Source: Gammaproteobacteria bacterium (GTDB lineage Bacteria > Gemmatimonadota > Gemmatimonadetes > Longimicrobiales > Gaopeijiaceae). Taken from it: a stretch of 64,000 nt of DNA. Below are positions 1 through 64,000 of the stretch, piece after piece. Numbering within the stretch: position 1 is the first letter of the stretch; the number at the start of each line of letters is the position of its first letter. The position numbers and the translations under genes were made by a program. The stretch lies in NCBI GenBank assembly GCA_028819075.1, contig JAPPMM010000014.1, positions 124,001-188,000 of the forward strand, read 5' to 3'. The notes below the pieces were generated by a model. That model searched no databases. It worked only from the letters and a program-made list of their open reading frames with translations, and was not told where the DNA came from.

Positions 1-464
1 GCATACCCTTCGGAGAACCATCTCGGGATGCGCAGGCCCCGCAGGTATTCGTGCAGACCCAGGTGCGCCCATTCGTGCCGGGCCACGCGCTCCTCGCTCC
101 AGCCGCGTGTGCGGTCGTCGGCGTACATGGGAAGGACGATGGTGCCGGTGGAGGGGATGGCCAGACCCGCGCTCCATTCCGGGACCCGACCGCCGGCGAA
201 TTCCAGGAAGTCGGCCTCGGAGGCCGCGAGGTAGACGGTCGCCGTGGCGGGGAGGCCCGGAGGCAGGCCCGGCAGCCCGGGCGCGTTCACCAGCAGGTTC
301 AGCAGCCGCTCGGCACGCAGGGAATCGCCCGGGGCGTAGTGCATGGTGATCCCGGATCGCACGAGGGCGGAATAGCCTGACGCTTCCTGATCGGTGGGCG
401 CATCGGGCGGTGGAAGTGGCGATAGTGCAGAGATGCACAGCAGGAGGATTCCGGGAAGGGTCAT
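1..464 (-). CDS. Secreted zinc metallopeptidase (MA clan), C-terminus cut by window edge
   Basis: About 154 codons are visible, starting at an ATG at 464 and running off the left edge. The first 20 residues form a short hydrophobic signal-like segment. Near the edge lies an HEWAH motif (HExxH zinc site), followed by a PRWFSEG segment; a downstream Glu in a W-x-x-E-G context is the usual third zinc ligand in MA-type gluzincins. This supports an exported metallopeptidase, but its substrate is unknown. The start lies 5 bases after the rluD stop, so it is probably the last visible gene of the yggS-punA-ileS-rluD operon. The rest of the protein lies outside the window. Confidence 0.75.
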   Translation of the reverse strand, partial: MTLPGILLLCISALSPLPPPDAPTDQEASGYSALVRSGITMHYAPGDSLRAERLLNLLVNAPGLPGLPPGLPATATVYLAASEADFLEFAGGRVPEWSAGLAIPSTGTIVLPMYADDRTRGWSEERVARHEWAHLGLHEYLRGLRIPRWFSEGY

Positions 465-469
465 CGGGA

Positions 470-1465
470 TCACCGGTGCGTTCGCGCCCACTCCGCGACC
501 TCCGCCAGGTCGGGAGGGAGGGGGGAACGAAAGCGCATGCGCGTTCCCAGCAGGGGATGGGTGAGGGAGAGGGTGCACGCGTGCAGGAACTGGCGCCCGG
601 TCCGGCGCGCCACCTCCCCCGCCCAGCGCCGGGCGGGCCCCGACACCCCCCGCTCCCGCCCCGCCCCGTATACGGGATCGCCCACCACCGGGTGTCCGAT
701 GTGCGCCAGGTGCACGCGGATCTGGTGGGTGCGCCCGGTCTCGAGGCGTACCTCGAGCAACTCCGCCGCCTCCCAGCGCTCCCGTACCGCCAGGTGGGTG
801 ACCGCCCGGCGCCCCCCTTCCACCACCGCCATGCGCTGCCGGGCCCGGGGATCGCGGCCGATGGGGGCGTCCACGGTCACTGGGGTGTCGCGCAGGTGCC
901 CCCAGGCGGCCGCGAGATAGGTGCGGCCTACCTTGCGCGCGGCCAGCTCGGCGGAAAGCGCCCGGTGGGCCAAGTCGTTCTTGGCCACCACCAGCAGCCC
1001 GGAGGTGTCCCGGTCGAGCCGGTGCACGATCCCCGGGCGCAGCCGTCCCCCCACCCCGGCCAGGTCGGCGACGTGGTGGAGGAGCGCGTTCACCAGGGTA
1101 CCTCGCGGGTGGCCCGGCGCGGGGTGGACCACCAGCCCGGCGGGCTTGTCCACCACCAGCAGCGCGTCGTCCTCATGGACCACCGCGAGGGGAATGTCCT
1201 CGGGAACGAGGTCGACCGGGTCGGGCGGCGGGATCTCCACATCGACGCGCTGCCCGGCCGCCACCGGCGCGGACTTCCTGGCCGGCTGCCCCTCCACCTG
1301 CACGCGGCCCTGCTCCACCAGCCGCGCCGCCCGCGTGCGCGACAGGTCGAGGCGGCGGGCGAGCCACGCGTCTAGGCGCTCGGGGCGACCCTCCCCGACG
1401 ATGAGCGTTTCGCGCCGCGCGCCGGCCTCGGTCACGACGCCCCCCGGCCAGCCGGCATCGCGCAC
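470..1465 (-). CDS. rluD: RluA/RluD-family 23S rRNA pseudouridine synthase
   Basis: The 331-residue protein isomerises uridine to pseudouridine in RNA, most likely 23S rRNA. An S4 RNA-binding domain spans about residues 28-80. The catalytic motif HRLDRDTSG follows, with the catalytic Asp at residue 151. A later ETGRTHQIR segment is the conserved C-terminal core motif. The length is normal for RluD. The first ten residues are weakly family-like, so a GTG at residue 10 or 11 may be the real start. It lies 43 bases downstream of ileS on the same strand. RluC or RluA specificity cannot be excluded from sequence alone. Confidence 0.9.
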   Translation of the reverse strand: MRDAGWPGGVVTEAGARRETLIVGEGRPERLDAWLARRLDLSRTRAARLVEQGRVQVEGQPARKSAPVAAGQRVDVEIPPPDPVDLVPEDIPLAVVHEDDALLVVDKPAGLVVHPAPGHPRGTLVNALLHHVADLAGVGGRLRPGIVHRLDRDTSGLLVVAKNDLAHRALSAELAARKVGRTYLAAAWGHLRDTPVTVDAPIGRDPRARQRMAVVEGGRRAVTHLAVRERWEAAELLEVRLETGRTHQIRVHLAHIGHPVVGDPVYGAGRERGVSGPARRWAGEVARRTGRQFLHACTLSLTHPLLGTRMRFRSPLPPDLAEVAEWARTHR

Positions 1466-1508
1466 CGGAGGAACGGCCCGGAGGGTCGCGGCGCCATCCG
1501 ACGGCCGG

Positions 1509-4500
1509 CTACCCGCCCGCGTGTGCCAGCGCGATCGCGGCGCGGGTGCCGTCGAACGTCACTTCCCTATGGCTGGTGTACGCCGCCGGCGCCCCATCCC
1601 CCTCCTCCGCGACCACGAGATCGACTGCCAGCGTCTCGCCCGCGATGAAGCTGCGGTGGCGGGCCGCGGCGGCGCGCACGCCCTCCGGGCCGGAGATGGC
1701 GAGCCGGATGCGGTCGGTGACCTCCAGGCCCGAGTCCCTGCGCAGTCGCTGCACCCGGTTCACCAGTTCGCGCGCGAGCCCCTCCGCGCGCAGCTCGTCG
1801 TCCAGGCCGGGGTCGATGGCGGCGGTGAAGCCGCTGGCCGAGCGCACCACCAGGTCTCCGCGCCCGACTTCCGCCACCTCGAGATCGTCGGGGCCGAGCG
1901 GGTGTTTCCTCCCGCCGACCGTGATGGACACCGCCTCTCCCTCGCGCCAGGCGCGCAGCGCCGGCTGCCCGAGGGCACGGATGGCCGCGGCGGCCGCGTT
2001 GCTGTGCTTCTGGAAGCGAGGTCCGAGCGTACGGAAATTGGGGCGCGCCTCGAGACGCAACAGGTCGCCGGCATCGCGCACGAACACGATCTGCTTGACG
2101 TTCAACTCTTCGCGCAACACCGCCAGCACCGGTGCCCGGAGGGCGATGCCGGGAATGGCCGCATGCAGCGTCCGCAGCGGTTGGCGCACACGCACCCCCG
2201 CCTGCTCGCGCGCCGCCCGCCCAAGCGTGACGAGCTGGCGCACCGCGTCCATCTCCCGCTCCAGCCCATCGTCCAGGCACCCCTCGTCCGCCTCCGGCAG
2301 AATGGACAGGTGAACGCTCTCCCCTCCGGTCAGGGCCCGGTGCAGCCAGTCCGCGGTGAAGGGCGCCGCCGGCGCGATCAGCTGGCTCACCGTGCGCAGA
2401 GCGAGGTGCAGGGTGCGGAAGGCGGCATCGGCGTCCGCGGCTCCGGTCTTGCCCCAGTAGCGCGGCCGGCTGCGCCGCACGTACCAGTTGGAGAGGTCCT
2501 CGTCGACGAACTGCGCAACCTTCCGGTATGCGGGGGTGAACTGGTAGTCGTCCAGGTCGGCCCGGACGCGCGCCACCAGGCGATGCAGCCGCGAGAGCAT
2601 CCAGCGGTCGAGGAGCGACGCCTCGCGCGGGACGACCGTCCGTTCCGGCACGCCGCTGCCGTCCCCGCCGTCCCCCGCATCCCCGCCACCCGCGGGTCCC
2701 TGGTCGGCCCGCCAACCCTCCACGTTCGCATACAGTGCGAAGAAGCGGTACGTGTTGAAGAGGGTGTCGAAGAACTTGCGCGCCACCTCGGCGATGCCGC
2801 GCTCGTCGTAGCGCTTGGGCACCCACGGATTGCTCACCGTGACGAAATACCAGCGCAGCGGGTCGGCCCCGTACGCGCCCACCGCCTCCCAGGGGTCGAC
2901 CGCATTGCCCTTCGTCTTCGACATCTTCTGGCCCTCGGCGTCGAGCACCAGGTCGTTGACGAGGACGTTGCGGAACGCCATGCCCCGGCCGAGCATCGCC
3001 GAGATGGCCATCAGCGAATAGAACCAGCCGCGGGTCTGGTCGAGCCCCTCGCTGATGAAGTCGGCCGGAAAGTGGCGCTCGAAGTGCTCGCTGTTCTCGA
3101 AGGGATAGTGCCACTGCGCGTAGGGCATCGCCCCGGAGTCGAACCACACGTCGACCACCGGAGAGGCCCGGCGCATGGTCCCGCCGCATTGGCGGCAGGG
3201 CCAGATCACCTCGTCGATGAAGGGCCGGTGCGGGTCGAAATCCTCGCCAAGAGGACCGGCGCGCTCCTCAAGTTCCGCCAGGCTGCCGATCCACTCGGTG
3301 GTGTCGTCGTCGCGGTCGCACACCCAGACCGGAAGCGGCGTGCCCCAGTAGCGGTCGCGCGACAGCGCCCAGTCCACGTTGCCGGCCAGCCACTCGCCCA
3401 TGCGCCCGTCGCCGATCTCCGGCGGGTACCAGGCCGTGTCCCGGTTGATGGCGAGCATCTCGTCCTTGAGCGTCGAGGTGGCGGCGAACCAGGATTCGCG
3501 CGCGATGTAGAGCAACGGGGACTGACAGCGCCAGCAGTGCGGGTACGAGTGCGCCACCCGGCCGGCCCGCAGGAGGTTGCCGCGGCGGTCGAGTTCCTCC
3601 ACCAGCAGGGGATCGGCGTCCTTGACGAACATCCCCCCCACCAGCGGCAGCCCCTCGTGGAAGCGCCCCGCGTCGTCGATGGAGCGCATGAGCGGGAGGC
3701 CGTGGCGCTGGCCGGCCGCGTAGTCGTCCGCGCCGAAGGCGGGCGCGATGTGCACGATGCCGGTGCCGTCCTCCGCCGTGACGAAGTCCTCGAGAATGAT
3801 GCGCCACGCGGCATCGGAGCCGTCAGGGACCGGCACCACCTCCAGCGGCCGCGCGTAACGGACCCCCTCTAGCGAGCGGGCGTCGTGCTCGCGCACGATC
3901 CGGGCATCCTCGCCGAGCACGCGCTCGACCAGGTCCTTCGCCACGATCACGCGCCGGCCTTCCGCCTCCGCCTCGGCGTAGGTGAGGGCGGGATTGAGCG
4001 CCAGCGCCGTGTTGGAGGGCACCGTCCAGGGGGTGGTGGTCCAAGCCAGGAAGGCGCGTCCTTCAGGGTCCGGCCCCCCGTCCTCGGTGAGGAGAGGAGA
4101 GAGGAAGAAGAGCGACGGATCCTCGACCTCGCGATAGCCCAGCGCCACCTCGTGCGAGCTGAGCGCGGTGCCGCAGCGAGGGCAGTAGGGCACGCTCTTG
4201 TGGCCGCGGTAGAGAAGCCCTTTCTTCGCCAGCTCGCTCAGGATCCACCAGACCGACTCGATGTAGCTGCTGTCGCAGGTGACGTAGGGCCGCTCGTAGT
4301 CGAGCCAGTAGGCGATGCGCTCGGACAGCGCCTCCCAGTCCGCCTTGTAGGTGAAGACGGAATCGCGGCAGGTTCGGTTGAAGCGTTCGATGCCCACCGC
4401 TTCGATCTCGGGCTTCCCCGAGATGCCGAGCGTCTTTTCGGCCTCGATCTCGACCGGGAGCCCGTGCGTGTCCCACCCGGCGATGCGCGTGACCCGGCGT

Positions 4501-4724
4501 CCCTTGAGCGCCTGGTAGCGGCAGGCGAGGTCCTTCAGCGTGCGCCCCAGAACGTGGTGCAGGCCGGGGCGCGCGTTCGAGGTGGGCGGTCCCTCGTAGA
4601 AGACGAAGGGCTCGCGGCCCTCGGATGCCTCCATGCTGCGGCGGAAGAGATCCTCGTCGCGCCAGCGCTCGAGGGTCTGCTGCTCAAGTTCGAGCAGGGT
4701 GGCGGGCAGGTCCGGGTAGCGCAT
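1509..4724 (-). CDS. ileS: Isoleucyl-tRNA synthetase, IleRS2-like, with GLHH signature
   Basis: This 1071-residue class Ia synthetase charges tRNA-Ile. The long length and the motif order (GPPTSN near residue 45, WDTHGLP, DRYWGTPLP, KMSKT near residue 600, anticodon-binding domain after about 700) match the IleRS2/eukaryote-like branch. The ATP-binding signature is G54-L55-H56-H57 instead of HxGH. This first/third swap has been described in IleRS2 enzymes with very high mupirocin resistance. The KMSKS loop reads KMSKT. The CPRCG and CRQCG Cys pairs could bind zinc. It starts 10 bases after punA and is probably co-transcribed with it. No second ileS is visible here. Confidence 0.95.
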   Translation of the reverse strand: MRYPDLPATLLELEQQTLERWRDEDLFRRSMEASEGREPFVFYEGPPTSNARPGLHHVLGRTLKDLACRYQALKGRRVTRIAGWDTHGLPVEIEAEKTLGISGKPEIEAVGIERFNRTCRDSVFTYKADWEALSERIAYWLDYERPYVTCDSSYIESVWWILSELAKKGLLYRGHKSVPYCPRCGTALSSHEVALGYREVEDPSLFFLSPLLTEDGGPDPEGRAFLAWTTTPWTVPSNTALALNPALTYAEAEAEGRRVIVAKDLVERVLGEDARIVREHDARSLEGVRYARPLEVVPVPDGSDAAWRIILEDFVTAEDGTGIVHIAPAFGADDYAAGQRHGLPLMRSIDDAGRFHEGLPLVGGMFVKDADPLLVEELDRRGNLLRAGRVAHSYPHCWRCQSPLLYIARESWFAATSTLKDEMLAINRDTAWYPPEIGDGRMGEWLAGNVDWALSRDRYWGTPLPVWVCDRDDDTTEWIGSLAELEERAGPLGEDFDPHRPFIDEVIWPCRQCGGTMRRASPVVDVWFDSGAMPYAQWHYPFENSEHFERHFPADFISEGLDQTRGWFYSLMAISAMLGRGMAFRNVLVNDLVLDAEGQKMSKTKGNAVDPWEAVGAYGADPLRWYFVTVSNPWVPKRYDERGIAEVARKFFDTLFNTYRFFALYANVEGWRADQGPAGGGDAGDGGDGSGVPERTVVPREASLLDRWMLSRLHRLVARVRADLDDYQFTPAYRKVAQFVDEDLSNWYVRRSRPRYWGKTGAADADAAFRTLHLALRTVSQLIAPAAPFTADWLHRALTGGESVHLSILPEADEGCLDDGLEREMDAVRQLVTLGRAAREQAGVRVRQPLRTLHAAIPGIALRAPVLAVLREELNVKQIVFVRDAGDLLRLEARPNFRTLGPRFQKHSNAAAAAIRALGQPALRAWREGEAVSITVGGRKHPLGPDDLEVAEVGRGDLVVRSASGFTAAIDPGLDDELRAEGLARELVNRVQRLRRDSGLEVTDRIRLAISGPEGVRAAAARHRSFIAGETLAVDLVVAEEGDGAPAAYTSHREVTFDGTRAAIALAHAGG

Positions 4725-4734
4725 GGGGGACGTT

Positions 4735-5619
4735 CTACGCCAGCGAGGCGACGACCGCGCGGGCCACCGCGGTGAGACCGGGCTCCGCCTCCATGGCGAC
4801 CCGGATGATGGTCGGCACGTCGACCTCCTCCAGCGCGTCCGGCAGGCAGACGTCCGTAACGATGCACAGGCCGCACACCCGCATGCCCATGTGGCGTGCG
4901 ACGATGACCTCGGGCACGGTGGACATCCCCACCACGTCCGCGCCCATGGCGCGCAGCATGCGGTACTCGGCCCGGGTCTCCAGGCAGGGCCCGGTCACGG
5001 CCGCGTAGACCGCGCGCGCGAGCGGAATCCCCTGGGCGAGGGCGGCGTCCAGGGCGACCTGCTGGAGCCCCCGGTCGTAGGGCTCGGACATGTCCGGAAA
5101 GCGCGGGCCCAGCGCATCCGCGTTCGGACCCACCAGCGGGTTGTCGCCCAGGAGGTTGATGTGGTCGTCGAGCACCACCAGCTGCCCCGCCGGCCAGAGC
5201 GGGTCCATCCCGCCGCAGGCCGCCGAAACCACCAGGGTGTCCGCGCCCAGGGCGGCCATCACCCGGATGGGGAAGGTCACCTGCTGGAGGGTGTAGCCCT
5301 CGTAGCGGTGGAAGCGGCCCTGCATGGCCACCACGGGAACCCCGTCGAGCGTGCCCAGCAGCAGGCGGCCCTCGTGGCTCTCCACCGTCGAGACCGGGAA
5401 GTGGGGCAGCTCCGTGTAGTCGATGGCGCACTCAACGGCGATCTCGCGCGCCAGGCCGCCCAGCCCGGTGCCCAGTACGATGCCCGCCTTGGCGTGGAGC
5501 GTGCAGCGGGCGCGGACTGCTGCGACCGCCTCGTCGATGCGGGTGACGAGGTCGTTGGCGGAAGCCATGCCGGTCGGCGCAGCCGTCGTCGTGCCCGTCC
5601 CGGTCGCCGATGTCGTCAT
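4735..5619 (-). CDS. punA: Purine nucleoside phosphorylase (trimeric, inosine/guanosine type)
   Basis: The enzyme phosphorolyses purine nucleosides to a base and ribose-1-phosphate in the purine salvage pathway. It has 294 residues. The phosphate loop VLGTGLG is near residue 48. Further family motifs are DHINLLG, TGPCLETRAEYR and GMSTVPE with the following HMG segment, all typical of the trimeric PNP-I class. The ATG overlaps the yggS stop as ATGA, so translational coupling favours this start. A second Met at residue 18 begins the part that aligns best with the family and is an alternative. ileS follows after 10 bases. Confidence 0.92.
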   Translation of the reverse strand: MTTSATGTGTTTAAPTGMASANDLVTRIDEAVAAVRARCTLHAKAGIVLGTGLGGLAREIAVECAIDYTELPHFPVSTVESHEGRLLLGTLDGVPVVAMQGRFHRYEGYTLQQVTFPIRVMAALGADTLVVSAACGGMDPLWPAGQLVVLDDHINLLGDNPLVGPNADALGPRFPDMSEPYDRGLQQVALDAALAQGIPLARAVYAAVTGPCLETRAEYRMLRAMGADVVGMSTVPEVIVARHMGMRVCGLCIVTDVCLPDALEEVDVPTIIRVAMEAEPGLTAVARAVVASLA

Positions 5620-6344
5620 GCAACCGTCCCCGCCCGCCGCGCGGGCGGTCTCGGCCGCGGCCCCAGCAGCGCCGTGCCGATGCGGACCATCGTGCTGCCC
5701 TCCTCTATCGCAATGCCGAAGTCGTTGGTCATCCCCATCGACAGATGCTCCCCGCGGTATCCCTCGAGCGAGCCGAGTTCCTCGTGCAGCCGGCGCAGGG
5801 CGCGGAACGCGCCGCGCAGGACGCTCTCGCGATCGGTGAACGGAGCCATGGTCATCAGCCCGCGCACCAACAGCCCCGGAAGCTCGGTGATGCGCTGGAC
5901 GGCCTCCGGCGCCTCCGCGGGGGAGATGCCGCTCTTGGTACCTTCCCCCGAGGTGTTCACCTGCACCAGCACCGGCAGGGGAGCGGCGCCGGCGGGTACG
6001 AAGCGGTCGAGCCGCTCGGCCAGCCGAACCGTGTCCACCGAGTGCAGCAGGTCGCAGATCCCGATCACCCGCGGGGCCTTGCGGCGCTGCAGGTGCCCGA
6101 TCATGTGCCAGCGCGGGGCCGGCCGGCCTTCCAGCGCCCCCACCTTGACCTCGAGCTCTTCCACCCGGTTCTCCCCGATATCCCGGATGCCGGCCCCGAG
6201 CGCCGCCTCCACCGCCGCCAGCGGGTGGCTCTTGGTCACCGCCACCAGCGTCACGTCGGCGCCCGTGCGCCCGCTCCGGCGCGCGGCCTCCTCGACCTCG
6301 TCGCGGACGCGCGGCAGCGCTTCCCTCAGCCTTTCCGGATACAT
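5616..6344 (-). CDS. yggS: YggS/PLPBP-family pyridoxal-phosphate homeostasis protein
   Basis: This is a 242-residue PLP-binding TIM-barrel protein of the alanine-racemase-like N-terminal fold that buffers PLP and affects amino-acid homeostasis. Lys38 in VAVTKSHP is the PLP Schiff-base lysine. GENRVEE, WHMIGHLQRRK and a GMTNDF segment near the C-terminus are family hallmarks. The reading frame is open for another 70 codons upstream, but that stretch runs through the terminator and the end of tonB. The ATG at 6344 gives the canonical N-terminus. It overlaps punA by four bases and heads the housekeeping operon. Confidence 0.93.
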   Translation of the reverse strand: MYPERLREALPRVRDEVEEAARRSGRTGADVTLVAVTKSHPLAAVEAALGAGIRDIGENRVEELEVKVGALEGRPAPRWHMIGHLQRRKAPRVIGICDLLHSVDTVRLAERLDRFVPAGAAPLPVLVQVNTSGEGTKSGISPAEAPEAVQRITELPGLLVRGLMTMAPFTDRESVLRGAFRALRRLHEELGSLEGYRGEHLSMGMTNDFGIAIEEGSTMVRIGTALLGPRPRPPARRAGTVA

Positions 6345-6386
6345 CGATCCATTCCGTCGCCCATGAACCAGTCGCCTACAAACCAA

Positions 6387-6419
6387 AGGAACCCCGCCGG
6401 AAGCTCCGGCGGGGTTCCT
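6387..6419 (-). terminator. Strong stem-loop terminator of the exbB-tonB operon
   Basis: A perfect 14-bp inverted repeat (6387-6400 paired with 6406-6419) has a 5-base loop and a GC-rich upper stem. In the minus direction it is followed by a T-rich run (TTTGGTTTGT). It lies 26 bases beyond the tonB stop and just upstream of yggS, so it should end exbB-exbD-exbD-tonB transcripts and insulate yggS. Confidence 0.8.
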
Positions 6420-6444
6420 GTCCGGCTCGGACCGTCCGAAGCGA

Positions 6445-7128
6445 CTAACGCGTCTGGAAGGTAATGGGAATCGCGATCCACACCGGCACGATCTTGTCCA
6501 GATTGAGCGCCGGGGTGAACTGGAACACGTTGGCGACGCGCAGCGCGGCCTCATCGAGGGAGGCGTGTCCCGAGGTCTGCGCCACCAGCGTCCTCTGCAC
6601 CCTGCCTTCCTCGTCGATGAAGAACTGCACGTTCACGGTGCCGCCGATGCCCGCGTCACGCAGGATCGGAGGGTACTCCCGCTCCAGCGCGCGCTGTACC
6701 TCGGGCTCGTTGATGAGGTCGGGACGGACCGTGTAGGGTGTGAAGGTGGGCGCCGCCGAGATGTCGACCGCCTCCTCGTCCGGCGGCGGAGGCAGCTCCT
6801 CGACCGGATTGTCCTCGAAGGTGGTCGGCGCGATGGTGATGTCCTCGCTGATGTCGGCCGCGGCGATCACGGGGGTCGCGGGCCGGCTGATCGCCTGGGG
6901 CGGCGGGGGAATCTCGATCTCCGGCGGGAGTTCGATCGCCACCAACTCCTCGGAATCGAACGAGACGTCCTCCGCGGTCATGTTCGGCCAGAACATGAAC
7001 ATCACGAAGTGAACCACGGTCGCGGCCAACACCGATCCCCAGAACCAGGTGTTGAACGACCTCTTGAAGCGGTCGTTCGCCGTCAGGGTCGGGCCTTCCT
7101 GCACCTGTACAGATTCGTTGTCGCTCAT
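6445..7128 (-). CDS. tonB: Energy transducer TonB
   Basis: This 227-residue protein has a cytoplasmic N-terminus, one membrane segment at about residues 30-48, a Pro/Glu-rich periplasmic spacer (IELPPEIEIPPPP, EELPPPPDEE) and a C-terminal TonB domain at about 145-227 (GGTVNVQFFIDEEGRV, FTPALN). It transmits the proton motive force from ExbB/ExbD to outer-membrane TonB-dependent transporters. The start overlaps the upstream exbD stop as ATGA. The terminator at 6387-6419 follows. No receptor gene is adjacent, so it probably serves receptors elsewhere in the genome. Confidence 0.92.
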   Translation of the reverse strand: MSDNESVQVQEGPTLTANDRFKRSFNTWFWGSVLAATVVHFVMFMFWPNMTAEDVSFDSEELVAIELPPEIEIPPPPQAISRPATPVIAAADISEDITIAPTTFEDNPVEELPPPPDEEAVDISAAPTFTPYTVRPDLINEPEVQRALEREYPPILRDAGIGGTVNVQFFIDEEGRVQRTLVAQTSGHASLDEAALRVANVFQFTPALNLDKIVPVWIAIPITFQTR

Positions 7129-7574
7129 CGTCTCTCCCTCGTCATGCGGCGTTCCAACTCGGTCGCGAATACCACGCGGACCACGTTTGCTTCCTGCAGT
7201 TCCTCCTGGACCTGGTTCACGAACTGATACGGCACGTCCGTGTCCGCGCGCAAGGAAATCACCAGGCGCCGGTCCGAGGCCGCGTACAGGGGCGCCACGA
7301 TGTTGGACAGGGTCGTCATGGTGATGCTGCGGTCGTTCACCCAGACCTCGCCGTTGCGCTCAACCCATACGTGGAGGATGTCCTCCCTCTTTTCGTCGAT
7401 CTTCTCGCTGGCCGCCGCCGCCGCCCACTCGATGGGCCGCTCCTTGCTGGTGCGGAAGACGGTCGTGACCATGAAGAAGATCAGAAGGAGGAAGGCGATG
7501 TCGGCCAGCGACGAAGAGGGGATCTCGTCGGAAGCCTTCGATTTGCGCGAAAATCCGCCCGCCTTGATACCCAT
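7125..7574 (-). CDS. exbD: ExbD/TolR-family proton-channel protein (copy 1, tonB-proximal)
   Basis: A 149-residue inner-membrane protein with a basic N-terminus, one transmembrane helix at about residues 22-43 containing the conserved proton-carrying Asp (SLADIAFLLL), and a periplasmic domain ending near the C-terminus. With ExbB it forms the proton-driven motor that energises TonB. It overlaps tonB by four bases and lies three bases after the second exbD copy. The two ExbDs are diverged and not identical, so they may form a mixed complex or have separate partners. Confidence 0.92.
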   Translation of the reverse strand: MGIKAGGFSRKSKASDEIPSSSLADIAFLLLIFFMVTTVFRTSKERPIEWAAAAASEKIDEKREDILHVWVERNGEVWVNDRSITMTTLSNIVAPLYAASDRRLVISLRADTDVPYQFVNQVQEELQEANVVRVVFATELERRMTRERR

Positions 7575-7577
7575 CGG

Positions 7578-8003
7578 CTAATCCTCCAGCAGCTGCAGGG
7601 AAATACGTTCCGCCCCGGCGGTCTGCAGGGCGTCGAGGACATCCACCATGAACCTGTAGGGCGCGTTCGGGTGGGTCTTGACCGCGGCGATCAGGTTGGG
7701 GTTCTCGGTGACCCCCTGGCGCCAGATCGCTTCAACGTCGTTGGCGCGCACCTGCTGAATCTGCGTGCTCTCGCCCCGCTTTACGTCCACCAGGCCGTTG
7801 GGGAGAACCGAGAGGTGCAGGATGTTGCGCTGGCTGACCTGGACCTCTTCCGCGGACTCGGGAAGCACCACCGCCAGCCCGCTGTCCTTCGGGAAGACCG
7901 TGGTGACCAGGAAGAAGATGAGCAGCAGGAAGGCGATGTCCGCCATCGAGGAGGTGGGGACCTCGTCGCTGACCTTGGATTTCTTGTTCTGCAGTACGGC
8001 CAT
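7578..8003 (-). CDS. exbD: ExbD/TolR-family proton-channel protein (copy 2, exbB-proximal)
   Basis: A 141-residue paralogue of the downstream exbD. The single membrane helix at about residues 16-38 again carries an Asp in SMADIAFLLL. The periplasmic part includes VLPESAEEVQVS and ends with ERISLQLLED. It works with ExbB as a stator subunit using the proton gradient. A pair of exbD genes beside one exbB and one tonB is common in Bacteroidota and Gemmatimonadota-like genomes. It lies 83 bases downstream of exbB and 3 bases upstream of the next exbD. Confidence 0.92.
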   Translation of the reverse strand: MAVLQNKKSKVSDEVPTSSMADIAFLLLIFFLVTTVFPKDSGLAVVLPESAEEVQVSQRNILHLSVLPNGLVDVKRGESTQIQQVRANDVEAIWRQGVTENPNLIAAVKTHPNAPYRFMVDVLDALQTAGAERISLQLLED

Positions 8004-8086
8004 CTTCAGGTCCTCCCGCCGATTGTGGCTGTTCCGTAATCCTTAAGTTACCAATCCGCTCCCCGTATCGTTCCCGTCACGCCCGA

Positions 8087-8797
8087 TCAGGCGGGCAGAC
8101 TCGGCGGGGGCGGGGACAGGGCGGTGATCGGATCCCTGGCGACCACGGTCAAATGGCCGGCGTTCTCCAGATCCCAGGTGACGTTCAGAATCGCCTGCGT
8201 GCCCTGCTCCATATCGACGATCAGCTTGTCTATGCGCGTGACGAAGAAGTTGTATCCGATGTTGACCGGAATCGCAATCGCGAGCCCGGATGCGGTGGTG
8301 AGCAGCGCCACTTTGATCCCGCCGGCGACGAGCGCCGGATCCACGCTGCCCGCGGCCTCGATCGACGCGAACGCGAGGATCATGCCCGCCACCGTGCCCA
8401 GGAAGCCCATGAGGGGCGCCACGTTGGCGATGGTCGCGAGCACCACCAGGCCGCGCTCCAGGAAACCGAGCTCTATGGTGCCGACGGTGCTGACGGCCTG
8501 CTCGATCTCGCCCTCGCCCACTTCGCGCCCCTTGATGCGCCGGAGCCCGGCCATGAGGATGGCCGACGCCGGTCCCCGCTTGGAGCCTGCCGCCGCGATG
8601 GCGCCGTCGATGTCCCCGGCCCGGGCCAGCTCGTCGACCTCCGCCAGAACCTTCGCGGTGTCCTTGTGGGCCGCCCACAGGGTCCAGAACTTGGCGATCA
8701 TCACGCCGAGCGCGATAAGCGAGCACAGGACCAGCGGATACATCATGAATCCGCCGTCGGCGAACAGGGTCAGGAGTCCGAATTGGTCGTTGGCCAC
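8087..8797 (-). CDS. exbB: MotA/TolQ/ExbB proton-channel family protein
   Basis: A 236-residue inner-membrane protein of the ExbB family that forms the pentameric channel around ExbD. One helix spans about residues 16-36. Two further helices follow the cytoplasmic loop, the first in the stretch ending APLMGFLGTVAGM, the family signature. The start codon is GTG at 8797, preceded on the minus strand by AGGAAGG at good spacing. It heads the exbB-exbD-exbD-tonB operon. A TTGACA/TAGTTT promoter lies about 100 bases upstream, and a GC-rich palindrome at 8864-8880 lies in the leader. Confidence 0.92.
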   Translation of the reverse strand: MANDQFGLLTLFADGGFMMYPLVLCSLIALGVMIAKFWTLWAAHKDTAKVLAEVDELARAGDIDGAIAAAGSKRGPASAILMAGLRRIKGREVGEGEIEQAVSTVGTIELGFLERGLVVLATIANVAPLMGFLGTVAGMILAFASIEAAGSVDPALVAGGIKVALLTTASGLAIAIPVNIGYNFFVTRIDKLIVDMEQGTQAILNVTWDLENAGHLTVVARDPITALSPPPPSLPA

Positions 8798-8895
8798 CGA
8801 AGCCTTCCTTTTGACGGGATTCGGCCGGGATCGCAGATGCCCGGGCAGACGGAACTCTAGCGGGCGCGCACCGTGCGCGCTACTTCAGCAGTGCG

Positions 8896-8925
8896 AAACT
8901 ATCTGCCCATCCGCCGGCCTGTCAA
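8896..8925 (-). promoter_or_regulatory. Sigma70-like promoter for exbB-exbD-exbD-tonB
   Basis: On the minus strand TTGACA (8925-8920) and TAGTTT (8901-8896) are separated by 18 bases, about 100 bases upstream of exbB. The -35 is a perfect consensus match and the -10 matches at three of six positions. A perfect 7-bp inverted repeat with a 3-base centre (8864-8880) lies downstream in the leader and could be an operator or hairpin. Confidence 0.45.
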
Positions 8926-8953
8926 CGCCGAAATCCCGCCAGGAGGCGACGCC

Positions 8954-10789
8954 ATGAACGCAATCTTCCGCACCACCGGCCGGGACGCCGCGCGCGTCTC
9001 TGGCGCGATCATGTTCCTGCTCCTGCTCGCCGCTGCGGGCCCGCCTCCCGCGGGAGCCCAGGAGGCATCCGATCGGCCCGTCTGGCGCCCGGTCATCCTC
9101 GGCACCGAGGCCATGGTCGCGGCGGAGCATCCGCTGGAGGCGCTGGCCGCCGAGGAGGTGCTGCGCGCCGGCGGGAACGCCTTCGACGCCGCTTCGGCGG
9201 TCTTCTACATGACGACGGTCGTGGAACAGCACCAGGCGGGTATCGGGGGAGACGCCTTCATGGTCGCCTATCTCGCCGCCGAGGACCGCGTCCTCTTCAT
9301 CAACGGAACCGGCTACGCGCCCGCGCTCGCGACGCGCGAGTTCTACGAGGAACACGGAGGCATCCCCGGCGCCGGGCCGCTGTCGACCGACGTTCCGGGC
9401 GCGGTGGGCGCCTTCGAGCTGGCCCACTCGCGCTACGGCAGCCTGCCCAGGGAACAGGTGCTGGCGCCCGCGATCCTCGCCGCGCGCCGGGGGCATCCGC
9501 TCGACTTCTGGGTTGCCGGGCATCACGAGCGCTCGGTGGAGAAGATCTCCCCCTACCCTGCCTCGCGTGAGCTGCTGATGCCGGGCGGGAGGCTGCTCGG
9601 AGTGGGCGACATCTACGTGCAGGAAGACCTGGCGCGATCGCTGGAAGAGATCGCGCGCGAGGGCGCGGACGCCTTCTACCGGGGCCGGCTGGCCCGGATG
9701 AGCGCGGACTACTACGAGGAGCAGGGCGGACTGCTGCGCTACGAGGACCTCGCAGGCTACGAGGCCGAGGAGGCGGATCCGATCCAGGTGAGCTACGAGG
9801 GGCTCGAGGTCTACCAGAGCGCGCCCAACTCGCAGGGCATCGTCATGCTCATGGCGCTGAACATCCTCGAGGGCTTCGATCTGGAGGCGATGGGCCACAA
9901 CTCCGCGGAATACGTGCATGTGGTTACGGAGGCGATGAAGCTGGGCTTCGCCGACCGGAACCGCTACGTGGCCGACCCGCGCTTCAGCGACGTTCCCACC
10001 GAGGAATTGCTGTCGAAGGAATACGCGGCCGCGCGGCGCGGGCTCATCCGCATGGACCGGGCGATGAGCGTGGCTCCAGCCGGCGATCCCCGCAGGATGG
10101 CCGCCGTGGCCGAGGGACAGGCCGCGGAGTACGAGAGCGGGGCGCAGGACGTCTCCCGGCCCGAAGTTCTCTATCGGGAGGACGGCGAGACCTCGTCGTT
10201 CTCCATCGCGGACCGCTTCGGCAACCTGGTCTCGGTGACGCACAGCGTGAACTCGAGCTTCGGCAGCGGGATGGTGGTTCCGGGCGGCGGCTACTTCCTG
10301 AACAACCGCATGCCCTACTACGGGCTCGAGCCGGACGACGTGAACGTGCTCGAGCCGGGCAAGCGCACCCGCCACACCATCAACCCGGCGCTGGCGCTGA
10401 GAGACGGCCAACCGTACCTGGCGTGGAACACCCCCGGGGGCGACAACCAGCCCCAGGCGATGCTGCAGGCGTTCCTGGCGGTGGTGCACTTCGGCATGAA
10501 CGTGCAGCAGGCGGTGGAGGCGCCCACGGTGACGAGCACCGCCTTCCGCGCGTCGATGTATCCGGGGCGCATGCGGGGCATGCTGACGATGCCCGAGGTG
10601 CTGTACCAGGGGGCGGGCGAGGCGCTGGCCGCCCTCGGGCACCGCGTGGAGGTGAGCCCGCTGCAGCAGCCCTACCGCCAGACGGCGTCCGGAGCCGGGG
10701 CGGTGAAGATGGTCATGATCGACCCGGAGACCGGCGTGATGTACGGCGGCGTGAGCCCGGCGAAGAGCGACTACGTGATTGGATGGTAA
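8954..10789 (+). CDS. Secreted gamma-glutamyltransferase-family protein
   Basis: The 611-residue Ntn-hydrolase of the GGT family is exported by a signal peptide ending near residue 35 (PAGAQ). Such enzymes self-cleave before a nucleophilic Thr and hydrolyse or transfer gamma-glutamyl groups, or acylate beta-lactam-like amides. The Thr is kept at residue 413 (GETSSFS), although the usual TTH is TSS. GGNAFDAA and TPGGDNQPQ are typical family blocks. The start at 8954 has AGGAGG eight bases upstream. It is followed by a small gene and a Tat amidase, suggesting a joint role in degrading extracytoplasmic amides or peptides. The exact substrate is unknown. Confidence 0.88.
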   Translation: MNAIFRTTGRDAARVSGAIMFLLLLAAAGPPPAGAQEASDRPVWRPVILGTEAMVAAEHPLEALAAEEVLRAGGNAFDAASAVFYMTTVVEQHQAGIGGDAFMVAYLAAEDRVLFINGTGYAPALATREFYEEHGGIPGAGPLSTDVPGAVGAFELAHSRYGSLPREQVLAPAILAARRGHPLDFWVAGHHERSVEKISPYPASRELLMPGGRLLGVGDIYVQEDLARSLEEIAREGADAFYRGRLARMSADYYEEQGGLLRYEDLAGYEAEEADPIQVSYEGLEVYQSAPNSQGIVMLMALNILEGFDLEAMGHNSAEYVHVVTEAMKLGFADRNRYVADPRFSDVPTEELLSKEYAAARRGLIRMDRAMSVAPAGDPRRMAAVAEGQAAEYESGAQDVSRPEVLYREDGETSSFSIADRFGNLVSVTHSVNSSFGSGMVVPGGGYFLNNRMPYYGLEPDDVNVLEPGKRTRHTINPALALRDGQPYLAWNTPGGDNQPQAMLQAFLAVVHFGMNVQQAVEAPTVTSTAFRASMYPGRMRGMLTMPEVLYQGAGEALAALGHRVEVSPLQQPYRQTASGAGAVKMVMIDPETGVMYGGVSPAKSDYVIGW

Positions 10790-10802
10790 GGAGGAGAGAG
10801 CC

Positions 10803-11072
10803 ATGCGCCCGCGACCCCAGACGCCCGAACCGACGGACGAAGAACTCAACACCTACATCCTGACCCGCTACCGGCTGCTCGGGATCGACATCTCGGTGCT
10901 GCCGGAGTCGGACGAGGACGCGCCGATGGACCAGGAGCGGCTGCTCGAGAACGGCCGCTCGATCCTCCGGCAGGACGTGGAGGCCGCCAACTTCCACATC
11001 GATCCGCAGTTCAATCTGCCCAGCGCCTTTCCGGCGCCGCTGGTGGCGTGGACCGGGGAGGCAGGATCATGA
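10803..11072 (+). CDS. Small protein coupled to the amidase (possible AtzG-like partner)
   Basis: An 89-residue acidic protein with no signal peptide or membrane helix. AGGAGAG precedes the ATG, and the stop overlaps the amidase ATG as ATGA. It begins with TDEELNTYILTRYRLLG and has a disordered-looking C-terminus rich in Pro and Phe. I do not recognise the family with certainty. Small helical proteins such as AtzG (DUF4089) pair with amidases in other operons, so a similar stabilising role is an inference from context. Against this, the amidase appears Tat-exported whereas this protein has no export signal of its own; it could be co-exported or act on the precursor. Confidence 0.7.
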   Translation: MRPRPQTPEPTDEELNTYILTRYRLLGIDISVLPESDEDAPMDQERLLENGRSILRQDVEAANFHIDPQFNLPSAFPAPLVAWTGEAGS

Positions 11073-12667
11073 GCGGGGGTGGCGCCGGCCGCGCGGTGAG
11101 CGCCCGGGCCCGCGAGGCCCCCATCCCCCAGGACGAGCGGGTTTCGCGCCGCTGGTTTGTGGAGCGGATGGCGTGGGTTTCTTCGGCCGCGGCGGCCGGC
11201 ACCCTGTTTGCGCGCACGCCGGCGGCCGCGAGCCCGCGCGGCCCGGCGGTGACGCCGGAAGCCTTCGGGGCGGGTGTCCGGCTTCAGGAGGTCGACGACC
11301 TCACGCAGCTCACGATGTCGGAGTCGATGACGCTGGTCCGGTCGGGCGCGCTGGCGCCGGTAGACCTCGTCGAGGCGTACGTCGACCGGATCGAGGCCTT
11401 CGAAGGGACCTACCAGGCCTACGCCGACCGTCCGTCGCGCGAGACGCTCCTCGCGCAACTGGCCCGGACGCCCGCCGACGAGCGGCGCGCCCCGCTACGG
11501 GGCATGTGCCTCGCGCCGAAGGACAACTGCTACACGGCGGATCTGCTGACCGAGGGCGGATCGCTTGTATACGAGGGCTTTCAGCCGGACTACGACGCCA
11601 CCTGCGTAGCCCTGATGCGCGCTGCCGGCGGCCTGGTCGTGGGCAAGGCACAGATGGGCAACCTGGCAGGCGGCAGGGCGCGCGTTTACGGCACCACCAC
11701 GCCGACCACGCGCAACGCCTGGACCCCGGACGACGTGCGCTACAGCCCGTCGGGATCGTCCTCGGGCACGGGCACGGCGGTGGCGGCCCGGCTCGCGGTC
11801 GCCGGGCTGGGAACCCAGACCGGCGGCTCGGTGATCGGTCCCTCCACCGCGCAGGGGCTGACGGCGGTCAAGCCCACCTTCGGCCGCATCTCCCTGCACG
11901 GCATCATCCCGCTCAGCTACACGCGCGACCACGTCGGCGCGATGGCGCGCGACGCCATGGACGCGGCCATCCTGCTCCAGGTGTGCGCGCAGCCGGATCC
12001 GAACGATCCGCGGACGCTCGGCCTCCCGCGGCCCCCCAACTACGCGCTCGCGGCGACACCGTTCGGAGGCGACCGGCCGCGCGTGCGCTGGACGACCCGG
12101 GTGGGCGTGTGGCCCGAGTATCTCGACGGCGACAACGAGCGCGTGAACGAGCTGAGGCGCGACTTCCTCACCGCACTCGAGCGCACGCCGGGCGTTCAGA
12201 TCGTGCCGGACGTGACCCTTCCAGATGACTGGGAAACCCTGACGTCACCGCCCTTGGGCGGCTCCCACGGCGACCCGACCGCGTTCTTCATCGAGCAACT
12301 GCGCGATGACGTGCGCAACTTCGCCGACCGCCTGCCGCGCTTCCTGAACGGCATGCTCCAGAGCGCCGACACCTACGTAAAGGTCCAGCAGGCCCGCAAC
12401 CTCCTTCGCCACCGCATGGTCACGCAGCTCTTCAACCAGTGCGACGTCGTGGTAACGAGCGCGGGCGGTTCGTTCGACGGGGTCGGGCTGCCGCTCGCGT
12501 GCACGCCCATCGGATTCGACACGGACGAGACCACCGGGGCGCGGGTGCCGCGCGGGGTTACGCTGGGGGCGCCGCCGTTCGGGGAGGAGCGGCTGCTCGC
12601 GGTGATCGCCGCGTACCAGGCGGTGACGGACTTTCATCGGGAGAGGGCGCCGGATCCGAGCGGGTAG
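11069..12667 (+). CDS. Tat-exported amidase-signature enzyme
   Basis: A 532-residue amidase of the Ser-cisSer-Lys family that hydrolyses carboxamides. A twin-arginine signal (SRRWFVERMAW followed by an Ala-rich core) lies at about residues 26-55. The catalytic Lys is in APKDNC, the cis-Ser in SGSSSGTGT and the nucleophilic Ser in TQTGGSVIGPS. Its start overlaps the preceding small gene as ATGA. It differs from GatA in its long leader and lack of gatB/gatC neighbours. The substrate is unknown. The linkage to a gamma-glutamyltransferase recurs at 42751-46376, suggesting a shared pathway. Confidence 0.9.
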   Translation: MSGGGAGRAVSARAREAPIPQDERVSRRWFVERMAWVSSAAAAGTLFARTPAAASPRGPAVTPEAFGAGVRLQEVDDLTQLTMSESMTLVRSGALAPVDLVEAYVDRIEAFEGTYQAYADRPSRETLLAQLARTPADERRAPLRGMCLAPKDNCYTADLLTEGGSLVYEGFQPDYDATCVALMRAAGGLVVGKAQMGNLAGGRARVYGTTTPTTRNAWTPDDVRYSPSGSSSGTGTAVAARLAVAGLGTQTGGSVIGPSTAQGLTAVKPTFGRISLHGIIPLSYTRDHVGAMARDAMDAAILLQVCAQPDPNDPRTLGLPRPPNYALAATPFGGDRPRVRWTTRVGVWPEYLDGDNERVNELRRDFLTALERTPGVQIVPDVTLPDDWETLTSPPLGGSHGDPTAFFIEQLRDDVRNFADRLPRFLNGMLQSADTYVKVQQARNLLRHRMVTQLFNQCDVVVTSAGGSFDGVGLPLACTPIGFDTDETTGARVPRGVTLGAPPFGEERLLAVIAAYQAVTDFHRERAPDPSG

Positions 12668-12708
12668 CGCAGCTGGCGAGTGTTTTCCGCATCAAGACAT
12701 TCTGCGCC

Positions 12709-14193
12709 TTACGCCTGCCCGCTCGAGCCACCTTGCGTTCTGCGCTGTCCCCGCACGACGTAGAACAGGAAGCCGGCGGCGGCGAGCAGGAGCCCGACAC
12801 TGATGGGCGATGAGATGAAGATCAGGGGATCTCCGTCCGAGAGGATCAGGGCGCGGCGGAAGTTGGACTCGAGCATCGGGCCGAGGATGAGGCCGAGGAG
12901 CACGGGGATCACCGGGTAGCCGAAGCGCCTCAGGACGTAGCCGAGGATGCCGATGCCCACGGCGACGTAGATGGCGAAGGTCGTCCGCTCCGAGGTGAAG
13001 GCCGCGACCACGGCCAGCGGCGCGATCGCCGGGAAGAGGATGCTTCGCGGTACGCGCGTGATGCGCGCGTACAGTGGAAGCAGCGTCAGGCCGAACACCA
13101 GGATCAGCAGGTAGCTGGCGAAGAATGCGGCGAAGAGCGGGGCGACGAGGTCCGCGTTCTCGGTGAAGAGCTGGGGACCGGGGGTGATGCCGTGAATCAC
13201 CAGGCCGCCGAGGATGACCGCGGTCACCGAGTCGCCGGGGATTCCGAGCGCCAGCAGCGGTATGAGCGCGCCTCCGGTCACGGCGTTGTTGGCAACCTCC
13301 GGAGCGACGATGCCCTCGGGGGCGCCCTTGCCGAAGCGATCCGGCTCGGGCGAGCTGCGGCGGGCTTCGCTGTAGGCCAGGAAGGCGGCCATGGCGCCGC
13401 CGGCGCCCGGGAGCGCTCCGACTGATGTGCCGATCACCGAGTTCTTGACGAAGGGCCTCCATCCCACGCGGCGCACCTCTCGCCACCAGCCCAGGGCGCC
13501 TTCCCGCCCGTCCGAGGGGTGATCCTGCGTCCTCGACGGCGGCAGGCTCGCCTGACGGTACAACTCCGTGAAGGCGAAGATGCCGATGACCACCGGAATC
13601 AGCGGCAGGCCAACCAGCAGGTTCACCGAGCCCAGGGTGTAGCGTGGGACCGGCACCAGGGGGTCGATGCCGACCGTCGAGAGCATCAGGCCGATGACGG
13701 TGGCGGCCATGCCCTTTGCCAGCGATTCGCGCGAGACCGTCGCGACCGCGACCAGCGCCAGCACCACCAGGGCGAACATCTCGGGGGACTGGAAGCGCAG
13801 CGCGATGCGCGCCAGTTGCGGGCTGAAGAGGACCAGAACCAGGCCCCCGGCCAGGCCCCCCACGACGGAACTGAAGGTTGCGATGCCGATGGCGGTGCCG
13901 GTCCGGCCCTGGAGCGCCATCGCGTTTCCGTCGAGCATGGTCATCGCGTTCGCGGGCGCCCCGGGAATGCGGAGCGCGATCGCCGCGATCGAGCCCCCGT
14001 AGAGGCCTCCGGTGAAGATTCCGACCATCATCACGATCGCGTTGGCGGCCGAGAGCTGGTAGGTCAGCGGCAGCAGCAGCGCGATGGCCAGGGTGGCGGT
14101 GAGGCCCGGGATCGCGCCGATGGCGATCCCCAGCAGGGAGCCGGCGGCGAGGGACAGGAGGAGGGTCGGGTCGAGGAATAGCTCGAGGTTCAC
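12709..14193 (-). CDS. tctA: Tripartite tricarboxylate transporter, large membrane subunit TctA
   Basis: This is the about 494-residue large permease subunit of a TTT-family secondary transporter. It has many hydrophobic helices, an N-terminal GAIPGLTATLA segment and a central SVGALPGAGGAMAAFLAYSEARR block, both TctA signatures. A GTG at 14193 gives the canonical N-terminus; the frame is open for 26 further codons that overlap the end of tctB. It is the last gene of tctC, TPP enzyme, tctB, tctA. The substrate is predicted to be an organic acid, but TTT subunits transport many carboxylates, so it cannot be named. Confidence 0.9.
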   Translation of the reverse strand: MNLELFLDPTLLLSLAAGSLLGIAIGAIPGLTATLAIALLLPLTYQLSAANAIVMMVGIFTGGLYGGSIAAIALRIPGAPANAMTMLDGNAMALQGRTGTAIGIATFSSVVGGLAGGLVLVLFSPQLARIALRFQSPEMFALVVLALVAVATVSRESLAKGMAATVIGLMLSTVGIDPLVPVPRYTLGSVNLLVGLPLIPVVIGIFAFTELYRQASLPPSRTQDHPSDGREGALGWWREVRRVGWRPFVKNSVIGTSVGALPGAGGAMAAFLAYSEARRSSPEPDRFGKGAPEGIVAPEVANNAVTGGALIPLLALGIPGDSVTAVILGGLVIHGITPGPQLFTENADLVAPLFAAFFASYLLILVFGLTLLPLYARITRVPRSILFPAIAPLAVVAAFTSERTTFAIYVAVGIGILGYVLRRFGYPVIPVLLGLILGPMLESNFRRALILSDGDPLIFISSPISVGLLLAAAGFLFYVVRGQRRTQGGSSGQA

Positions 14194-14239
14194 GGAGCGC
14201 CTCGCGTGGCAGGGACGCTCGGAGCCAATCGCTCGCGAC

Positions 14240-14770
14240 TCATCCCAGCAGGCCCTCCGGCAGGCGGGCACCCAGTACCACCCGGAACAGCACGTAGGTG
14301 AGGAGCGTCACACAGGGTGCCAGCAACAGGATCGTGCGTCGCTCGGCGCCGAAGCGTTCAGCAATCGCCCCGGTGTAGAGCAGGGTCGCGAGGATGTAAC
14401 CCAGGGTCTGGAAGACGGTGGCGTAGACGATGGTCAGGCCGATGACGGTCCAGGCGCGGGTGGGGCCGGCGCGAGCGGAACCGGGGTCGGGAGAGCTGGA
14501 GACTGGGTCGTGACTGGTCGCGTCGGCCGTCCGGTTACCTTCGGCTGCGCGCTCGCGCCGCAGCTTGCGCCATCCGGAGAGCGCGATGCCGGCCGAAAGG
14601 AGCGCGAGCGCGGAAGCCAGGCCGATTGGGACGAGGGCGACGTCCGCATCTCCCGAGGAGGCGAGCCCGCCGGCCCCGAAACCGTAGGCGAGGGCGACGA
14701 CGAAGAGGCTGGCGCCGGAGATGAGGTCGGTTCGCGGAGAACGGCCGCCGTCCGCGCTCACGCGATCCAC
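14240..14770 (-). CDS. tctB: Tripartite tricarboxylate transporter, small membrane subunit TctB
   Basis: A 176-residue membrane protein with four predicted hydrophobic segments (about residues 17-35, 45-65, 107-128 and 140-165), the TctB architecture. A hydrophilic stretch of Ser/Asp/Pro in the middle is longer than usual. It overlaps the end of the thiamine-diphosphate enzyme gene by 13 bases and lies 46 bases before the tctA GTG. Sequence conservation in TctB is low, so the call rests on topology, size and position beside tctA. Confidence 0.85.
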   Translation of the reverse strand: MDRVSADGGRSPRTDLISGASLFVVALAYGFGAGGLASSGDADVALVPIGLASALALLSAGIALSGWRKLRRERAAEGNRTADATSHDPVSSSPDPGSARAGPTRAWTVIGLTIVYATVFQTLGYILATLLYTGAIAERFGAERRTILLLAPCVTLLTYVLFRVVLGARLPEGLLG

Positions 14771-16434
14771 TTCGAGACCGGGGCGTTGGCTTCCTCCAGC
14801 GGCTGGGTGACGACGTCGAGGAGGAACGGGCCGGGGGCGGTGAGCGTCTCCTGGACGGCCTCGCCCAGCTCGGCGGGGTTTTCCACGCGGCGGGCGCGCA
14901 GACCGTAGGCCCGGGCGATGGCGGCGTGGTCGGAGTCCTTGAAATCGACGGAGAAGTACCTGCTGCCGCGGCTTTTCTGGCCTGCCTTGATCCAGCCGTA
15001 GCCGGCGTTGTTGCAGACGATGAGGGTGACCGGGAGGTCGAGCCGCACCAGGGTCTCGAGCTCACCGGCGGAGATGCCGAAGCTGCCGTCGCCCATGACG
15101 CCGATGACGCGGCCGGCGTCGGGTCGGGCACAGTGCGCACCGACCACGGCGGGAAGCGCGTACCCCAGGGCCCCGAAGGCACGCGGGCTGACGAACCAGC
15201 GGCCGGCCTGCGGGAGGCGCCAGTAGGCGGAGAAATACGGGCAGGGCGTGCCCGGGTCGGCGAGGATGATGGCGCGGTCAGGGAGGCGGGGCAGCAGCTC
15301 GGCGAGCAGGCGCTCGGGGCGGACGGGTTGCTCCTCGGAGGCGAACAGCCCGGCCACGCGGTCGCGGTGGGCGCGGCGGGCGGAGGCGATCTCGACCGGG
15401 TCGAGGCGGGGGGTGGCGGCTGCCCGGTCGTGCAGCTCGGCGGTGAGGGCGACGAGGCCCTCGCGCGCGTCGGCGCGCATGCCCGCGGCAAGCGGGTAGC
15501 TGCGCCCGAGGACGCCCGGGTCGACATCGAGCTGGACGAAGCGCGCGTCGCCCGGGCGGGGGAGGGTCCACTTCTCGGTGGTCACGGAGCCGGTGGCGCA
15601 CCCCACGTAGAAGACCACGTCGGCCTTGCGCACCAGGTCGTGGCGCCAGGGCAGGCCGCCGTTGCTGCCGATCACCCCGAGCGAAAGGGGGTCGGTCTCG
15701 GCGATGCTCCCCTTCCCCGAGACGGAGGTGGCCACGAAGGCGCCCAGTGCGCAGGCGAGCTCGCGCACTTCGGTCCAGGCGCCCGAGCGCAGCACGCCGG
15801 CGCCGGCCACGATCAGGGGGCGGCTGCTGCGGGCCAGCTCGCGGGCAACGGCGCGCACCTGGTCGGGGGCGGGGGCGACCCGCTCGGCGGGGTAGCGGCC
15901 GTAGCAGGCGTCGCCGTGAACGGCCGAAGCGGGGACCGAACCGCCCTGGGTGTCGAAGGGGAGGGCGATCTGACATGCGCCCAGGCGGCCGGTGGAGGCC
16001 TCCCGGAAGGCCGCGCGCGTCATGCCGGGCAGGTCCTGGGGGGTAGTGGGGGAGAACACGCGCCGGGTCACGGGCGCGAACAGCGCGGCCTGATCGAGGT
16101 CGGTCAGCGTGCCCACGCCCCGCTCGGTGGTGGCGATGTCGGAGGTGAGGCACACCATCGGCACCGACGACTCGTTCGCCTCCGCGACTCCGGGGAGGAT
16201 GTAGGTCGCGCCGCCGCCGCTCGGGCCCTCGCACACCCCTACCCTGCCGCTCAGGCGGGCGTAGGCGTCGGCCATGAAGGCGGCGCTGCGCTCGTCGCGG
16301 GTGAGGACGTGGCGGATGGCGGGCGACGCGGCCAGCGCCTCGTACCACGGGAGCGACGTGTCGCCGCACAAGCCGAAGATCGTGTCGACGCCCAGGTGCT
16401 CGAGTACGCCGACCAGGGCCTGGCCGCCGTTCAC
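14758..16434 (-). CDS. Thiamine-diphosphate-dependent decarboxylase/acetolactate-synthase-like enzyme
   Basis: A 558-residue cytosolic enzyme of the pyruvate-decarboxylase/acetolactate-synthase fold. The catalytic Glu48 lies in TRDERSAAF, the central FAD/ADP-binding-like domain spans about residues 180-340, and the ThDP motif GDGSFGIS with a following CNN lies near residue 440. Start choice: a GTG overlaps the tctC stop as GTGA. The upstream extension lies inside tctC and is not protein-like. Its position between tctC and tctB suggests it acts on the imported acid, for example a 2-oxo acid or an oxalyl-type substrate. No ilvN or ilvC lies nearby, so a catabolic role is more likely than branched-chain biosynthesis. 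Confidence 0.88.
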   Translation of the reverse strand: MNGGQALVGVLEHLGVDTIFGLCGDTSLPWYEALAASPAIRHVLTRDERSAAFMADAYARLSGRVGVCEGPSGGGATYILPGVAEANESSVPMVCLTSDIATTERGVGTLTDLDQAALFAPVTRRVFSPTTPQDLPGMTRAAFREASTGRLGACQIALPFDTQGGSVPASAVHGDACYGRYPAERVAPAPDQVRAVARELARSSRPLIVAGAGVLRSGAWTEVRELACALGAFVATSVSGKGSIAETDPLSLGVIGSNGGLPWRHDLVRKADVVFYVGCATGSVTTEKWTLPRPGDARFVQLDVDPGVLGRSYPLAAGMRADAREGLVALTAELHDRAAATPRLDPVEIASARRAHRDRVAGLFASEEQPVRPERLLAELLPRLPDRAIILADPGTPCPYFSAYWRLPQAGRWFVSPRAFGALGYALPAVVGAHCARPDAGRVIGVMGDGSFGISAGELETLVRLDLPVTLIVCNNAGYGWIKAGQKSRGSRYFSVDFKDSDHAAIARAYGLRARRVENPAELGEAVQETLTAPGPFLLDVVTQPLEEANAPVSKWIA

Positions 16435-17309
16435 ACGTCCTCCAGCGCGGCCAGGAGACCCTCGACCCGCGGGGCGAGGTCGTTCAGGTATTCGCGCACG
16501 GCGGTCCGCCCGCGCCACGTCGCGCCCACGGCCCCGGCCCGTGCCCATTCCTGGAACTCGGGCGACGACGCCGCAGCCTCGCAGGCGCGCTCCAGGGTCG
16601 CGAGCCGATCATCGGGTGTGCCGGGCGGCGCCATCAACATCCGAAAGCTCCCGTATTCCAGGTCGTAGCCGAGTTCCGCAAACGTCGCCACGTCCGGCAC
16701 CAGCGGACTCCGCTCGGGCGCCATCAGCGCGAGTACGCGCAGTTCCCCGCTGCGCACGTAGGACATCGCTCCGGGGAGGCTGGAGACGATGGCATCGACT
16801 TCATCTCCGAGAATCGCGCCGACCTGCGGCCCGGAACCTCCCTCGTAGGGGATGTGCCTCAGTTCGACGCCCATCGCCTGCTCCATGGCCGCGGCGTGCT
16901 GATGCCAGACTCCCTTCTGCCCCACGTTTCCGACCGCGATTGTGGCCGGGTTGGCCCGCGCGTCAGCCTGGAACGCCGCCAGGTCCGCCCATCGATCCGC
17001 GGGGACGATCAGGGCGCTGGGATGCTCGGTCACCATGCACACCGGCTCGAGCGCCCTCCAGTCCACCGGCGCCAGGCCGAGCAACTGGACGCTGAGCGCA
17101 TCGTAGGTCATGGTCCCGAGCGTGTACCCGTCCGCGGGCGCGTTCTGCACGACGGTAAGGCCGACCGAACTCAGTCCTCCCGGGACGTTCTCGGTGACCA
17201 CTCCGACGCCGATCTCCTCCTCGAACCACCTCATGAAGCCGCGCATGGCAGTGTCGGTGCCGCCGCCGGCCCGCCACGGGATCACATGGCGGATCTCGCG
17301 GCTCGCCAT
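16431..17309 (-). CDS. tctC: TctC-family solute-binding protein without a visible signal peptide
   Basis: About 292 residues of the Bug/TctC solute-receptor fold: an IRHVIPWRAGGGTD start, VVTENVPGG, DGYTLG, and an IVPADRW segment. TctC proteins normally carry a Sec leader and work in the periplasm. Here the coding frame begins almost at the mature domain (MASREIRHV), and an in-frame TGA lies shortly upstream, so no leader is encoded. Either the start region is damaged, or the protein works in the cytoplasm. It is the first gene of the operon, and its stop overlaps the next gene as GTGA. Confidence 0.85.
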   Translation of the reverse strand: MASREIRHVIPWRAGGGTDTAMRGFMRWFEEEIGVGVVTENVPGGLSSVGLTVVQNAPADGYTLGTMTYDALSVQLLGLAPVDWRALEPVCMVTEHPSALIVPADRWADLAAFQADARANPATIAVGNVGQKGVWHQHAAAMEQAMGVELRHIPYEGGSGPQVGAILGDEVDAIVSSLPGAMSYVRSGELRVLALMAPERSPLVPDVATFAELGYDLEYGSFRMLMAPPGTPDDRLATLERACEAAASSPEFQEWARAGAVGATWRGRTAVREYLNDLAPRVEGLLAALEDV

Positions 17310-17392
17310 TCCAGGCAAGGTGACGGAGGCGCGCGTCGGCTCGCAACGTCAAGACCAGACGACACTACGACAACATCAGACGATTCCCCCCC

Positions 17393-18628
17393 ATGCCCAT
17401 CTCCCCCGTCATCGTCGTTCCCGGAATCACGGCGTCGGACCTCCACGACGAGTACGAGCTGCCGCCCGAGGCCGTCTGGACCACCATGCTCAAGCGCCGC
17501 TACGACCGCGTCACGCTGCACCCGGAGGACCAGCGCTACGAGCTGCGCGAGCCGGCCCGGGTCATGCCGCGCGGCCCCTTCCCGCTCATCTACGAGGATC
17601 TGATCGAGGAGCTGCGCGACGGGCTCTCCGACGACCAGCCGGGGCCCGTGCCGGTGTTCCCGTTCGGCTACGACTGGCGCCTGCCGCTGGACTGGACCGA
17701 GGAGCGGCTAGCCGCCTTCGTGCGCGAGGTCATCGACAGAACGTTGCTGATGAAGCACTACCGGGACGACGAGGCGTATCGGGCCAACCCGACCGTGTCC
17801 CTGATCGGCCATTCGATGGGCGGGCTGATCATCGCGGGGTACGCCGAGAGGCTCTTCGCCGAGCGCATCGGGAGCCCCGCGGACGGCAGCCACCTCGTCG
17901 ACAAGGTCGTGACGCTGGGGACCCCGTTCCGGGGCTCGTACGAGGCCATCCTCAAGGTCGCCACCGGGACCAGCGAGCTTGGGGACGACTCCGGCAAGGC
18001 CCGGGAGCGGCGCATGGCCCGCATGACGCCCGCCCTCTATCACCTGCTGCCGGAGTCGGCGGGGTCGATCGCGTCCCAGGGCGGCATGGCGGTGAACTTC
18101 TTCCGGCCGGAAGCGTGGCAACCGAACGTGGTTCAGACCATCGAACATCAGGTCAGGGACTGGGACGTAACCGGGGCGGAACTCTTTCGGAAGATGCTCG
18201 ACGAGGCACGGGCGCACCGCGAGCGCATTTCGGGGCTGGAGCTGCCTGATGCCGGCGATGGCTGGCTCGCCATCGCGGGCGTCGACTCCAGGACCCGCAT
18301 CGGACTCAGGGTGACGCGCGACGAAAACGGCTTCCCGCGCTTCGACCTGCGGGGCGCGGAACGACGCAACGAGTGGGACTCCGACATCGGGGGCGACCGC
18401 CGCGACACCGGCGACGGCACGGTCCCGCTCGAGGGCGCGATCCCGCCCTTCCTGGACGAGGCGCGCGTGGTGTGCGTCACTCCCGGCGACTTCGGCTACT
18501 GGGAGATCCGCGACCGGGCGCTGTCCGCCGCCGCGGGCTTCCACGGGCTGCTGCCGAAGATGAACATGCTGCACCGGCTCATCCTCCGCTTCCTGCTGGG
18601 GCGGGGCGATCCCTACGGAAACACCTAG
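17393..18628 (+). CDS. LCAT-like lipase/acyltransferase (alpha/beta hydrolase)
   Basis: A 411-residue alpha/beta hydrolase resembling lecithin:cholesterol acyltransferase-type lipases. It begins directly with an IVVPGITASDL strand-loop that supplies the oxyanion region. FGYDWRLP is an LCAT-family motif, and the nucleophile elbow GHSMGG places Ser141. A GDGTVPL segment near residue 340 is typical of the region holding the acid. No leader peptide is present, so it is probably cytosolic or membrane-associated. It is divergent to tctC, with only 83 bases between start codons, so the two promoters must overlap. Its natural ester substrate is unknown. Confidence 0.82.
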   Translation: MPISPVIVVPGITASDLHDEYELPPEAVWTTMLKRRYDRVTLHPEDQRYELREPARVMPRGPFPLIYEDLIEELRDGLSDDQPGPVPVFPFGYDWRLPLDWTEERLAAFVREVIDRTLLMKHYRDDEAYRANPTVSLIGHSMGGLIIAGYAERLFAERIGSPADGSHLVDKVVTLGTPFRGSYEAILKVATGTSELGDDSGKARERRMARMTPALYHLLPESAGSIASQGGMAVNFFRPEAWQPNVVQTIEHQVRDWDVTGAELFRKMLDEARAHRERISGLELPDAGDGWLAIAGVDSRTRIGLRVTRDENGFPRFDLRGAERRNEWDSDIGGDRRDTGDGTVPLEGAIPPFLDEARVVCVTPGDFGYWEIRDRALSAAAGFHGLLPKMNMLHRLILRFLLGRGDPYGNT

Positions 18629-18726
18629 GGACGGCCGATGCCGGGGGTGCAGGAGTGGAACCCGCCGCTCGAGCTGACGGAGAAGAGCTGAGCAGGAACA
18701 GCGTTTTGTCGCATGGGTGTCGCGAT

Positions 18727-18755
18727 TTGACAGGGTTCCGGGCGGGGGATACCGT
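18727..18755 (+). promoter_or_regulatory. Candidate promoter for the AraC-like regulator
   Basis: A perfect TTGACA (18727-18732) is followed after 17 bases by TACCGT (18750-18755), a weak -10 match. The start codon of the regulator lies 47 bases downstream. This is the only promoter-like pair I see in the 173-base gap after the lipase gene. Confidence 0.4.
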
Positions 18756-18801
18756 CACGTAGCGATGCGTTCGCGACCCGCACCCGAACCCCGGCGCGCT
18801 C

Positions 18802-19776
18802 ATGATCGCGTTGTATTATGACACACGTGACTTGCGCGACCGGATCGAAGGGTTGCTCGGCGACGCGGATCTTTACTCCACGCGGGACCGCGACGAGTTC
18901 CATTCGTTCATCGCCGCGACCGACATCGGCATCGCCGGTCTGCAACGCTGTTCGAGTTCCGACGTGGCCTGGCTCCGGGAGGTTTTCGCCCAGGGTCTCG
19001 CAAGGCCCTCCTGCATCGTGGTTACGCCGTTGTCGCTGGCTCGCCTCCAGCGGCTCCGGACGGCCGAGTCGCACCGGTTTCAGGTCGTATGGGAGGAGGA
19101 AGCGCACGACCACCTCAGGCCGACTCTGGGCCGGGTCAATGTGATGCATCGGGATCCGCTCCGGCTTCTGGGGCGTCGCATGCTCTGGTCCGGCTCGCTG
19201 CACTGGTCAATGGTGAAGGCGGTTGAGCGCATCTGCAGGCTCTCGGACGAGTGGCGATCCAGCCCGCCGGCGAAATCGGTCCGGGATCTCGCGCAGGATA
19301 TCGAGGTGCCCGCGGAGACCTTCCGCCGGTACTGGAAGGAGAACATGCCGCTGCGGTGCGGTCCCAAGCAGCTCCTCAGTTGGGCCCTGCTCATGTGGGC
19401 GCTTGGCGAGCGGCCGAAGACTCGCTGGGACGCCATCGCCGGGAGGGCGGGTGTGCGCCGACGCACGCTCGAGCGCCACAGCGTGCGCCTGGTGGGGTGT
19501 ACGCTCTCCGTCGCAACCCGCGAACCGACCCTGGTTCGGCGCCGCTTCCGGGCCTGGGTCTCGCAGGTGTCGGACGTGAAGCCGCCCGCCGCCCCCCCGC
19601 TGCCGTCGGCCGGACAGCAAACCCGTCCAGCGCGGGTCCAGCGTCAATGGGACGATGTCGTCGGCTCCCCCGGCTTCTTCGTCGCAGGTCGGCGCTGGAC
19701 AGCGCTGCCGGGTTCGCCCGGGCGCCCGGACATGCGGGCGGAGTTCGTTGCCCAGGCGATGATGGCCGGGCAGTAG
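18802..19776 (+). CDS. AraC-like transcriptional regulator with receiver-like N-terminus
   Basis: A 324-residue predicted regulator. Residues 1-110 read like a degenerate receiver or signal domain (alternating hydrophobic strands, SCIVVTPLSLARLQRL) without the Asp expected for phosphorylation. Residues 150-240 hold two helix-turn-helix-like units (VRDLAQDIEVPAETFRRYW and WDAIAGRAGVRRRTLERH) around a CGPKQLLSWALLMWAL helix, similar in arrangement to AraC-family DNA-binding domains. The C-terminal 80 residues are Pro-rich and unassigned. It is followed by the NHL lipoprotein after 30 bases, which it may control. Assignment to AraC is by pattern and is moderate. Confidence 0.65.
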   Translation: MIALYYDTRDLRDRIEGLLGDADLYSTRDRDEFHSFIAATDIGIAGLQRCSSSDVAWLREVFAQGLARPSCIVVTPLSLARLQRLRTAESHRFQVVWEEEAHDHLRPTLGRVNVMHRDPLRLLGRRMLWSGSLHWSMVKAVERICRLSDEWRSSPPAKSVRDLAQDIEVPAETFRRYWKENMPLRCGPKQLLSWALLMWALGERPKTRWDAIAGRAGVRRRTLERHSVRLVGCTLSVATREPTLVRRRFRAWVSQVSDVKPPAAPPLPSAGQQTRPARVQRQWDDVVGSPGFFVAGRRWTALPGSPGRPDMRAEFVAQAMMAGQ

Positions 19777-19806
19777 CTGTTGGAACGCTCCAGAGAGGTG
19801 ATGTCA

Positions 19807-20949
19807 ATGAAGATCGCACGCACGGGTGTGACTCTGTTCGTGGCCTTCGCCCTGGCCCTGCTGCCCGCCTGCGCGACCGAGAGTCCGGGCGGTGGGATGG
19901 CGTCGGAATCGTCGGGCCCCGTGGTCAAGGGGGGCGATGACCGAACGGGCGAATACGACGCCGTTCCAGGATGGTGGAAGCCGGCGCCGGACCATGTGGA
20001 GCCGTGGGGCTGGGGCCAGGTCTCCGGGGTCGCGGTCGACAATCCGGACCGCGTCATCGTCGGCATCTGGGGAGATCGGGATGCCCAGGGGAACGAGCGC
20101 GACGGCAGCACCAACTACGTGGTCGCCGTGGACCGGGACGGCAACATCACCGAGAACTGGTCCCAGTGGGATTCCATCTTCAACAAGCCGCACCAGGTCT
20201 ACATCAGCCCCTACGACCCCGACCGCCACGTGTGGATCGTGGAGCGCGGCGGCGGCAAGAACGTCAACATGCAGCTCCTCAAGTTCTCCAACGACGGGAG
20301 CGAGCTGGTGATGCGGCTGGTTGATCGAGATCACCCGACGACCCGCGCGGACGCGCGCGCCAACCCGCACCCGGACCCGTACGAATACGGCGACCCGTCG
20401 GTGATGGCCTTCCTCCCCAACGGCGACTTCCTGCTGGGCGACGGCTACTGGCACTCGCGCATCATCAAGTACAGCGCCGAGGGAGAGTACCTGATGGAGT
20501 GGGGCGAACTGGGGAGCGGGCCGGGGCAGTTCGACCTGATTCACGGGCTCGCGGTGGACCGCAACCGCCGCGTCTACGTGGGCGACCGCACCAACAACCG
20601 CATCCAGATCTTCACCGAGGACGGAGAGTACCTCGACGAGTGGCCCGACATCACCGACCCGGTGGGCGTGTTCGCGGACGAGCACGATGCCATCTGGGTC
20701 ATCTCGGCGGCGCTGAACCGCATCCTCAAGTACAACACTTACGGCGAGCTTCAGTACTACGTCGGTGCCTACGGGGGCACCCGGGGCGGCTTCCCCGGCG
20801 GCCTGTCACGCCCGCACCAGATGGACGTCGATCAGGAGGGCAACCTCTACATCGCGAGCTGGGACGGGGGCTGGATGGACAAGTACATCCCCAAGCCGGA
20901 CGCGGACCCGGCCAAGCTGATCGGGAGGCCGCTGGTTCTGGACCACTAG
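19807..20949 (+). CDS. NHL-repeat (six-bladed beta-propeller) lipoprotein
   Basis: A 380-residue exported protein with a lipobox (LLPAC, Cys about residue 18), so it is lipid-anchored. The rest consists of NHL-type repeats: RVIVGIWGDRDAQG, HGLAVDRNRRVYVGDRTNNRIQIF, RPHQMDVDQEGNLYIAS. The fold resembles peptidyl-alpha-hydroxyglycine lyase-like propellers. The ATG at 19807 has AGAGAGG eight bases upstream; an ATG six bases earlier is too close to it. A hairpin terminator follows at 20969-21017. Function is unknown; such propellers may bind ligands or act as lyases. Confidence 0.85.
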   Translation: MKIARTGVTLFVAFALALLPACATESPGGGMASESSGPVVKGGDDRTGEYDAVPGWWKPAPDHVEPWGWGQVSGVAVDNPDRVIVGIWGDRDAQGNERDGSTNYVVAVDRDGNITENWSQWDSIFNKPHQVYISPYDPDRHVWIVERGGGKNVNMQLLKFSNDGSELVMRLVDRDHPTTRADARANPHPDPYEYGDPSVMAFLPNGDFLLGDGYWHSRIIKYSAEGEYLMEWGELGSGPGQFDLIHGLAVDRNRRVYVGDRTNNRIQIFTEDGEYLDEWPDITDPVGVFADEHDAIWVISAALNRILKYNTYGELQYYVGAYGGTRGGFPGGLSRPHQMDVDQEGNLYIASWDGGWMDKYIPKPDADPAKLIGRPLVLDH

Positions 20950-20968
20950 GGGCGATTCGACCGACCCT

Positions 20969-21017
20969 GAGAAAGACCCGTCGAGGTGTGAGGAGCATCT
21001 TGACGGGCTTCTCTTTG
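20969..21017 (+). terminator. Stem-loop terminator after the NHL lipoprotein
   Basis: GAGAAAGACCCGTC (20969-20982) pairs with GACGGGCTTCTC (21002-21013) with bulged bases and an 18-19-base loop, and TTT follows. It lies 20 bases after the stop and immediately upstream of the hipB promoter. Confidence 0.6.
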
Positions 21018-21020
21018 TAG

Positions 21021-21071
21021 TGGATGTTGTAATTATTCAACATTCATAGCTTTTGGGTATGATAACATCCA
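21021..21071 (+). promoter_or_regulatory. hipBA promoter with nested inverted-repeat operators
   Basis: TTCAAC (21036-21041) and TATGAT (21058-21063) are separated by 16 bases. TATGAT ends only 9 bases before the hipB ATG at 21073, so the transcript would be leaderless or nearly so. Two nested symmetries surround it: TGTTG/CAACA (21025-21042) and a distant pair TGGATGTT (21021-21028)/AACATCCA (21064-21071). HipB-type repressors bind such palindromes, so autorepression is likely. The region is strikingly AT-rich against its surroundings. Confidence 0.65.
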
Positions 21072-21072
21072 C

Positions 21073-21414
21073 ATGCCAGTCAGACGCAAGATTACATCGT
21101 CCCCGCCCGCCGCGGTCGAGGAGTCTCTGAAGCGGGTGGGCCGCAACATCCGCATCGCGCGCCTGCGCCGTCAGTTGCGCATCCAGGACCTGGCCGAGCG
21201 CATGGGCGTCTCGCGGTTCACGGTCGCCGATCTCGAGCGGGGGAAGCCAGGCACCTCGGCGTCCGCCTATTTCGGTGCGCTCTGGTCCCTCGGCCTGCTG
21301 GACCAGGCGGACGAGCTCGCCGACCCGGACCGCGACGAGGAAGGCCGGGTCCTGGAGAACGCCCGCGCCCCCCGGCGCGCCGCCCGCCCCCGACGCCTCG
21401 ACAATGACTTCTAG
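21073..21414 (+). CDS. hipB: HipB-like Xre-family antitoxin/repressor
   Basis: A 113-residue DNA-binding protein with a Cro/C1 helix-turn-helix at about residues 20-75 (IRIARLRRQLRIQDLAERMG followed by SRFTVADLERGKPG). The basic C-terminus ends in RRLDNDF. It should bind the upstream palindromes and neutralise HipA. The first hipA codon lies inside its last codons (11-base overlap), as in classical hipBA operons. There is no recognisable ribosome-binding site, consistent with near-leaderless expression. Confidence 0.88.
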   Translation: MPVRRKITSSPPAAVEESLKRVGRNIRIARLRRQLRIQDLAERMGVSRFTVADLERGKPGTSASAYFGALWSLGLLDQADELADPDRDEEGRVLENARAPRRAARPRRLDNDF

Positions 21415-22669
21415 ACGTGCGTGCTACGTCTTTGTCGTTCTGCCCGGGGAGACGGAGTTCACGGTGGCGGGCAAGTTTCGCGTCTCGGAGACCCGCGCGG
21501 GATCCCCGCTGGGCGAATTCGTCTATGGGCGGAGCTTTCTTCATCGCCCGGATGCCGTAGAACTCGATCCCGTGGAGCTGCGGCTGGTGGAGCGCGTGTA
21601 CCGGACGGGACGGATGGAGGGCTTCTTCGGCGTCATTCGCGACGCCATGCCGGACTACTGGGGACGCCTGCTGATCGAGAAGCGCTCCGGTCGCACGATG
21701 CCGGAGGAGTTCGACTACCTGATGCTGGGGCCCGACGACCGCGCGGGCGCGCTCGGGTTCGGTTTGGAGCTGGAGCCTCCGAGGCCCCGGCGGCGATTCA
21801 ACGCGGTGGTCGACCTGTCGCGGCTTCAGGCGGCCGCGGACGCCGTGCTCGCGGACAGGTTTGAGGTTACCGGCGCCGTGGCCGATCGCGCGCGCGAGCT
21901 GCTGCTTGCAGGCACCTCGATGGGGGGTGCCCGCCCGAAGGCCCTCGTCGAGGACGCCGAAGCGCTGTGGATCGCGAAGTTCCGCCAGCCGAGCGACCGC
22001 TGGAACCTGCCCCGGGTGGAGCACGGCCTTCTCCGGCTTGCGCGGCGATGCGGACTCGACGCGGCGGAGAGCCGGGTCGAACGCATCGGCAACCGCGATG
22101 CGCTGCTGGTGCGCCGCTTCGACCGGGACTGGACGGGTAACGGCTACCTGCGCCACCGCATGGCGAGCGCACTCACCCTCCTGCGTGCCGATGACTCGCC
22201 CACGGACCGCAGGCGCTGGTCCTATCTGTCGCTCGCCGACGAAGTGAGGCGCGCAAGCGCTTCTCCCAGGGAAGACCTCCGCGAACTGTTCGGTCGGATG
22301 TGCTTCAACGCCGCGGTCTCCAACCTGGACGATCATCCGCGCAACCACGCCCTGCTGGCGCGGGGACGCAGCTGGCGCCTGAGCCCGGCCTACGATCTGG
22401 AGCCGATGCCGGTGGTTGCCGTCGAGCGACGCGACCTGGCCATGGTCTGTGGTCCGCGGGGCCGCAGGGCCAGCCGGGCCAACCTGCTGGCAGCCGCCGG
22501 GCGCTTCCTGCTGGAGCGCGACGAGGCCAGGGCCATCTTCAATCATGTCACGGAGACGATTCGCGGCTCGTGGCACGAGACCATGCGGCGGGCCGGGGTG
22601 AGCGAACGGGACTGCGAGCGCATCCGGGACGCCTTTCTCTACGACGGGCTGTTTCTGGATGCGGGATGA
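21404..22669 (+). CDS. hipA: HipA-like serine/threonine kinase toxin
   Basis: A 421-residue HipA-family kinase. In E. coli, HipA phosphorylates glutamyl-tRNA synthetase and induces growth arrest. Visible features are an N-terminal subdomain to about residue 110, the GGARPKA loop (GxxPK, ATP contact), a VRRFDRD segment, the catalytic N-L-D-D-H-x-x-N motif (residues about 307-314) and a following YDLEP that carries the metal-binding Asp. All active-site residues appear intact. The ATG at 21404 overlaps hipB by 11 bases; longer in-frame sequence upstream lies within hipB. The cellular target here is unknown. Confidence 0.92.
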   Translation: MTSRRACYVFVVLPGETEFTVAGKFRVSETRAGSPLGEFVYGRSFLHRPDAVELDPVELRLVERVYRTGRMEGFFGVIRDAMPDYWGRLLIEKRSGRTMPEEFDYLMLGPDDRAGALGFGLELEPPRPRRRFNAVVDLSRLQAAADAVLADRFEVTGAVADRARELLLAGTSMGGARPKALVEDAEALWIAKFRQPSDRWNLPRVEHGLLRLARRCGLDAAESRVERIGNRDALLVRRFDRDWTGNGYLRHRMASALTLLRADDSPTDRRRWSYLSLADEVRRASASPREDLRELFGRMCFNAAVSNLDDHPRNHALLARGRSWRLSPAYDLEPMPVVAVERRDLAMVCGPRGRRASRANLLAAAGRFLLERDEARAIFNHVTETIRGSWHETMRRAGVSERDCERIRDAFLYDGLFLDAG

Positions 22670-22760
22670 GGGTCGGCAACGCCCGGGCGATTTGTTCGCC
22701 CGTGTGGGGATGCAGTATCATGTTCGCCCCAAGTCGGAACCATCTGCAGGAGTGCAAGCC

Positions 22761-23825
22761 ATGACTCGCCGAACATCGATTGCAGTGCCGCTTTTCGCTG
22801 CCGTGCTGAGCCTCGGCGTCATCCTCGTGCCCGCGCACCGGCTCGACGCCCAGACTCAAGGCCCGGTCGCCTCTCCGGGCTCGATCGTCGACGTTCCGGG
22901 CCCCATCCTCAACGAGTTCGGAGAGGAAGTCGTCGCCACTTTCTCGATCGTAGCGCGCGATCCCGCCACCGACGAGCTGGGGGTGGCGGTGCAGTCGCGG
23001 GCCTTCCGCGCAGGGGCGATCGTGTCGTATGCCAAGGCGGGAGTGGGGGCGATCGCGACCCAGGCGGCGGCCAACCAGACCTACGGACCGCGCGGGCTCG
23101 AGCTCCTGGAGCTGGGGCTCTCGCCGGACGAGGTGGTGGAACACCTGACGGGTGCGGACCCAGGCCGTGACCGCCGCCAGCTCGCCGTGATCGACGCCGA
23201 AGGGCGGGTGCGGGCCTACACCGGATCGGGCACCAGCGCCTGGGCGGGGCACATCGAGGGCGAGAACTTCTCCGCGCAGGGCAACATCCTGGCCGGGGAG
23301 GCGGTGGTGCAGGCGATGGCGGAGGCGTTCGAGTCGTCGAGCGGGCCGCTCGCGCTCCGCCTCATGGACGCCCTCGATGCCGGCGAGGCCGCCGGGGGCG
23401 ACGCGCGCGGCAAGCAGGCCGGAGGGGTGCTGGTGGTGAGGCCCATCGGCGACTCGGGCCGCACCACCGACCGCTGGGTGGACGTGCGCGTGGACGACCA
23501 CGCCGAGCCGTTCAAGGAGCTGCGCCGCCTGGTGAACATGTCGGTCTCGCGCATCCACTCGCGGGACGCGCGCGAGCTGGCTGCCCAGGGCCGGTTTGAC
23601 GAAGCCATCGCGGCCCAGAAGGAAGCGATCGCTATCGTGCCCGGGGAGGATCAGCTCATCTACGGGCTGGCGCGCCTGTATGCCCGAGCGGGCGATGCCG
23701 CGGGCGCGGTCGCCACGCTCGAGGAAGCCATCGCCATCGACGCGCGCTGGCGCGGACTGGCCGCATCGCAGGCCGATTTCGACAACATCCGCGATAACGC
23801 GGAGTTCCGGAGACTCATAGGATGA
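22761..23825 (+). CDS. Secreted DUF1028 Ntn-hydrolase-like protein with C-terminal TPR
   Basis: A 354-residue protein with a signal peptide (cleavage near residue 30, LDAQ). The DUF1028 domain spans about residues 58-250 and starts with ATFSIVARDP; Thr60 is the position usually regarded as the Ntn nucleophile. GVAVQSRAFRAG and GSGTSAWAGH are typical blocks. Residues about 275-345 form a TPR-like repeat. AGGAG lies eight bases before the ATG at 22761. Its stop overlaps the earliest start of the RidA-like gene as ATGA. The family is linked to peptide or amide catabolism, but the reaction is not established. Confidence 0.88.
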   Translation: MTRRTSIAVPLFAAVLSLGVILVPAHRLDAQTQGPVASPGSIVDVPGPILNEFGEEVVATFSIVARDPATDELGVAVQSRAFRAGAIVSYAKAGVGAIATQAAANQTYGPRGLELLELGLSPDEVVEHLTGADPGRDRRQLAVIDAEGRVRAYTGSGTSAWAGHIEGENFSAQGNILAGEAVVQAMAEAFESSSGPLALRLMDALDAGEAAGGDARGKQAGGVLVVRPIGDSGRTTDRWVDVRVDDHAEPFKELRRLVNMSVSRIHSRDARELAAQGRFDEAIAAQKEAIAIVPGEDQLIYGLARLYARAGDAAGAVATLEEAIAIDARWRGLAASQADFDNIRDNAEFRRLIG

Positions 23826-23869
23826 GACTCGGGAGGACCATGACCACGAGATTCCAGAGGACAATGACC

Positions 23870-24400
23870 ATGAGTGTTCGCGCATTCTCCCGTTTCCACG
23901 CATTCTCCCGTTTTCGCGCATCCCCCGTTTTCCGCGCATCCTTCGCCTTCATCGTGCTCGCCATGCTTCCTGCGTGCGCCGGCGACGTGTCGCTCGACCT
24001 GAACCTCGAGGGGCTCCTGCGGGAGCGGAGCTACGTCAACCCGCGCTCAGCGGCCGATCCCGACGTGCCGCCGTTCAGCGCCGGGGTGATGGTGGGCAAC
24101 ACCTTCCACGTATCAGGGACGTTGGGGCTCGGACCCAACCAGACCGTGCCCGAGACCGCCCAGGAGGAGGCCCGCAACGTTCTGACCAACGTGCAGAACA
24201 CGCTGGAGGCCGCGGGGCTGACCATGGACGACCTGGTGTCGGTGCAGGTGTACGCCTCGGACGTCGCGGACTACGACGCGTTCAACGAGGTCTACCGCAC
24301 CTTCTTCACGCAGGAGTACCCGGCGCGGGCGTTCCTGGGCTCGGGCCCGCTGCTCTTCGGGGCGCGCTTCGAGGTACTGGGGTTCGCGGTGCAGCGGTAG
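23870..24400 (+). CDS. RidA/YjgF-family lipoprotein
   Basis: A RidA-fold protein at about residues 60-176 with a long basic leader and a lipobox (LPACAG, Cys about residue 36), so it is probably outer-membrane or periplasmic. RidA proteins normally deaminate enamine/imine intermediates in the cytosol; an exported form is unusual. Three possible in-frame starts exist (23822, 23840, 23870). The one at 23870 has AGAGG nine bases upstream, while 23822 overlaps the DUF1028 stop as ATGA. The leader contains an 18-bp tandem repeat giving the repeated peptide RAFSRFHAFSRF. Confidence 0.8.
   Translation: MSVRAFSRFHAFSRFRASPVFRASFAFIVLAMLPACAGDVSLDLNLEGLLRERSYVNPRSAADPDVPPFSAGVMVGNTFHVSGTLGLGPNQTVPETAQEEARNVLTNVQNTLEAAGLTMDDLVSVQVYASDVADYDAFNEVYRTFFTQEYPARAFLGSGPLLFGARFEVLGFAVQR
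23881..23941 (+). repeat. 18-bp tandem repeat in the RidA leader
   Basis: Three full copies (23881-23898, 23899-23916, 23917-23934) and a partial fourth share the core CGCATYCYCCGTTTYC. The period is a multiple of three, so copy changes would lengthen or shorten the signal-peptide n-region without shifting the frame. Confidence 0.8.
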
Positions 24401-24413
24401 CCGGCGAGGCTGG

Positions 24414-25337
24414 CTAGAACGTACTCACAAGCTCCCGCATGCGGCGCTTCGCGGCCTCGTCCGGGAAGCGGCCCAACGCCGAGTGCATGTTCTCCACGAG
24501 GTGCACGGGGTTCGAGGTCTCGGTGAGCGCGCAGGTCACAGCCGGGTGCGACAACACGTACTTGAGCGAGAACTGGGCCCAGCTCTCGCAGTCGAACTCG
24601 GCCGCCCAGTCCGGGAGCGTGTGGTCCGCGACCCGCCCGAAGTAGCTCCCGTTCATGAAGGGCCGGTTGGTGAGCACGGCCAGCCCCAGATCCTGCGCCA
24701 GCGGCAGGATCCTCTCCTCGGCGAGCGGCTCCATGACCGAGTAGTTCACATGCACGAAATCGAACGACTCGCTCCGCATGAAGGCCTCGAGCCGCTCGAA
24801 GTTGCGGTACGCGGAGACGGTCACGCCAACGTAGCGCGCTTCGCCACTGTCCTTCCAGCCGCGCACGTTGGGCCAGTGAACGTCGAGGTCGCGCAGGCTC
24901 TCGACCTGTAGCAGATCGAGGGTCGGGCGCCCAAAGAGCTGCTGCGACTGGCGCATCTGCGCGATGCCGGCGTCCTCGCCCTCGGTGTTGATCTTGGCGG
25001 CGAGGAAGAGACTGTCCTGGAACCGGGGCCGGGTCAGGATCCGACCGAACTCGCGGTCGATTTCCGGGGTGCGCGGCGAAGTGTCGACCACGCGGCCGCC
25101 CTGCTCGAGGAGCGTGCCGAGCACCGCCTCCAGGGGCTCCGTGCCTTCCGTGGGGATCTCAAGCACAGGCTTCGAAGATCCGAACCCGACGATGGGCAGG
25201 CGCTCGCCGGTGCCCGGGATCTCGCGGGTGGGGAAGGCTTGTTGGAGGGAGACCAGGCTACGTGGGAGCGAGAGCGCTGCGCCGAGTCCGGCGACGCGGG
25301 TCAGGAACTGTCGGCGGTTGGTGTCGTCGAATATCAT
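24414..25337 (-). CDS. Tat-exported aldo/keto-reductase-like protein lacking catalytic residues
   Basis: A 307-residue protein of the AKR TIM-barrel fold. A twin-arginine leader (NRRQFLTRVAG) spans about residues 8-32. The AKR Asp is kept in VVDTSP and the Lys in LAAKIN, but the Tyr normally found shortly after DTSP is absent (PRTPEIDREFG). The catalytic His normally in LLQxH is replaced (LLQVESL). It is therefore probably not a standard NAD(P)H oxidoreductase. It stands alone between the RidA-like gene (convergent) and the HNH nuclease. Confidence 0.8.
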   Translation of the reverse strand: MIFDDTNRRQFLTRVAGLGAALSLPRSLVSLQQAFPTREIPGTGERLPIVGFGSSKPVLEIPTEGTEPLEAVLGTLLEQGGRVVDTSPRTPEIDREFGRILTRPRFQDSLFLAAKINTEGEDAGIAQMRQSQQLFGRPTLDLLQVESLRDLDVHWPNVRGWKDSGEARYVGVTVSAYRNFERLEAFMRSESFDFVHVNYSVMEPLAEERILPLAQDLGLAVLTNRPFMNGSYFGRVADHTLPDWAAEFDCESWAQFSLKYVLSHPAVTCALTETSNPVHLVENMHSALGRFPDEAAKRRMRELVSTF

Positions 25338-25444
25338 CTCGCCTCCTCGCGCGGGATATCAGGCTCGGTTGCCGAAGGCAGGTCTCTGTAAGAATGCAGC
25401 CCAACTTCACGAGCCGCCACCGACCGATCCATCCCTCATCCCGA

Positions 25445-27070
25445 TCATTCTCGCTTCCGGGGATCAGTTTCCAGCGACTCATCCAGGGCTTCCCGCGCGG
25501 CGGCCTCGATCTCCCATGGTACCTCCGAATCGTGGTAGAGCGCGGCCCCGTTTGAGAGCGTGATGCCATCGCGTTGCGCCGGGGCGCCGCGATGAGCCGC
25601 TGGGACTGGCACGCTGGCAACCGAGGTCTCGGTCGGGGCGCGCGGATGAACCGCTGGGAGCGGCGGCAGTCGACGCCTGGTCGGATCCGGCCTGCTCGGC
25701 GCGTCCACCAGCATCCTTCCCTTCGGCGTGAAGAACACCACTGTTCCGTCACCGTTCACAGAGACCTTGACCCGCCCCTCGTGAACGGCTCGATGATGCC
25801 GCCGGCAGAGGAGCAGCGTGTTCCGGAGGCTCGTCTCGCCCCCGTCAGCCCAGTGTTTCACGTGATGCGCCTCCGTGAACCGACAGCCACACCCCGGAAA
25901 ACGGCATCCCCGGTCCCGCTCCTCCAGCGCCCGCCGGATGTGTGGCGGAATCGTGCGCGTCCGGCGCCCCACGCTCAACATCGACCCGTCCTTCGCGTGG
26001 ACCATCGCCACCACCGCGGCATCGCACGCCATGCGCCGGGACGTCTCCGCGGAAACGCGAATCCCGTCCAGATCCGAGCGCCCAGGCTCGCCTTCGGCCG
26101 CAAGCGTCGCCGCGTCGCAGTGGACCATGACCTGGTAGCGCTCCGCCCGGGTGCCGGACCCGATGTGACGCTCCGAATCTGAACCAGCCGTCGATCGCCC
26201 CTCTGGCGTCGCGCTCGACTCGCCACCCCCGAATCCCGCGGCCAGGGCCCGCTCGGCCAAGAGACCCACGGCATCCGCCCGACGCTGCTTCGGCTCCGGG
26301 CGCGCATCGCCCGCCTCGCAACTGACACCCCTTCCACTTTCGGCCGCATCTCGGGCATCGCCTTCGCGCCGGAACAGCGCATCCGACGCCGCCTCCACCG
26401 CCCGCATCAGCACGGCTCCGACCTCTGGCTCGAGCCGCCCCTTCACCAGGTACATCCCGTCGCCGTCCACGACGACCGAGAAGGTGCGGCTGCGGCGCCG
26501 GGCCTGCTCGGCGGTCAGCTCCGCGTCGCGCGACAGCTTCTTCCACATGCGCACCGTCCGCTCCAGCTTCGCCGCCGAGCCCGCGCGCGCGAACTCGAGC
26601 AGCTCCGCCTCGCGCTCGGGGGTCGCAACCCGGGTGAGCGCCCGCACCTTGGCGTACGAGATGGTGCCGTGTTTCAGAGCGTCCGCGGTTTGAGGCAGGC
26701 GCTCGAGCGCGCGGGCGGTCCGCACCCGTTCGCGGGCCGTCCCGATCTTCGTGCCGGTCCTCCAGGCCAGCCATTCGGCGCAGGAGGAGTAGCCGCCGTC
26801 CTTCCACCCGCCCCGCCGGTCGAACTCGGCGATGAGGGTCATCATGCGCGCCTCGGCGGAGTTGATGCGGGCCGCCAGTTCCGCGATGCGCTCGCCCAGC
26901 TTGCGGAGTTCGTCGTCGTTATCATCGCCCGCGGCGCGATTCGGGGCGTTCTGGGGACCGGACGGCGCGGGGTTGGCGTCGAGTCGGACACCCGTCGGTT
27001 CCCGCACCATCGCAGGCCGGGAGCAGGACCTCCGGCGCGTGTCGTAGAGAGAGTTCGCAGAAGCGATCAT
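25445..27070 (-). CDS. DUF222-HNH endonuclease
   Basis: A 541-residue protein with an N-terminal DUF222 region (about residues 40-330, LGERIAELAARINSAEARM, SYAKVRALTRVATPE) and a C-terminal HNH nuclease domain (CRFPGCGCR, AHHVKHWADGGETSLRN, LCRRHHRAVHEG). The Cys pairs, His-His and final HH form the zinc and catalytic sites. Such genes occur in many copies in Actinobacteria and Gemmatimonadota and are considered mobile or selfish elements. The ATG at 27070 has GGGAGG just upstream; nine further in-frame codons lie in a possible promoter. A 103/101-base-spaced repeat cluster lies immediately upstream. Confidence 0.88.
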   Translation of the reverse strand: MIASANSLYDTRRRSCSRPAMVREPTGVRLDANPAPSGPQNAPNRAAGDDNDDELRKLGERIAELAARINSAEARMMTLIAEFDRRGGWKDGGYSSCAEWLAWRTGTKIGTARERVRTARALERLPQTADALKHGTISYAKVRALTRVATPEREAELLEFARAGSAAKLERTVRMWKKLSRDAELTAEQARRRSRTFSVVVDGDGMYLVKGRLEPEVGAVLMRAVEAASDALFRREGDARDAAESGRGVSCEAGDARPEPKQRRADAVGLLAERALAAGFGGGESSATPEGRSTAGSDSERHIGSGTRAERYQVMVHCDAATLAAEGEPGRSDLDGIRVSAETSRRMACDAAVVAMVHAKDGSMLSVGRRTRTIPPHIRRALEERDRGCRFPGCGCRFTEAHHVKHWADGGETSLRNTLLLCRRHHRAVHEGRVKVSVNGDGTVVFFTPKGRMLVDAPSRPDPTRRRLPPLPAVHPRAPTETSVASVPVPAAHRGAPAQRDGITLSNGAALYHDSEVPWEIEAAAREALDESLETDPRKRE

Positions 27071-27284
27071 CGGTCCTCCCAACGTGATATTGTACAATAA
27101 CTTACGTACAAATATAACGGCACTGAAATCGGCCTATCAGGATGCCCTGTAGTGGCCGAAACGCGGTTGGGAGACCTTCAGCGAAGGAAGCCGCCTGCGA
27201 GTGGCGTCAGCGAGCCCGCCAGCGCCTCTGGCAGGCCGGAGAAGATGGGGTCTCGGACTCCGCCGAATCGCGGGCTCCGAAACT

Positions 27285-27331
27285 GTCAATGGCGGAATGG
27301 GTCACGCGCATGTGAATTCGGGACGCAGCGC
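27285..27331 (+). repeat. Intergenic repeat copy 1
   Basis: A 47-base unit beginning GTCAATGGCGGAATGGG and ending GGGACGCAGCGC. It differs from copy 3 at only two positions. Confidence 0.85.
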
Positions 27332-27387
27332 ACAGGTGTCGCCGACCCCTCGACCGGACTACAGCCCAATGGCCGACGCCACCGCCC

Positions 27388-27431
27388 GTCAATGGCGGAA
27401 TGGGCCGGCCGAATGCGACTTCGGGACAGCC
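27388..27431 (+). repeat. Intergenic repeat copy 2 (diverged)
   Basis: Shares the first 17 bases (GTCAATGGCGGAATGGG) exactly with the other two copies. The second half is diverged but keeps TTCGGGAC. It lies 103 bases from copy 1 and 101 from copy 3. Confidence 0.75.
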
Positions 27432-27488
27432 AAACTCGACTCGGGCCGTTCTGGTTCCGGCCAACGCGGAGCTGCGAGACCCGGGCTT

Positions 27489-27535
27489 GTCAATGGCGGA
27501 ATGGGACACGCGGATGTGAATTCGGGACGCAGCGC
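27489..27535 (+). repeat. Intergenic repeat copy 3
   Basis: A 47-base unit nearly identical to copy 1 (two mismatches). The adjacent gene, transcribed toward it, ends at 27585. Confidence 0.85.
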
Positions 27536-27584
27536 TGGGGCGAACGCGGTACGCCGCTACGGCTCATCGAGCACGGGACGGCCG

Positions 27585-28934
27585 CTACGGCTCGTCCGAC
27601 GCCAGCCTCGTGCGCTCCCGCAGCAGCCGCTGGTAGTCCTCTTCGCTCAGGTAGGTGATCCCCACCCAGGCGTGCGACATCTCGTCCACCCCGCGGGCGC
27701 CGAACAATACCCACTGGTCCGGATCCGGATTGATGGGATTGTTGGCGGTATTGTCGAACTGCGAGTGGAAGAGGAGGACTGTGCCTTTGGGCAGCAGCGG
27801 CTGCACTTCGTCTTCGTAGATGTAGGCGATCTGCCAGTTGTGGTTGTACTGGTTCACGCGGCTGAGCATCTCGCGGCGACCATCGGGATAGATGGCCTCC
27901 ATCGACATCGCGGTGCCGCGCATGTGCATGTGGGGCCGGAAACTCTGCAAGAGTGCCGGCTGGTCGAGCACGTAGGCGTGTTCCAGGGTCAGGTAGCCGT
28001 GCGGCGGGATGATCAGGTCGCGGGCGCGCGGGCCCGTCCTGAATGTGCCATCGATGAGGTGGCGCTGTTCACCCGCGGATGACAGCTCCGGCTCGTAGCC
28101 TGGCGGGTAAAGCCAGACGCCGGCCTCGACCACGTCGTCCGGAACCGGGGTGCCGATCGGGAAATAGTGGAGCCCCCAGGAGATCCGCGCCGGCCCGGGA
28201 AGCAGGAGCTTTCCCACGCCGTCGGGCAGCTTGTCCCAGCGCTTGCCGACGCCCATGCCGACCAGCTCCATGCGGTAGCCGTCCTGCACGAAGCGCACGT
28301 GTCCGTGGTGCACGACCTTGACGCCCAGCGGATACGAGGGCTTGAACTCCGCCGCCCGGATCCAGCGGCGCTCGGCGAGCCCCTCGAACTCCACGGTGTG
28401 GTCCCACCACTGGTCCTGGCCGTTGGCGACGACCGTGAACGGCTCCGAGCGCACCACGAAGTCGGGCGGGCCCAGCTCCGCCTCGAGCTCCCATTCGTAC
28501 GCGGGCGGATACTCGATGGGCGGCGGCATGTCGGCAGCGTCACCCTCGGGCGCGCCCGCGTCGGCCCACTGCACGATGGTGGCGATCTCTTCGTCGCTGA
28601 GCGAGATGTCGTTCTCGTACTCCTGGATGCCGACCGTCTTGTCGAGGTGCCAGGGCGGCATGATGCGCTGTTCGACGCGGTAGCGGATGAGCGGTGCGAA
28701 CGGAACCGTCTGCTCGTAGGTGAGGAGCGGCATGGGGCCGATGCCGTCCGGCCGGTGACACTGCTGGCACGAGCGCTGGATGATGGGCGCGACATCCCGC
28801 GACCAGGTGGGCGCGTCGTTGCCGGTCGACATGGCGACCTCGACGCCTGCGGGGCCCGCGTCCGCATTCTGGGCAGCGGTGGGTGCGCCCCAGGCAAACC
28901 CGAGGATCAGCGGAAGTGTCATCAGGCGGCTCAT
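27585..28934 (-). CDS. Cytochrome c-copper type II monooxygenase-like protein
   Basis: A 449-residue exported protein fusing a c-type cytochrome to a fold like PHM/dopamine-beta-monooxygenase. After a leader (residues 1-22) comes heme motif CQQCH (residues 56-60). The copper-ligand pattern follows: HHGH (site-H pair), LHYFP, HMHMRG (HxH), and a Met in VDEMSHAW. FHSQFDNTANNP is also typical of this family. It probably hydroxylates or oxidises an organic substrate in the periplasm with electrons delivered by the fused cytochrome. Its ATG overlaps the stop of the upstream partner gene as ATGA. The substrate is unknown. Confidence 0.82.
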   Translation of the reverse strand: MSRLMTLPLILGFAWGAPTAAQNADAGPAGVEVAMSTGNDAPTWSRDVAPIIQRSCQQCHRPDGIGPMPLLTYEQTVPFAPLIRYRVEQRIMPPWHLDKTVGIQEYENDISLSDEEIATIVQWADAGAPEGDAADMPPPIEYPPAYEWELEAELGPPDFVVRSEPFTVVANGQDQWWDHTVEFEGLAERRWIRAAEFKPSYPLGVKVVHHGHVRFVQDGYRMELVGMGVGKRWDKLPDGVGKLLLPGPARISWGLHYFPIGTPVPDDVVEAGVWLYPPGYEPELSSAGEQRHLIDGTFRTGPRARDLIIPPHGYLTLEHAYVLDQPALLQSFRPHMHMRGTAMSMEAIYPDGRREMLSRVNQYNHNWQIAYIYEDEVQPLLPKGTVLLFHSQFDNTANNPINPDPDQWVLFGARGVDEMSHAWVGITYLSEEDYQRLLRERTRLASDEP

Positions 28935-29875
28935 CGGCCTACCTCCACATGCAGATATCCGTTGGTCCAGCAACACTGGAATTCGAACTCGGGCACCCGG
29001 TTGTACGCAAGTACGCGCACGACGTAGCTGCCCGGCTCGCTGAAGGTCGCGACCGTGGTCACCGCCGCCCCGCCCTCCGCGCTCCACGCCTCATGAGAGA
29101 CCTCGAGCTCGGACTCGCCGAAGGCGACCCGGCCGGGCCCACGGTGCTTGAACCACTTGATGCGGATGGGCCTCTCGTCCTCGGGAAAGACGCCGTCGCG
29201 ATGGGTCCACGCGATCAGCCGCACGGCTTCGCCCGCCATGACATTCGCGGGCCCCGCCGCCGTCACCCCGGCCGGGCCCTGGCCTCCGGGACCATCGCGC
29301 TCCAGCCGCAGCACCGGCGAGGAACTCTCCCGTCCCGGAAAAACCCATCCGTTGATCTGGTACTGTGTGCTCCGGATGCGTCCGGGAACCGAATACGTGC
29401 GCCCATCGTGGCGCAGGCTCCAGACCACGTCGCCGTCGCCGAAGTCGGACGGGACCTTCACCGTGAAGACCCCCCAGTGGCGGCGGTCGCCCTCGGGGAC
29501 CGGGAGAAAGTGGGTGGGCTGGATGCCATCGAAGATGGCGGGCTCGATGACGTTGTCCGGGCCCTGCGGAATCTCCAGGACCTCCTCGGTGTTCACGTTG
29601 AAGTAGCCGAAGGAGAGGGCGTAGGAGCCGTCCGGCATCGGGTACCAGCCCTCGAAGATGGGGATCACCGGCCCGCCCGAGGGGCGCAGGAAGTCGAGGT
29701 TGAACTGGGTCTCGCCGGGCTCTGCGACCCGCTGCTGGGACGCGCGCGGGAGTTGAGCTTCGAGCGGCGACGATGCGAAGACGGACACCGCGAGCACCGA
29801 GGCCACGGCAAGGGCGTGTGCCCGAGCCTGCGTCCATCGCCCCAAACCGGGCGCACGAGGAGCCATGAGGGCCAT
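28931..29875 (-). CDS. Secreted protein of the redox cassette, unknown function
   Basis: A 314-residue protein with a signal peptide (about residues 15-41, SSPLEAQ). It is rich in beta-strand patterns, with a GGPVIPIFEGWYPMPDGSY segment and a C-terminal Ig/FN3-like part (GSYVVRVLAYNRV) ending in an FQCCWTNGYLHVEV segment with adjacent cysteines. I do not recognise a named family. It is tightly sandwiched between the PQQ dehydrogenase (2 bases upstream) and the copper monooxygenase (4-base overlap), so it is likely a structural or substrate-binding partner of these enzymes. Confidence 0.8.
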   Translation of the reverse strand: MALMAPRAPGLGRWTQARAHALAVASVLAVSVFASSPLEAQLPRASQQRVAEPGETQFNLDFLRPSGGPVIPIFEGWYPMPDGSYALSFGYFNVNTEEVLEIPQGPDNVIEPAIFDGIQPTHFLPVPEGDRRHWGVFTVKVPSDFGDGDVVWSLRHDGRTYSVPGRIRSTQYQINGWVFPGRESSSPVLRLERDGPGGQGPAGVTAAGPANVMAGEAVRLIAWTHRDGVFPEDERPIRIKWFKHRGPGRVAFGESELEVSHEAWSAEGGAAVTTVATFSEPGSYVVRVLAYNRVPEFEFQCCWTNGYLHVEVGR

Positions 29876-29877
29876 CC

Positions 29878-32142
29878 TCAGGGCTCGCTCAGCTTGAAGA
29901 CATAGAGCGCGTTGTGGCCCTCGGGACTCACCAGCTCCGGGGTCAGGAAGGTAGGGATGCGCCACGGGCTGCCTCCCCCGCGCGCCGTCGCCACCGCGAC
30001 ATACTGCACGCCGTCGACCTCATAGGAAATCGGATAGCCCATCACCGAGGTGCCCAGGCGGCTCCGCCACAGCACCTCGCCGGTGCGGACGTCGTAGGCG
30101 CGGATCCAGCGGTCGAAGTCGCCGACGAAGACAAGGCCGCCCGCGGTGGTCAGCGCCGCGGTCAGGAAGGGCGAGCGCTGCTCGATGCTCCACACCTCGT
30201 CGAGGGTCGCCACGTCGTAGGCGGCCAGCTTGCCGAAGTTGCCGTCGGTCCCGGGCATCTCCATCCAGGCACGGTCGCCCTGGTTGCCCCCGGAGCCGGG
30301 CTCGAGCACGGTCTCCCGCCCCGCGATCTCCATGCAGCTCTGGCTCAGCGGAGTGACCAGGAGGCCGGACTCCGGATGATATCCGCTCGCGGGCCAGTTG
30401 TGGCCGCCGGCGGTGGAGGGACATACGGAGAGCCACTCGCCGACTTTGGCGTTGGCAATATCATCTCTATATTTGACGGCGCCCGTCTCATAATCGACAT
30501 CCAATATATTCTGATATACGGTCTCGGTAAGTCCCAGGAACGCCCCGTCGCGCCGGTCCAGTTTCCAGAGGATGCCGTGCTTGCCGATTGAGATGACTGT
30601 AGGTTCGCCATTCACGTCCAGCAGCACCCGCTCGAGCGCCTCGTCCATGTCCAGCGATTCTCCGGGGACGTGGATGTAGTACCAGGCGATGGTGCCGTCC
30701 TCGACGCGGAGCGCGAGGGTGGAGTTGGCGTAGGCGGTGGAGTCGGCGGTGGTGAGGCCCCGGCTCGCGGCCACCCAGGGCTTGGCCTGGGCGGTGCCGA
30801 AGTAGACCAGTCCGACCTCCGGATCCCAGCTGCCCGTCATCCAGACGTCGGCCCCGCCGCGCAGGCCGAAGGGGAGGTCGCCCCAGGTGTCGCCGCCGGG
30901 CTCGCCCGGACGCGCCACGGTGTGGGTGCGCCAGAGTTCGCGGCCGGTGCGGGCGTCGTGGGCGGTGATGAAGCAGCTCTCCTCATGGAAGCGCCCGCAG
31001 CCGTTGATGCCGTTGATGACCCTGCCGTCGGCGACGATGGGGCCGGTGCTGTTCGAGTAGCCCTTCTCGGGATCGGCAATGCGGGTCTCCCAGCGGACGG
31101 ACCCGGTGGCGGCGTCGAGCGCGACCATGTGGGCGTCGGCAGTGGCTACGAAGACCATGTCCTCCCATATGGCCAGGGTGCGCAGTTGTCCGCGCGGGCC
31201 GCCCTCGAAGCGCCGGCGGTACTCCCATAGCGGGGTGCCGTCGGCCGCGTCCAGCGCCTGCACCACGTTGCCGGGATTGCTGAGGAAGAGGACCCCGTCG
31301 CGCACCAGCGGCGCCTGCTGACTGCGCCCGTCCTCCATCCCCCACGACCAGGCGAGCTGCAGGCGGTGGACGTTCGAGGCGTCGATCTGGTCGAGCGGGC
31401 TGTACCCCCACGAGCCCGGATTGCCGCGCCAGTGCAGCCAGTCGGCCGCGGGGGGGTCGGCCAGGTCGGCGTCGGAGGCGGGGGTCGGCCGGGCAGGGCG
31501 CCAGGTGCGCGTCACGCCGGTCGGGGTTTCGCTGACGTCGCCGACCCCGCCCGGTGGCGGTCCGGTCAGCGCGTGCGGCGAGTGGCCGGTGCCGGGACGG
31601 CCGGGGACGGGAGGGACGACGGCGGGCGCGGAGGTGTCTTGTTGGGACCCGGACGCATCGCCGGACGCCTGGTCCGCGTCGGCCTCCGCGCCGGGCGGGT
31701 CTTGCCCCGGCTGCAGCAGCGCTGCCCCGGCGACCGGCGCGCCCGCAAGCGACACCCCTCCCAGGGTTCCCCCGTTTTCCCGAATGATGTACGCAACGAC
31801 CGCCGCGTACTCCGCATCGCTCAGGGATTCCGGGGCATCCTCCGGCATGGTCGACCGGATGTTCTCGAGCAGCTCGCCGATCGGCTCGTTCCCCCACGCC
31901 CGGAGAAAGCTCCGGCCGGCGAGTTCCGGGGCCTCGAAGTCACCGCGGAGATTGGCGAGGTGGCAGTCCGCGCAGGCCTCGCGGTACACGGCCTCCCCCG
32001 CCACGGCCTGCTCATGGGTGTAGGTCGGCCCGCCGGTTGCCTCCATCTGCTGGCCAGCAATCGGACAGGGCGCCGCCGCGGCGGTGATGGCCAACGCCAC
32101 AACAGCCACCGGCAACAGCAGAGGCCTCATTCCTGGCGACAC
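29878..32142 (-). CDS. PQQ-dependent dehydrogenase with N-terminal cytochrome c
   Basis: A 754-residue periplasmic quinoprotein. A leader occupies about residues 1-31, a cytochrome c domain with CADCH (57-61) spans to about 130, and a Pro/Ala-rich linker follows. An eight-bladed beta-propeller with repeated W-docking motifs ([30 protein letters not shown]) makes up the rest. It is expected to oxidise an alcohol or sugar and pass electrons to the fused heme. An N-terminal heme domain differs from the classical C-terminal one in type II alcohol dehydrogenases. It is the first gene of a three-gene cassette. Confidence 0.88.
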
Positions 32143-32286
32143 AAAACACCCCGGCCGAGATGATTACGGTGGGTTCGCATCCTCAGGATGCCGCCGCGCC
32201 GCGGGCGATGCAAGACGGAGGAGACGAAGAACGAGCCCGCCTGATCCTGGCCCTGCGGGCGATGCCGTCTGTGGCCGGTCGGAAGC

Positions 32287-33507
32287 TCAGGCTCCGTCTC
32301 GCGTCAGCCGCAGGACCTGCGGATGTTCGACATCCAGTTCGTCGCGCCAGACGCCGAGCACCGCCTCCATCGTGATGTCGGTAACGCTGAAGCGATCCGG
32401 ATTTTGAACGGTCCCCAGCCAGGTGCCATCGGCATCCAGAATGAGCCATTCCTGCGGCCGGTCCTGTTCGCTTCCGCCTCGATAGAGTTCGAGCCAGACC
32501 GCGCCTGAAGGATCGACAAGCATGTTGGCGTATGCCGGCCGGGTGACAGGCGCGGGCAACGCCTCGACCGTCCTCCGGAGCCAAGGGGGAAGCGTCATGC
32601 CGGGAGGAAGATCGACATCGAGACGGGAAGCCCGTTCCGCTGCAACCTGACCGTCGGTCAAACCCAGGGGATAGTCGGGGATGCGCAGGATGCGGGCGAT
32701 GTCCCCTGCAGGGCTCAGTTCTTCAACCTGCATGACGTCTGACGGACCGTAGAAGACGCGCGATCCTTGCGCGGCCATCTGCGCTTCCTTGGCGAACAGC
32801 GCCGGTCCGGTTCCGGCGTTGTCCTCATACGAGAACGAATAGGACTCACGTCCCGGCCGCACGCCGATACTGTCGATCCAGGCACCGTCCAGGTCGAACC
32901 GGACCAGCGCCGTGGGCGGACGAATCAGTTGGTTGGCAACTTCCTCCAATCCGGTCCACACGGTGGACTCGCCGAGCAGTGTGCCATCCCCCAAGTAATG
33001 AATGTCGTCAACATTGAAGGGCAGCGCGAAGACCCGGACCAACTCCATATCCGGACCCACCACGGTGACTCGTCCGTCGTAGTCGAGCACAAACACCGTG
33101 TCGGCTACGAGTTTCACCCGCTGAAGGTTGCTGAACTCCCCCGGGCCCTCCCCCGGACCACCCATCGCGCCAAGAAACTCCCCGTCGGCGGAGTAGAAGC
33201 GGAGCTCCTGCGAGGCTCGATCGGCGAGCACCAGGGAGCCGTCCGGGCGCTGTTTCAGGCCGCGGACCCGGAAGAACTCGTGGGCCGGGCCGCTGCCGGA
33301 CAGAGTGAGGTCGACGAGCGGGTCAGGACCGATGCTCCACCGGCTGGAATCGCCCCAGAGCGGCCGCGTCGCCTCGACGATCTCGATTCCCGCGCTGTCC
33401 CGCTGGACGACAAGGGGCGAGCCGGAATCCTGGGTCACGCAGGAGGCCAGGCCGCACAGGAGCAGTACGGCAACACCCCAAAGGCCGGCGGTCGAATGTG
33501 TCGGCAT
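32287..33507 (-). CDS. Six-bladed beta-propeller lipoprotein, paralogue A
   Basis: About 406 residues with a lipobox (LASC) after a hydrophobic leader, so it is lipid-anchored. It begins with PLVVQRDSAGIEIVEATRPLWG, shared with the next two genes, and contains GEGPGEF with repeated strands typical of NHL-like six-bladed propellers. The end is DVEHPQVLRLTRDGA. Starts at 33507, 33513 and 33525 are in frame; the leader fits 33507 best. It is the last of three tandem paralogues. Function is unknown. Confidence 0.83.
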   Translation of the reverse strand: MPTHSTAGLWGVAVLLLCGLASCVTQDSGSPLVVQRDSAGIEIVEATRPLWGDSSRWSIGPDPLVDLTLSGSGPAHEFFRVRGLKQRPDGSLVLADRASQELRFYSADGEFLGAMGGPGEGPGEFSNLQRVKLVADTVFVLDYDGRVTVVGPDMELVRVFALPFNVDDIHYLGDGTLLGESTVWTGLEEVANQLIRPPTALVRFDLDGAWIDSIGVRPGRESYSFSYEDNAGTGPALFAKEAQMAAQGSRVFYGPSDVMQVEELSPAGDIARILRIPDYPLGLTDGQVAAERASRLDVDLPPGMTLPPWLRRTVEALPAPVTRPAYANMLVDPSGAVWLELYRGGSEQDRPQEWLILDADGTWLGTVQNPDRFSVTDITMEAVLGVWRDELDVEHPQVLRLTRDGA

Positions 33508-33539
33508 TGTCATTTGGCCTTCCATTGATCTTCGGGTTG

Positions 33540-34745
33540 TCAGTTACGCGTCAGCCGCAGCACCTGCAGGTGCTCGACATCCAGCTCATCCTCGCGGACG
33601 CCGAGCACGGTGTCCATCGTGACTTCCATGACCGTGAAGCGCCGCGGAACCTCGACGATCCCCAGCCAGGTCCCGTCTGCGTCCAGGACCACCCACTCCC
33701 GAGGCTGGTCCTGCTCGCTCTCTCCCCGGAAGAGCTCGAGCCAGATGGCCCCCGAGGGATCGACAAGGATTTCGGCGTAGGCGGGTCGGGTCCTCGCGTC
33801 AGGCAGGTCTTCGGCCAACCTCCGGAAAACCGATGTCGATCCGGGCCGAAATCCCCCGAGACGGGCATCACGCTCAGCAGCCACCTGGGCATCGCGCAGG
33901 TCCAGGGGATAGCCGGGAATGCGAATGATGCGCACAAGACTCCCGGTCATATCCAGCTCTTCCACCTGCATGGTTATGGCCGAACCCCGAAAGATGCGCT
34001 GTCCGAGCACGGCGATGTGGGATGTCTTGCCGAAGAGGGGCGGGGCCCCCGCGACCATTCCGTCCCGGACGTATGCATAGCTCTCGGTGCCGCGCGTCTC
34101 GCCGATGCTGTCGATCCGAACCCCATCCAGATCGAATAGAATCAGAGGCTCCGCATGCCGATTCACTTCGTTGGGGACATTCCCCTGCGGCCCCGGCGAA
34201 TAGCTCTCCGTCAGGATTGCGCCGCTGCCCAGGTAATGCAGGTTGTTCGTGAACGGAGCGAGAGTGAAGGTGCGAACCACTGCGAGGTCGGGAGCGGCCA
34301 CCGTGACGCGTCCCCTGCCCAGTGCGAGCAGCGTGTCGCCCGCATGGTCGATCGCCTGCAGGCCTCTGAATTCGCCGGGACCGTCTCCCCGACCACCGAA
34401 GGACCCCAGGAAGTCGCCGGTTGCGGAGTACAGCCGCACCTCCCGGGAGCCGCCATCGCCAACCACGATAGAGCCGTCCGGCCGCTGCTTCACGCCTCGG
34501 ACGCGGAAGAACTCGTGGGGCGTGCCGCCGCCGGAGAGCGTGAGGTCGACGAGGGGCTCCGGATCGATGCTCCAGAGGCTGGCGTTGCCCCAGAGAGGCC
34601 GCGTCGCTTCGATGATCTCGACGCCGGCGCTGTCGCGCTGGACAACAAGGGGCGGGCTGGGGTCCTGACCGGCGGCGAACGAAGGCAACGCGTATAGCAG
34701 GAGAACGGCGGCGCAGGGCAGTATGTCAGCCGGATGTGTCGTCAT
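33540..34745 (-). CDS. Six-bladed beta-propeller protein, paralogue B
   Basis: A 401-residue tandem paralogue. The leader ends FAAGQ without a lipobox Cys, so this copy is predicted to be soluble in the periplasm while paralogues A and C are lipid-anchored. The core begins PPLVVQRDSAGVEIIEA and contains GRGDGPGEF. Its 3' end matches the other two copies closely at the DNA level (CTCAGCC/GTCAGCC-GCAGCACCTGC region read on plus). The start at 34745 was chosen because the preceding 18 residues are not leader-like. It lies 32 bases upstream of paralogue A. Confidence 0.83.
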   Translation of the reverse strand: MTTHPADILPCAAVLLLYALPSFAAGQDPSPPLVVQRDSAGVEIIEATRPLWGNASLWSIDPEPLVDLTLSGGGTPHEFFRVRGVKQRPDGSIVVGDGGSREVRLYSATGDFLGSFGGRGDGPGEFRGLQAIDHAGDTLLALGRGRVTVAAPDLAVVRTFTLAPFTNNLHYLGSGAILTESYSPGPQGNVPNEVNRHAEPLILFDLDGVRIDSIGETRGTESYAYVRDGMVAGAPPLFGKTSHIAVLGQRIFRGSAITMQVEELDMTGSLVRIIRIPGYPLDLRDAQVAAERDARLGGFRPGSTSVFRRLAEDLPDARTRPAYAEILVDPSGAIWLELFRGESEQDQPREWVVLDADGTWLGIVEVPRRFTVMEVTMDTVLGVREDELDVEHLQVLRLTRN

Positions 34746-34800
34746 TGTCCTTCGCGTCCATGGACGTCGGACATCCAATCTACGTGTCTGTCGGGCCACT

Positions 34801-35976
34801 TCAATTCCGCCTCAGCCGCAGCACCTGCGGATGTTGGACATCCAGTTCGTCCCTCCAGATACCGAGCACGGCGTCCATGGTGATATCCGACACGGTGAAT
34901 CGGTCCGGGATCTCCACGGTCCCGAGCCAGGTCCCGTCGGTATCCAGCACCAGCCATTCCTGGGGCTGATCCTGCTCGCTCTGCCCACGGAAGAGCTCGA
35001 GCCAGACCGCCCCCGAGGGATCGACCAGGATGTCGTCGTAGGCGGGGCGTGTGTCCGACGCGGGCGCGTCTTCGAACCCCTGCCGGAAGGGGGAGCCGGG
35101 CGAAAGTCGATCAAGAAGAAAACCCCGCTCTGCGGCGATCTGGGCGGCGCTCAGGTCCAGCGGATAGCCGGGCACCCGCAGGATGCGCACGAGATTCCCG
35201 GACGTGTCCCGTTCCTGCACCTGCATCAAGTCGTTGGCGCCACTGAAGATTCGCCGTCCCATGGTCGCGATGTGGGATGACTTGCCGAAGAACACGCCGA
35301 CCGACCCGCCGGATATGTAAAGCTCGGGGCCCTGCATCTCGCCGATGCTGTCGATCCGCTCTCCTTCCAGATCGTAGGTGATCAGGGGCACCGGAGGCCG
35401 AATCCGTCCGGCAACGCCAGCCGGTGGCAATACCAGCGCCCGCAGCTCCGGCAGGATCGCTCCGGAGTCCAAATAGTGCAGGTCGAGCGTCAAGGGAGGG
35501 ATGTTGAAGGTCCTGACCACGGTCAGATCCGGAGCGACGACAGTGACCCGTCCATCGGAATCCATGGCCAACAGAGTGTCTCCGGCATTCTCTATCACGT
35601 ACAGGCTCCTGAATTCGCCCGGACCTTCTCCGCTCCCGCCGAAGGAGCCCCGGAACTCACCGTCGGCGGAAAACAGCCGTACCTCCAGCGAGCTCCGATC
35701 GGCAATCATGAGAGAGCCGTCCGGCCGCTGCTTCATGCTACCGGACCGAAAGAACTCGTGAGCCGGACCGCTGCCCGTGAGCGTGAGGTCCACGACTGGA
35801 TCCGGATCGATGTGCCAAAGGCTCGAGTCACCCCAGAGCGGCCGCATGGCCTCGACGATCTCGATGCCGGCGCTGTCGCGCTGGACGACGAGGGGCGGGG
35901 CATCGATTCCACCTGCACAGGCGGCAACACAGGGCAGCAGGACTACCCACAGGTACATCACGGTCGGGCGATTCAT
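34801..35976 (-). CDS. Six-bladed beta-propeller lipoprotein, paralogue C
   Basis: A 391-residue lipoprotein (lipobox VAACAG). It shares PPLVVQRDSAGIEIVEAMRPLW, GEGPGEF and LDVQHPQVLRLRRN with its two downstream paralogues. It is the first of the tandem trio and begins at 35976 (MNRPTVMYLW leader). The three genes repeat with a period of about 1.25 kb, pointing to local duplication followed by divergence. No partner transporter or enzyme is adjacent apart from the serine hydrolase upstream. Confidence 0.83.
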   Translation of the reverse strand: MNRPTVMYLWVVLLPCVAACAGGIDAPPLVVQRDSAGIEIVEAMRPLWGDSSLWHIDPDPVVDLTLTGSGPAHEFFRSGSMKQRPDGSLMIADRSSLEVRLFSADGEFRGSFGGSGEGPGEFRSLYVIENAGDTLLAMDSDGRVTVVAPDLTVVRTFNIPPLTLDLHYLDSGAILPELRALVLPPAGVAGRIRPPVPLITYDLEGERIDSIGEMQGPELYISGGSVGVFFGKSSHIATMGRRIFSGANDLMQVQERDTSGNLVRILRVPGYPLDLSAAQIAAERGFLLDRLSPGSPFRQGFEDAPASDTRPAYDDILVDPSGAVWLELFRGQSEQDQPQEWLVLDTDGTWLGTVEIPDRFTVSDITMDAVLGIWRDELDVQHPQVLRLRRN

Positions 35977-36073
35977 GGGCCCCTCCGGCTCGGCAAGGGT
36001 CAGACGGTCACGCGCAGTTTCCAACTCAGCCCTTCCCCCGAAGGCCTGCGTCACCCTGGTTCACTCCGCCTCG

Positions 36074-37585
36074 CTACCAGCTCCATTCCGGATCCACGGC
36101 CTTCACCACCATACCGAGCGCCTCGTACTCGCGGTCGGTGCGGTCGGGGGCGTGGGCAGCCGCGGAACGGTGGCTCTGCACCACGATCACCAGATCCTGG
36201 GAGGGAATGATGTAGGTCCGCTGATGACCGGCGCCGGACGGGTTGTAGGCGTCCGGCGGTATCTGCGGAATACGCCCTCCCCTGCCCTCCTCATCCGCGG
36301 TGTTCAGCCAGAAAAGGCCGCCGTAGTAGGGCTCGGGCCAGGCCGGCGCGGGTGACCGCACGAAGTCCACGAACTCCTCGGTGAGCAGCCGCTCGCCGTT
36401 CCACATGCCGCGATTCAGATAGAGCATCCCGAACCGCGCCCAGTTGCGCGCGGTGCCGTAGTTGTATCCGGTGAGCAGGAAGTTGCCGTAGGGGTCCGTC
36501 TCCATGATGAAGCGGCGGATGCCGATCTTGTCGAAGAGCGCGCGCTGGGGCCAGCTCAGGTACTCCTCGCCCAGCTCGTTCTCGACCGTGCGCTGGACGA
36601 TGTAGCCCAGCGTCCAGGGGTCGGAGTTGCGGTAGCGGCCAACCGTGTTGGGCGGGAACTCGGCCTCGCGGCTGAACGAGAACTGGAAGGCATCGATGGG
36701 GGCCACGTAGCCCATGCGGTGGTCCACCTGCCCGGGGATGAACGACTTGGCCATCTGCTCGGGGGTGGCGCCGCTGTTGCTGAAGCGGAGGCCGCTCGAC
36801 ATGCGCAGCAGGTCGGCGATGCGGATCTCGGCGCGCGGGTCGCCCGGGGAATTCTGCCACTCGGGCACGGGCGCGGGCTGCCAGATCTCCAGGTGACCCA
36901 TCTGGATGAGGCGGCCGATCAAGGTGGCGGTCATGCTCTTGGCCATCGACCAGCTCTCAAGCTGCGTGTGCATGTTGATGCCCGGGCCGTAGTCCTCGGC
37001 CAAGACGCGGCCGCGGTGGACGACCATGAACGCCGCTCGGTTGTCGCCCTCGGTGAAGAAGGTCTCGACGGCCTGGTCGAGCAGCTCCGCGTCCACGTAG
37101 TCCGGCAGGGGCTCGTCCGGGAGCATGTCGCCCATGGGCCAGGGGGTGGTCTCGGCGTCGGGGAGCGCGCTCACGACTTCGCGTGGCGTGAAGTACACGC
37201 CGTCGGTGTCGTTCGGGAGGATCACGCAGCCCTGGTCGCCGAAGTGCCGCGCGCGGGCCGACACCCCGTCCTGCGAGACGGTGACGATGCGCTTGTCCTC
37301 GTCAACGTCGAAGACCAGGCTCCCGCTCTCGTAGTCGCGTACCTGTCCGTCGGTGTGCAGCACGCTGCCGTAGAGGGCTTCCGTGCGGTCGCGCTCCGAC
37401 ACCCAGATCCCCGAGCAGTATCGCTTGGCGGGGCCGCTGAGCAGGTAGTAGAGGGGCGGGCCGTCGGGGACCCCCGCTCCGGTCGCGGCATCGGCGGAGG
37501 CTGCGGATCCGGCGTCGGCTTCGGCGCACGCCAGGAGAGGCAGGGCAATGAACACGACCAAACCGATGACTGCGATGCTTCTCAT
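36074..37585 (-). CDS. Beta-lactamase/penicillin-binding-like serine hydrolase lipoprotein
   Basis: A 503-residue lipoprotein (lipobox LLAC near residue 18) of the class C beta-lactamase/esterase superfamily. The catalytic SxxK is S213-M-A-K216. A Tyr in YRNSD is in the place of the usual YxN, and a C-terminal GAGHQR segment lies near the expected KTG-like region. An N-terminal domain of about 180 residues precedes the catalytic part. GAGAGGAA precedes the ATG at 37585. Such enzymes are usually esterases or peptidases, and true beta-lactam resistance cannot be inferred. Confidence 0.85.
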   Translation of the reverse strand: MRSIAVIGLVVFIALPLLACAEADAGSAASADAATGAGVPDGPPLYYLLSGPAKRYCSGIWVSERDRTEALYGSVLHTDGQVRDYESGSLVFDVDEDKRIVTVSQDGVSARARHFGDQGCVILPNDTDGVYFTPREVVSALPDAETTPWPMGDMLPDEPLPDYVDAELLDQAVETFFTEGDNRAAFMVVHRGRVLAEDYGPGINMHTQLESWSMAKSMTATLIGRLIQMGHLEIWQPAPVPEWQNSPGDPRAEIRIADLLRMSSGLRFSNSGATPEQMAKSFIPGQVDHRMGYVAPIDAFQFSFSREAEFPPNTVGRYRNSDPWTLGYIVQRTVENELGEEYLSWPQRALFDKIGIRRFIMETDPYGNFLLTGYNYGTARNWARFGMLYLNRGMWNGERLLTEEFVDFVRSPAPAWPEPYYGGLFWLNTADEEGRGGRIPQIPPDAYNPSGAGHQRTYIIPSQDLVIVVQSHRSAAAHAPDRTDREYEALGMVVKAVDPEWSW

Positions 37586-37787
37586 GTTCCTCTCGCTCCT
37601 TCGTACCTGATGTGCCGCGGCGGAAAGCCGTCGGAGATCGGGTTGCCGCATCACCGGGAATGGAGCTGGTGATCGAGCGCAACCGTCGTACCGGCAACAT
37701 TCCTCCCGGCGTTGCGGCCACGCAAGGACAGGCCAGATCAGCCCGGTGTGGGCGACAACACTGGTGACCGTCGCCATCCTGAGCGGG

Positions 37788-37816
37788 TTGACACGTAGTA
37801 TCCGCTTGACTAGTTT
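37788..37816 (+). promoter_or_regulatory. Candidate promoter for the Xre-RES pair
   Basis: A perfect TTGACA (37788-37793), 17-base spacer and TAGTTT (37811-37816) lie 80 bases before the antitoxin ATG. GACAC (37790-37794) and GTGTC (37829-37833) form a spaced inverted repeat around it that could be the antitoxin operator. The rest of the 312-base gap from 37586 shows no gene. Confidence 0.45.
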
Positions 37817-37897
37817 ATTTGGACGTTAGTGTCGTTCGTTTGCACTATTCACGTGGCAGCGGCATCCGTCAGCACACGAGGACGTCGAGGAACCCCA

Positions 37898-38365
37898 ATG
37901 ACCACTGCGACAGACCACTGCGGTGACTCCTTCAGCCTCAGGGAGCTAGCCGGACGCATGGTTCGCGAAACAAGCCCCGTCTACGGCGAGGGCTCCAGCC
38001 TGGAGGCAGTTCGCAAGGCGGTTGCCGAGGGGCTCCCGACCGAAGCGGTCAGACAGCTTCAGGGCGAACTCAAGCGTTTTGGCGTTCGCCGTGCCTCGGA
38101 CTACGTGAACGGCATCGTTCCCCGGGCCACTCTGCAGCGTCGGGAAAAGCTCAAGGAGGACGAGGGCGAGACGGTATTGCGCGTGGCATCGATCATCGCG
38201 CTAGCTGTATACGTGGGAGGAAGCGAGGAGTGGGCTGCTCAATGGCTCACGTGTCGGCATCCCATGCTGGGAAGGGCGCGCCCCATCGATCGCGCCTTGT
38301 CCGCGGTTGGAGCCCGGCAGGTCGAGCACATCCTGTACTCGTTGCACTTCGGCCTGCCCGCCTGA
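37898..38365 (+). CDS. Xre/ParS-type antitoxin of a RES-Xre system
   Basis: A 155-residue protein with the layout of Xre/MbcA/ParS antitoxins: a helical N-terminal part (LPTEAVRQLQGELKRFGV), a middle DNA-binding-like region (IVPRATLQRREKLKEDEGETVLRV) and a C-terminal DUF2384-like toxin-binding domain (WLTCRHPMLGRARPIDRALSAVGARQVEHIL). GAGG lies just before the ATG at 37898. The RES toxin begins three bases after the stop. Confidence 0.85.
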   Translation: MTTATDHCGDSFSLRELAGRMVRETSPVYGEGSSLEAVRKAVAEGLPTEAVRQLQGELKRFGVRRASDYVNGIVPRATLQRREKLKEDEGETVLRVASIIALAVYVGGSEEWAAQWLTCRHPMLGRARPIDRALSAVGARQVEHILYSLHFGLPA

Positions 38366-38368
38366 CGA

Positions 38369-38812
38369 TTGGACGTTTACAGGATCCATCCCGCGGTCCA
38401 TCCGGCGCTGGACGGCGTCGGTGCGAGACTCACCGGCGGGCGCTGGAATCCGCGGGGCATTCGGATGGTGTATGCCTCGCTTGCGTACGAGGGAGCACTG
38501 CTCGAGCAACTCGCACATGTCCCGGCCGGGGATCTGCCCGCCGGTCAGCGGGCTTCCCGCATCGTGATTCCCGATGACTGCGTTGTTCCGGCGGTTGGCG
38601 AAGCGGAACATCCGGACTGGCGGAGCGGAGCCAGGTCGCAGCGGATCGGGGCGGCCTGGGTGGAGTCGGCCCGGTCCGTTGCGCTCAAGGTACCTTCCTT
38701 CGTCGCGCAGCCCTGGGGTTGGAACGTGATCCTCAACCCGCTGCATCCGGACTTCGCGCGCGTGAGCGTGGCCGAGGCTGTCGACGTAGTTTGGGATGCA
38801 CGCTTCCGTTGA
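38369..38812 (+). CDS. RES-domain toxin
   Basis: A 147-residue RES-domain protein; known members degrade NAD+ and arrest growth. The family Arg lies in GGRWNPRG, the Tyr in VYAS, and the Glu in YEGALLEQL, so the active site appears intact. The start codon is TTG (38369), reading MDVYRIHP as expected for the family. A rare start and a 3-base gap after the antitoxin would keep toxin dosage below antitoxin. It is likely functional as a type II toxin. Confidence 0.87.
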   Translation: MDVYRIHPAVHPALDGVGARLTGGRWNPRGIRMVYASLAYEGALLEQLAHVPAGDLPAGQRASRIVIPDDCVVPAVGEAEHPDWRSGARSQRIGAAWVESARSVALKVPSFVAQPWGWNVILNPLHPDFARVSVAEAVDVVWDARFR

Positions 38813-38837
38813 TTCGGCCTTCTTCAGGAGGACTCCG

Positions 38838-40257
38838 ATGCGCGTGATCTCCGCCGAACTCGAGTTCGGGCGCCCCGTTGCGATGATCGTCGCTGCCGCC
38901 CTGTTGCTCACGGTCCCGCTGACGGGCCACGCCCAGACCCGCTCGCCCATCGACGAGGGTACCCGCTGGACTCTGGCGGGGGCGGGCGACGTGATCATGA
39001 ACCGGCAGGTGATGCAGTTCGATCATCCCGGCGACCCTGCCTTCCAGGAGCTGGTCGACGTCATCCAGGGCGCGGACGCCGCCTTCATGAACCTGGAGCA
39101 GTCGGTCTTCCGGCTGCAGGAGTTCACCGGATGGCCCGCGGCCGAGAACGGGGGCAACTACGAGGTGGGCTCGCCCGAGACGCTCAAGGACCTGGTCGAC
39201 ATGGGGTTCGACCTCTTCAATCGGGCCAACAACCACACCACCGACTACGGGGTGGAGGGCATGCGGCTCACCGGCAAGCTGATGGACGAGTGGGGGCTGG
39301 TGCATGCGGGCGCGGGCGAGAACCTGGGATGGGCCAGCCGGCCGGGGTATCTGGAGACGCCCAAGGGGCGCATCGCGCTGATCGGGATGGCGTCGACCCA
39401 CACGCCCATGTCGCGCGCCGGGCGGGCGGGGCCCACCGTGCAGGGCCGGCCGGGGCTCAACGCCCTCCGGCTGAGCACCCGCCACGAGGGATCGCCCGCG
39501 ACCATGGAGGCCCTGCGGGAGGTGGCGCGGGCGCAGGGAATCGAAGTGGACGAGGACGAGGGAGTGTCCGTGCGGGCATTCGGGATCACGGTGTATCCCG
39601 GCGACGAGGACCGCTCGATCGTCACGCTGAACGACGTCGACCGAGAGCGGGTGCTGCACGAGGTGCGCAACGCCACCGACCAAGGCGACTACGTCGTGGC
39701 CAACAGCCATTCGCACGAGCCCGGCAACGCCTTCATGACGCCGCCCGACTGGATGGTCGAGTTCGCGCGCCAGGTGATCGATGAGGGGGCCGCCACCTTC
39801 ATCATTCACGGGCCGCACCAGTTGCGGCGTCGAGATCCACAATGGCCGGCCCATCTTCTACTCGCTGGGCGACTTCATCTTCCAGAACGAGACCATCGAC
39901 CCCATGCCGTCCGACCAGCGCGACCGCTACGGCCTCCCGCTGGACCGGCTCGCCTCGGAGATCTACGACACCCGCTTCCGGGTCGACGAGGACGGAAACC
40001 CCACCACCGGCTTCCCGACCGACTCGCGGTGGTACGAGAGCGTGGTGCCGGTGGTGACCTTCGAGGGAAGCGAAGCGGTGGAGATCGTCTTCCACCCGAT
40101 CGAGCTGGGCTGGAAGGCGCCCAGGTCACAGCGGGGCACGCCGCGCATCGCTCCCGAGGATCTGGGCCGCAGGATCATCGAGCACCTGGCGGAGCTGTCG
40201 CGGCCGTTCGGGACGGAGATCGTGTACGAGAACGGGGTGGGGGTGTGGCGGAGGTAA
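38838..40257 (+). pseudogene. CapA-family metallophosphatase-like gene, frameshifted
   Basis: Residues 1-330 read in one frame: leader ending GHAQ, LAGAGDVIMNR, FMNLEQS, FNRANNHTTDYG and NSHSHEPG, all CapA (poly-gamma-glutamate synthesis) signatures. After IIHGPHQLR near 39826 the frame changes and the expected VEIHNGRPIFYSLGDFIFQ continues in another frame to a stop at 40257. Restoring two bases (CG in a CGCGGCG context at about 39824-39828) would rejoin them. AGGAGGA precedes the ATG. This is either a pseudogene or an assembly error. The 3' end overlaps the convergent propeller gene by 83 bases. Confidence 0.82.
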
Positions 40258-41503
40258 GCCGGCTCACCACGAGGGTCGGCACGTCGAGTTCATCACGTTC
40301 CAGATGGACGACGAGACCGCCGGGTCCGAACGCCATCGGCATCCCCGGGGCGCCGTCGGGCAGTGTGCCCATGTACTCGCGGTTCGCGTTGAAGACATCG
40401 ATCGGGCCGTCGTCGTCCCATGGATCCTCGCCGCGGCGCTGGATCCACAGTCCGCCGTCCCAGGTGGCTTTCAGTCCCCGCACCACGGGGATTTCGCGGT
40501 AGAACCCCCGCTCGCGAATCCTCTGCCGGCGCGCCTCCGGATCCGGCGCCATGAAAGGAAGATCTGTCGAGGGAGGCCTCTCCAGCCACTGCTCGAGGCG
40601 CTCGAGGTGGTAGGCGATCGTTGCTCGCCGCACGCGCGCGGAAACCGGTTCCGGCGAGAGCGGCCGTCTCAGCACGTCGGTCACCGATCCATCGGGAGAG
40701 GCGAGCTTGATGGCGTACGCCGTGGAGTCGGAGTAGGCGATGGTGCCGTCGGGCAGCACATCCCAGTGAAACCCCGGCTCGAAGTACCGGTCTTCCATCG
40801 ACGCGACCACCTTCCCCCAATCCTCTGCATCGGCGGACGACAGCCCGGGTTCCAGGCGAGGGGCTCTCCATCCCTGCAGGATGGGCCTTGATGCCACCAT
40901 GTCGCCGGAGAAGTCCAGTGTCTCGAGCGCGCGGTCGTTGACCCCCGGCGAAGCCTCGTCTTCCTGATACCCCACAAGCCGATTCATGCGGTTCATCATT
41001 TCGACCAGCACGCCGGCGACCCCTTGAGCGACGAGCCTCTCGCCCGACTGATCGGCCCGGATCTCTTCGTGACCGAGGGAGCTGGATAGAGGCTTCTCCT
41101 CCTCATCCATCCTGACGAACCGCTCAAGTTCGCCGTCCGGGCTGAACACCTGGATCGCGGCATGGCGCTGGTCGGGTACCGCGATGCGGCCGTCGCGCCA
41201 CACCGCGAGGGCCTTGATTTGCTGGAACTCGCCCGGTCCCTCGCCCTTGCGGCCGACGGAACGCACAAGTTGGCCATCGGGCCCGATGACAACGACGCGA
41301 TTGTCCAGAACATCCAACACGACCAAGTTGCCGGCTCCATCGAAGCTCGCGCGCAGGGCAGGCCCGAAGAAGGCCCACTCCTCCCGCGCGTCCGCGCCGC
41401 CTGCGCGGTAGACCTCGATCATGTCCACCGTCAACGACTGGTCCTGCGCCACGGCCGGGACGGCGAGCAGGGTTGCCACGATCTGGCACGCGACTCGTTT
41501 CAT
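40175..41503 (-). CDS. Secreted six-bladed beta-propeller protein
   Basis: A 442-residue protein with a Sec leader (residues 1-20, AVPAVAQ). It contains propeller repeats with VVIGPDGQLVRSVGRKGEGPGEF and AIQVFSPDGELERFV, related in style to the 32-36 kb trio but more distant. An Arg-rich C-terminal tail reads across the 3' end of capA, so the true end could originally have been earlier (VVSRLT is where homologues usually stop). It starts 6 bases after the NHL gene and is co-directional with it. Confidence 0.82.
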   Translation of the reverse strand: MKRVACQIVATLLAVPAVAQDQSLTVDMIEVYRAGGADAREEWAFFGPALRASFDGAGNLVVLDVLDNRVVVIGPDGQLVRSVGRKGEGPGEFQQIKALAVWRDGRIAVPDQRHAAIQVFSPDGELERFVRMDEEEKPLSSSLGHEEIRADQSGERLVAQGVAGVLVEMMNRMNRLVGYQEDEASPGVNDRALETLDFSGDMVASRPILQGWRAPRLEPGLSSADAEDWGKVVASMEDRYFEPGFHWDVLPDGTIAYSDSTAYAIKLASPDGSVTDVLRRPLSPEPVSARVRRATIAYHLERLEQWLERPPSTDLPFMAPDPEARRQRIRERGFYREIPVVRGLKATWDGGLWIQRRGEDPWDDDGPIDVFNANREYMGTLPDGAPGMPMAFGPGGLVVHLERDELDVPTLVVSRLTSATPPPRSRTRSPSRTAATAPPGAR

Positions 41504-41508
41504 CGCAG

Positions 41509-42513
41509 CTACCGCACCCGCATGTACTTGCGCAGCATGCGCGGTCCCACCTCCGCCCCGTATACGTTGCCGAAGGCGTCCGCCGCCACCCCTTCGGCCC
41601 CGGTGGTGCCCCGCACATACACGTGCCAGTCGGGATCCGGGATGAAGGAGGTGACCAGCCCGTCTACCACGCTGCCGATGCGGATGCCGCGCACCCAGCC
41701 GGCGTTGGGTATGCCGCCGCCGGTGGAGGACTCGGAATCGGCCGAATAGAGCACGTCGTTGGCGTCGATGAACAGCCCGCTGGGCCGGCCGAACTGGGTC
41801 CAGGTGTCCAGGTGGTTGCCGTCCTGGTCGAAGATCTGCAGGCGGTTGTTCTTGCGGTCGCCGACGAAGAGCCGGCCCCGGGAATCCATCGCCAGCGCGT
41901 GGGGATCGCGGAACTCGCCGTTCTCGGCCCCGGTGCTGCCCCACTCCATGATGAAGTCGCCCGCGCTGTTGAACTTGACGATGCGGTTGTTGCCGCCGGT
42001 GCCGTGGCCATCGGCTACGAAGATGTCGCCGTTGGGAGCCACCAGGACGTCGGACGGCTGGTCGAAGGTGTCGGGTCCGTCGCCGGCCACACCGGCCTGA
42101 CCCAGGCTCATCATGAGCTCGCCCACGGGGGTGAACTTGTGCACCTGGTGGCCGCGCCGTTCGCCCCCGCGCGCGTCGGTGACCCAGAGGTTGCCATCGG
42201 GGTCGACGTGAATGCCGTGCGGCCACTCGAACATCCCCGCGCCGAAGCTGCGCAGCAGATTGCCGTCTACGTCGAAGAGCAGGACGGGATCGAGGTCGTC
42301 GTGGCCCACGCAGGTGTTCTCGCCGCAGCGCTCGGCCACCCAGATGTTGCCGTCGGCGGCGGGATAGACGGCGCTGGTCGAGCCCCAGGTGCGGTCCTCG
42401 GGCAACTCGCCCCAGACGTCCGGCACCGCGCGGTAGGGATTGGGCGCGTGGTTCTGGGCGAGGACGGGCATCGCGAAGGTGAGGGACAGGGCGAGCAGGA
42501 GCAGCTTCTTCAT
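41509..42513 (-). CDS. Secreted NHL-repeat protein
   Basis: A 334-residue protein with a clear signal peptide (MKKLLLLALSLTFAMPVLAQ). NHL repeats cover the rest: WPHGIHVDPDGNLWVTDARG, QPSDVLVAPNGDIFVADGHG and DPHALAMDSRGRLFVGDRKNNRLQIF. It is a six-bladed beta-propeller resembling the 19807 lipoprotein in repeat sequence but not anchored. Palindromic GTTGCC/GGCAAC elements lie about 145 bases upstream (42645-42695) and may regulate it. Function is unknown. Confidence 0.87.
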   Translation of the reverse strand: MKKLLLLALSLTFAMPVLAQNHAPNPYRAVPDVWGELPEDRTWGSTSAVYPAADGNIWVAERCGENTCVGHDDLDPVLLFDVDGNLLRSFGAGMFEWPHGIHVDPDGNLWVTDARGGERRGHQVHKFTPVGELMMSLGQAGVAGDGPDTFDQPSDVLVAPNGDIFVADGHGTGGNNRIVKFNSAGDFIMEWGSTGAENGEFRDPHALAMDSRGRLFVGDRKNNRLQIFDQDGNHLDTWTQFGRPSGLFIDANDVLYSADSESSTGGGIPNAGWVRGIRIGSVVDGLVTSFIPDPDWHVYVRGTTGAEGVAADAFGNVYGAEVGPRMLRKYMRVR

Positions 42514-42644
42514 CGTCTCATCTCCGATCGTGGAAGCACGCAGGAACGGTCAGGAGGGTTGAAAGGGCAATGTGGGGGATGGCCGCGTGCCCCGAAAGCG
42601 GTCAGGATGCGCTGGGTCTTCCTCCACCAGACCCTCTGTGGAGT

Positions 42645-42695
42645 GTTGCCAATCCCAAAAGGCAACAAATTGTTGCCTTTCTCGAAATGCAACAG
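42645..42695. promoter_or_regulatory. Clustered GTTGCC/GGCAAC palindromes
   Basis: A perfect 11-bp inverted repeat with a single-base centre (42658-42680, AAAGGCAACAA/TTGTTGCCTTT) is flanked by GTTGCC at 42645 and GCAAC at about 42690. The cluster lies between the amidase stop and the NHL gene start. It could be a repressor operator; it also could be a terminator for the upstream amidase in the minus direction, because a T run follows each arm. Confidence 0.5.
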
Positions 42696-42750
42696 CGCTT
42701 GGAGGGTATAAACGGAGGGAGACTTTGGTGCCACTGGGAACGGATCCCGC

Positions 42751-44481
42751 TCAGGGAAACCCTGGAGGCGGCACCCGGCGGCGCGTGGCCTGCTCGAAGG
42801 CGTACGCCAGCGCGATCAGTCGGGGCTCGCTGCAGTTGGCCCCGGTGAACCCCACGCCGAAGGGTGCGGGACGGGCATCGAACCCTTCCGGGAAGGCCGT
42901 CGCGGGCTCGTTGGGCACGAAACCGAAGGGCACCACCACGATCGGGGTGCCGGAGCGGGCGGCAAGGCCGGCGCCACGACTGCCCGGCGTGAAGATCGCG
43001 TCCAGATCGTGCTCGGCGAGCACGGCGTCGATGCCGCGGGTGCGGCTGAGCAGCTCGTCGCGCGCCATGTCGGCTTCGTTGCGGGCGCGGTCGGCCTCGA
43101 CGTCCATCTCGTCGGAAATGTCGAAGCGCGACTGGCCGTACCTTGCGGCGCCGGCGTCCGCGTGGTCCAAGTTCCACTGGCGCAGCTCGGTCAGCGTCGT
43201 CACGGGCGCGTCCGGGCCCAGGCTCTCCAACCAGGCGTTGAAGTCGCGCTTCGCGCCGTACTTGAAGTTCACCGAGCAGTTCTGGTCGGAGCCCTTCGCC
43301 TGGTGGGCGCCCGCGCAGAAACCCCAGGCGGCGAAGTTCGAGTCCGGGTCGGGGTGGGTGTAGCTGGGGACGTCGGCGGGATCCACGACGACGGCGCCCT
43401 GAGCTTCGAGCACCGCGATCGCCTCCGCCATGAGGGCCGCTTGCGCCTCGGTGAGTCCGCCTCTGGCGTTCTCCTCCCCATTCAGGCGCACAGGGTCGTA
43501 GTAGAAGGCGCGCGGGATGCCGATGCGGGCGCCTTCGAGGCCGTCGGGGTTCAGGAACCGGGTGTAGTCGCGGTCCGGCGGCGGCTCGCAGATGGCGGTG
43601 GCCGGGTCGTTGGGGTCGGGGGCCGCGCTTTCCATCCCTCCGAGCATGATCGCCGCGTCGGCCACCGTGCGGGTCATGGGGCCGGCCATGTCGTGGTCGA
43701 GGGTGACCGGGGCGATGCCCCAGCGGCTGATGCGCCCCAGCGTCGGCCGGATCCCCACCAGCATGTTGGCGTTGGACGGGCTGATCACCGAGCCCCCGGT
43801 GTCGGTGCCGACGTTGCCGGCCCAGAAGCTCGCGGCGGTGCCGACCCCCGAGCTGGAACCGCCCGTGCTGAGCGCGGGGCGCCCGTCGCTGGTGGCCGGG
43901 CGCGGATCGCGGCGGGGATCGTACGGGTTGTAGGCGAACCCCGTGAGGGCGTTGTAGTTGCCCGGCATCGGCCTGGGCGGGCCCGCCATCCAGTTGGCGA
44001 ACTCGGTGAGGCCAGCCTTGGCGATGATGATCGCGCCGGCCTCCCGCAGGTTCGTGGTCAGGGTGGCCTCGTAGGGCGGCACGTACCCCTCGAACGCGAG
44101 GGCACCCCCGGTGGTGGGGAGGTGGGTCGTGTGGATGTTGTCCTTGAGCGCAACCGGAATCCCGTGCAGCGGCCCGCGCACCTGGCCGCGCGCCCGCTCG
44201 GCGTCCAGCGCCTCCGCCTCGGCCAGGGCGTTCGGGTTGACGGAGACTGCCGCGTTTAGCCGGTCTTCATACAGCCCGATGCGGACCAGGTACTCGGTCA
44301 CCAGCTGGCGCGAGCTGAGCTCCCCCCGCTCCATCGCCGCCTGCAGCTCCGGGATGCCGGCCTCGACCACGGAGAAGCCTGCTGTGTCCGGGCTCGGCGC
44401 CGCGCACGCCGACAACACGATCAAGAGCAGAGCCGCGGAGGCGTGAAGGGATCGAGGGATACGCACGAGGGGCGGGGTCAC
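42751..44481 (-). CDS. Amidase-signature lipoprotein
   Basis: A 576-residue amidase with a lipobox (LSACAAP). The triad is Lys in ALKDNIH, cis-Ser in TGGSSSGVGT and nucleophilic Ser in GTDTGGSVISPS. It is a hydrolase of amides anchored outside the cytoplasm. The frame is open for 432 codons further upstream, but that is the shadow of the gamma-glutamyltransferase gene. The GTG at 44481, two bases after that gene's stop, gives the leader. It forms a tight pair with the upstream gamma-glutamyltransferase. The substrate is unknown. Confidence 0.87.
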   Translation of the reverse strand: MTPPLVRIPRSLHASAALLLIVLSACAAPSPDTAGFSVVEAGIPELQAAMERGELSSRQLVTEYLVRIGLYEDRLNAAVSVNPNALAEAEALDAERARGQVRGPLHGIPVALKDNIHTTHLPTTGGALAFEGYVPPYEATLTTNLREAGAIIIAKAGLTEFANWMAGPPRPMPGNYNALTGFAYNPYDPRRDPRPATSDGRPALSTGGSSSGVGTAASFWAGNVGTDTGGSVISPSNANMLVGIRPTLGRISRWGIAPVTLDHDMAGPMTRTVADAAIMLGGMESAAPDPNDPATAICEPPPDRDYTRFLNPDGLEGARIGIPRAFYYDPVRLNGEENARGGLTEAQAALMAEAIAVLEAQGAVVVDPADVPSYTHPDPDSNFAAWGFCAGAHQAKGSDQNCSVNFKYGAKRDFNAWLESLGPDAPVTTLTELRQWNLDHADAGAARYGQSRFDISDEMDVEADRARNEADMARDELLSRTRGIDAVLAEHDLDAIFTPGSRGAGLAARSGTPIVVVPFGFVPNEPATAFPEGFDARPAPFGVGFTGANCSEPRLIALAYAFEQATRRRVPPPGFP

Positions 44482-44483
44482 GT

Positions 44484-46376
44484 TCAGAATCCGAGCGACG
44501 CCGTCTCCCGGCGCACGTCCCCGGCCGCGATCATCAAGCCAGTCTCCGGATCGCGCCAGGTCACCGTGGGCGCGCACGCGCGCCAGTTCCACAGGCCCCA
44601 GGACTGCACGTCGTGCCCCATCGCCCGCAGTGCTTCCGCGGTCTCCGCCGGGATGCGGTCCTCCATGCGGAGCAGCGCGGGGCTGCGGTTCACCTCGCTC
44701 CCGCTGCCCGGGAAGTTGTAGCTGCCGAAACGCGGCTGGTCCACGGCCTGCTCGGGGGACATCCCCCATACCACCACGTTCAGGAAGACCTGCAGGAGCG
44801 ACTGCAGCTGCTGATCGCCGCCGGGGGTGGAGAGCCCCATGAACGGGTGCCCGTCCCTCATCACCAGGAGCGGCGCGTTGGTGTTGCGCGGGCGCTTGCC
44901 GGGCGCCATCACATTCGCGAGCCCCGGGTCCAGGTTGAACTGGCCCATGCGATTGCCGAGCCCGAAGCCCCATCCGGGGATCATGGGCGTGAAGGTGTGG
45001 CCATCGCTCTCGGTGAGGGAGAAGAGGTTGCCCTCGCCATCCATGACGCTGAGCGACGAAGTGTCGATGGAGCCGTCCGACCCCTCTCCTTCCCCGCTCG
45101 CCATCACGAAGCTCGTCGGGGCGCCGTCGGCCACCGCCGCCATCGCCGCCGGGTCGCCCCACGGCGGCATGTCCTGAAACGCGCTCTTCTCGTCGACGAG
45201 CCCGATGCGCTCGCGCGCGTACGCCTTCCCGTACAATCCCTCCGGCGCGGGCGCGAAGTCTGGATCGCCCACGTACTTGTGGGTATCCGCCATCGCCAGG
45301 TCGATGACCTGGGAGAGGAGGTGGATGTACTCCGGCGTGTTGTAGCCGAGCGCCCGCAGGTCGTAGTTCTCGAGCATGTTGAGCATCAGGACGATGCGCG
45401 GTCCCTGGCTCCATCCGTCGCCCGTGTAGACATCGTAGCCCTGGAAGCTCGTGCCCAGGGGCTCCTCCCAGCGGCTCTCGTAGTTGGCCAAGTCCTCGTA
45501 GCGCACGATTCCGCCGTGCTCGCGGAAGAATCGGTCCACGTCGCGCGCCGGATCTCCCTTGTAGAAGGCGTCGCGCGCGGCACGGATTCCATCGGAACGG
45601 CTTCCGCCCGCGGCCAGCGCCCGCCGCTCCGCCTCCATCATGTAGCGGATGAGCCGTCCCAGGTCCGCGTTGACCATCAGGTCGCCGAGACGTTGCTCCC
45701 CGACTCCTTTCTGGAACCAGAAATCGCGGTTGTAGGGGAAGGCGAGGATCCCCTCCATCTGATCCTCGATCATCCACTTCTGCATCTTGTAGAGATGATA
45801 TCCCTCCTCCGCGATGCGCAGCGTCGGCTGCGCGGCCTCGCTGAAGCTGAGGGTGCCGAAGCGGTCGAGCGCGGCGAGCCAGACATCGACGTCCGCCGGA
45901 ATCAGCGCGTTGTTGATGGGCGACTTGCCGTGTTCGAGGAAGTAGTCGAGGGTGGCGAGCGCGGGCGAGGTCCCTGCCCCGACCCGGGTGATCACGCGGT
46001 CCTCCGCTGCGCTATAGAGGATGAGCGGCGCGACCCCGGTCCATCCCGCATAGTCCATCTTGAGCGCCTTGAGGGCCATTCCCGCCGTCACCCCGGCGTC
46101 GAAGGCGTTGCCTCCGGCCCTGAGCACATCGTAGCCGGCCTGCGTGGCCAGGTAGTGCCCTGAGGAGATCACCCCGTGCGTGCCCATGACGCGCGGCCGC
46201 ATGGCCTCGACGTTGTCGGCGTCGTGGACGTGGCCGTAGCTGTTGAAGGGGGCGATAGTGGCGAAGACGCTCCCATCTTCGGCCGACGCGGCTTCCTCCC
46301 CGGCGCCCATCCCCGATCCGCGCCACGCGATGAGTCCCAGGGCCGCGACTGCGACCATCCATGTCAAATGTTTCAT
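44484..46376 (-). CDS. Secreted gamma-glutamyltransferase-family protein (second copy)
   Basis: A 630-residue GGT-family Ntn-hydrolase with an N-terminal leader (about residues 1-32). The nucleophile Thr is in IDTSSLSV, and GGNAFDAGVTAG and STPGGDQQLQ are family blocks. Relative to the 8954 copy it has a longer N-terminal extension (FATIAPFNSYGHVHD). It is followed two bases later by a lipoprotein amidase. The pairing of GGT and amidase genes occurs twice in this window in independent copies, suggesting a shared pathway for amide-linked substrates outside the cytoplasm. Confidence 0.88.
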   Translation of the reverse strand: MKHLTWMVAVAALGLIAWRGSGMGAGEEAASAEDGSVFATIAPFNSYGHVHDADNVEAMRPRVMGTHGVISSGHYLATQAGYDVLRAGGNAFDAGVTAGMALKALKMDYAGWTGVAPLILYSAAEDRVITRVGAGTSPALATLDYFLEHGKSPINNALIPADVDVWLAALDRFGTLSFSEAAQPTLRIAEEGYHLYKMQKWMIEDQMEGILAFPYNRDFWFQKGVGEQRLGDLMVNADLGRLIRYMMEAERRALAAGGSRSDGIRAARDAFYKGDPARDVDRFFREHGGIVRYEDLANYESRWEEPLGTSFQGYDVYTGDGWSQGPRIVLMLNMLENYDLRALGYNTPEYIHLLSQVIDLAMADTHKYVGDPDFAPAPEGLYGKAYARERIGLVDEKSAFQDMPPWGDPAAMAAVADGAPTSFVMASGEGEGSDGSIDTSSLSVMDGEGNLFSLTESDGHTFTPMIPGWGFGLGNRMGQFNLDPGLANVMAPGKRPRNTNAPLLVMRDGHPFMGLSTPGGDQQLQSLLQVFLNVVVWGMSPEQAVDQPRFGSYNFPGSGSEVNRSPALLRMEDRIPAETAEALRAMGHDVQSWGLWNWRACAPTVTWRDPETGLMIAAGDVRRETASLGF

Positions 46377-46461
46377 CGCTTTGGCCTCCTTGTGCGCGCA
46401 GATACCGCGGCAACCCGCACATTCCCATCAACGTCCATATGTTGAGAACCTACTTCCCCAC

Positions 46462-48798
46462 ATGCCCCAGGCAACCATGGCAGGTCGAACGATCGTGGCT
46501 GAGCGTACCCTGGTTACAGCCTGCCTGTTGGCCGCAGGTGTCGCCTCGCCGGCGGCGGCACAGCGACCGGATGCCGGACGGGGAAATGGTCCGACCGCTT
46601 CGCGCGTCTATCTGGACGAGACCGCCCGGTACCTGATGGAGGGCGCGCGGGGGGCGCGCGACTCCGCTCTGTCGGACATCGAGGCCTACACGGCGGTGGT
46701 CAGCGAGCGCTCGTCCGTCGAAGCGGCGGTGTTCGTCCGCGACCGGCCCATCGTCCGGCTGGAATCGGCGACCCGCGTCCGCTGGTCGAAGGATGGACCG
46801 ACGGTCCTGCGGGTGCTGGGGGCCCGGTTGGAGGTCGGCGGGCAGCGCTTCAAACCCCCTCGTCCCGAGGGGACGGGGGCACGCTTCGCCAGTGACCCGC
46901 TTCGCGATCCTTTCAGTCTCTTCGTGCTCTCGATGTTCGGCTCCAACTACAGGGAGTCCTGGTTTGTCCCGTCGGTGACTCCTCTGGATGACGACGCCGA
47001 TCGCTTCTACCGGTTCCGTTCCGGAGACACCATTTCCGTCCTCCTCGAGGGCGGTGAGTCGATCCAGGCGGTGAGCGTCACTGCCAGCCCGCGCTTCCTC
47101 GACCTCGGGCTGGTCTTTGCGGTCCTCTGGATCGACCCGGATACCTTCGGCGTGGTGCGCACGATCTATCGTCCCGCCAAGGCCATCGAATCGGAGGCAA
47201 GCTTGCGCTTTGGAAGTGACTGGGAAGGGGGCATTGGATTGGTGGTCGAAGGCAATCCGCTGGGCGACTTCGAGGCGCAGTCACCACCGCCTCCTTCTCT
47301 GCTCGAGCGCGCCCTGGCTTACGGGTACGCCGCCCTGGTTCCCCGGCTGGAACTCGGCATGCCGGCAGTGGTCGTCGACTACACCCTCTGGAATTCCCGC
47401 TACTGGCTCCCCCGCAGAGCCAGCTTCGCGGCCTACGGCGTCGGCGGAGACGAGATGGACGCCGAGCATTCGGAGACTCTGGTCACGGCGCAGGCGCGCC
47501 ACGACTGGGATTTCGAGATAGAAGAGATCTCGACCGCCGACGGGGACCCGGCCACGACGGTGACGACAGAAGAGCTGGTTCGGTCCTGGCGCGAGCCTGG
47601 AGACACGGTCGACATCAAGGACGACTCCGAACCCGACTCCGGCACGGTAGTGATCGTGCCGCGAGACTGGCGCGCGCTCGCAGCCTCCGACCGGCTCCCG
47701 CCGTCGATCTGGGAGGAACGGGAGAGCGGAATCTACGCGGGCGAGCTCGAAGAGGCGGAGAATATCCTCGATCCCATTGGCTTGGCCCGCTTCCCCGGAG
47801 ATCCGGCAGGCGCGGAGGTCGACCGTGGAGCCGGCCCGTGGTCCTTCGACCCGCCGATACTGTCCCCGGCTCTCCTCCGATACAATCCCGTGGAAGGCCT
47901 CTCGGCGGGCACCCGTCTCCTCCGTGACCACTCATGGGGACGGAGCGCGCTGACCGTACGCACGGCGATGCGGCGGACCGAGCCCAGCGTCGACTTTTCC
48001 GTCGAGCACGGCAGAACCGGTCCTCGAACACGCTTCTCGCTGTACCGCACCCTCCGCGCAACCGGCGGCAGGGTGGCCGGGAGGCGCCCGGAACGCCTCG
48101 AATTGGCCGCCGATTCCTCGTGGTACTACCTGGCGCAGGGAGCGGCCGTTCAGCTTCTGCCTCGGAGCGGCGAGCGCCTGTGGACATCGCTGCGCGTCTT
48201 TTCCGAGAAGACCACGACGTTGTACGGCGAAACGCGACGGCGCACGGGAGCCGATGTCTATCTGAGGCCGTGGTGGGGTGGCTTTACCGGGAGCAGGGTA
48301 AACGGCGGCGCCGACGTCTCGCTGCAGGGACTGATCGGCGACTTTCCCAGCGTCAGCCTGTCGGTCACAGGCAGGCTGGTCATCCCCCTGTCCACCGGCT
48401 GGGCGACGGCGCTGGAAGCCGGTGGCGCTCACATCCGGGGAGACCCGGCGCCTGAGGAAATCTGGCGTCTCGGGGGTTCGGGTGAATGGCTGCGGGGTTA
48501 TCCGCGTGTCGTGCTGCGCGGGCGTGGGGTGTGGAGAAGCCGGGTCGAGTTCCAGCGCAGGGTCAGCCTGGCCGCCGTGTCAGCCTTCCACGACTGGGCG
48601 TCGGTGGATGGCAGCAGCCTGCAGTCGTTCGGGATCGGCGTCTCTCTGCTGAACGGTTTTCTGCGCGCGGATCTGGCCCGTCCCGTGTCGGCGTGGCACG
48701 AGCAGGGCGTCCCGGTTCCCGGAAGGCCGGGCGGCGGTGGCGACTCTGCACATCAGCCCGGATGGAAATGGCACCTGCGCGCGCTGGCACCGTTCTAA
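46462..48798 (+). CDS. Omp85/BamA-like outer-membrane beta-barrel protein
   Basis: A 778-residue protein with a signal peptide (ASPAAAQ near residue 34). The first about 450 residues are soluble and unassigned. The last about 280 are alternating beta-strand segments ending in Phe, as in outer-membrane barrels. LGGSGEWLRGYP near residue 670 matches the L-G-G...R-G-Y motif of Omp85-superfamily barrels. It is not canonical BamA: no clear POTRA repeats are visible, and the soluble domain is different. It starts 85 bases from the divergent gamma-glutamyltransferase. Confidence 0.75.
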   Translation: MPQATMAGRTIVAERTLVTACLLAAGVASPAAAQRPDAGRGNGPTASRVYLDETARYLMEGARGARDSALSDIEAYTAVVSERSSVEAAVFVRDRPIVRLESATRVRWSKDGPTVLRVLGARLEVGGQRFKPPRPEGTGARFASDPLRDPFSLFVLSMFGSNYRESWFVPSVTPLDDDADRFYRFRSGDTISVLLEGGESIQAVSVTASPRFLDLGLVFAVLWIDPDTFGVVRTIYRPAKAIESEASLRFGSDWEGGIGLVVEGNPLGDFEAQSPPPPSLLERALAYGYAALVPRLELGMPAVVVDYTLWNSRYWLPRRASFAAYGVGGDEMDAEHSETLVTAQARHDWDFEIEEISTADGDPATTVTTEELVRSWREPGDTVDIKDDSEPDSGTVVIVPRDWRALAASDRLPPSIWEERESGIYAGELEEAENILDPIGLARFPGDPAGAEVDRGAGPWSFDPPILSPALLRYNPVEGLSAGTRLLRDHSWGRSALTVRTAMRRTEPSVDFSVEHGRTGPRTRFSLYRTLRATGGRVAGRRPERLELAADSSWYYLAQGAAVQLLPRSGERLWTSLRVFSEKTTTLYGETRRRTGADVYLRPWWGGFTGSRVNGGADVSLQGLIGDFPSVSLSVTGRLVIPLSTGWATALEAGGAHIRGDPAPEEIWRLGGSGEWLRGYPRVVLRGRGVWRSRVEFQRRVSLAAVSAFHDWASVDGSSLQSFGIGVSLLNGFLRADLARPVSAWHEQGVPVPGRPGGGGDSAHQPGWKWHLRALAPF

Positions 48799-48912
48799 GG
48801 GGAGGCTCTGTCGCTATCGGGGCTCCTGCCGGCAACCACCCCGGCCGATCGGCGTTATCTTCCGTCCTCGTCGCTTCCAGTCTGCCGCCCCAGCCCCTTG
48901 CAGCCGAGTCCC

Positions 48913-49608
48913 ATGGGAAGACCTGACGCTCACGCGCAGCGGGCAGGATCGTTGCACCCGGAGATCGTCCAGGCCCGCGCCGTGCTCTTCGACTTCGATT
49001 TCACGCTCGCGGATTCCTCCACGGGCGTCGTGGTCTGCATGAATCACGCGCTTTCCTGCCTTGGGCTTCCCCCTGCCCCGGAGGATGCTATCCGCCGGAC
49101 CATCGGCCTCGACCTCATCACGGTGCTCGGTATCCTCGCGGGCGAGGAATGGAAACCCCGGGGACCGGAGTTCCTCCGGCACTTCACGAGGAAGGCCGAC
49201 GAGGTCATGGTCGCCAGCACCGTCTTTCTGCCCGGCGCGGGACGCGTGCTCAGGACGCTTCACGGCGCGGGATACCGCCTCGGCGTGGTATCGACCAAGT
49301 ACCGGCACCGGGTGGAGGAGGCTCTGGAGCGGGACGAGCTGCTCGGGTTTGTGGATGTGGTCGTGGGCAGCGACGACGTGCCCCGGCCCAAGCCGGCCCC
49401 GGATGGGCTGTTGCGAGCGGCGGGCGCGTTGGGCCTCGCGACCGGTGACTGCGTCTTCGTGGGCGATTCGGAGGTGGACGCGAAGGCAGCGCGGGACGCG
49501 GACATGGGGTTCGTCGCGGTTCTGACCGGGACGACGGCCGCGGAGACGTTTGCCGGGTATGCGCCGCGAGCCGTGTTCGCAGGGGTCGGGGAGATCGTTC
49601 CGGGATAA
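48913..49608 (+). CDS. HAD-family phosphatase (phosphoglycolate-phosphatase-like)
   Basis: A 231-residue haloacid-dehalogenase hydrolase. Motif I is DFDFTLAD (nucleophile Asp), motif II is VVSTKY, motif III includes RPKPAPDG (Lys), and motif IV is FVGDSEVDAKAARDA. The cap is helical (C1), as in phosphoglycolate phosphatase/beta-phosphoglucomutase types. The start at 48913 is an ATG; an in-frame TTG lies five codons earlier. No leader is present, so it is cytosolic. The substrate cannot be told from sequence. Confidence 0.88.
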   Translation: MGRPDAHAQRAGSLHPEIVQARAVLFDFDFTLADSSTGVVVCMNHALSCLGLPPAPEDAIRRTIGLDLITVLGILAGEEWKPRGPEFLRHFTRKADEVMVASTVFLPGAGRVLRTLHGAGYRLGVVSTKYRHRVEEALERDELLGFVDVVVGSDDVPRPKPAPDGLLRAAGALGLATGDCVFVGDSEVDAKAARDADMGFVAVLTGTTAAETFAGYAPRAVFAGVGEIVPG

Positions 49609-49762
49609 CCGTCAGGCCGGCGTCGTCGGTATGGCTCGCGGCCGGCTCCGTCTGGCGGTCGCGCGGCCGGCTCCCGTGCAAAGCGTTGGCACAGTCTGGC
49701 TCTTCGCGTCCCACGCGGGCTATCGTGTCCTTCAACGCCGACCCGCCGCCCCGGAGGACGCC

Positions 49763-51244
49763 ATGACCCGTCTGCTGAGCCGCCACGCCCGCATTTGCGC
49801 CGTCCTCTCGCCGAGAATGGCTCTCCTTACCCTCTTGTCGGCCGGCCTTCTGGCGGCGGGAGCGCTCCCGCCGGCCCTGGCCGCCCAGGAGATCCTCATC
49901 AGCGGCGGCACCGTGGTCACCTCGGAGGGGCGATTCGCCGCCGACGTGCGGGTGCGAGACGGGACCATAGTGGAGATCGGGACCGGGCTGGCCGCGGGGG
50001 CCGGCGCGCGCACCATTGACGCCACCGGGCTCCTGGTCATGCCGGGCGGAGTGGATCCGCACGTCCACCTGGGGGGCAGCCGCCGGGACGACTACCGCAC
50101 CGGGTCGCAGGCGGCGCTGGCGGGGGGCATCACCACCATCTCGAACTTCGCTTTCCCGGCCGGGGGACGGACGCTCGCCCAGGCCATCGAGCGCGAGGCG
50201 GCGCTCATCCGCGAGCAGTCGATCGCGGACGTCATCCTGCACGCGGGCATCAACGACCCCGAAACCCAGGAAGGCCAGATGACCACCCTGGCCGCCGAGA
50301 CCGGCCAGACCAGCACCAAGATCTTCATGGTGCGCGCCGCGTTCGACGCCGAGGTGCCGGACTACATGGCGACCATGGACGCGGCGGGGCGTGCCGGCGT
50401 CCTGACCATGGTGCACTGCGAGGACGGACCCATCCTCGCCCGCGCAGTCGCCGAGCTCACCGCCGCGGGACGCACCTCGCTCGAGTACTTCCCGGACAGC
50501 CGGCCCGTGGTCGGCGAGGTGGTCGCCACCCAGCGGGCGGTCGCCATGGCCGAAGCCACGGGGGCACCCATCTATGCGGTCCACGTCTCCTCGGAAGGGG
50601 CACTACGCGTGCTGCAGGATGCCCGGGAGCGGGGGCTCAGCGTCTTTGTCGAGACCCGCCCCATCTACCTCCACTTCACCCGGCAGCGCTTCGAGGGACC
50701 CGACCGCGGGCTGTATGTGGGGCAGCCGCCGCTTCGCGAACAGCGCGACCAGGACGCCCTGTGGGCCGGAATCGCGAGCGGATCGGTGCATGTGCTCGGC
50801 ACCGACCACGTCGCCTATCGGCGCGACGAGAAGATGGACCCGTCGCAAACCATCTCCCGGCACCGGGCCGGCCTGAACAACCTCCAGGTGGTGCGGCCGA
50901 TGCTCTATTCCGAGGGCGTCGTCCAGGGGCGCATCTCCGAGGAGCGCTTCGTGGCGGTGACCTCGACCAACGCCGCCAAGCTCTTCGGACTCTATCCCCG
51001 CAAGGGCACGGTCGCGGTGGGCTCGGACGCCGACATCGTCCTCTGGGATCCGGACGAGACGCGCACCATCCGCGACGAGGACATGTTCTCCGGCACCGGC
51101 TTCTCGGTCTATTCCGGGTGGGAGGTCACAGGCTGGCCCGTGATGACGCTCCGCCGAGGCGAGGTCGTCTACGAAGACGGAGAGGTTCTCGCCGGGGCGG
51201 GCAGTGGGGAACTGCTGCGCCGCGGGAGATGGCAGGCGCCGTAG
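49763..51244 (+). CDS. Secreted hydantoinase/dihydropyrimidinase-like amidohydrolase
   Basis: A 493-residue cyclic amidohydrolase with a signal peptide (about residues 1-41). Metal ligands are in HVHLGG (near residue 100), the expected carbamylated Lys in TSTKIFM, His residues in MVHCEDG and YAVHVSS, and Asp in GTDHVAY. This matches D-hydantoinase/dihydropyrimidinase rather than urease-like members. These enzymes are normally cytosolic, so export is unusual. GGAGGAC precedes the ATG. It joins the other exported amide-cleaving enzymes of the window. Confidence 0.87.
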   Translation: MTRLLSRHARICAVLSPRMALLTLLSAGLLAAGALPPALAAQEILISGGTVVTSEGRFAADVRVRDGTIVEIGTGLAAGAGARTIDATGLLVMPGGVDPHVHLGGSRRDDYRTGSQAALAGGITTISNFAFPAGGRTLAQAIEREAALIREQSIADVILHAGINDPETQEGQMTTLAAETGQTSTKIFMVRAAFDAEVPDYMATMDAAGRAGVLTMVHCEDGPILARAVAELTAAGRTSLEYFPDSRPVVGEVVATQRAVAMAEATGAPIYAVHVSSEGALRVLQDARERGLSVFVETRPIYLHFTRQRFEGPDRGLYVGQPPLREQRDQDALWAGIASGSVHVLGTDHVAYRRDEKMDPSQTISRHRAGLNNLQVVRPMLYSEGVVQGRISEERFVAVTSTNAAKLFGLYPRKGTVAVGSDADIVLWDPDETRTIRDEDMFSGTGFSVYSGWEVTGWPVMTLRRGEVVYEDGEVLAGAGSGELLRRGRWQAP

Positions 51245-51413
51245 GGCACGGAGATGGGAGGTGCCGTCAACCTTCCAGACCCGGCCTGCGGCACGGCGTT
51301 AGTCCAAGTCCCATGCGGGATTGGCTCCAGAACCGCGTCGGGGTGGCCAAGCAGGTATCGTGGGGAGGATCACGTCGCGGTAGTTGGTGGACGTGGGCGG
51401 ACGTAACCATCGC

Positions 51414-52296
51414 CTACACGGCACACGTTCGGACGGCCATCTTGATGTGTCGGCGCAACTCCACCAGGATCTTCACTGTCTTTCTGAGGCTCGCGACGTC
51501 GTCCCATTTCATCGCGTAGGAACTGGCGTGGGCCAAGGGGTTTCTAAGGCCCTCGATCCTCTTGACCTTGTCCTCAAACTTCCCCTTGGACATCGGCACG
51601 GCACCGGCACTATTGGCTAGGGAATCGAACGGGAGACACTTCGTTAGGATCGTCCTCTTGTCACAGAACTCGGTGCATAGCAGCAGCTCAACGTCGCTCT
51701 CGTTGCCACCCCGCTTCTCGTACACCTTCTCCGCGCCTTCCAGCCGTTTGTTACTGATATGCTTCCGCCAACCGTCTCCCTCTGGGAAAACCGCTTTGAT
51801 CGCTTCGTACATCGTTAGCTCGAACCCGGTGACCAAGGCGAACACGGCAGCACGAACAGGCAGCTTCTGAAGGTCAGACCACGCTACCAAGCCGTTGATT
51901 CTCCCGCCGGAGACCACGAGCAAGGGCTTTGGTCGAACGCGGGAAACGTAGTCGAGAATCGTCGCGTCCGCGCCGATCAGGTCCGCTTCCGAGAGCGGAC
52001 GCAAGCGATCCCTGACGGGTGCTTCATCGTCCACGCCAGATGAGTTGATGGACCCTCTTGGCAGAGAACAGACCGACGATATTGCCATCGGCCGCCTCGA
52101 CGGGAAGATAGTCGAAGATCGGGTTGAGGTTGGCGGCCCGGACTTCAGCAAGGGAGTCGTCCAAGCGGCACACTCGCACGCTGGGGCCAATGCCCTCACC
52201 TTCGCGACTGGTGGCGATGAGCGATACCGTCAGGCTCCTTTGCATCCGTTCAAAGCCCTCACTCTGACGGAGCAGGTCCGGTTGTTCGCGGTTCAT
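51414..52296 (-). pseudogene. CBS-pair protein with C-terminal HEPN-like domain, frameshifted
   Basis: Two frames together encode one protein of about 294 residues. The N-terminal frame (52296-52024) encodes the first CBS domain (FDYLPVEAADGNIVGLFSAKR). The second (to 51414) encodes the rest of the CBS pair (PLLVVSGGRINGLVAWSDLQKL) and an all-helical C-terminal domain with RNPLAH, an Rx4H motif like HEPN ribonucleases, preceded by FCDKRTIL. Deleting one base at the CC of 52031-52032 would fuse them as LIWRDDEAPV. It is either a real pseudogene or a sequencing error. CBS domains bind adenine nucleotides, so a nucleotide-gated RNase is possible. Confidence 0.75.
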
Positions 52297-52554
52297 CACG
52301 ACTCCGTTGGGAGGTCCGGGCCGTTGTCGCTCCAGATCGAGGCCAAGGGGGAGCGGAGATGCTCAACCTGCATCCGATAGATCCCTGTTCATGATAGCCA
52401 GCAGGACCAGCGCAAGCGGTATCTTCCACACCGCCGCCGCTTGGGCGGCGAATCGGATGGCAGAAGCGCCCGGTGCGGGAGATGCTGGTGCGCTAAGGTG
52501 CGTGCCCGACGCGACGTTGAACATCGCGGTCTGGCCAAGGGGCGGCTGCGCCCT

Positions 52555-53025
52555 TTAGAACCCTCCGAGGTCTGCGCTCCCCGGAACGTGCGTGCAAGGG
52601 TCATGGTTTCCCCTATGGCTTGCCGACGCCTCTTTATCAGATGGTGCTTCCAGATTCTCCAACAGGTAGACGCCTCGTTCAACCATGGCGCGTTTGATCA
52701 TCTGCAGTTTCATTCTCGAAAACTCGTCTGCGGCTTCCACCTCCAGTTCACGCACTGCCTCGTTGAGGGCTTGACCGAAGATCCTTGCCGTGTTCTCCAA
52801 ACCCTCCCATCCACCTGCCGCCAAAAGGGCCGGAATCATCTCAAGGAGCTTCTCGACCTCTTGTAATTCGGTCCCGGGTTCTGCCGCCAAAGCTGCTGAG
52901 ATATTCTGGCTCAATACCGGCTGAAGGATGGCAACCGCCTCTCTCCGGTTCCTGCGCCGTCGGAGGACTGTCACTACTTGGATGGCACCGATAAAGGCGA
53001 TCACCGCGAGTATCGACAAGAACAT
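52555..53025 (-). CDS. Membrane-anchored protein of unknown function
   Basis: About 156 residues. One N-terminal transmembrane helix (about residues 3-20, FLSILAVIAFIGAIQVV) is followed by a positively charged RRRRNRR stop-transfer segment, so the rest is cytoplasmic and helical (ELQEVEKLLEMIPALL, EAADEFSRMKLQMIKRAMV). I do not recognise a family. The frame is open 17 codons further upstream. It stands between the CBS-HEPN gene and the integrase remnant in the accessory region, and a role with either is speculative. Confidence 0.6.
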   Translation of the reverse strand: MFLSILAVIAFIGAIQVVTVLRRRRNRREAVAILQPVLSQNISAALAAEPGTELQEVEKLLEMIPALLAAGGWEGLENTARIFGQALNEAVRELEVEAADEFSRMKLQMIKRAMVERGVYLLENLEAPSDKEASASHRGNHDPCTHVPGSADLGGF

Positions 53026-53220
53026 ATCCACGTGTTGGCTTACCCCTCTGAGAGACACGCAGGTGGGATGGAACAAGATGCGAAACCGATGCCTGCGGGG
53101 CGAGTCCCGCTGGTTCCGCTCGCCCCCGTGTAGCGTCCTGCCCTGCGCGTGGGGGTTGCGGCAAACAACTACTAGCGATCCGTCCCCGTTCGCTCCGGTA
53201 TCATAGATACTCGCCCGCTT

Positions 53221-53410
53221 CTACTCGACCACCCGCTCGGCGGCCTCGGCGAAGGTCGGGATGCCGATCAGCCGCCGTTTCTCAGCCAAGGGAACGCCCG
53301 CTCGCGCGGGTGAGCTTGCGGTTGGCGAGCGCCCGTTGACGGGCCGCGGCGAGCGAGACCGATTCGGCGACGCCGACCCGAGTTTGCGCTTGCGTCCTCG
53401 GCAACATGTA
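53221..53410 (-). pseudogene. Remnant of a P4-type tyrosine recombinase (integrase)
   Basis: Pieces of an integrase N-terminus are spread over two frames: RGRKRKLG, then ESVSLAAARQRALANRKL in a second frame, then PLAEKRR...IPTFAEAAERVVE in the first frame, ending at a stop. These match the DUF4102 N-terminal domain and the start of the core-binding domain of P4-like integrases. At least two frameshifts and a truncation show decay. No catalytic domain or att repeat is visible. It marks a former integration event. Confidence 0.6.
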
Positions 53411-53446
53411 GGGGAGACATAACATAATGTGAGGTTGATATTACAG

Positions 53447-53711
53447 CTAAGCGCCAAACCCGATAGCTTTCGCTGGTTGAACGCTCAGGGGATTCCGCTC
53501 ACGGGCTCTCCTATGGACTGTCGCCAACGCCTGCTGCTCCAGGCTAGGCAGGCCATCCTCCCGCATCCCTTCCAAGTGGAACTCGATGGCATCTCGGATG
53601 TTGCGGGCAACTTCGTCCCTAGTTCCGCCAGTCGCCACGCATCCCGGTAGATCCGGCACGTACGCTGCGTAGTTGCTCGGTCCTTTTTCCGATCACCACT
53701 GGGAACTTCAT
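53447..53711 (-). pseudogene. hicB: hicB-like antitoxin gene with a 1-base frameshift, no hicA
   Basis: MKFPVVIGK in one frame continues as SNYAAYVPDLPGCVATGG in another, then DEVARNIRDAIEFHLEGMREDGLP, the complete HicB core. An extra A in a five-A run (plus strand 53684-53688) separates them; with four A's the gene would encode about 87 residues. GGAGGAA precedes the ATG. HicB normally neutralises HicA, an RNase, but hicA is absent on both sides. The gene follows the AlbA_2 ATPase gene by 20 bases. Confidence 0.72.
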
Positions 53712-53731
53712 CGGATTCCTCCCTTCCTGGG

Positions 53732-55174
53732 TCAAGCCTGCCCTTGGACATCCTCCCCATCCACCGCCGCCAGTACTTCCCGCCCTGCCGCAGTAGTCCG
53801 GTACCTCTGGTTCCTGCTCCTGGGCTTGTCGGGCACGGTCATCTCGATCCATCCAGCCCCCAGCAGCGGCCGGAGAACCTGGTTCCGGAACTTGGTGCGG
53901 TCCTTTCTGCCCGCCATCGCCATGAGCTCCGTGATAGGCTGCGCGGTCAACGACTTACGGAGAATCCTGACTTGGTGCCGACTTGGTGCCGACTTGGTGC
54001 CGACTTGGTACCGACCTGGTTCCTTGACGGCTGCGATCGAACCATCGCCTCCCAGCGCCGGGCGTCGGAAGGTCACCGTCACCCAGTGTTCCGACACATC
54101 GATCACCGGAGCGGGCACTCTCCACTCGCGGCAGAGATCGCGAATGCGCCGGATGCCCGATCCGATGTGCTCCACGGCATCCATGCGGTGCAGCATCCCG
54201 AAAAGCAGGGGATTGCGCGGAACGCTCTTCACGCCCAGTTCGGCCTCGGTCATCCCCGCCGGAAGGCCACCCGGGCTCACAACCTCGAGCCGATCATGAT
54301 ACAGGCAGACCTGAACGTTGGCCGCGGAACGGTAGTCGCGGTGCGCGACCGCGTTGACCACCGCCTCGCGGATCGCGTCCAGCGGGAGTTCGGGACGCTC
54401 TTCCCGGTTCACCGAACCCGTGATGACGTAGCGAACGTTGATCTTCGAGCGGACCCACGTCATGGCGCCGTCGATGATCGAGAACGCGTCGTCGGCGAAG
54501 TCGCGCCGATCCAGAATCTCCGTCTTCGTGGTGCCGAAGAACAGCGCGCAGGACAGGTGGGCGCTCACATGGAATCTCCGGATGTCCTTCGCGAGCAGCC
54601 ACGCCCCCGCGTTGGTGACTCCACCATCGGTGGTCAGGAGATCCAGGTTGGCCAGAGCGGTCTCGGGCTCCATGTGAGCCGGAATCCTCGCCCTCCGGCG
54701 GAACGTCGTCCAGGTCTCGTCGTCGAGGTCGTCGTCCAGCGAGAATCGGCGACACGGGCTCTCATCGAAGCGGATTGCGCCGACCGCGAAAAAGAACTCC
54801 CGGATCTCGTCGCGCGACATCTGCTGCGACGACGCCCCGTGGCGCACGAAGAACTTGCCTCCGAACGAGTAGGGCTTGCCACGCTGCGCGGGCACCCTGA
54901 CGGCGAGCACATCCCCCATGCTCTCCATGTCCACGCTGATCGAGGGATCGGCGGACCGCGCGACCGATTGGACCTGGGACTTCAACCGGTTGTGTCCTTC
55001 GACGCCGCGAACCGCGCCGTCGTCGTCCACGCCGAGCAGGATCACGCCGCCGGTCGCGTTGGCGAACGCGCAGATCTCGCGCCCCAGGTCGGACCTCAGC
55101 GACCGCTTGAACTCCACCTCGGACCCTTCGCCGAGCGCGACCAGGTCGGACAGGGCCTTCAACTCACCTCTCAC
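53732..55174 (-). CDS. AlbA_2 (Schlafen-like) RecG-related ATP-binding protein
   Basis: About 480 residues. An N-terminal AlbA_2/Schlafen-like domain (EVEFKRSL, CAFANATGGVILLGVDDDG) is followed by an HATPase_c_4-type domain (REAVVNAVAHRDYR, GSGIRRIRD) and a C-terminal winged-helix-like part (ITELMAMAGRKDRTKFRNQVLRPLL). Such proteins are often annotated as transcriptional regulators or RecG-related and cluster in accessory regions. A GTG at 55174 was chosen over a TTG four codons earlier. Its linker contains four 11-bp repeats. hicB follows. Confidence 0.83.
   Translation of the reverse strand: MRGELKALSDLVALGEGSEVEFKRSLRSDLGREICAFANATGGVILLGVDDDGAVRGVEGHNRLKSQVQSVARSADPSISVDMESMGDVLAVRVPAQRGKPYSFGGKFFVRHGASSQQMSRDEIREFFFAVGAIRFDESPCRRFSLDDDLDDETWTTFRRRARIPAHMEPETALANLDLLTTDGGVTNAGAWLLAKDIRRFHVSAHLSCALFFGTTKTEILDRRDFADDAFSIIDGAMTWVRSKINVRYVITGSVNREERPELPLDAIREAVVNAVAHRDYRSAANVQVCLYHDRLEVVSPGGLPAGMTEAELGVKSVPRNPLLFGMLHRMDAVEHIGSGIRRIRDLCREWRVPAPVIDVSEHWVTVTFRRPALGGDGSIAAVKEPGRYQVGTKSAPSRHQVRILRKSLTAQPITELMAMAGRKDRTKFRNQVLRPLLGAGWIEMTVPDKPRSRNQRYRTTAAGREVLAAVDGEDVQGQA
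53971..54014 (-). repeat. 11-bp tandem repeat within the AlbA_2 gene
   Basis: Four copies of CTTGGTGCCGA (the last CTTGGTACCGA) run head to tail. As 11 is not a multiple of three, gain or loss of a copy would shift the frame of the C-terminal winged-helix part. The present number keeps the frame open. Confidence 0.85.
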
Positions 55175-55412
55175 ACATCCCCCCAAAGCTCCCGCGGATT
55201 ACGCGCTCATTGTCTCGTCCGCCAGGGATGCGCTCCCAGGCTGCCCGGTGACACCCAACGCTACCGCGTGCGATTAACCGGGGTCAATGGAAGAATGGGT
55301 CGCCAACCGGTGGATCTGGGATGCACGTACATGTCGCGCCGCTGGCTCGCCTGCGCTCCGCGCCGTATCATCGTGGTTCCTGCAACGACCCGATCCACAG
55401 GAGGTTCGTCCC

Positions 55413-56045
55413 ATGCGCAAGGGAATACTCGCGTCGACCATCGCCATCCTTCTGATCGCCGCCGGCGCCTGCGCCGAGTCCGCCGAAGAGGCTCCGCAGG
55501 AAGCGGAGGGGAGCGCCCAGGAGACGGGAATGGTGCGGGTGATCATCTCCACCGACTTCGGCGACATCGAGGTGGACATCGACACCGAGAACGCGCCGGG
55601 CACCTCCGCCAACTTCCTGCGCTACGTGGACGCGGGCCACTACGACGGCGGCCAGTTCCATCGCACGGTCACGATGGACAACCAGCCCAACGACACCGTC
55701 CGCATCGAGGTGATTCAGGCGAGCGTGAACGAGGAGTTCGCCGAGCAGGGATTCGATGCCATCCCCATGGAGCGCACCTCGGTCACCGGGCTGCGCCACG
55801 TAGACGGGGCTATCTCGATGGCGCGTGGACAGCCCGACAGCGCCACCTCCAGCTTCTTCTTCTGCATCAACGACCAGCCGTCGCTGGACTTCGGCGGCAA
55901 CCGCAACCCCGACCTCCAGGGATTCGCGGCCTTCGGGCAGGTGGTGAGCGGGATGGACGTGGTGCGCGCGATCCAGGGGCAGCCCTACGAGGCACAGGCT
56001 CTGACGCCGCCGGTGCGGATCACGTCCGTGCGGCGGGCCGACTGA
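55413..56045 (+). CDS. Cyclophilin-type peptidyl-prolyl isomerase lipoprotein
   Basis: A 210-residue cyclophilin with a lipobox (AAGACAES), so it acts in the periplasm on protein folding. The core matches bacterial PpiA-like cyclophilins: TDFGDIEVDIDTENAPGTSANFLRYV, FHRTV, GAISMARGQPDSATSSFFFCI and FAAFGQVVSGMDVV. AGGAGG precedes the ATG at 55413. The frame is open 42 codons upstream, but that is not protein-like. Divergent from the accessory region, it marks the return to core genes. Confidence 0.92.
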   Translation: MRKGILASTIAILLIAAGACAESAEEAPQEAEGSAQETGMVRVIISTDFGDIEVDIDTENAPGTSANFLRYVDAGHYDGGQFHRTVTMDNQPNDTVRIEVIQASVNEEFAEQGFDAIPMERTSVTGLRHVDGAISMARGQPDSATSSFFFCINDQPSLDFGGNRNPDLQGFAAFGQVVSGMDVVRAIQGQPYEAQALTPPVRITSVRRAD

Positions 56046-56051
56046 CGGGAG

Positions 56052-57890
56052 CTACTCCTCTACGGTCAGGCGTGTCGTGACGTCGATCGGGCTCCGGCCG
56101 GGTAGCTGCACGGTCAGGATCAGGTCGTACTCACCCGCCTCGACCTCCGGCAGCGTGAGTGCGATGGCGCGGAAGACCGTGCCCAGCTCGTCGGGTCCGG
56201 CTTCCTCCCAGCTCAGCTCCAGGGGCGCCTCCGGGGTGGTGAGGCGCAGGAACTGCGTCGCGCGCGCGAGCAAGCCGGGATTTGCGTCCTGCATGGTGAT
56301 GCCGACGATGGCACTCTCCCCGGTCTGGAGCCCGTAGACCTCCCAGCCCGCCACGAAGGGCTCGCCGGAACGGACGCGGGTTGAACCCAGCACCCTGGGC
56401 AGGGCCTCGTCCAGGCTCTCGGGCAGATCGCCGGCGGGGTCCAGCAGCACGACGTCGGATATGGCCGCAAGCCCGAAGGGGAGGTTCTCCTGCCGTACTC
56501 CGCCGCGCACCCTCCAGCCCCGGTCGTCGGCGTCTTCCAGGACTTCCATGCCGAAGATGTAGTCGCCGTTGGGCACCCGCGCGGTGACGACGCCCTCGCG
56601 CGCGCTGCCGCGCTGGTCGACCAGCCGCTCGCCCTCCGGGGTCAGCACGAACACCCCCGACTCGACGGCGCCGGCCGCCGCGGGGGGCGAAGGCGGGGGG
56701 GCGGCGAAGGCCGCGAAGGGATCGGCGCCCGGGGCGGTCTCGCGCACCGTGGGGCGGGCGGGCTCCTCCGGCGGCGGCGCGGGCTGGTAGCCCGCGACGA
56801 CCAGGAGCGAGTCGCCGCGCCGGAAGCGCGCCACCTGCGCGTCCATGGTGGTGATGATGGGGGCGTACCAGGCGGCGTAGCCGGTCCACGGCGCCCGGTC
56901 CTCGATCTCCCACGCGCGCACGGGGACGCCGGCCGGATCCTCCAAGAACGCCCCCGCGGGCATGAACTCGCGCCCGTGGGGCCGGTGGCGCCCGATAATG
57001 AAGCGGTTGTCCTGGAGCATGCCCGAAGCGGGCCGCGCCGGCCGGCCGCGCTCCCAGCCCACCTCGCCCCCGTAGCGGGCGACCAGCTCCTCCAGGTCCT
57101 CCTCCCAGGGAATGTCGTAGGGGTTCTCCGCCGACTCGCGGATGCGGATCAGCGTGCGGCGGGCGTACTGTTCCGCCTCGCGGTCGTTGCCTTCGACCAG
57201 GTAGAGCGGATCGGCAAGCAGCCAGAGTCGCTGGCGCAGCGCCGCCTGCTGTGCGGGATCGGCATCCTCGAAGAGCTCGCGGGCCTCCTCGTCCAGGAGG
57301 TAGTCGAGCGCCAGCCATCTCTCCCGCTCCTCCTCGGGCATTCGCGGGATGGTTTCGCGGAAGATGGCTTCCGCCTCGATGCTCTCTCCCAGCGACTGCA
57401 GCAGGTATCCCTTGAGCGCCATGCACCACCACTCGTCGTCGGGATGACAGCGGTCGGTGAGGGCTTCCGCCCGGAGCAGCTCCCCCTGCTCCCTCAGGTA
57501 GTAGACCCGCTGTCCCAGCACCCACCTGTCGCGCGGGATGCGGGAGTGGATGCGTCCCAGCGTGCGCAGCATGTCCATGCGCGCCATCTCGACCTCGAGC
57601 GGAGCGGGCTCCACGGGGGGCGCTTCCCCGTCTCCGTGCCGGAGGCACATCCGGCCCACGAGAGCATCGCACTGGCCTCCGAAACCGCTCCACTCCGGCG
57701 GAAGCCGCTGTTCCCGAAAGCGCTCGAACTCCTTCTGCACCTGCTGCGCCTCCTCGAGCAGCGCGATCGAATCGGCTTCGGGGCTCGCCGCTTCTTCCTG
57801 GGCGGCGCCGGCAGGCAGCGGCAAGGCGAGGCAGACGAGGACGGCTGCAAGACCGATGCGTCTGGCGAGACTGGTTGGGCTGTTCGGCAT
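56052..57890 (-). CDS. Secreted protein with GWxTD-like region
   Basis: A 612-residue protein with a signal peptide (about residues 1-30, PAGAAQ). The N-terminal part is helical and TPR-like (about 45-200). RLWLLADPLYLVEGNDREAEQYARR at about 220-245 resembles the GWxTD-domain region seen in Gemmatimonadota and Acidobacteriota proteins. The C-terminal half has beta-rich segments and a Pro-rich linker (EEPARPTVRETAPGADPF). It ends six bases after the convergent cyclophilin stop. No enzymatic motif was recognised. Confidence 0.78.
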   Translation of the reverse strand: MPNSPTSLARRIGLAAVLVCLALPLPAGAAQEEAASPEADSIALLEEAQQVQKEFERFREQRLPPEWSGFGGQCDALVGRMCLRHGDGEAPPVEPAPLEVEMARMDMLRTLGRIHSRIPRDRWVLGQRVYYLREQGELLRAEALTDRCHPDDEWWCMALKGYLLQSLGESIEAEAIFRETIPRMPEEERERWLALDYLLDEEARELFEDADPAQQAALRQRLWLLADPLYLVEGNDREAEQYARRTLIRIRESAENPYDIPWEEDLEELVARYGGEVGWERGRPARPASGMLQDNRFIIGRHRPHGREFMPAGAFLEDPAGVPVRAWEIEDRAPWTGYAAWYAPIITTMDAQVARFRRGDSLLVVAGYQPAPPPEEPARPTVRETAPGADPFAAFAAPPPSPPAAAGAVESGVFVLTPEGERLVDQRGSAREGVVTARVPNGDYIFGMEVLEDADDRGWRVRGGVRQENLPFGLAAISDVVLLDPAGDLPESLDEALPRVLGSTRVRSGEPFVAGWEVYGLQTGESAIVGITMQDANPGLLARATQFLRLTTPEAPLELSWEEAGPDELGTVFRAIALTLPEVEAGEYDLILTVQLPGRSPIDVTTRLTVEE

Positions 57891-58078
57891 TGGCGATGGC
57901 TCCCCTGAGGGCGTGGCTGTCCCTTTTAGGATGCGCGGCCGGGACGAAGGGTTGACGGCGCTCCGGTGTGAGGCGCTCCGGAAAGATCCTGCTACCCGGC
58001 GTCCGGGTTGCGGGTTCGGACACAGGGAGGCGTATACTCAGGATGTCGGTTCGCCCACCGCTCCGTCCCGAGCCTCTC

Positions 58079-59305
58079 ATGACTTCGATGGCCTCCATTC
58101 CGCTGCTTCTGTTGCTTGCTGCGGCCCAGCAGCTGCCCGAGCCTTTCGAGACCCCATGGAACCGCGCCATCCCGAGCATCGTGGAGCGGCCGGAAGGGGC
58201 GACCCTCTCGGTTCCATCCGGTTTCGCCGTGAACGTCTTCGCCGACGACCTGGCGGCTCCCCGCCGGCTTGCGCTCGCGCCGGGCGGCGACGTGTTCGTG
58301 GCAGAGAGCCGGAGCGGTGCGATCACGCTGCTGCGGGACGCCGACGGCGACGGAGTGGCGGAGCACAGGGCAACCTTCGCCGAGGGCCTGACCCGGCCGT
58401 ACGGCATCGCTTTCCGCGGCGGATACGTGTACGTAGGCAACAACGACGCGGTGGTGCGCTTTCGCTATGCGCCCGGTCAGACGCGCGCGGACGGTCCGCC
58501 GGAACACGTGGTGGACCTGCCCGTCAGCAGCGATGCCCTCGATCACGATACCGCCGAACGCCTGGGCATCGACGTCAGCCGGACCCGCGGGTTCAACCAC
58601 TGGACGCGCAATCTCGTCTTCGATCCCGATGGCGAACGGATGTACGTGGCAGTCGGTTCCGCCACCAATGCAATGCCGGGCACGGACCCGCGCCGCGCCG
58701 CCATCAACGAGTACCGGCCCGACGGCTCGGGACATCGGGTGTTCGCGGGCGGGCTGCGTAACCCCGTCGCGCTCGCCTTCCACCCGGTGACGGGCGCGCT
58801 CTGGACGGCGGTGCACGAGCGCGACCATCTCGGCGACGACCTGGCCCCCGACTACGTCACCTCGGTGCGGGAGGGCGGCTTCTACGGGTGGCCCTACGCG
58901 TACATCGGGCCCAACCCGGAACCGATCCTGAACGGGGCGCGGCCGGACCTGGTGGAGCGCACTCTCGTACCCGATGTCCTGCTGCCGGCCCATGCGGCTC
59001 CCATGGGCATGGCGTTCCACACGGGCGAGGGATTCCCCGCGGAATACCGCAACCACGCCTTCGTCGCACTGCACGGATCCATCAACCGGCTCGATCTGAA
59101 GGGCTATTCGGTGGTGCGCATCCCGTTCGAGGGCGGACGCCCTTCCGGCCCGCCGGAGGACTTCCTGACGGGGTTCATCGTCCGCGACGACGACGAGAAG
59201 GAGGTCTGGGGCCGCCCCGTGGACGTGCTTCAGGCGCCGGACGGCGCGCTGCTCGTCTCCGACGACGCGGGCAACCGCATCTTCCGCATCCATTTCGCGG
59301 GATAG
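58079..59305 (+). CDS. PQQ-dependent sugar (L-sorbosone) dehydrogenase-like beta-propeller
   Basis: A 408-residue exported protein with a short leader. It resembles soluble glucose/sorbosone dehydrogenases: GFAVNVFADDLAAPRRLALAPGGDVFVAES, RPYGIAFRGGYVYVGN, GLRNPVALAFHPVTGALW, ERDHLGDDLAPDYVT and YGWPYAYIG are the family blocks around PQQ and calcium. An earlier ATG at 58043 is also possible. It probably oxidises an aldose or similar compound with PQQ in the periplasm. It stands alone, divergent from the GWxTD-like gene. Confidence 0.87.
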   Translation: MTSMASIPLLLLLAAAQQLPEPFETPWNRAIPSIVERPEGATLSVPSGFAVNVFADDLAAPRRLALAPGGDVFVAESRSGAITLLRDADGDGVAEHRATFAEGLTRPYGIAFRGGYVYVGNNDAVVRFRYAPGQTRADGPPEHVVDLPVSSDALDHDTAERLGIDVSRTRGFNHWTRNLVFDPDGERMYVAVGSATNAMPGTDPRRAAINEYRPDGSGHRVFAGGLRNPVALAFHPVTGALWTAVHERDHLGDDLAPDYVTSVREGGFYGWPYAYIGPNPEPILNGARPDLVERTLVPDVLLPAHAAPMGMAFHTGEGFPAEYRNHAFVALHGSINRLDLKGYSVVRIPFEGGRPSGPPEDFLTGFIVRDDDEKEVWGRPVDVLQAPDGALLVSDDAGNRIFRIHFAG

Positions 59306-59378
59306 GGGCCCCCAAGGGACCCGAGGAGCGTCAGCGACGCGCCACGAAGGGCTCTGAGGGGAGCTTGTCGCTCGCCTG

Positions 59379-60212
59379 TCAGGGCAGGCGCAAAGCGCGT
59401 GCCAGGGCCCGGCCGGCGCTGCCCGCCGGTTCCCGAGTCCCCGTCGTCGCCCTGGGGCCGGCCGCCGCGACGGCTTCCCGCAGGCCCGCCCCGTCGACTC
59501 CCTTTTCGAGCACCCCCCGGCTCGCCACGGAAATCCGGCCCGTCTCCTCGCTGACCACGACCACGACCGCGTCGGTCTCCTCGCTCAGCCCGATCGCGGC
59601 GCGGTGCCGGGTGCCCAGCGTGCGGTCGGGAACCGGCGCCCGGTTGAGCGGCAGAATCGCCCCCGCCGCCTTGATGGTGTCGCCCGAGACGATCACGGCG
59701 CCATCGTGGAGCGGGGAATTGGGGGTGAAGATGGCGCCCAGGAGCACGCGTGAGACGCGCGCTCGCAGACGGCTGCCGGTCTGCGCGTACTCGTCCAGTC
59801 CGACTTCCCCCTCCAGGGCGATCAGAGCGCCGATCTTCATGCTCGCAAGGCGCTCGGCCGCGCCCGCGATCTCCTCCACCACCTGGGTTTCCCCGAGCCG
59901 GTTGAACAGTTGCAGCATGCGCGCCTGGCCCAGCCGGGCGAGGGTGGACCGAATCTCGGGCTGAAAGACGACCAGCGCGGCGATGGCCCCATACTGGAAG
60001 ACCGCGTCCATGATCGAGCGCATGAGGTCAAGGCCCAGCAGGCGCGCGATGGCGTAGACGCCCGCGATCAGCAGCCCGCCCAGCAGGATCTGCATGGCCC
60101 GGGTGCGCTGGATGAACAGCAGGATGCGGTAAACCAGCGCCGCGACGATGAGGATCTCGAGGATATCGAGCCAGCCGGGCGCGAAAAGCGCGAACAGATC
60201 CCCGGCGCTCAT
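59379..60212 (-). CDS. cdaA: Membrane diadenylate cyclase CdaA
   Basis: A 277-residue c-di-AMP synthase. Three transmembrane helices lie within about residues 10-85. The DAC domain has the DGA motif (HDGAVIV near residue 169) and the GTRHRAA motif near residue 201, both needed for catalysis. c-di-AMP controls potassium and osmotic balance and cell-wall homeostasis in other bacteria. No CdaR regulator or glmM gene is adjacent, unlike in Firmicutes. It lies 64 bases after ftsH and closes the tilS-hpt-ftsH-cdaA series. Confidence 0.95.
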   Translation of the reverse strand: MSAGDLFALFAPGWLDILEILIVAALVYRILLFIQRTRAMQILLGGLLIAGVYAIARLLGLDLMRSIMDAVFQYGAIAALVVFQPEIRSTLARLGQARMLQLFNRLGETQVVEEIAGAAERLASMKIGALIALEGEVGLDEYAQTGSRLRARVSRVLLGAIFTPNSPLHDGAVIVSGDTIKAAGAILPLNRAPVPDRTLGTRHRAAIGLSEETDAVVVVVSEETGRISVASRGVLEKGVDGAGLREAVAAAGPRATTGTREPAGSAGRALARALRLP

Positions 60213-60276
60213 GAGTTCTCAGCCGCGTTGGAAGACCGCGGTTGCATTCGGGCGGACCGGTGTTTCCGACGGGCGG

Positions 60277-62355
<2,079 letters not shown>

Positions 62356-62390
62356 TATTCAGAGTACTCCGGGACCACCGGCCCGTGCTC

Positions 62391-62942
62391 TCAGATGCTT
62401 GCGACGTAGGGAAGATGCCGGAAGTTCTCGCTATAATCGAGCCCGTAGCCCACCACGAACTCCGGGGGGGCGTCGAAGCCGACCCATCTGGGCTCGTGCG
62501 CGATGCCCTCCCGGCGCTTGTGAAGAAAGGTACACAATTCGAGGCTGGCCGGTCCGCGCGCCTGGATGATGGGCACCAGGGATGCCATGGTCCTGCCGCT
62601 GTCGATGATGTCGTCCACGAGGATGACGTGGCGCCCCCCGAGCGACACTTCGGGGTCGTAGAGGAGCTGCACGTTTCCCGATGATACCATACCCGACCCG
62701 TAGCTCGAAGTCACGATGAAGTCGACCTGGACCGGGTGATGGATGCAGCGCACCAGGTCGGCCAGGAACATGAACGAGCCCTTCAGCAGGCCCAGCACCA
62801 GCAGTTCCTCGCGCGCCTCGTAGCAAGCCGAGATCTCGTCGCCCAGCTCCCGTACCCTGAGGGCGATCTGTTCGCGCGTGAAGATTATGCGTCGCACGCG
62901 GCCCCTGCCGGTGCGGCGAGCAACGTCAGTCGGTGGCGTCAT
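62391..62942 (-). CDS. hpt: Hypoxanthine phosphoribosyltransferase
   Basis: A 183-residue purine salvage enzyme making IMP/GMP from hypoxanthine/guanine and PRPP. The PRPP-binding motif VILVDDIIDSGRT, the LLKGSFMF loop and the C-terminal ENFRHLPY segment are conserved. The ATG at 62942 overlaps tilS by 17 bases; the longer open frame lies within tilS. The tilS-hpt-ftsH order is the common one across bacteria. Confidence 0.95.
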   Translation of the reverse strand: MTPPTDVARRTGRGRVRRIIFTREQIALRVRELGDEISACYEAREELLVLGLLKGSFMFLADLVRCIHHPVQVDFIVTSSYGSGMVSSGNVQLLYDPEVSLGGRHVILVDDIIDSGRTMASLVPIIQARGPASLELCTFLHKRREGIAHEPRWVGFDAPPEFVVGYGLDYSENFRHLPYVASI

Positions 62943-64000
62943 CGAGATCCACTCCCACGTATAGGATTGCGTCTTGAGGTGCGGGCCGCGCCTCGACCGA
63001 CCGCGCCACCCCCGGCACCCAGAGGATACGCCCTCCGGCATCGGCCAGCACCGGCCGGCGCGCGCGCGCCGGCCGCGGCACGCGAGCGTCCCCGAACACC
63101 TTCTTGAGCTTGCGCGTGCCGGCGGTCAGGCGAATGCGGTCTCCGGGCCGCCAACTGCGGAAGAGGATGGGGAAGCGCAGAGCCGGGATGGAGAGCCCCT
63201 CTCCTCCCACCGGGCCGCGCGTCGACCAGCGGGCAAGGAAGGCGGCGCCTCCCGAACGGCCCTCGGCCGCGCCTTCGCCGGGAGCCGGAACGGCCACGAA
63301 GCGGGAGTCGTGAGGGGGATGCCCCCCGGCGATCCTCGCGCCGCGCGCGATGATCAGGCGCTCATAGGCGCGGGACAGAACGGCTCCGCCGGGGAGGTCG
63401 ATCGACCGGCCGCTCCCGGCGGAGCAGGCGAACTCCGACGCCAGAGCGGTGCCGCGGGCATCGAGGCGGGCGCCGGACTCCGCCGCCAGCTCCCGGATGA
63501 GCCTGGCGCGCACCAGGGGATCGCACTGCAGGTAGCCGTCGCGGCTGAACGAGACGCCCTCTTCGGTGCGCCGCACCCCAAGACCCGCGAGCAGCGTCGG
63601 AACCACGGCGTGCCAGAGGCGGATCTCTTCTCCCGCCAGGCGGGCCAGACGGTGGAGGGCCCGGCGGGCGCCCGGTGCGACCCGCTCCTCGGCGAGCGGC
63701 AGCAGCTCGCGGCGGACCACGTTGCGCGGGATGTCGGCCGACCGATTGGTGGGGTCGGTCCGGTGACGGAGGCGGGAGGCAGAGGCGTAGGCGGCGAGTT
63801 CGCGCTTCCAGAAGGGCAGCAGCGGCCGGTACAGCCCCGGTTCGCGAGTGCGGGGGATCCCGGCCAGGCCGGCGAGGCCGGTGCCCCGCAACATCCGGTA
63901 GGCGACCGTTTCGGCCTGGTCGTCCGCGTGATGGGCGGTCACCACCCACCGGCAGCCGGTCCCGGTACGCGCCTCCTCCAGAAAGCGATAGCGGGCCCGG
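62926..64000 (-). CDS. tilS: tRNA(Ile)-lysidine synthase TilS, N-terminus cut by window edge
   Basis: About 358 codons are visible, running off the right edge. The AHHADDQAETV motif of the N-type ATP pyrophosphatase core is present; the P-loop SGGxDS lies outside. The C-terminal part contains the TilS substrate-binding domains (FRSWRPGDRIRL, KKVFGDARVPRPAR). The enzyme converts C34 of tRNA-Ile(CAU) to lysidine, which sets AUA decoding. It heads the operon and overlaps hpt by 17 bases. Confidence 0.95.
   Translation of the reverse strand, partial: RARYRFLEEARTGTGCRWVVTAHHADDQAETVAYRMLRGTGLAGLAGIPRTREPGLYRPLLPFWKRELAAYASASRLRHRTDPTNRSADIPRNVVRRELLPLAEERVAPGARRALHRLARLAGEEIRLWHAVVPTLLAGLGVRRTEEGVSFSRDGYLQCDPLVRARLIRELAAESGARLDARGTALASEFACSAGSGRSIDLPGGAVLSRAYERLIIARGARIAGGHPPHDSRFVAVPAPGEGAAEGRSGGAAFLARWSTRGPVGGEGLSIPALRFPILFRSWRPGDRIRLTAGTRKLKKVFGDARVPRPARARRPVLADAGGRILWVPGVARSVEARPAPQDAILYVGVDLDDATD

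Follow-up and report, generated by a model that had tools for sequence, protein, structure and literature searches.

The window, a stretch of 64,000 nucleotides from a marine-type Gemmatimonadota (host genome of 4.4 Mb in 65 contigs), contains on its minus strand, between 27585 and 32142, a gene for a PQQ dehydrogenase followed by genes for a middle protein, here MID, and for a predicted heme c-dicopper monooxygenase. The question raised by this locus is whether the three proteins form one exported oxidation unit. The sequence-only reading had proposed that they do, with the two enzymes hydroxylating and then oxidising a substrate in the periplasm and the middle protein serving as their scaffold.

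Public labels of the close relatives disagree, being Gemmatimonadetes, the BD2-11 clade or Gammaproteobacteria. The contigs L136, L138 and L141 are nearly identical to the genus and are labelled Gammaproteobacteria or BD2-11, while other such records are labelled Gemmatimonadetes.

Gene layout and protein domains

The three genes lie where they had first been placed (Table 1), and their spacing bears out the claim of translational linkage. The best start of MID is the ATG at 29875, separated from the dehydrogenase stop by a 2-nt gap; the monooxygenase ATG at 28934 overlaps the MID stop as ATGA, with GGAGGT just upstream. Judged by eye, all three proteins begin with a Sec-type signal sequence, in agreement with the proposed export.

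Table 1 Features of the three-gene locus, in coordinates of the window
Feature	Positions	Strand	Basis or detail
PQQ dehydrogenase (P0001, 754 aa), exported, heme c	29878..32142	-	PF13442 + PF01011
MID, middle protein (P0002, 314 aa), unnamed family	28931..29875	-	signal sequence + beta domains, Ig-like at least over 134-314
Heme c-dicopper monooxygenase, PHM/DBH fold (449 aa)	27585..28934	-	predicted model
Dehydrogenase heme c motif CADCH (C57-H61)	31960..31974	-	sequence
MID vicinal cysteines C301-C302, part of CCW.N motif	28970..28975	-	78/78 aligned MIDs
Monooxygenase heme c motif CQQCH (C56-H60)	28755..28769	-	75/75 invariant
Copper ligand span H209, H210, H256 (CuH) + H335, H337, M419 (CuM)	27678..28310	-	75/75, 49/49

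Just upstream of the cassette and on the same strand, three tandem paralogous exported proteins are encoded at 32287-36054 (-). The first of them had no Pfam match, and other members of the genus have ORFs of similar length upstream of the cassette. An exported NHL-repeat protein encoded some 12 kb away from the monooxygenase gene (41509-42513, -) gave a match to PAL, the amidating lyase that makes up one half of animal PAM (3fvz, E 3.1e-27). As other NHL proteins score higher, this match does not imply PAL activity.

The domain calls made for the two enzymes hold. In the dehydrogenase, Pfam recognised a cytochrome c domain (PF13442) at residues 45-119 and a PQQ domain (PF01011, E 4.1e-63) scoring 214 bits against a cut-off of 26.7. 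Its closest solved chains are the alcohol dehydrogenase 4cvb, 7wmd and the sorbose dehydrogenase 4mh1, and it stays below the NCBIfam cut-offs of TIGR03075 (348.6 vs 480.05 bits) and of TIGR04528 (Acido-empty-quinoprotein group A; 284.9 vs 650 bits). Conservation was read from alignments that retained 75/81 monooxygenases, 78/82 MIDs and 15/33 PQQ proteins after score and length filters, the window's own proteins included. All 15 PQQ proteins keep R321, E495, K521, N582 and W583.

The monooxygenase remains below the Pfam cut-offs for Cu2_monoox_C (PF03712; 17.2 bits vs 23) and Cytochrome_CBB3 (17.1 vs 27), PF01082 (Cu2_monooxygen) was not among its Pfam matches, and a PDB sequence search with this protein alone gave no match. 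A profile search reached DBH from the family at a best E of 0.0031, with very weak whole-protein similarity to PHM/DBH, and in the profile alignment the HH, H and HxH of the family fall on the same motifs in DBH, where they are the copper histidines. Structural searches were run with a predicted model of pLDDT 87.2. Ranks 1-31 in Foldseek were all PHM/DBH, as were rows 1-26 in VIA (Z 20.0-15.6), the next row having a Z of 7.6; the best VIA match was DBH 4zel (Z 20.0, rmsd 3.2 over 269), and PHM scored 18.9-15.6. The third protein is thus clearly predicted to adopt the two-domain PHM/DBH fold.

Residues C56, C59, H60, M92, H209, H210, H256, H335, H337 and M419 are identical in the 75 aligned monooxygenases and in all 49 of a second set. 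M92 is the probable second heme ligand, and the assignment of M419 to CuM rests on a conserved DEM motif after HxH together with the residue numbering of PHM. With PF13442 in the dehydrogenase and an invariant CQQCH in the monooxygenase, each enzyme carries its own cytochrome, as had been claimed. We infer that the protein loads copper and acts as an oxygenase.

The substrate residues of PHM, which we take to be R240, N316 and Y318 (PHM numbering), are not kept as a set, and PHM-like peptide specificity was rejected on this ground. The position two before HxH, an Arg in PHM, is R333 in 42/75 sequences and Gln in 33/75; two positions after the CuM Met, presumably where PHM has Asn316, the family has H421 in 74/75. 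W423 occurs in 61/75. The fold and copper sites are thus PHM-like, whereas the substrate pocket, with its variable R333 and with H421 in place of the PHM Asn, is not.

The description of the middle protein as unnamed and beta-rich also stands. MID had no Pfam family above cut-off and no NCBIfam match, and beyond the signal sequence its predicted model (pLDDT 85.5) consists almost wholly of beta structure. The VIA match list covers residues 134-314 and barely touches the N-terminal domain; over that span it gives generic Ig-like domains, the best being 2yhg (Z 10.3 over 109 residues), followed by complement proteins and pilus chaperones (Z about 9). Because these Ig-like matches are generic, the fold gives no function. 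Near the C-terminus, C301 and C302 of the CCW.N motif are invariant, and W303 and N305 are each found in 77/78. We quote these counts only from the 78 MIDs found by whole-protein search, because the motif patterns [QH]CCW[TS]N and GW..N.DG were themselves used to recruit the named MID set. The family has at least 527 confirmed relatives.

The vicinal cysteines and the pilus chaperones among the fold matches could be accommodated by a reading in which the copper protein is a copper or electron carrier, or a sensor, that has kept the PHM fold, and MID is a delivery or secretion chaperone with its cysteines as a copper or thiol site. We consider this improbable, given that the protein retains the full set of six ligands for two distinct PHM-type sites, which goes beyond a carrier's need, and that the Ig-like matches of MID are generic. 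In the reading that we favour, MID is most likely a subunit of the oxygenase, contributing stability, substrate capture or docking, and would be expected to bind it.

Linkage and spread of the MID-monooxygenase pair

In 79/82 cases in the relatives set and in 81/87 in the named set, MID has a monooxygenase gene on its own strand no more than 1.5 kb away, several of the exceptions being contig ends or fragments. The independent test of linkage was a two-way search of 59 genomes, in which MID was found within 2 kb of 78/100 monooxygenase matches and a monooxygenase within 2.5 kb of 88/99 MID matches. Both genes were present in 21 of these genomes, the monooxygenase only in 3, and a weak MID match only in 1. 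A further collection of 144 unique monooxygenase loci has MID at 139; as these loci were reached via MID (five of them via the PQQ gene), that figure is no independent test. Fusion of MID to the oxygenase was rejected as a line of evidence: none of the ORFs assigned contains both. By phylum label, 80 named loci divide into Gemmatimonadota (30), Pseudomonadota (26) and Acidobacteriota (24). The conserved unit is the pair of MID and monooxygenase, found in Gemmatimonadota, Acidobacteriota and Gammaproteobacteria.

The MIDs of Acidobacteriota (L142-L159) share 55-64% identity with the window's MID, and most of those from other Gemmatimonadota genera about 50% or less, a closeness that suggests transfer between phyla. 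The window's own genome has three MID-monooxygenase pairs, with a dehydrogenase beside the window's pair only. A divergent monooxygenase-MID pair lies at G000:C18:77477-80003; since the profile of 290 positions aligns with its MID only from 34 to 266, that MID may lack the C-terminal cysteine motif.

The sequence-only reading had held that rare co-occurrence elsewhere would speak against a three-gene set, and the triplet search showed otherwise. The triplet is present in all eight cassette-carrying genomes of the genus and in several other genera. Within the genus, it lies on one contig in G001, G002, G003, G004, G005, G007 and G009, the dehydrogenase running into the contig end in two of these; in G008 the contig stops after MID and the monooxygenase is on another contig. 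None of the three genes was seen in G006, which is 67% complete. Conservation of the triplet across the genus, and of the pair across three phyla, marks the cassette as more than chance.

The view of the three genes as one unit, however, did not survive wider sampling. In contrast to the near-constant pairing of MID and monooxygenase, a PQQ gene of the window's clade lies within 3 kb and on the same strand at only 17/144 monooxygenase loci, and any PQQ-propeller gene at 50/144. Viewed from the other side, 12/47 window-clade PQQ loci examined adjoin a pair (40 not previously known as linked, made up of 38 non-genus loci and 2 genus paralogues, plus 7 picked via MID). We therefore rejected the triplet as an obligate unit. 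The 17 loci show four gene orders: PQQ-MID-PHM at 7, which is the genus' own, MID-PHM-PQQ at 5, PQQ-PHM-MID at 3 and PHM-MID-PQQ at 2. The window's own genome has another heme c-PQQ dehydrogenase from the window's clade (58%), which stands alone at G000:C43:129372-131531; a similar heme c gene lies some 7 kb from it.

PQQ genes are nonetheless concentrated around the pair. Beside 126 unique pairs, chosen to exclude the genus and the five loci retrieved on account of a PQQ gene, the density of PQQ gene starts fell from 0.090 per kb in the first kb to 0.035 at 1-3 kb and then to 0.025 at 3-6 kb; the background in the window's own genome is 15 matches in 4403 kb. PQQ was also the commonest Pfam family among 112 neighbours drawn at random from 308 eligible (323 before a length filter), with 15/112, the next enzyme family being Amidase with 5/112. 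On a tree of 137 monooxygenases, the PQQ-linked label needs 11 changes, at least 9 of them forced by well-supported branches; the tree is a quick one with long branches that kept 16 of the 17 PQQ-linked rows, and the changes may be gains or losses. The link has thus been made or lost many times: the PQQ dehydrogenase is optional to the pair and was recruited to its side repeatedly. The proposed role of MID as a scaffold joining both enzymes falls with this result: MID occurs without the dehydrogenase and, the dehydrogenase being optional and repeatedly recruited, is the partner of the oxygenase rather than a bridge.

PQQ supply and electron routes

Use of PQQ by the dehydrogenase would depend on import. 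PqqC was absent from the window's own genome, from 35/35 genomes of the family and from 57/59 genomes searched, and in the own genome the PqqB and PqqE models stayed below cut-off (139.6 and 112.4 bits), on which grounds canonical PQQ synthesis was rejected. The same genome has one full-length PqqU-like TonB receptor (G000:C51:32687-34654; 33% identity, E 3.6e-75, the next match at 2.3e-10), so that PQQ is probably scavenged. PqqU is reported to be common among Gemmatimonadetes, with PQQ synthesis in no more than 23% of the organisms that carry the receptor (PMC12124388).

We favour, with moderate confidence, a two-protein periplasmic monooxygenase of PHM type that is driven by a cytochrome and free of ascorbate, with MID as its obligate Ig-like partner and with a PQQ dehydrogenase added to the operon, in this lineage and several others, to feed it electrons, oxidise its product, or both. 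Electrons would enter through the built-in N-terminal heme c, since fusion of heme c to an enzyme of PHM type would most simply replace ascorbate as the point of entry, and would pass on to the two copper sites; O2 would be used for C-H hydroxylation of a small or peptide-like substrate. The dehydrogenase, with imported PQQ, would oxidise an alcohol, which might be the very product of the oxygenase, and hand the electrons to the oxygenase by way of its heme c. Both this route and the nature of the substrate are what we infer.

There is a fungal precedent. A cytochrome-bearing PQQ dehydrogenase drives an LPMO, with strong coupling and a need for the cytochrome domain (PMC5960967). By analogy, the operon could do likewise with a PHM-type oxygenase, and the cycle may be closed should the dehydrogenase accept what the oxygenase produces. 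A tentative possibility is that the locus encodes a self-fuelling extracytoplasmic oxidase, in which a PHM-type monooxygenase running on heme c would be held by the new Ig-like family and the adjoining quinohemoprotein would oxidise the alcohol product, its two electrons paying for the next oxygen activation. Electron supply, for which PMC5960967 offers the precedent, and hydroxylation followed by oxidation are equally good accounts of what the dehydrogenase does.

Each of these accounts can also be taken alone. If the dehydrogenase oxidised an unrelated sugar or alcohol and only fed the oxygenase, as cellobiose or pyranose dehydrogenase feeds LPMOs, its repeated recruitment as an optional neighbour, in any of four gene orders, and the heme c on both enzymes would be readily understood, in line with the fungal case (PMC5960967). 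However, such a role leaves the recurrence of one dehydrogenase clade unexplained, and this clade stands alone at most examined loci; we regard it as somewhat unlikely. Alternatively, the oxygenase could hydroxylate and the dehydrogenase oxidise the resulting alcohol as successive catabolic steps, each enzyme sending electrons to the respiratory cytochrome pool or drawing them from it, with no direct coupling. The shared operon, the export of both enzymes and the standing of PQQ dehydrogenases as the commonest neighbours fit such a pathway, but most pairs lack an adjoining dehydrogenase, and we judge it unlikely. For the favoured cytochrome-driven monooxygenase, the fact that most pairs have no adjoining PQQ dehydrogenase and most dehydrogenases of the clade lie away from pairs indicates that soluble cytochrome c can probably serve as well.

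Comparison with known systems

A literature search, judged from its listings, found no paper on a bacterial MID-monooxygenase module; among papers with the Pfam names or accessions, judged by title, none dealt with such a bacterial system, and the accessible text of PMC10469786 contained no mention of monooxygenase, PQQ or copper. The pair with optional PQQ recruitment is thus widespread and apparently undescribed. If our reading is true, a bacterial branch that spans three phyla and combines a cytochrome of its own with a constant partner protein would represent another way to feed PHM/DBH copper sites. It would also offer a defined set of three proteins in which direct electron transfer from dehydrogenase to oxygenase could be tested, put a name to the large MID family, and connect copper oxygenation with the scavenging of PQQ by marine Gemmatimonadota.

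PHM/DBH chemistry is known mainly from animals and is based on ascorbate. The monooxygenase shares with PHM and DBH the two-domain fold and the ligand set of HH, H / HxH, M, at 14-18% identity in structural alignments, but differs from them in the heme c domain in front and in its obligate Ig-like partner gene, and from PHM in H421.

The dehydrogenase resembles the soluble PQQ alcohol and sorbose dehydrogenases (4cvb, 7wmd, 4mh1) in its PQQ propeller over residues 221-753, in R321 and K521 and in the blade cysteines C382/C390, and differs from them in its N-terminal heme c domain. Glu495 aligns with an Asp of 4cvb that we take to be the counterpart of the catalytic Asp of methanol dehydrogenase. 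Like the type II quinohemoprotein alcohol dehydrogenase (1kv9), it combines a PQQ propeller and a heme c domain in one chain; in that enzyme, however, the cytochrome is C-terminal, whereas here it is N-terminal, and the propeller of the window's dehydrogenase shows no vicinal Cys-Cys. At the level of the system, there is a likeness to the AA12 PQQ pyranose dehydrogenase that drives an LPMO in Coprinopsis, since here too a cytochrome-bearing PQQ dehydrogenase could reduce a copper monooxygenase; that system is fungal, its cytochrome carries heme b, and its oxygenase is an LPMO rather than a PHM-fold protein (PMC5960967).

Follow-up and report, generated by a model that had tools for sequence, protein, structure and literature searches.

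A frame-shifted gene for a predicted CBS-HEPN protein, apparently related at a distance to the phage-defence protein DS-11

We investigated two overlapping minus-strand reading frames in a 64,000-nucleotide stretch of DNA (the window) from a genome of the phylum Gemmatimonadota. The original prediction had read these two frames as a single protein, and both were found to be present, each being homologous to a part of one protein in intact relatives. Since the homology in the upstream frame ends at GLFSAK (~52057) and has picked up in the downstream frame by ~52034, the frameshift was placed between these two positions, and a single open frame covering both domains is absent from the window copy. 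A single extra base had been proposed as its cause; the frameshift itself was confirmed, in both assemblies of the species, while the frame offset fits two missing bases as well as one extra base. The coordinates of the genes and features are collected in Table 1.

Table 1 Features of the CBS-HEPN locus and of the surrounding insert, in window positions.
Feature	Position	Strand	Remarks
Upstream frame	52024-52299 (ATG at 52296; coding 52024..52296)	-	90 aa; first CBS domain (...FDYLPVE...GLFSAK), preceded by a short helical N-terminal region
Downstream frame	open 51414-52199 (homologous part 51414..52034)	-	Rest of the CBS pair and HEPN
Frame-shift stretch	52034..52057	-	Homologues keep an intact frame here; same break in the second assembly of the species
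Phe codon (IFDYLPV)	52114..52116	-	Same alignment column as Tyr157 in E. coli DS-11, which defence there requires
HEPN (Swt1-like) domain	51417..51878	-	AlphaFold2 pTM 0.82, all-helical
Rx4H motif RNPLAH	51528..51545	-	R and H invariant in homologues
~4.0-kb insert	51299..55335	.	Absent from same-genus genomes
ORF of unknown function, 173 aa	52555..53076	-	Inside the insert
Possible tyrosine-integrase remnant (5' part of the gene)	53221..53457	-	Without Pfam match; same-genus genomes contain repeats of related DNA
Short HicB-like antitoxin ORF	53447..53659	-	PF15919, 35.3 bits (cut-off 27)
SLFN_AlbA_2 + HATPase_c_4 + Fic-like C-terminal protein	53732..55186	-	SLFN_AlbA_2, 71.7 bits

The second assembly of the species (L012) can be aligned ungapped with 14 kb of the window, with differences at 12 positions. 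Because it carries the same break, the frameshift is probably real, and a sequencing error is disfavoured as its cause, although none of the differences falls within the insert, so that the two assemblies may not represent independent alleles. L012 and contig C14 of G312, both of 50,125 bases, are probably one contig, and the frameshift has therefore one confirmation, not two.

In comparison with L013, the closest intact homologue (79% identity over the downstream frame of the window), the dN/dS ratio is ~0.38 for the upstream part and ~0.22 for the downstream part. At the sites where the outgroups agree, 3 amino-acid changes fall on the window branch and 4 on the L013 branch, i.e. without an excess on the window branch. 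The dN/dS values together with this lack of excess indicate that the break is probably recent, or else that the halves are still in use. The two overlapping frames are one gene, frame-shifted probably recently, in which a nucleotide-sensing type of domain, a CBS pair, is fused to a predicted HEPN RNA-cutting domain; the whole protein is probably no longer made from the window copy, with a presumed loss of function.

A split that is functional would yield either two proteins, the first CBS domain alone and a second CBS domain with HEPN restarted at the GTG at 52034, or one protein by programmed frameshifting. This would agree with the presence of the frameshift in both assemblies, with a downstream frame that is open, conserved and free of excess amino-acid changes, and with the overlap between the GTG at 52034 and the stop end of the upstream frame. 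Nevertheless, the absence of decay fits a recent break equally well, nearly all other members of the family have the full frame unbroken, a CBS pair in two pieces should not normally form a nucleotide site and, by eye, no obvious slippery site or Shine-Dalgarno sequence precedes the GTG at 52034, so that we regard a functional split as improbable and decay of a once intact gene as the better reading.

The gene lies within the insert, at the borders of which the flanks are joined directly in five same-genus genomes. At this empty site, position 51298 is followed directly by 55336 in G007 and G008, and 51250 by 55318 in G003, G004 and G005; no tRNA that could serve as an insertion site is present in the window. 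The HicB and AlbA_2 neighbours that had been named were both recovered by their Pfam domains (Table 1). The proposed integrase remnant has no Pfam match; what stands of it is related DNA of ~190 bp (window 53209-53401), which recurs at many places in several same-genus genomes with 71-81% identity and may represent the 5' part of an integrase gene that is itself repeated. No clear defence system was recognised by PADLOC among the window neighbours tested, and the defence island that had been expected here was instead met beside the intact homologues (see below).

The intact L013 protein was modelled by AlphaFold2 (pLDDT 84, pTM 0.80) as a CBS pair followed by a helical C-terminal half and, with the model of the window HEPN half, this bears out the CBS pair and helical C-terminal domain of the original prediction. 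In Foldseek searches the L013 model matched nucleotide-bound CBS pairs (7cfi with ATP and 4gqy with AMP) with E values of ~1e-5 to 1e-4. A helical bundle is thus predicted after the CBS pair, as proposed, but the window HEPN half resembles solved HEPN structures weakly, the best match being MntA-HepT (prob 0.82, E 0.07, TM ~0.3), and a HEPN match to Csm6 is also weak (E 0.067). L005 and L017 exceed the cut-off of the Pfam CBS profile (PF00571), and the upstream piece of the window stays below it, at 12.9 bits. The Pfam HEPN_Swt1 profile (PF18731) scores 30.1 bits in L008, against a cut-off of 27.5, and 14.7 bits in L014; the window's own pieces gave no Pfam HEPN match, and PADLOC run on the family itself returned only weak matches of generic HEPN or CARF type.

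A lone Rx4H motif is near chance for a protein of this size, with ~0.4 per 290 aa by our own estimate. An alignment of 11 homologous C-terminal halves (A4) has just five invariant columns, of which the R and the H are two. In L013 numbering, R249 and H254 are invariant in alignment A2, and RNxxAH is invariant in alignment A6, which takes in proteins of haloarchaeal plasmids. The conservation of the two residues, borne out from bacteria to these plasmids, is to be considered the strongest evidence for a HEPN domain. It is highly improbable that the helical domain at the C terminus is inactive as a HEPN nuclease or carries its motif by accident: the missing Pfam match of the window piece and the weak matches to solved structures would be in line with this, but the invariant R and H, the Pfam match of L008 and the alignment of both domains with DS-11, whose HEPN residues are required (PMC13092281), argue for a genuine HEPN domain.

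The intact relatives, of ~260-300 aa in one frame (L013, L014, L015, L016, L005, L006, L007, L008, L010 and L011), have from 79% down to ~21% identity to the window protein and form with it a compact CBS-HEPN family. They were found in other Gemmatimonadota MAGs and in MAGs named Terriglobia and 'bacterium'. Weaker matches come from haloarchaeal plasmids, the spread beyond Gemmatimonadota being thinly sampled; these were the only matches, and weak ones, in the plasmid collections, while no match was obtained in the phage collections and no relative was found in the viral contigs scanned. A further member, L065 (G060 contig 115), has an apparently interrupted frame, its two parts being matched in different frames, and no R/H motif can be recognised in the frame that was read.

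The search for intact homologues and their neighbours, which had been suggested, showed several intact homologues beside defence genes. Gabija and a type I restriction system with an Abi_C protein are near L015, and MzaD/MzaE near L014. IetAS lies directly downstream of the CBS-HEPN gene in L056 and L061, the latter with PglX also nearby, and a TIR effector domain is encoded near the gene in L058. On contig 64 of G189, a true DS-11 gene and a compact CBS-HEPN gene lie ~5 kb apart (11901-12833 and 17546-18373). The background rate for defence neighbours was taken for IetA only: of 11 genomes, 3 had IetA at full strength as a single copy, which in two of these three adjoins the CBS-HEPN gene. 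Around L013, no obvious defence genes were seen within ~8 kb, and the neighbour tested was not a defence gene.

Proteins of the CBS-HEPN kind are already known. HEPN-CBS fusions of the Abi2/Swt1 HEPN group were listed in 2013 by Anantharaman et al., who proposed nucleotide sensing (PMC3710099), and the idea was tested in 2026 in DS-11, a one-protein CBS and HEPN phage-defence system found by DefensePredictor (PMC13092281). In DS-11, the Y157A substitution in the CBS domain abolishes defence, as do HEPN catalytic mutations; an unknown adenine derivative was proposed as ligand, adenine-nucleotide gating being deduced from the mutants (PMC13092281).

The DS-11 family is represented by NCBIfam NF053863 (DS11_antiphage, CBS domain-containing anti-phage protein), with a curated cut-off of 260 bits. 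Scanning with this profile gave weak matches in 7 of 12 rows, with 17 bits for L013, 31.3 bits for L014 and at most ~31 bits among the members listed, whereas an E. coli DS-11 family protein scores 396 bits and six further genomes of the phylum encode true members, above the cut-off. In a profile comparison with hhalign, the window family aligned with DS-11 proteins over 221 columns, spanning both CBS and HEPN, with an E value of 6.4e-16. Both have a CBS pair followed by HEPN in one protein, both have the R-N-x-x-x-H motif and both occur in a defence context. The E. coli protein has a Tyr at residue 157; the position aligned with it is F/Y in the close subfamily of the window, with Phe in the window itself, and such an aromatic residue is not evident in the more divergent L008 and L010. 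In contrast to DS-11, the window family lacks the N-terminal domain of ~100 aa before the CBS pair, and its members, at ~260-300 aa, are only ~20% identical to DS-11. Membership in DS-11 was therefore rejected, on a score far below the cut-off and an architecture without the N-terminal domain, and the window family is, as judged from these comparisons of sequence, a distant relative of DS-11.

The likeness to the Abi2/Swt1-group fusions, which were compared by description only, extends to the domain pairing, an active motif in a Swt1-like HEPN and the proposed nucleotide sensing, but their named examples (alr3009 and a Pelobacter protein) can add an HD domain (PMC3710099). In the CARF-HEPN RNases Csm6 and Csx1, a dimeric HEPN RNase is likewise joined to a domain that binds a ligand, but the window family would sense through a CBS pair and not a CARF Rossmann fold, and no CRISPR link was seen in the loci read. 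The MntA-HepT toxin-antitoxin system shares the HEPN helical bundle and is the top, but weak, Foldseek match; HepT, however, is a stand-alone toxin paired with an MNT antitoxin, whereas the sensor of the window family is fused and no MNT was seen.

Considering the domain predictions, the conserved motif, the homology to DS-11 and the neighbours of the homologues, we favour with fair confidence that the gene is the decayed form of a compact phage-defence effector, a HEPN RNase gated by a CBS pair and homologous to DS-11. The ancestral gene would have encoded a one-protein effector, whose N-terminal CBS pair may bind an adenine nucleotide or a related signal made or changed during infection. The CBS pair would hold the fused dimeric HEPN ribonuclease off until this signal comes, and the freed HEPN would then cut RNA and stop the infected cell. 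The gene, within its 4-kb insert, would later have been broken by the frameshift, probably recently. The CBS-gated HEPN effector interpretation is supported at the level of the family, and the copy here is broken.

A regulator of RNA in housekeeping or stress, in which CBS would sense the energy state and HEPN would tune RNA stability, would be in keeping with the ligand-regulated RNA stability suggested for HEPN-CBS proteins by Anantharaman et al. (PMC3710099). The patchy presence of the family (10 of 196 relatives) and the strain-variable insert nevertheless fit defence better, as do the defence neighbours of the homologues and the homology to a validated defence protein, which makes such a regulator unlikely and the defence effector the preferred reading.

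As a defence effector, the compact CBS-HEPN family may even be a separate system from DS-11, one that perhaps responds to another nucleotide or cooperates with IetAS, a possibility we regard as tentative. The family occurs in Gemmatimonadota, in other bacteria and in haloarchaea, and stands twice beside IetAS. For this genome alone, the finding amounts to one decayed gene in a small insert. For the CBS-HEPN kind of defence, it extends the known range beyond DS-11 to a branch that is compact and divergent and reaches as far as haloarchaeal plasmids, the natural variation of which branch could be used to find the CBS ligand left open by the authors of DS-11.

Two further proteins were observed in the neighbourhoods of the homologues. 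At L058:12919-14985 (G037 contig 38), ~2.6 kb from the CBS-HEPN gene, one protein joins an N-terminal CAP12/Pycsar-type TIR domain (102.5 bits) to a chaperonin domain of Cpn60/TCP-1 type (147.2 bits), which is an unusual combination of domains. At L015:4883-6103, on the minus strand, a protein with HAD hydrolase, phosphoribosyltransferase-like and zinc-ribbon parts adjoins Gabija in the defence island.
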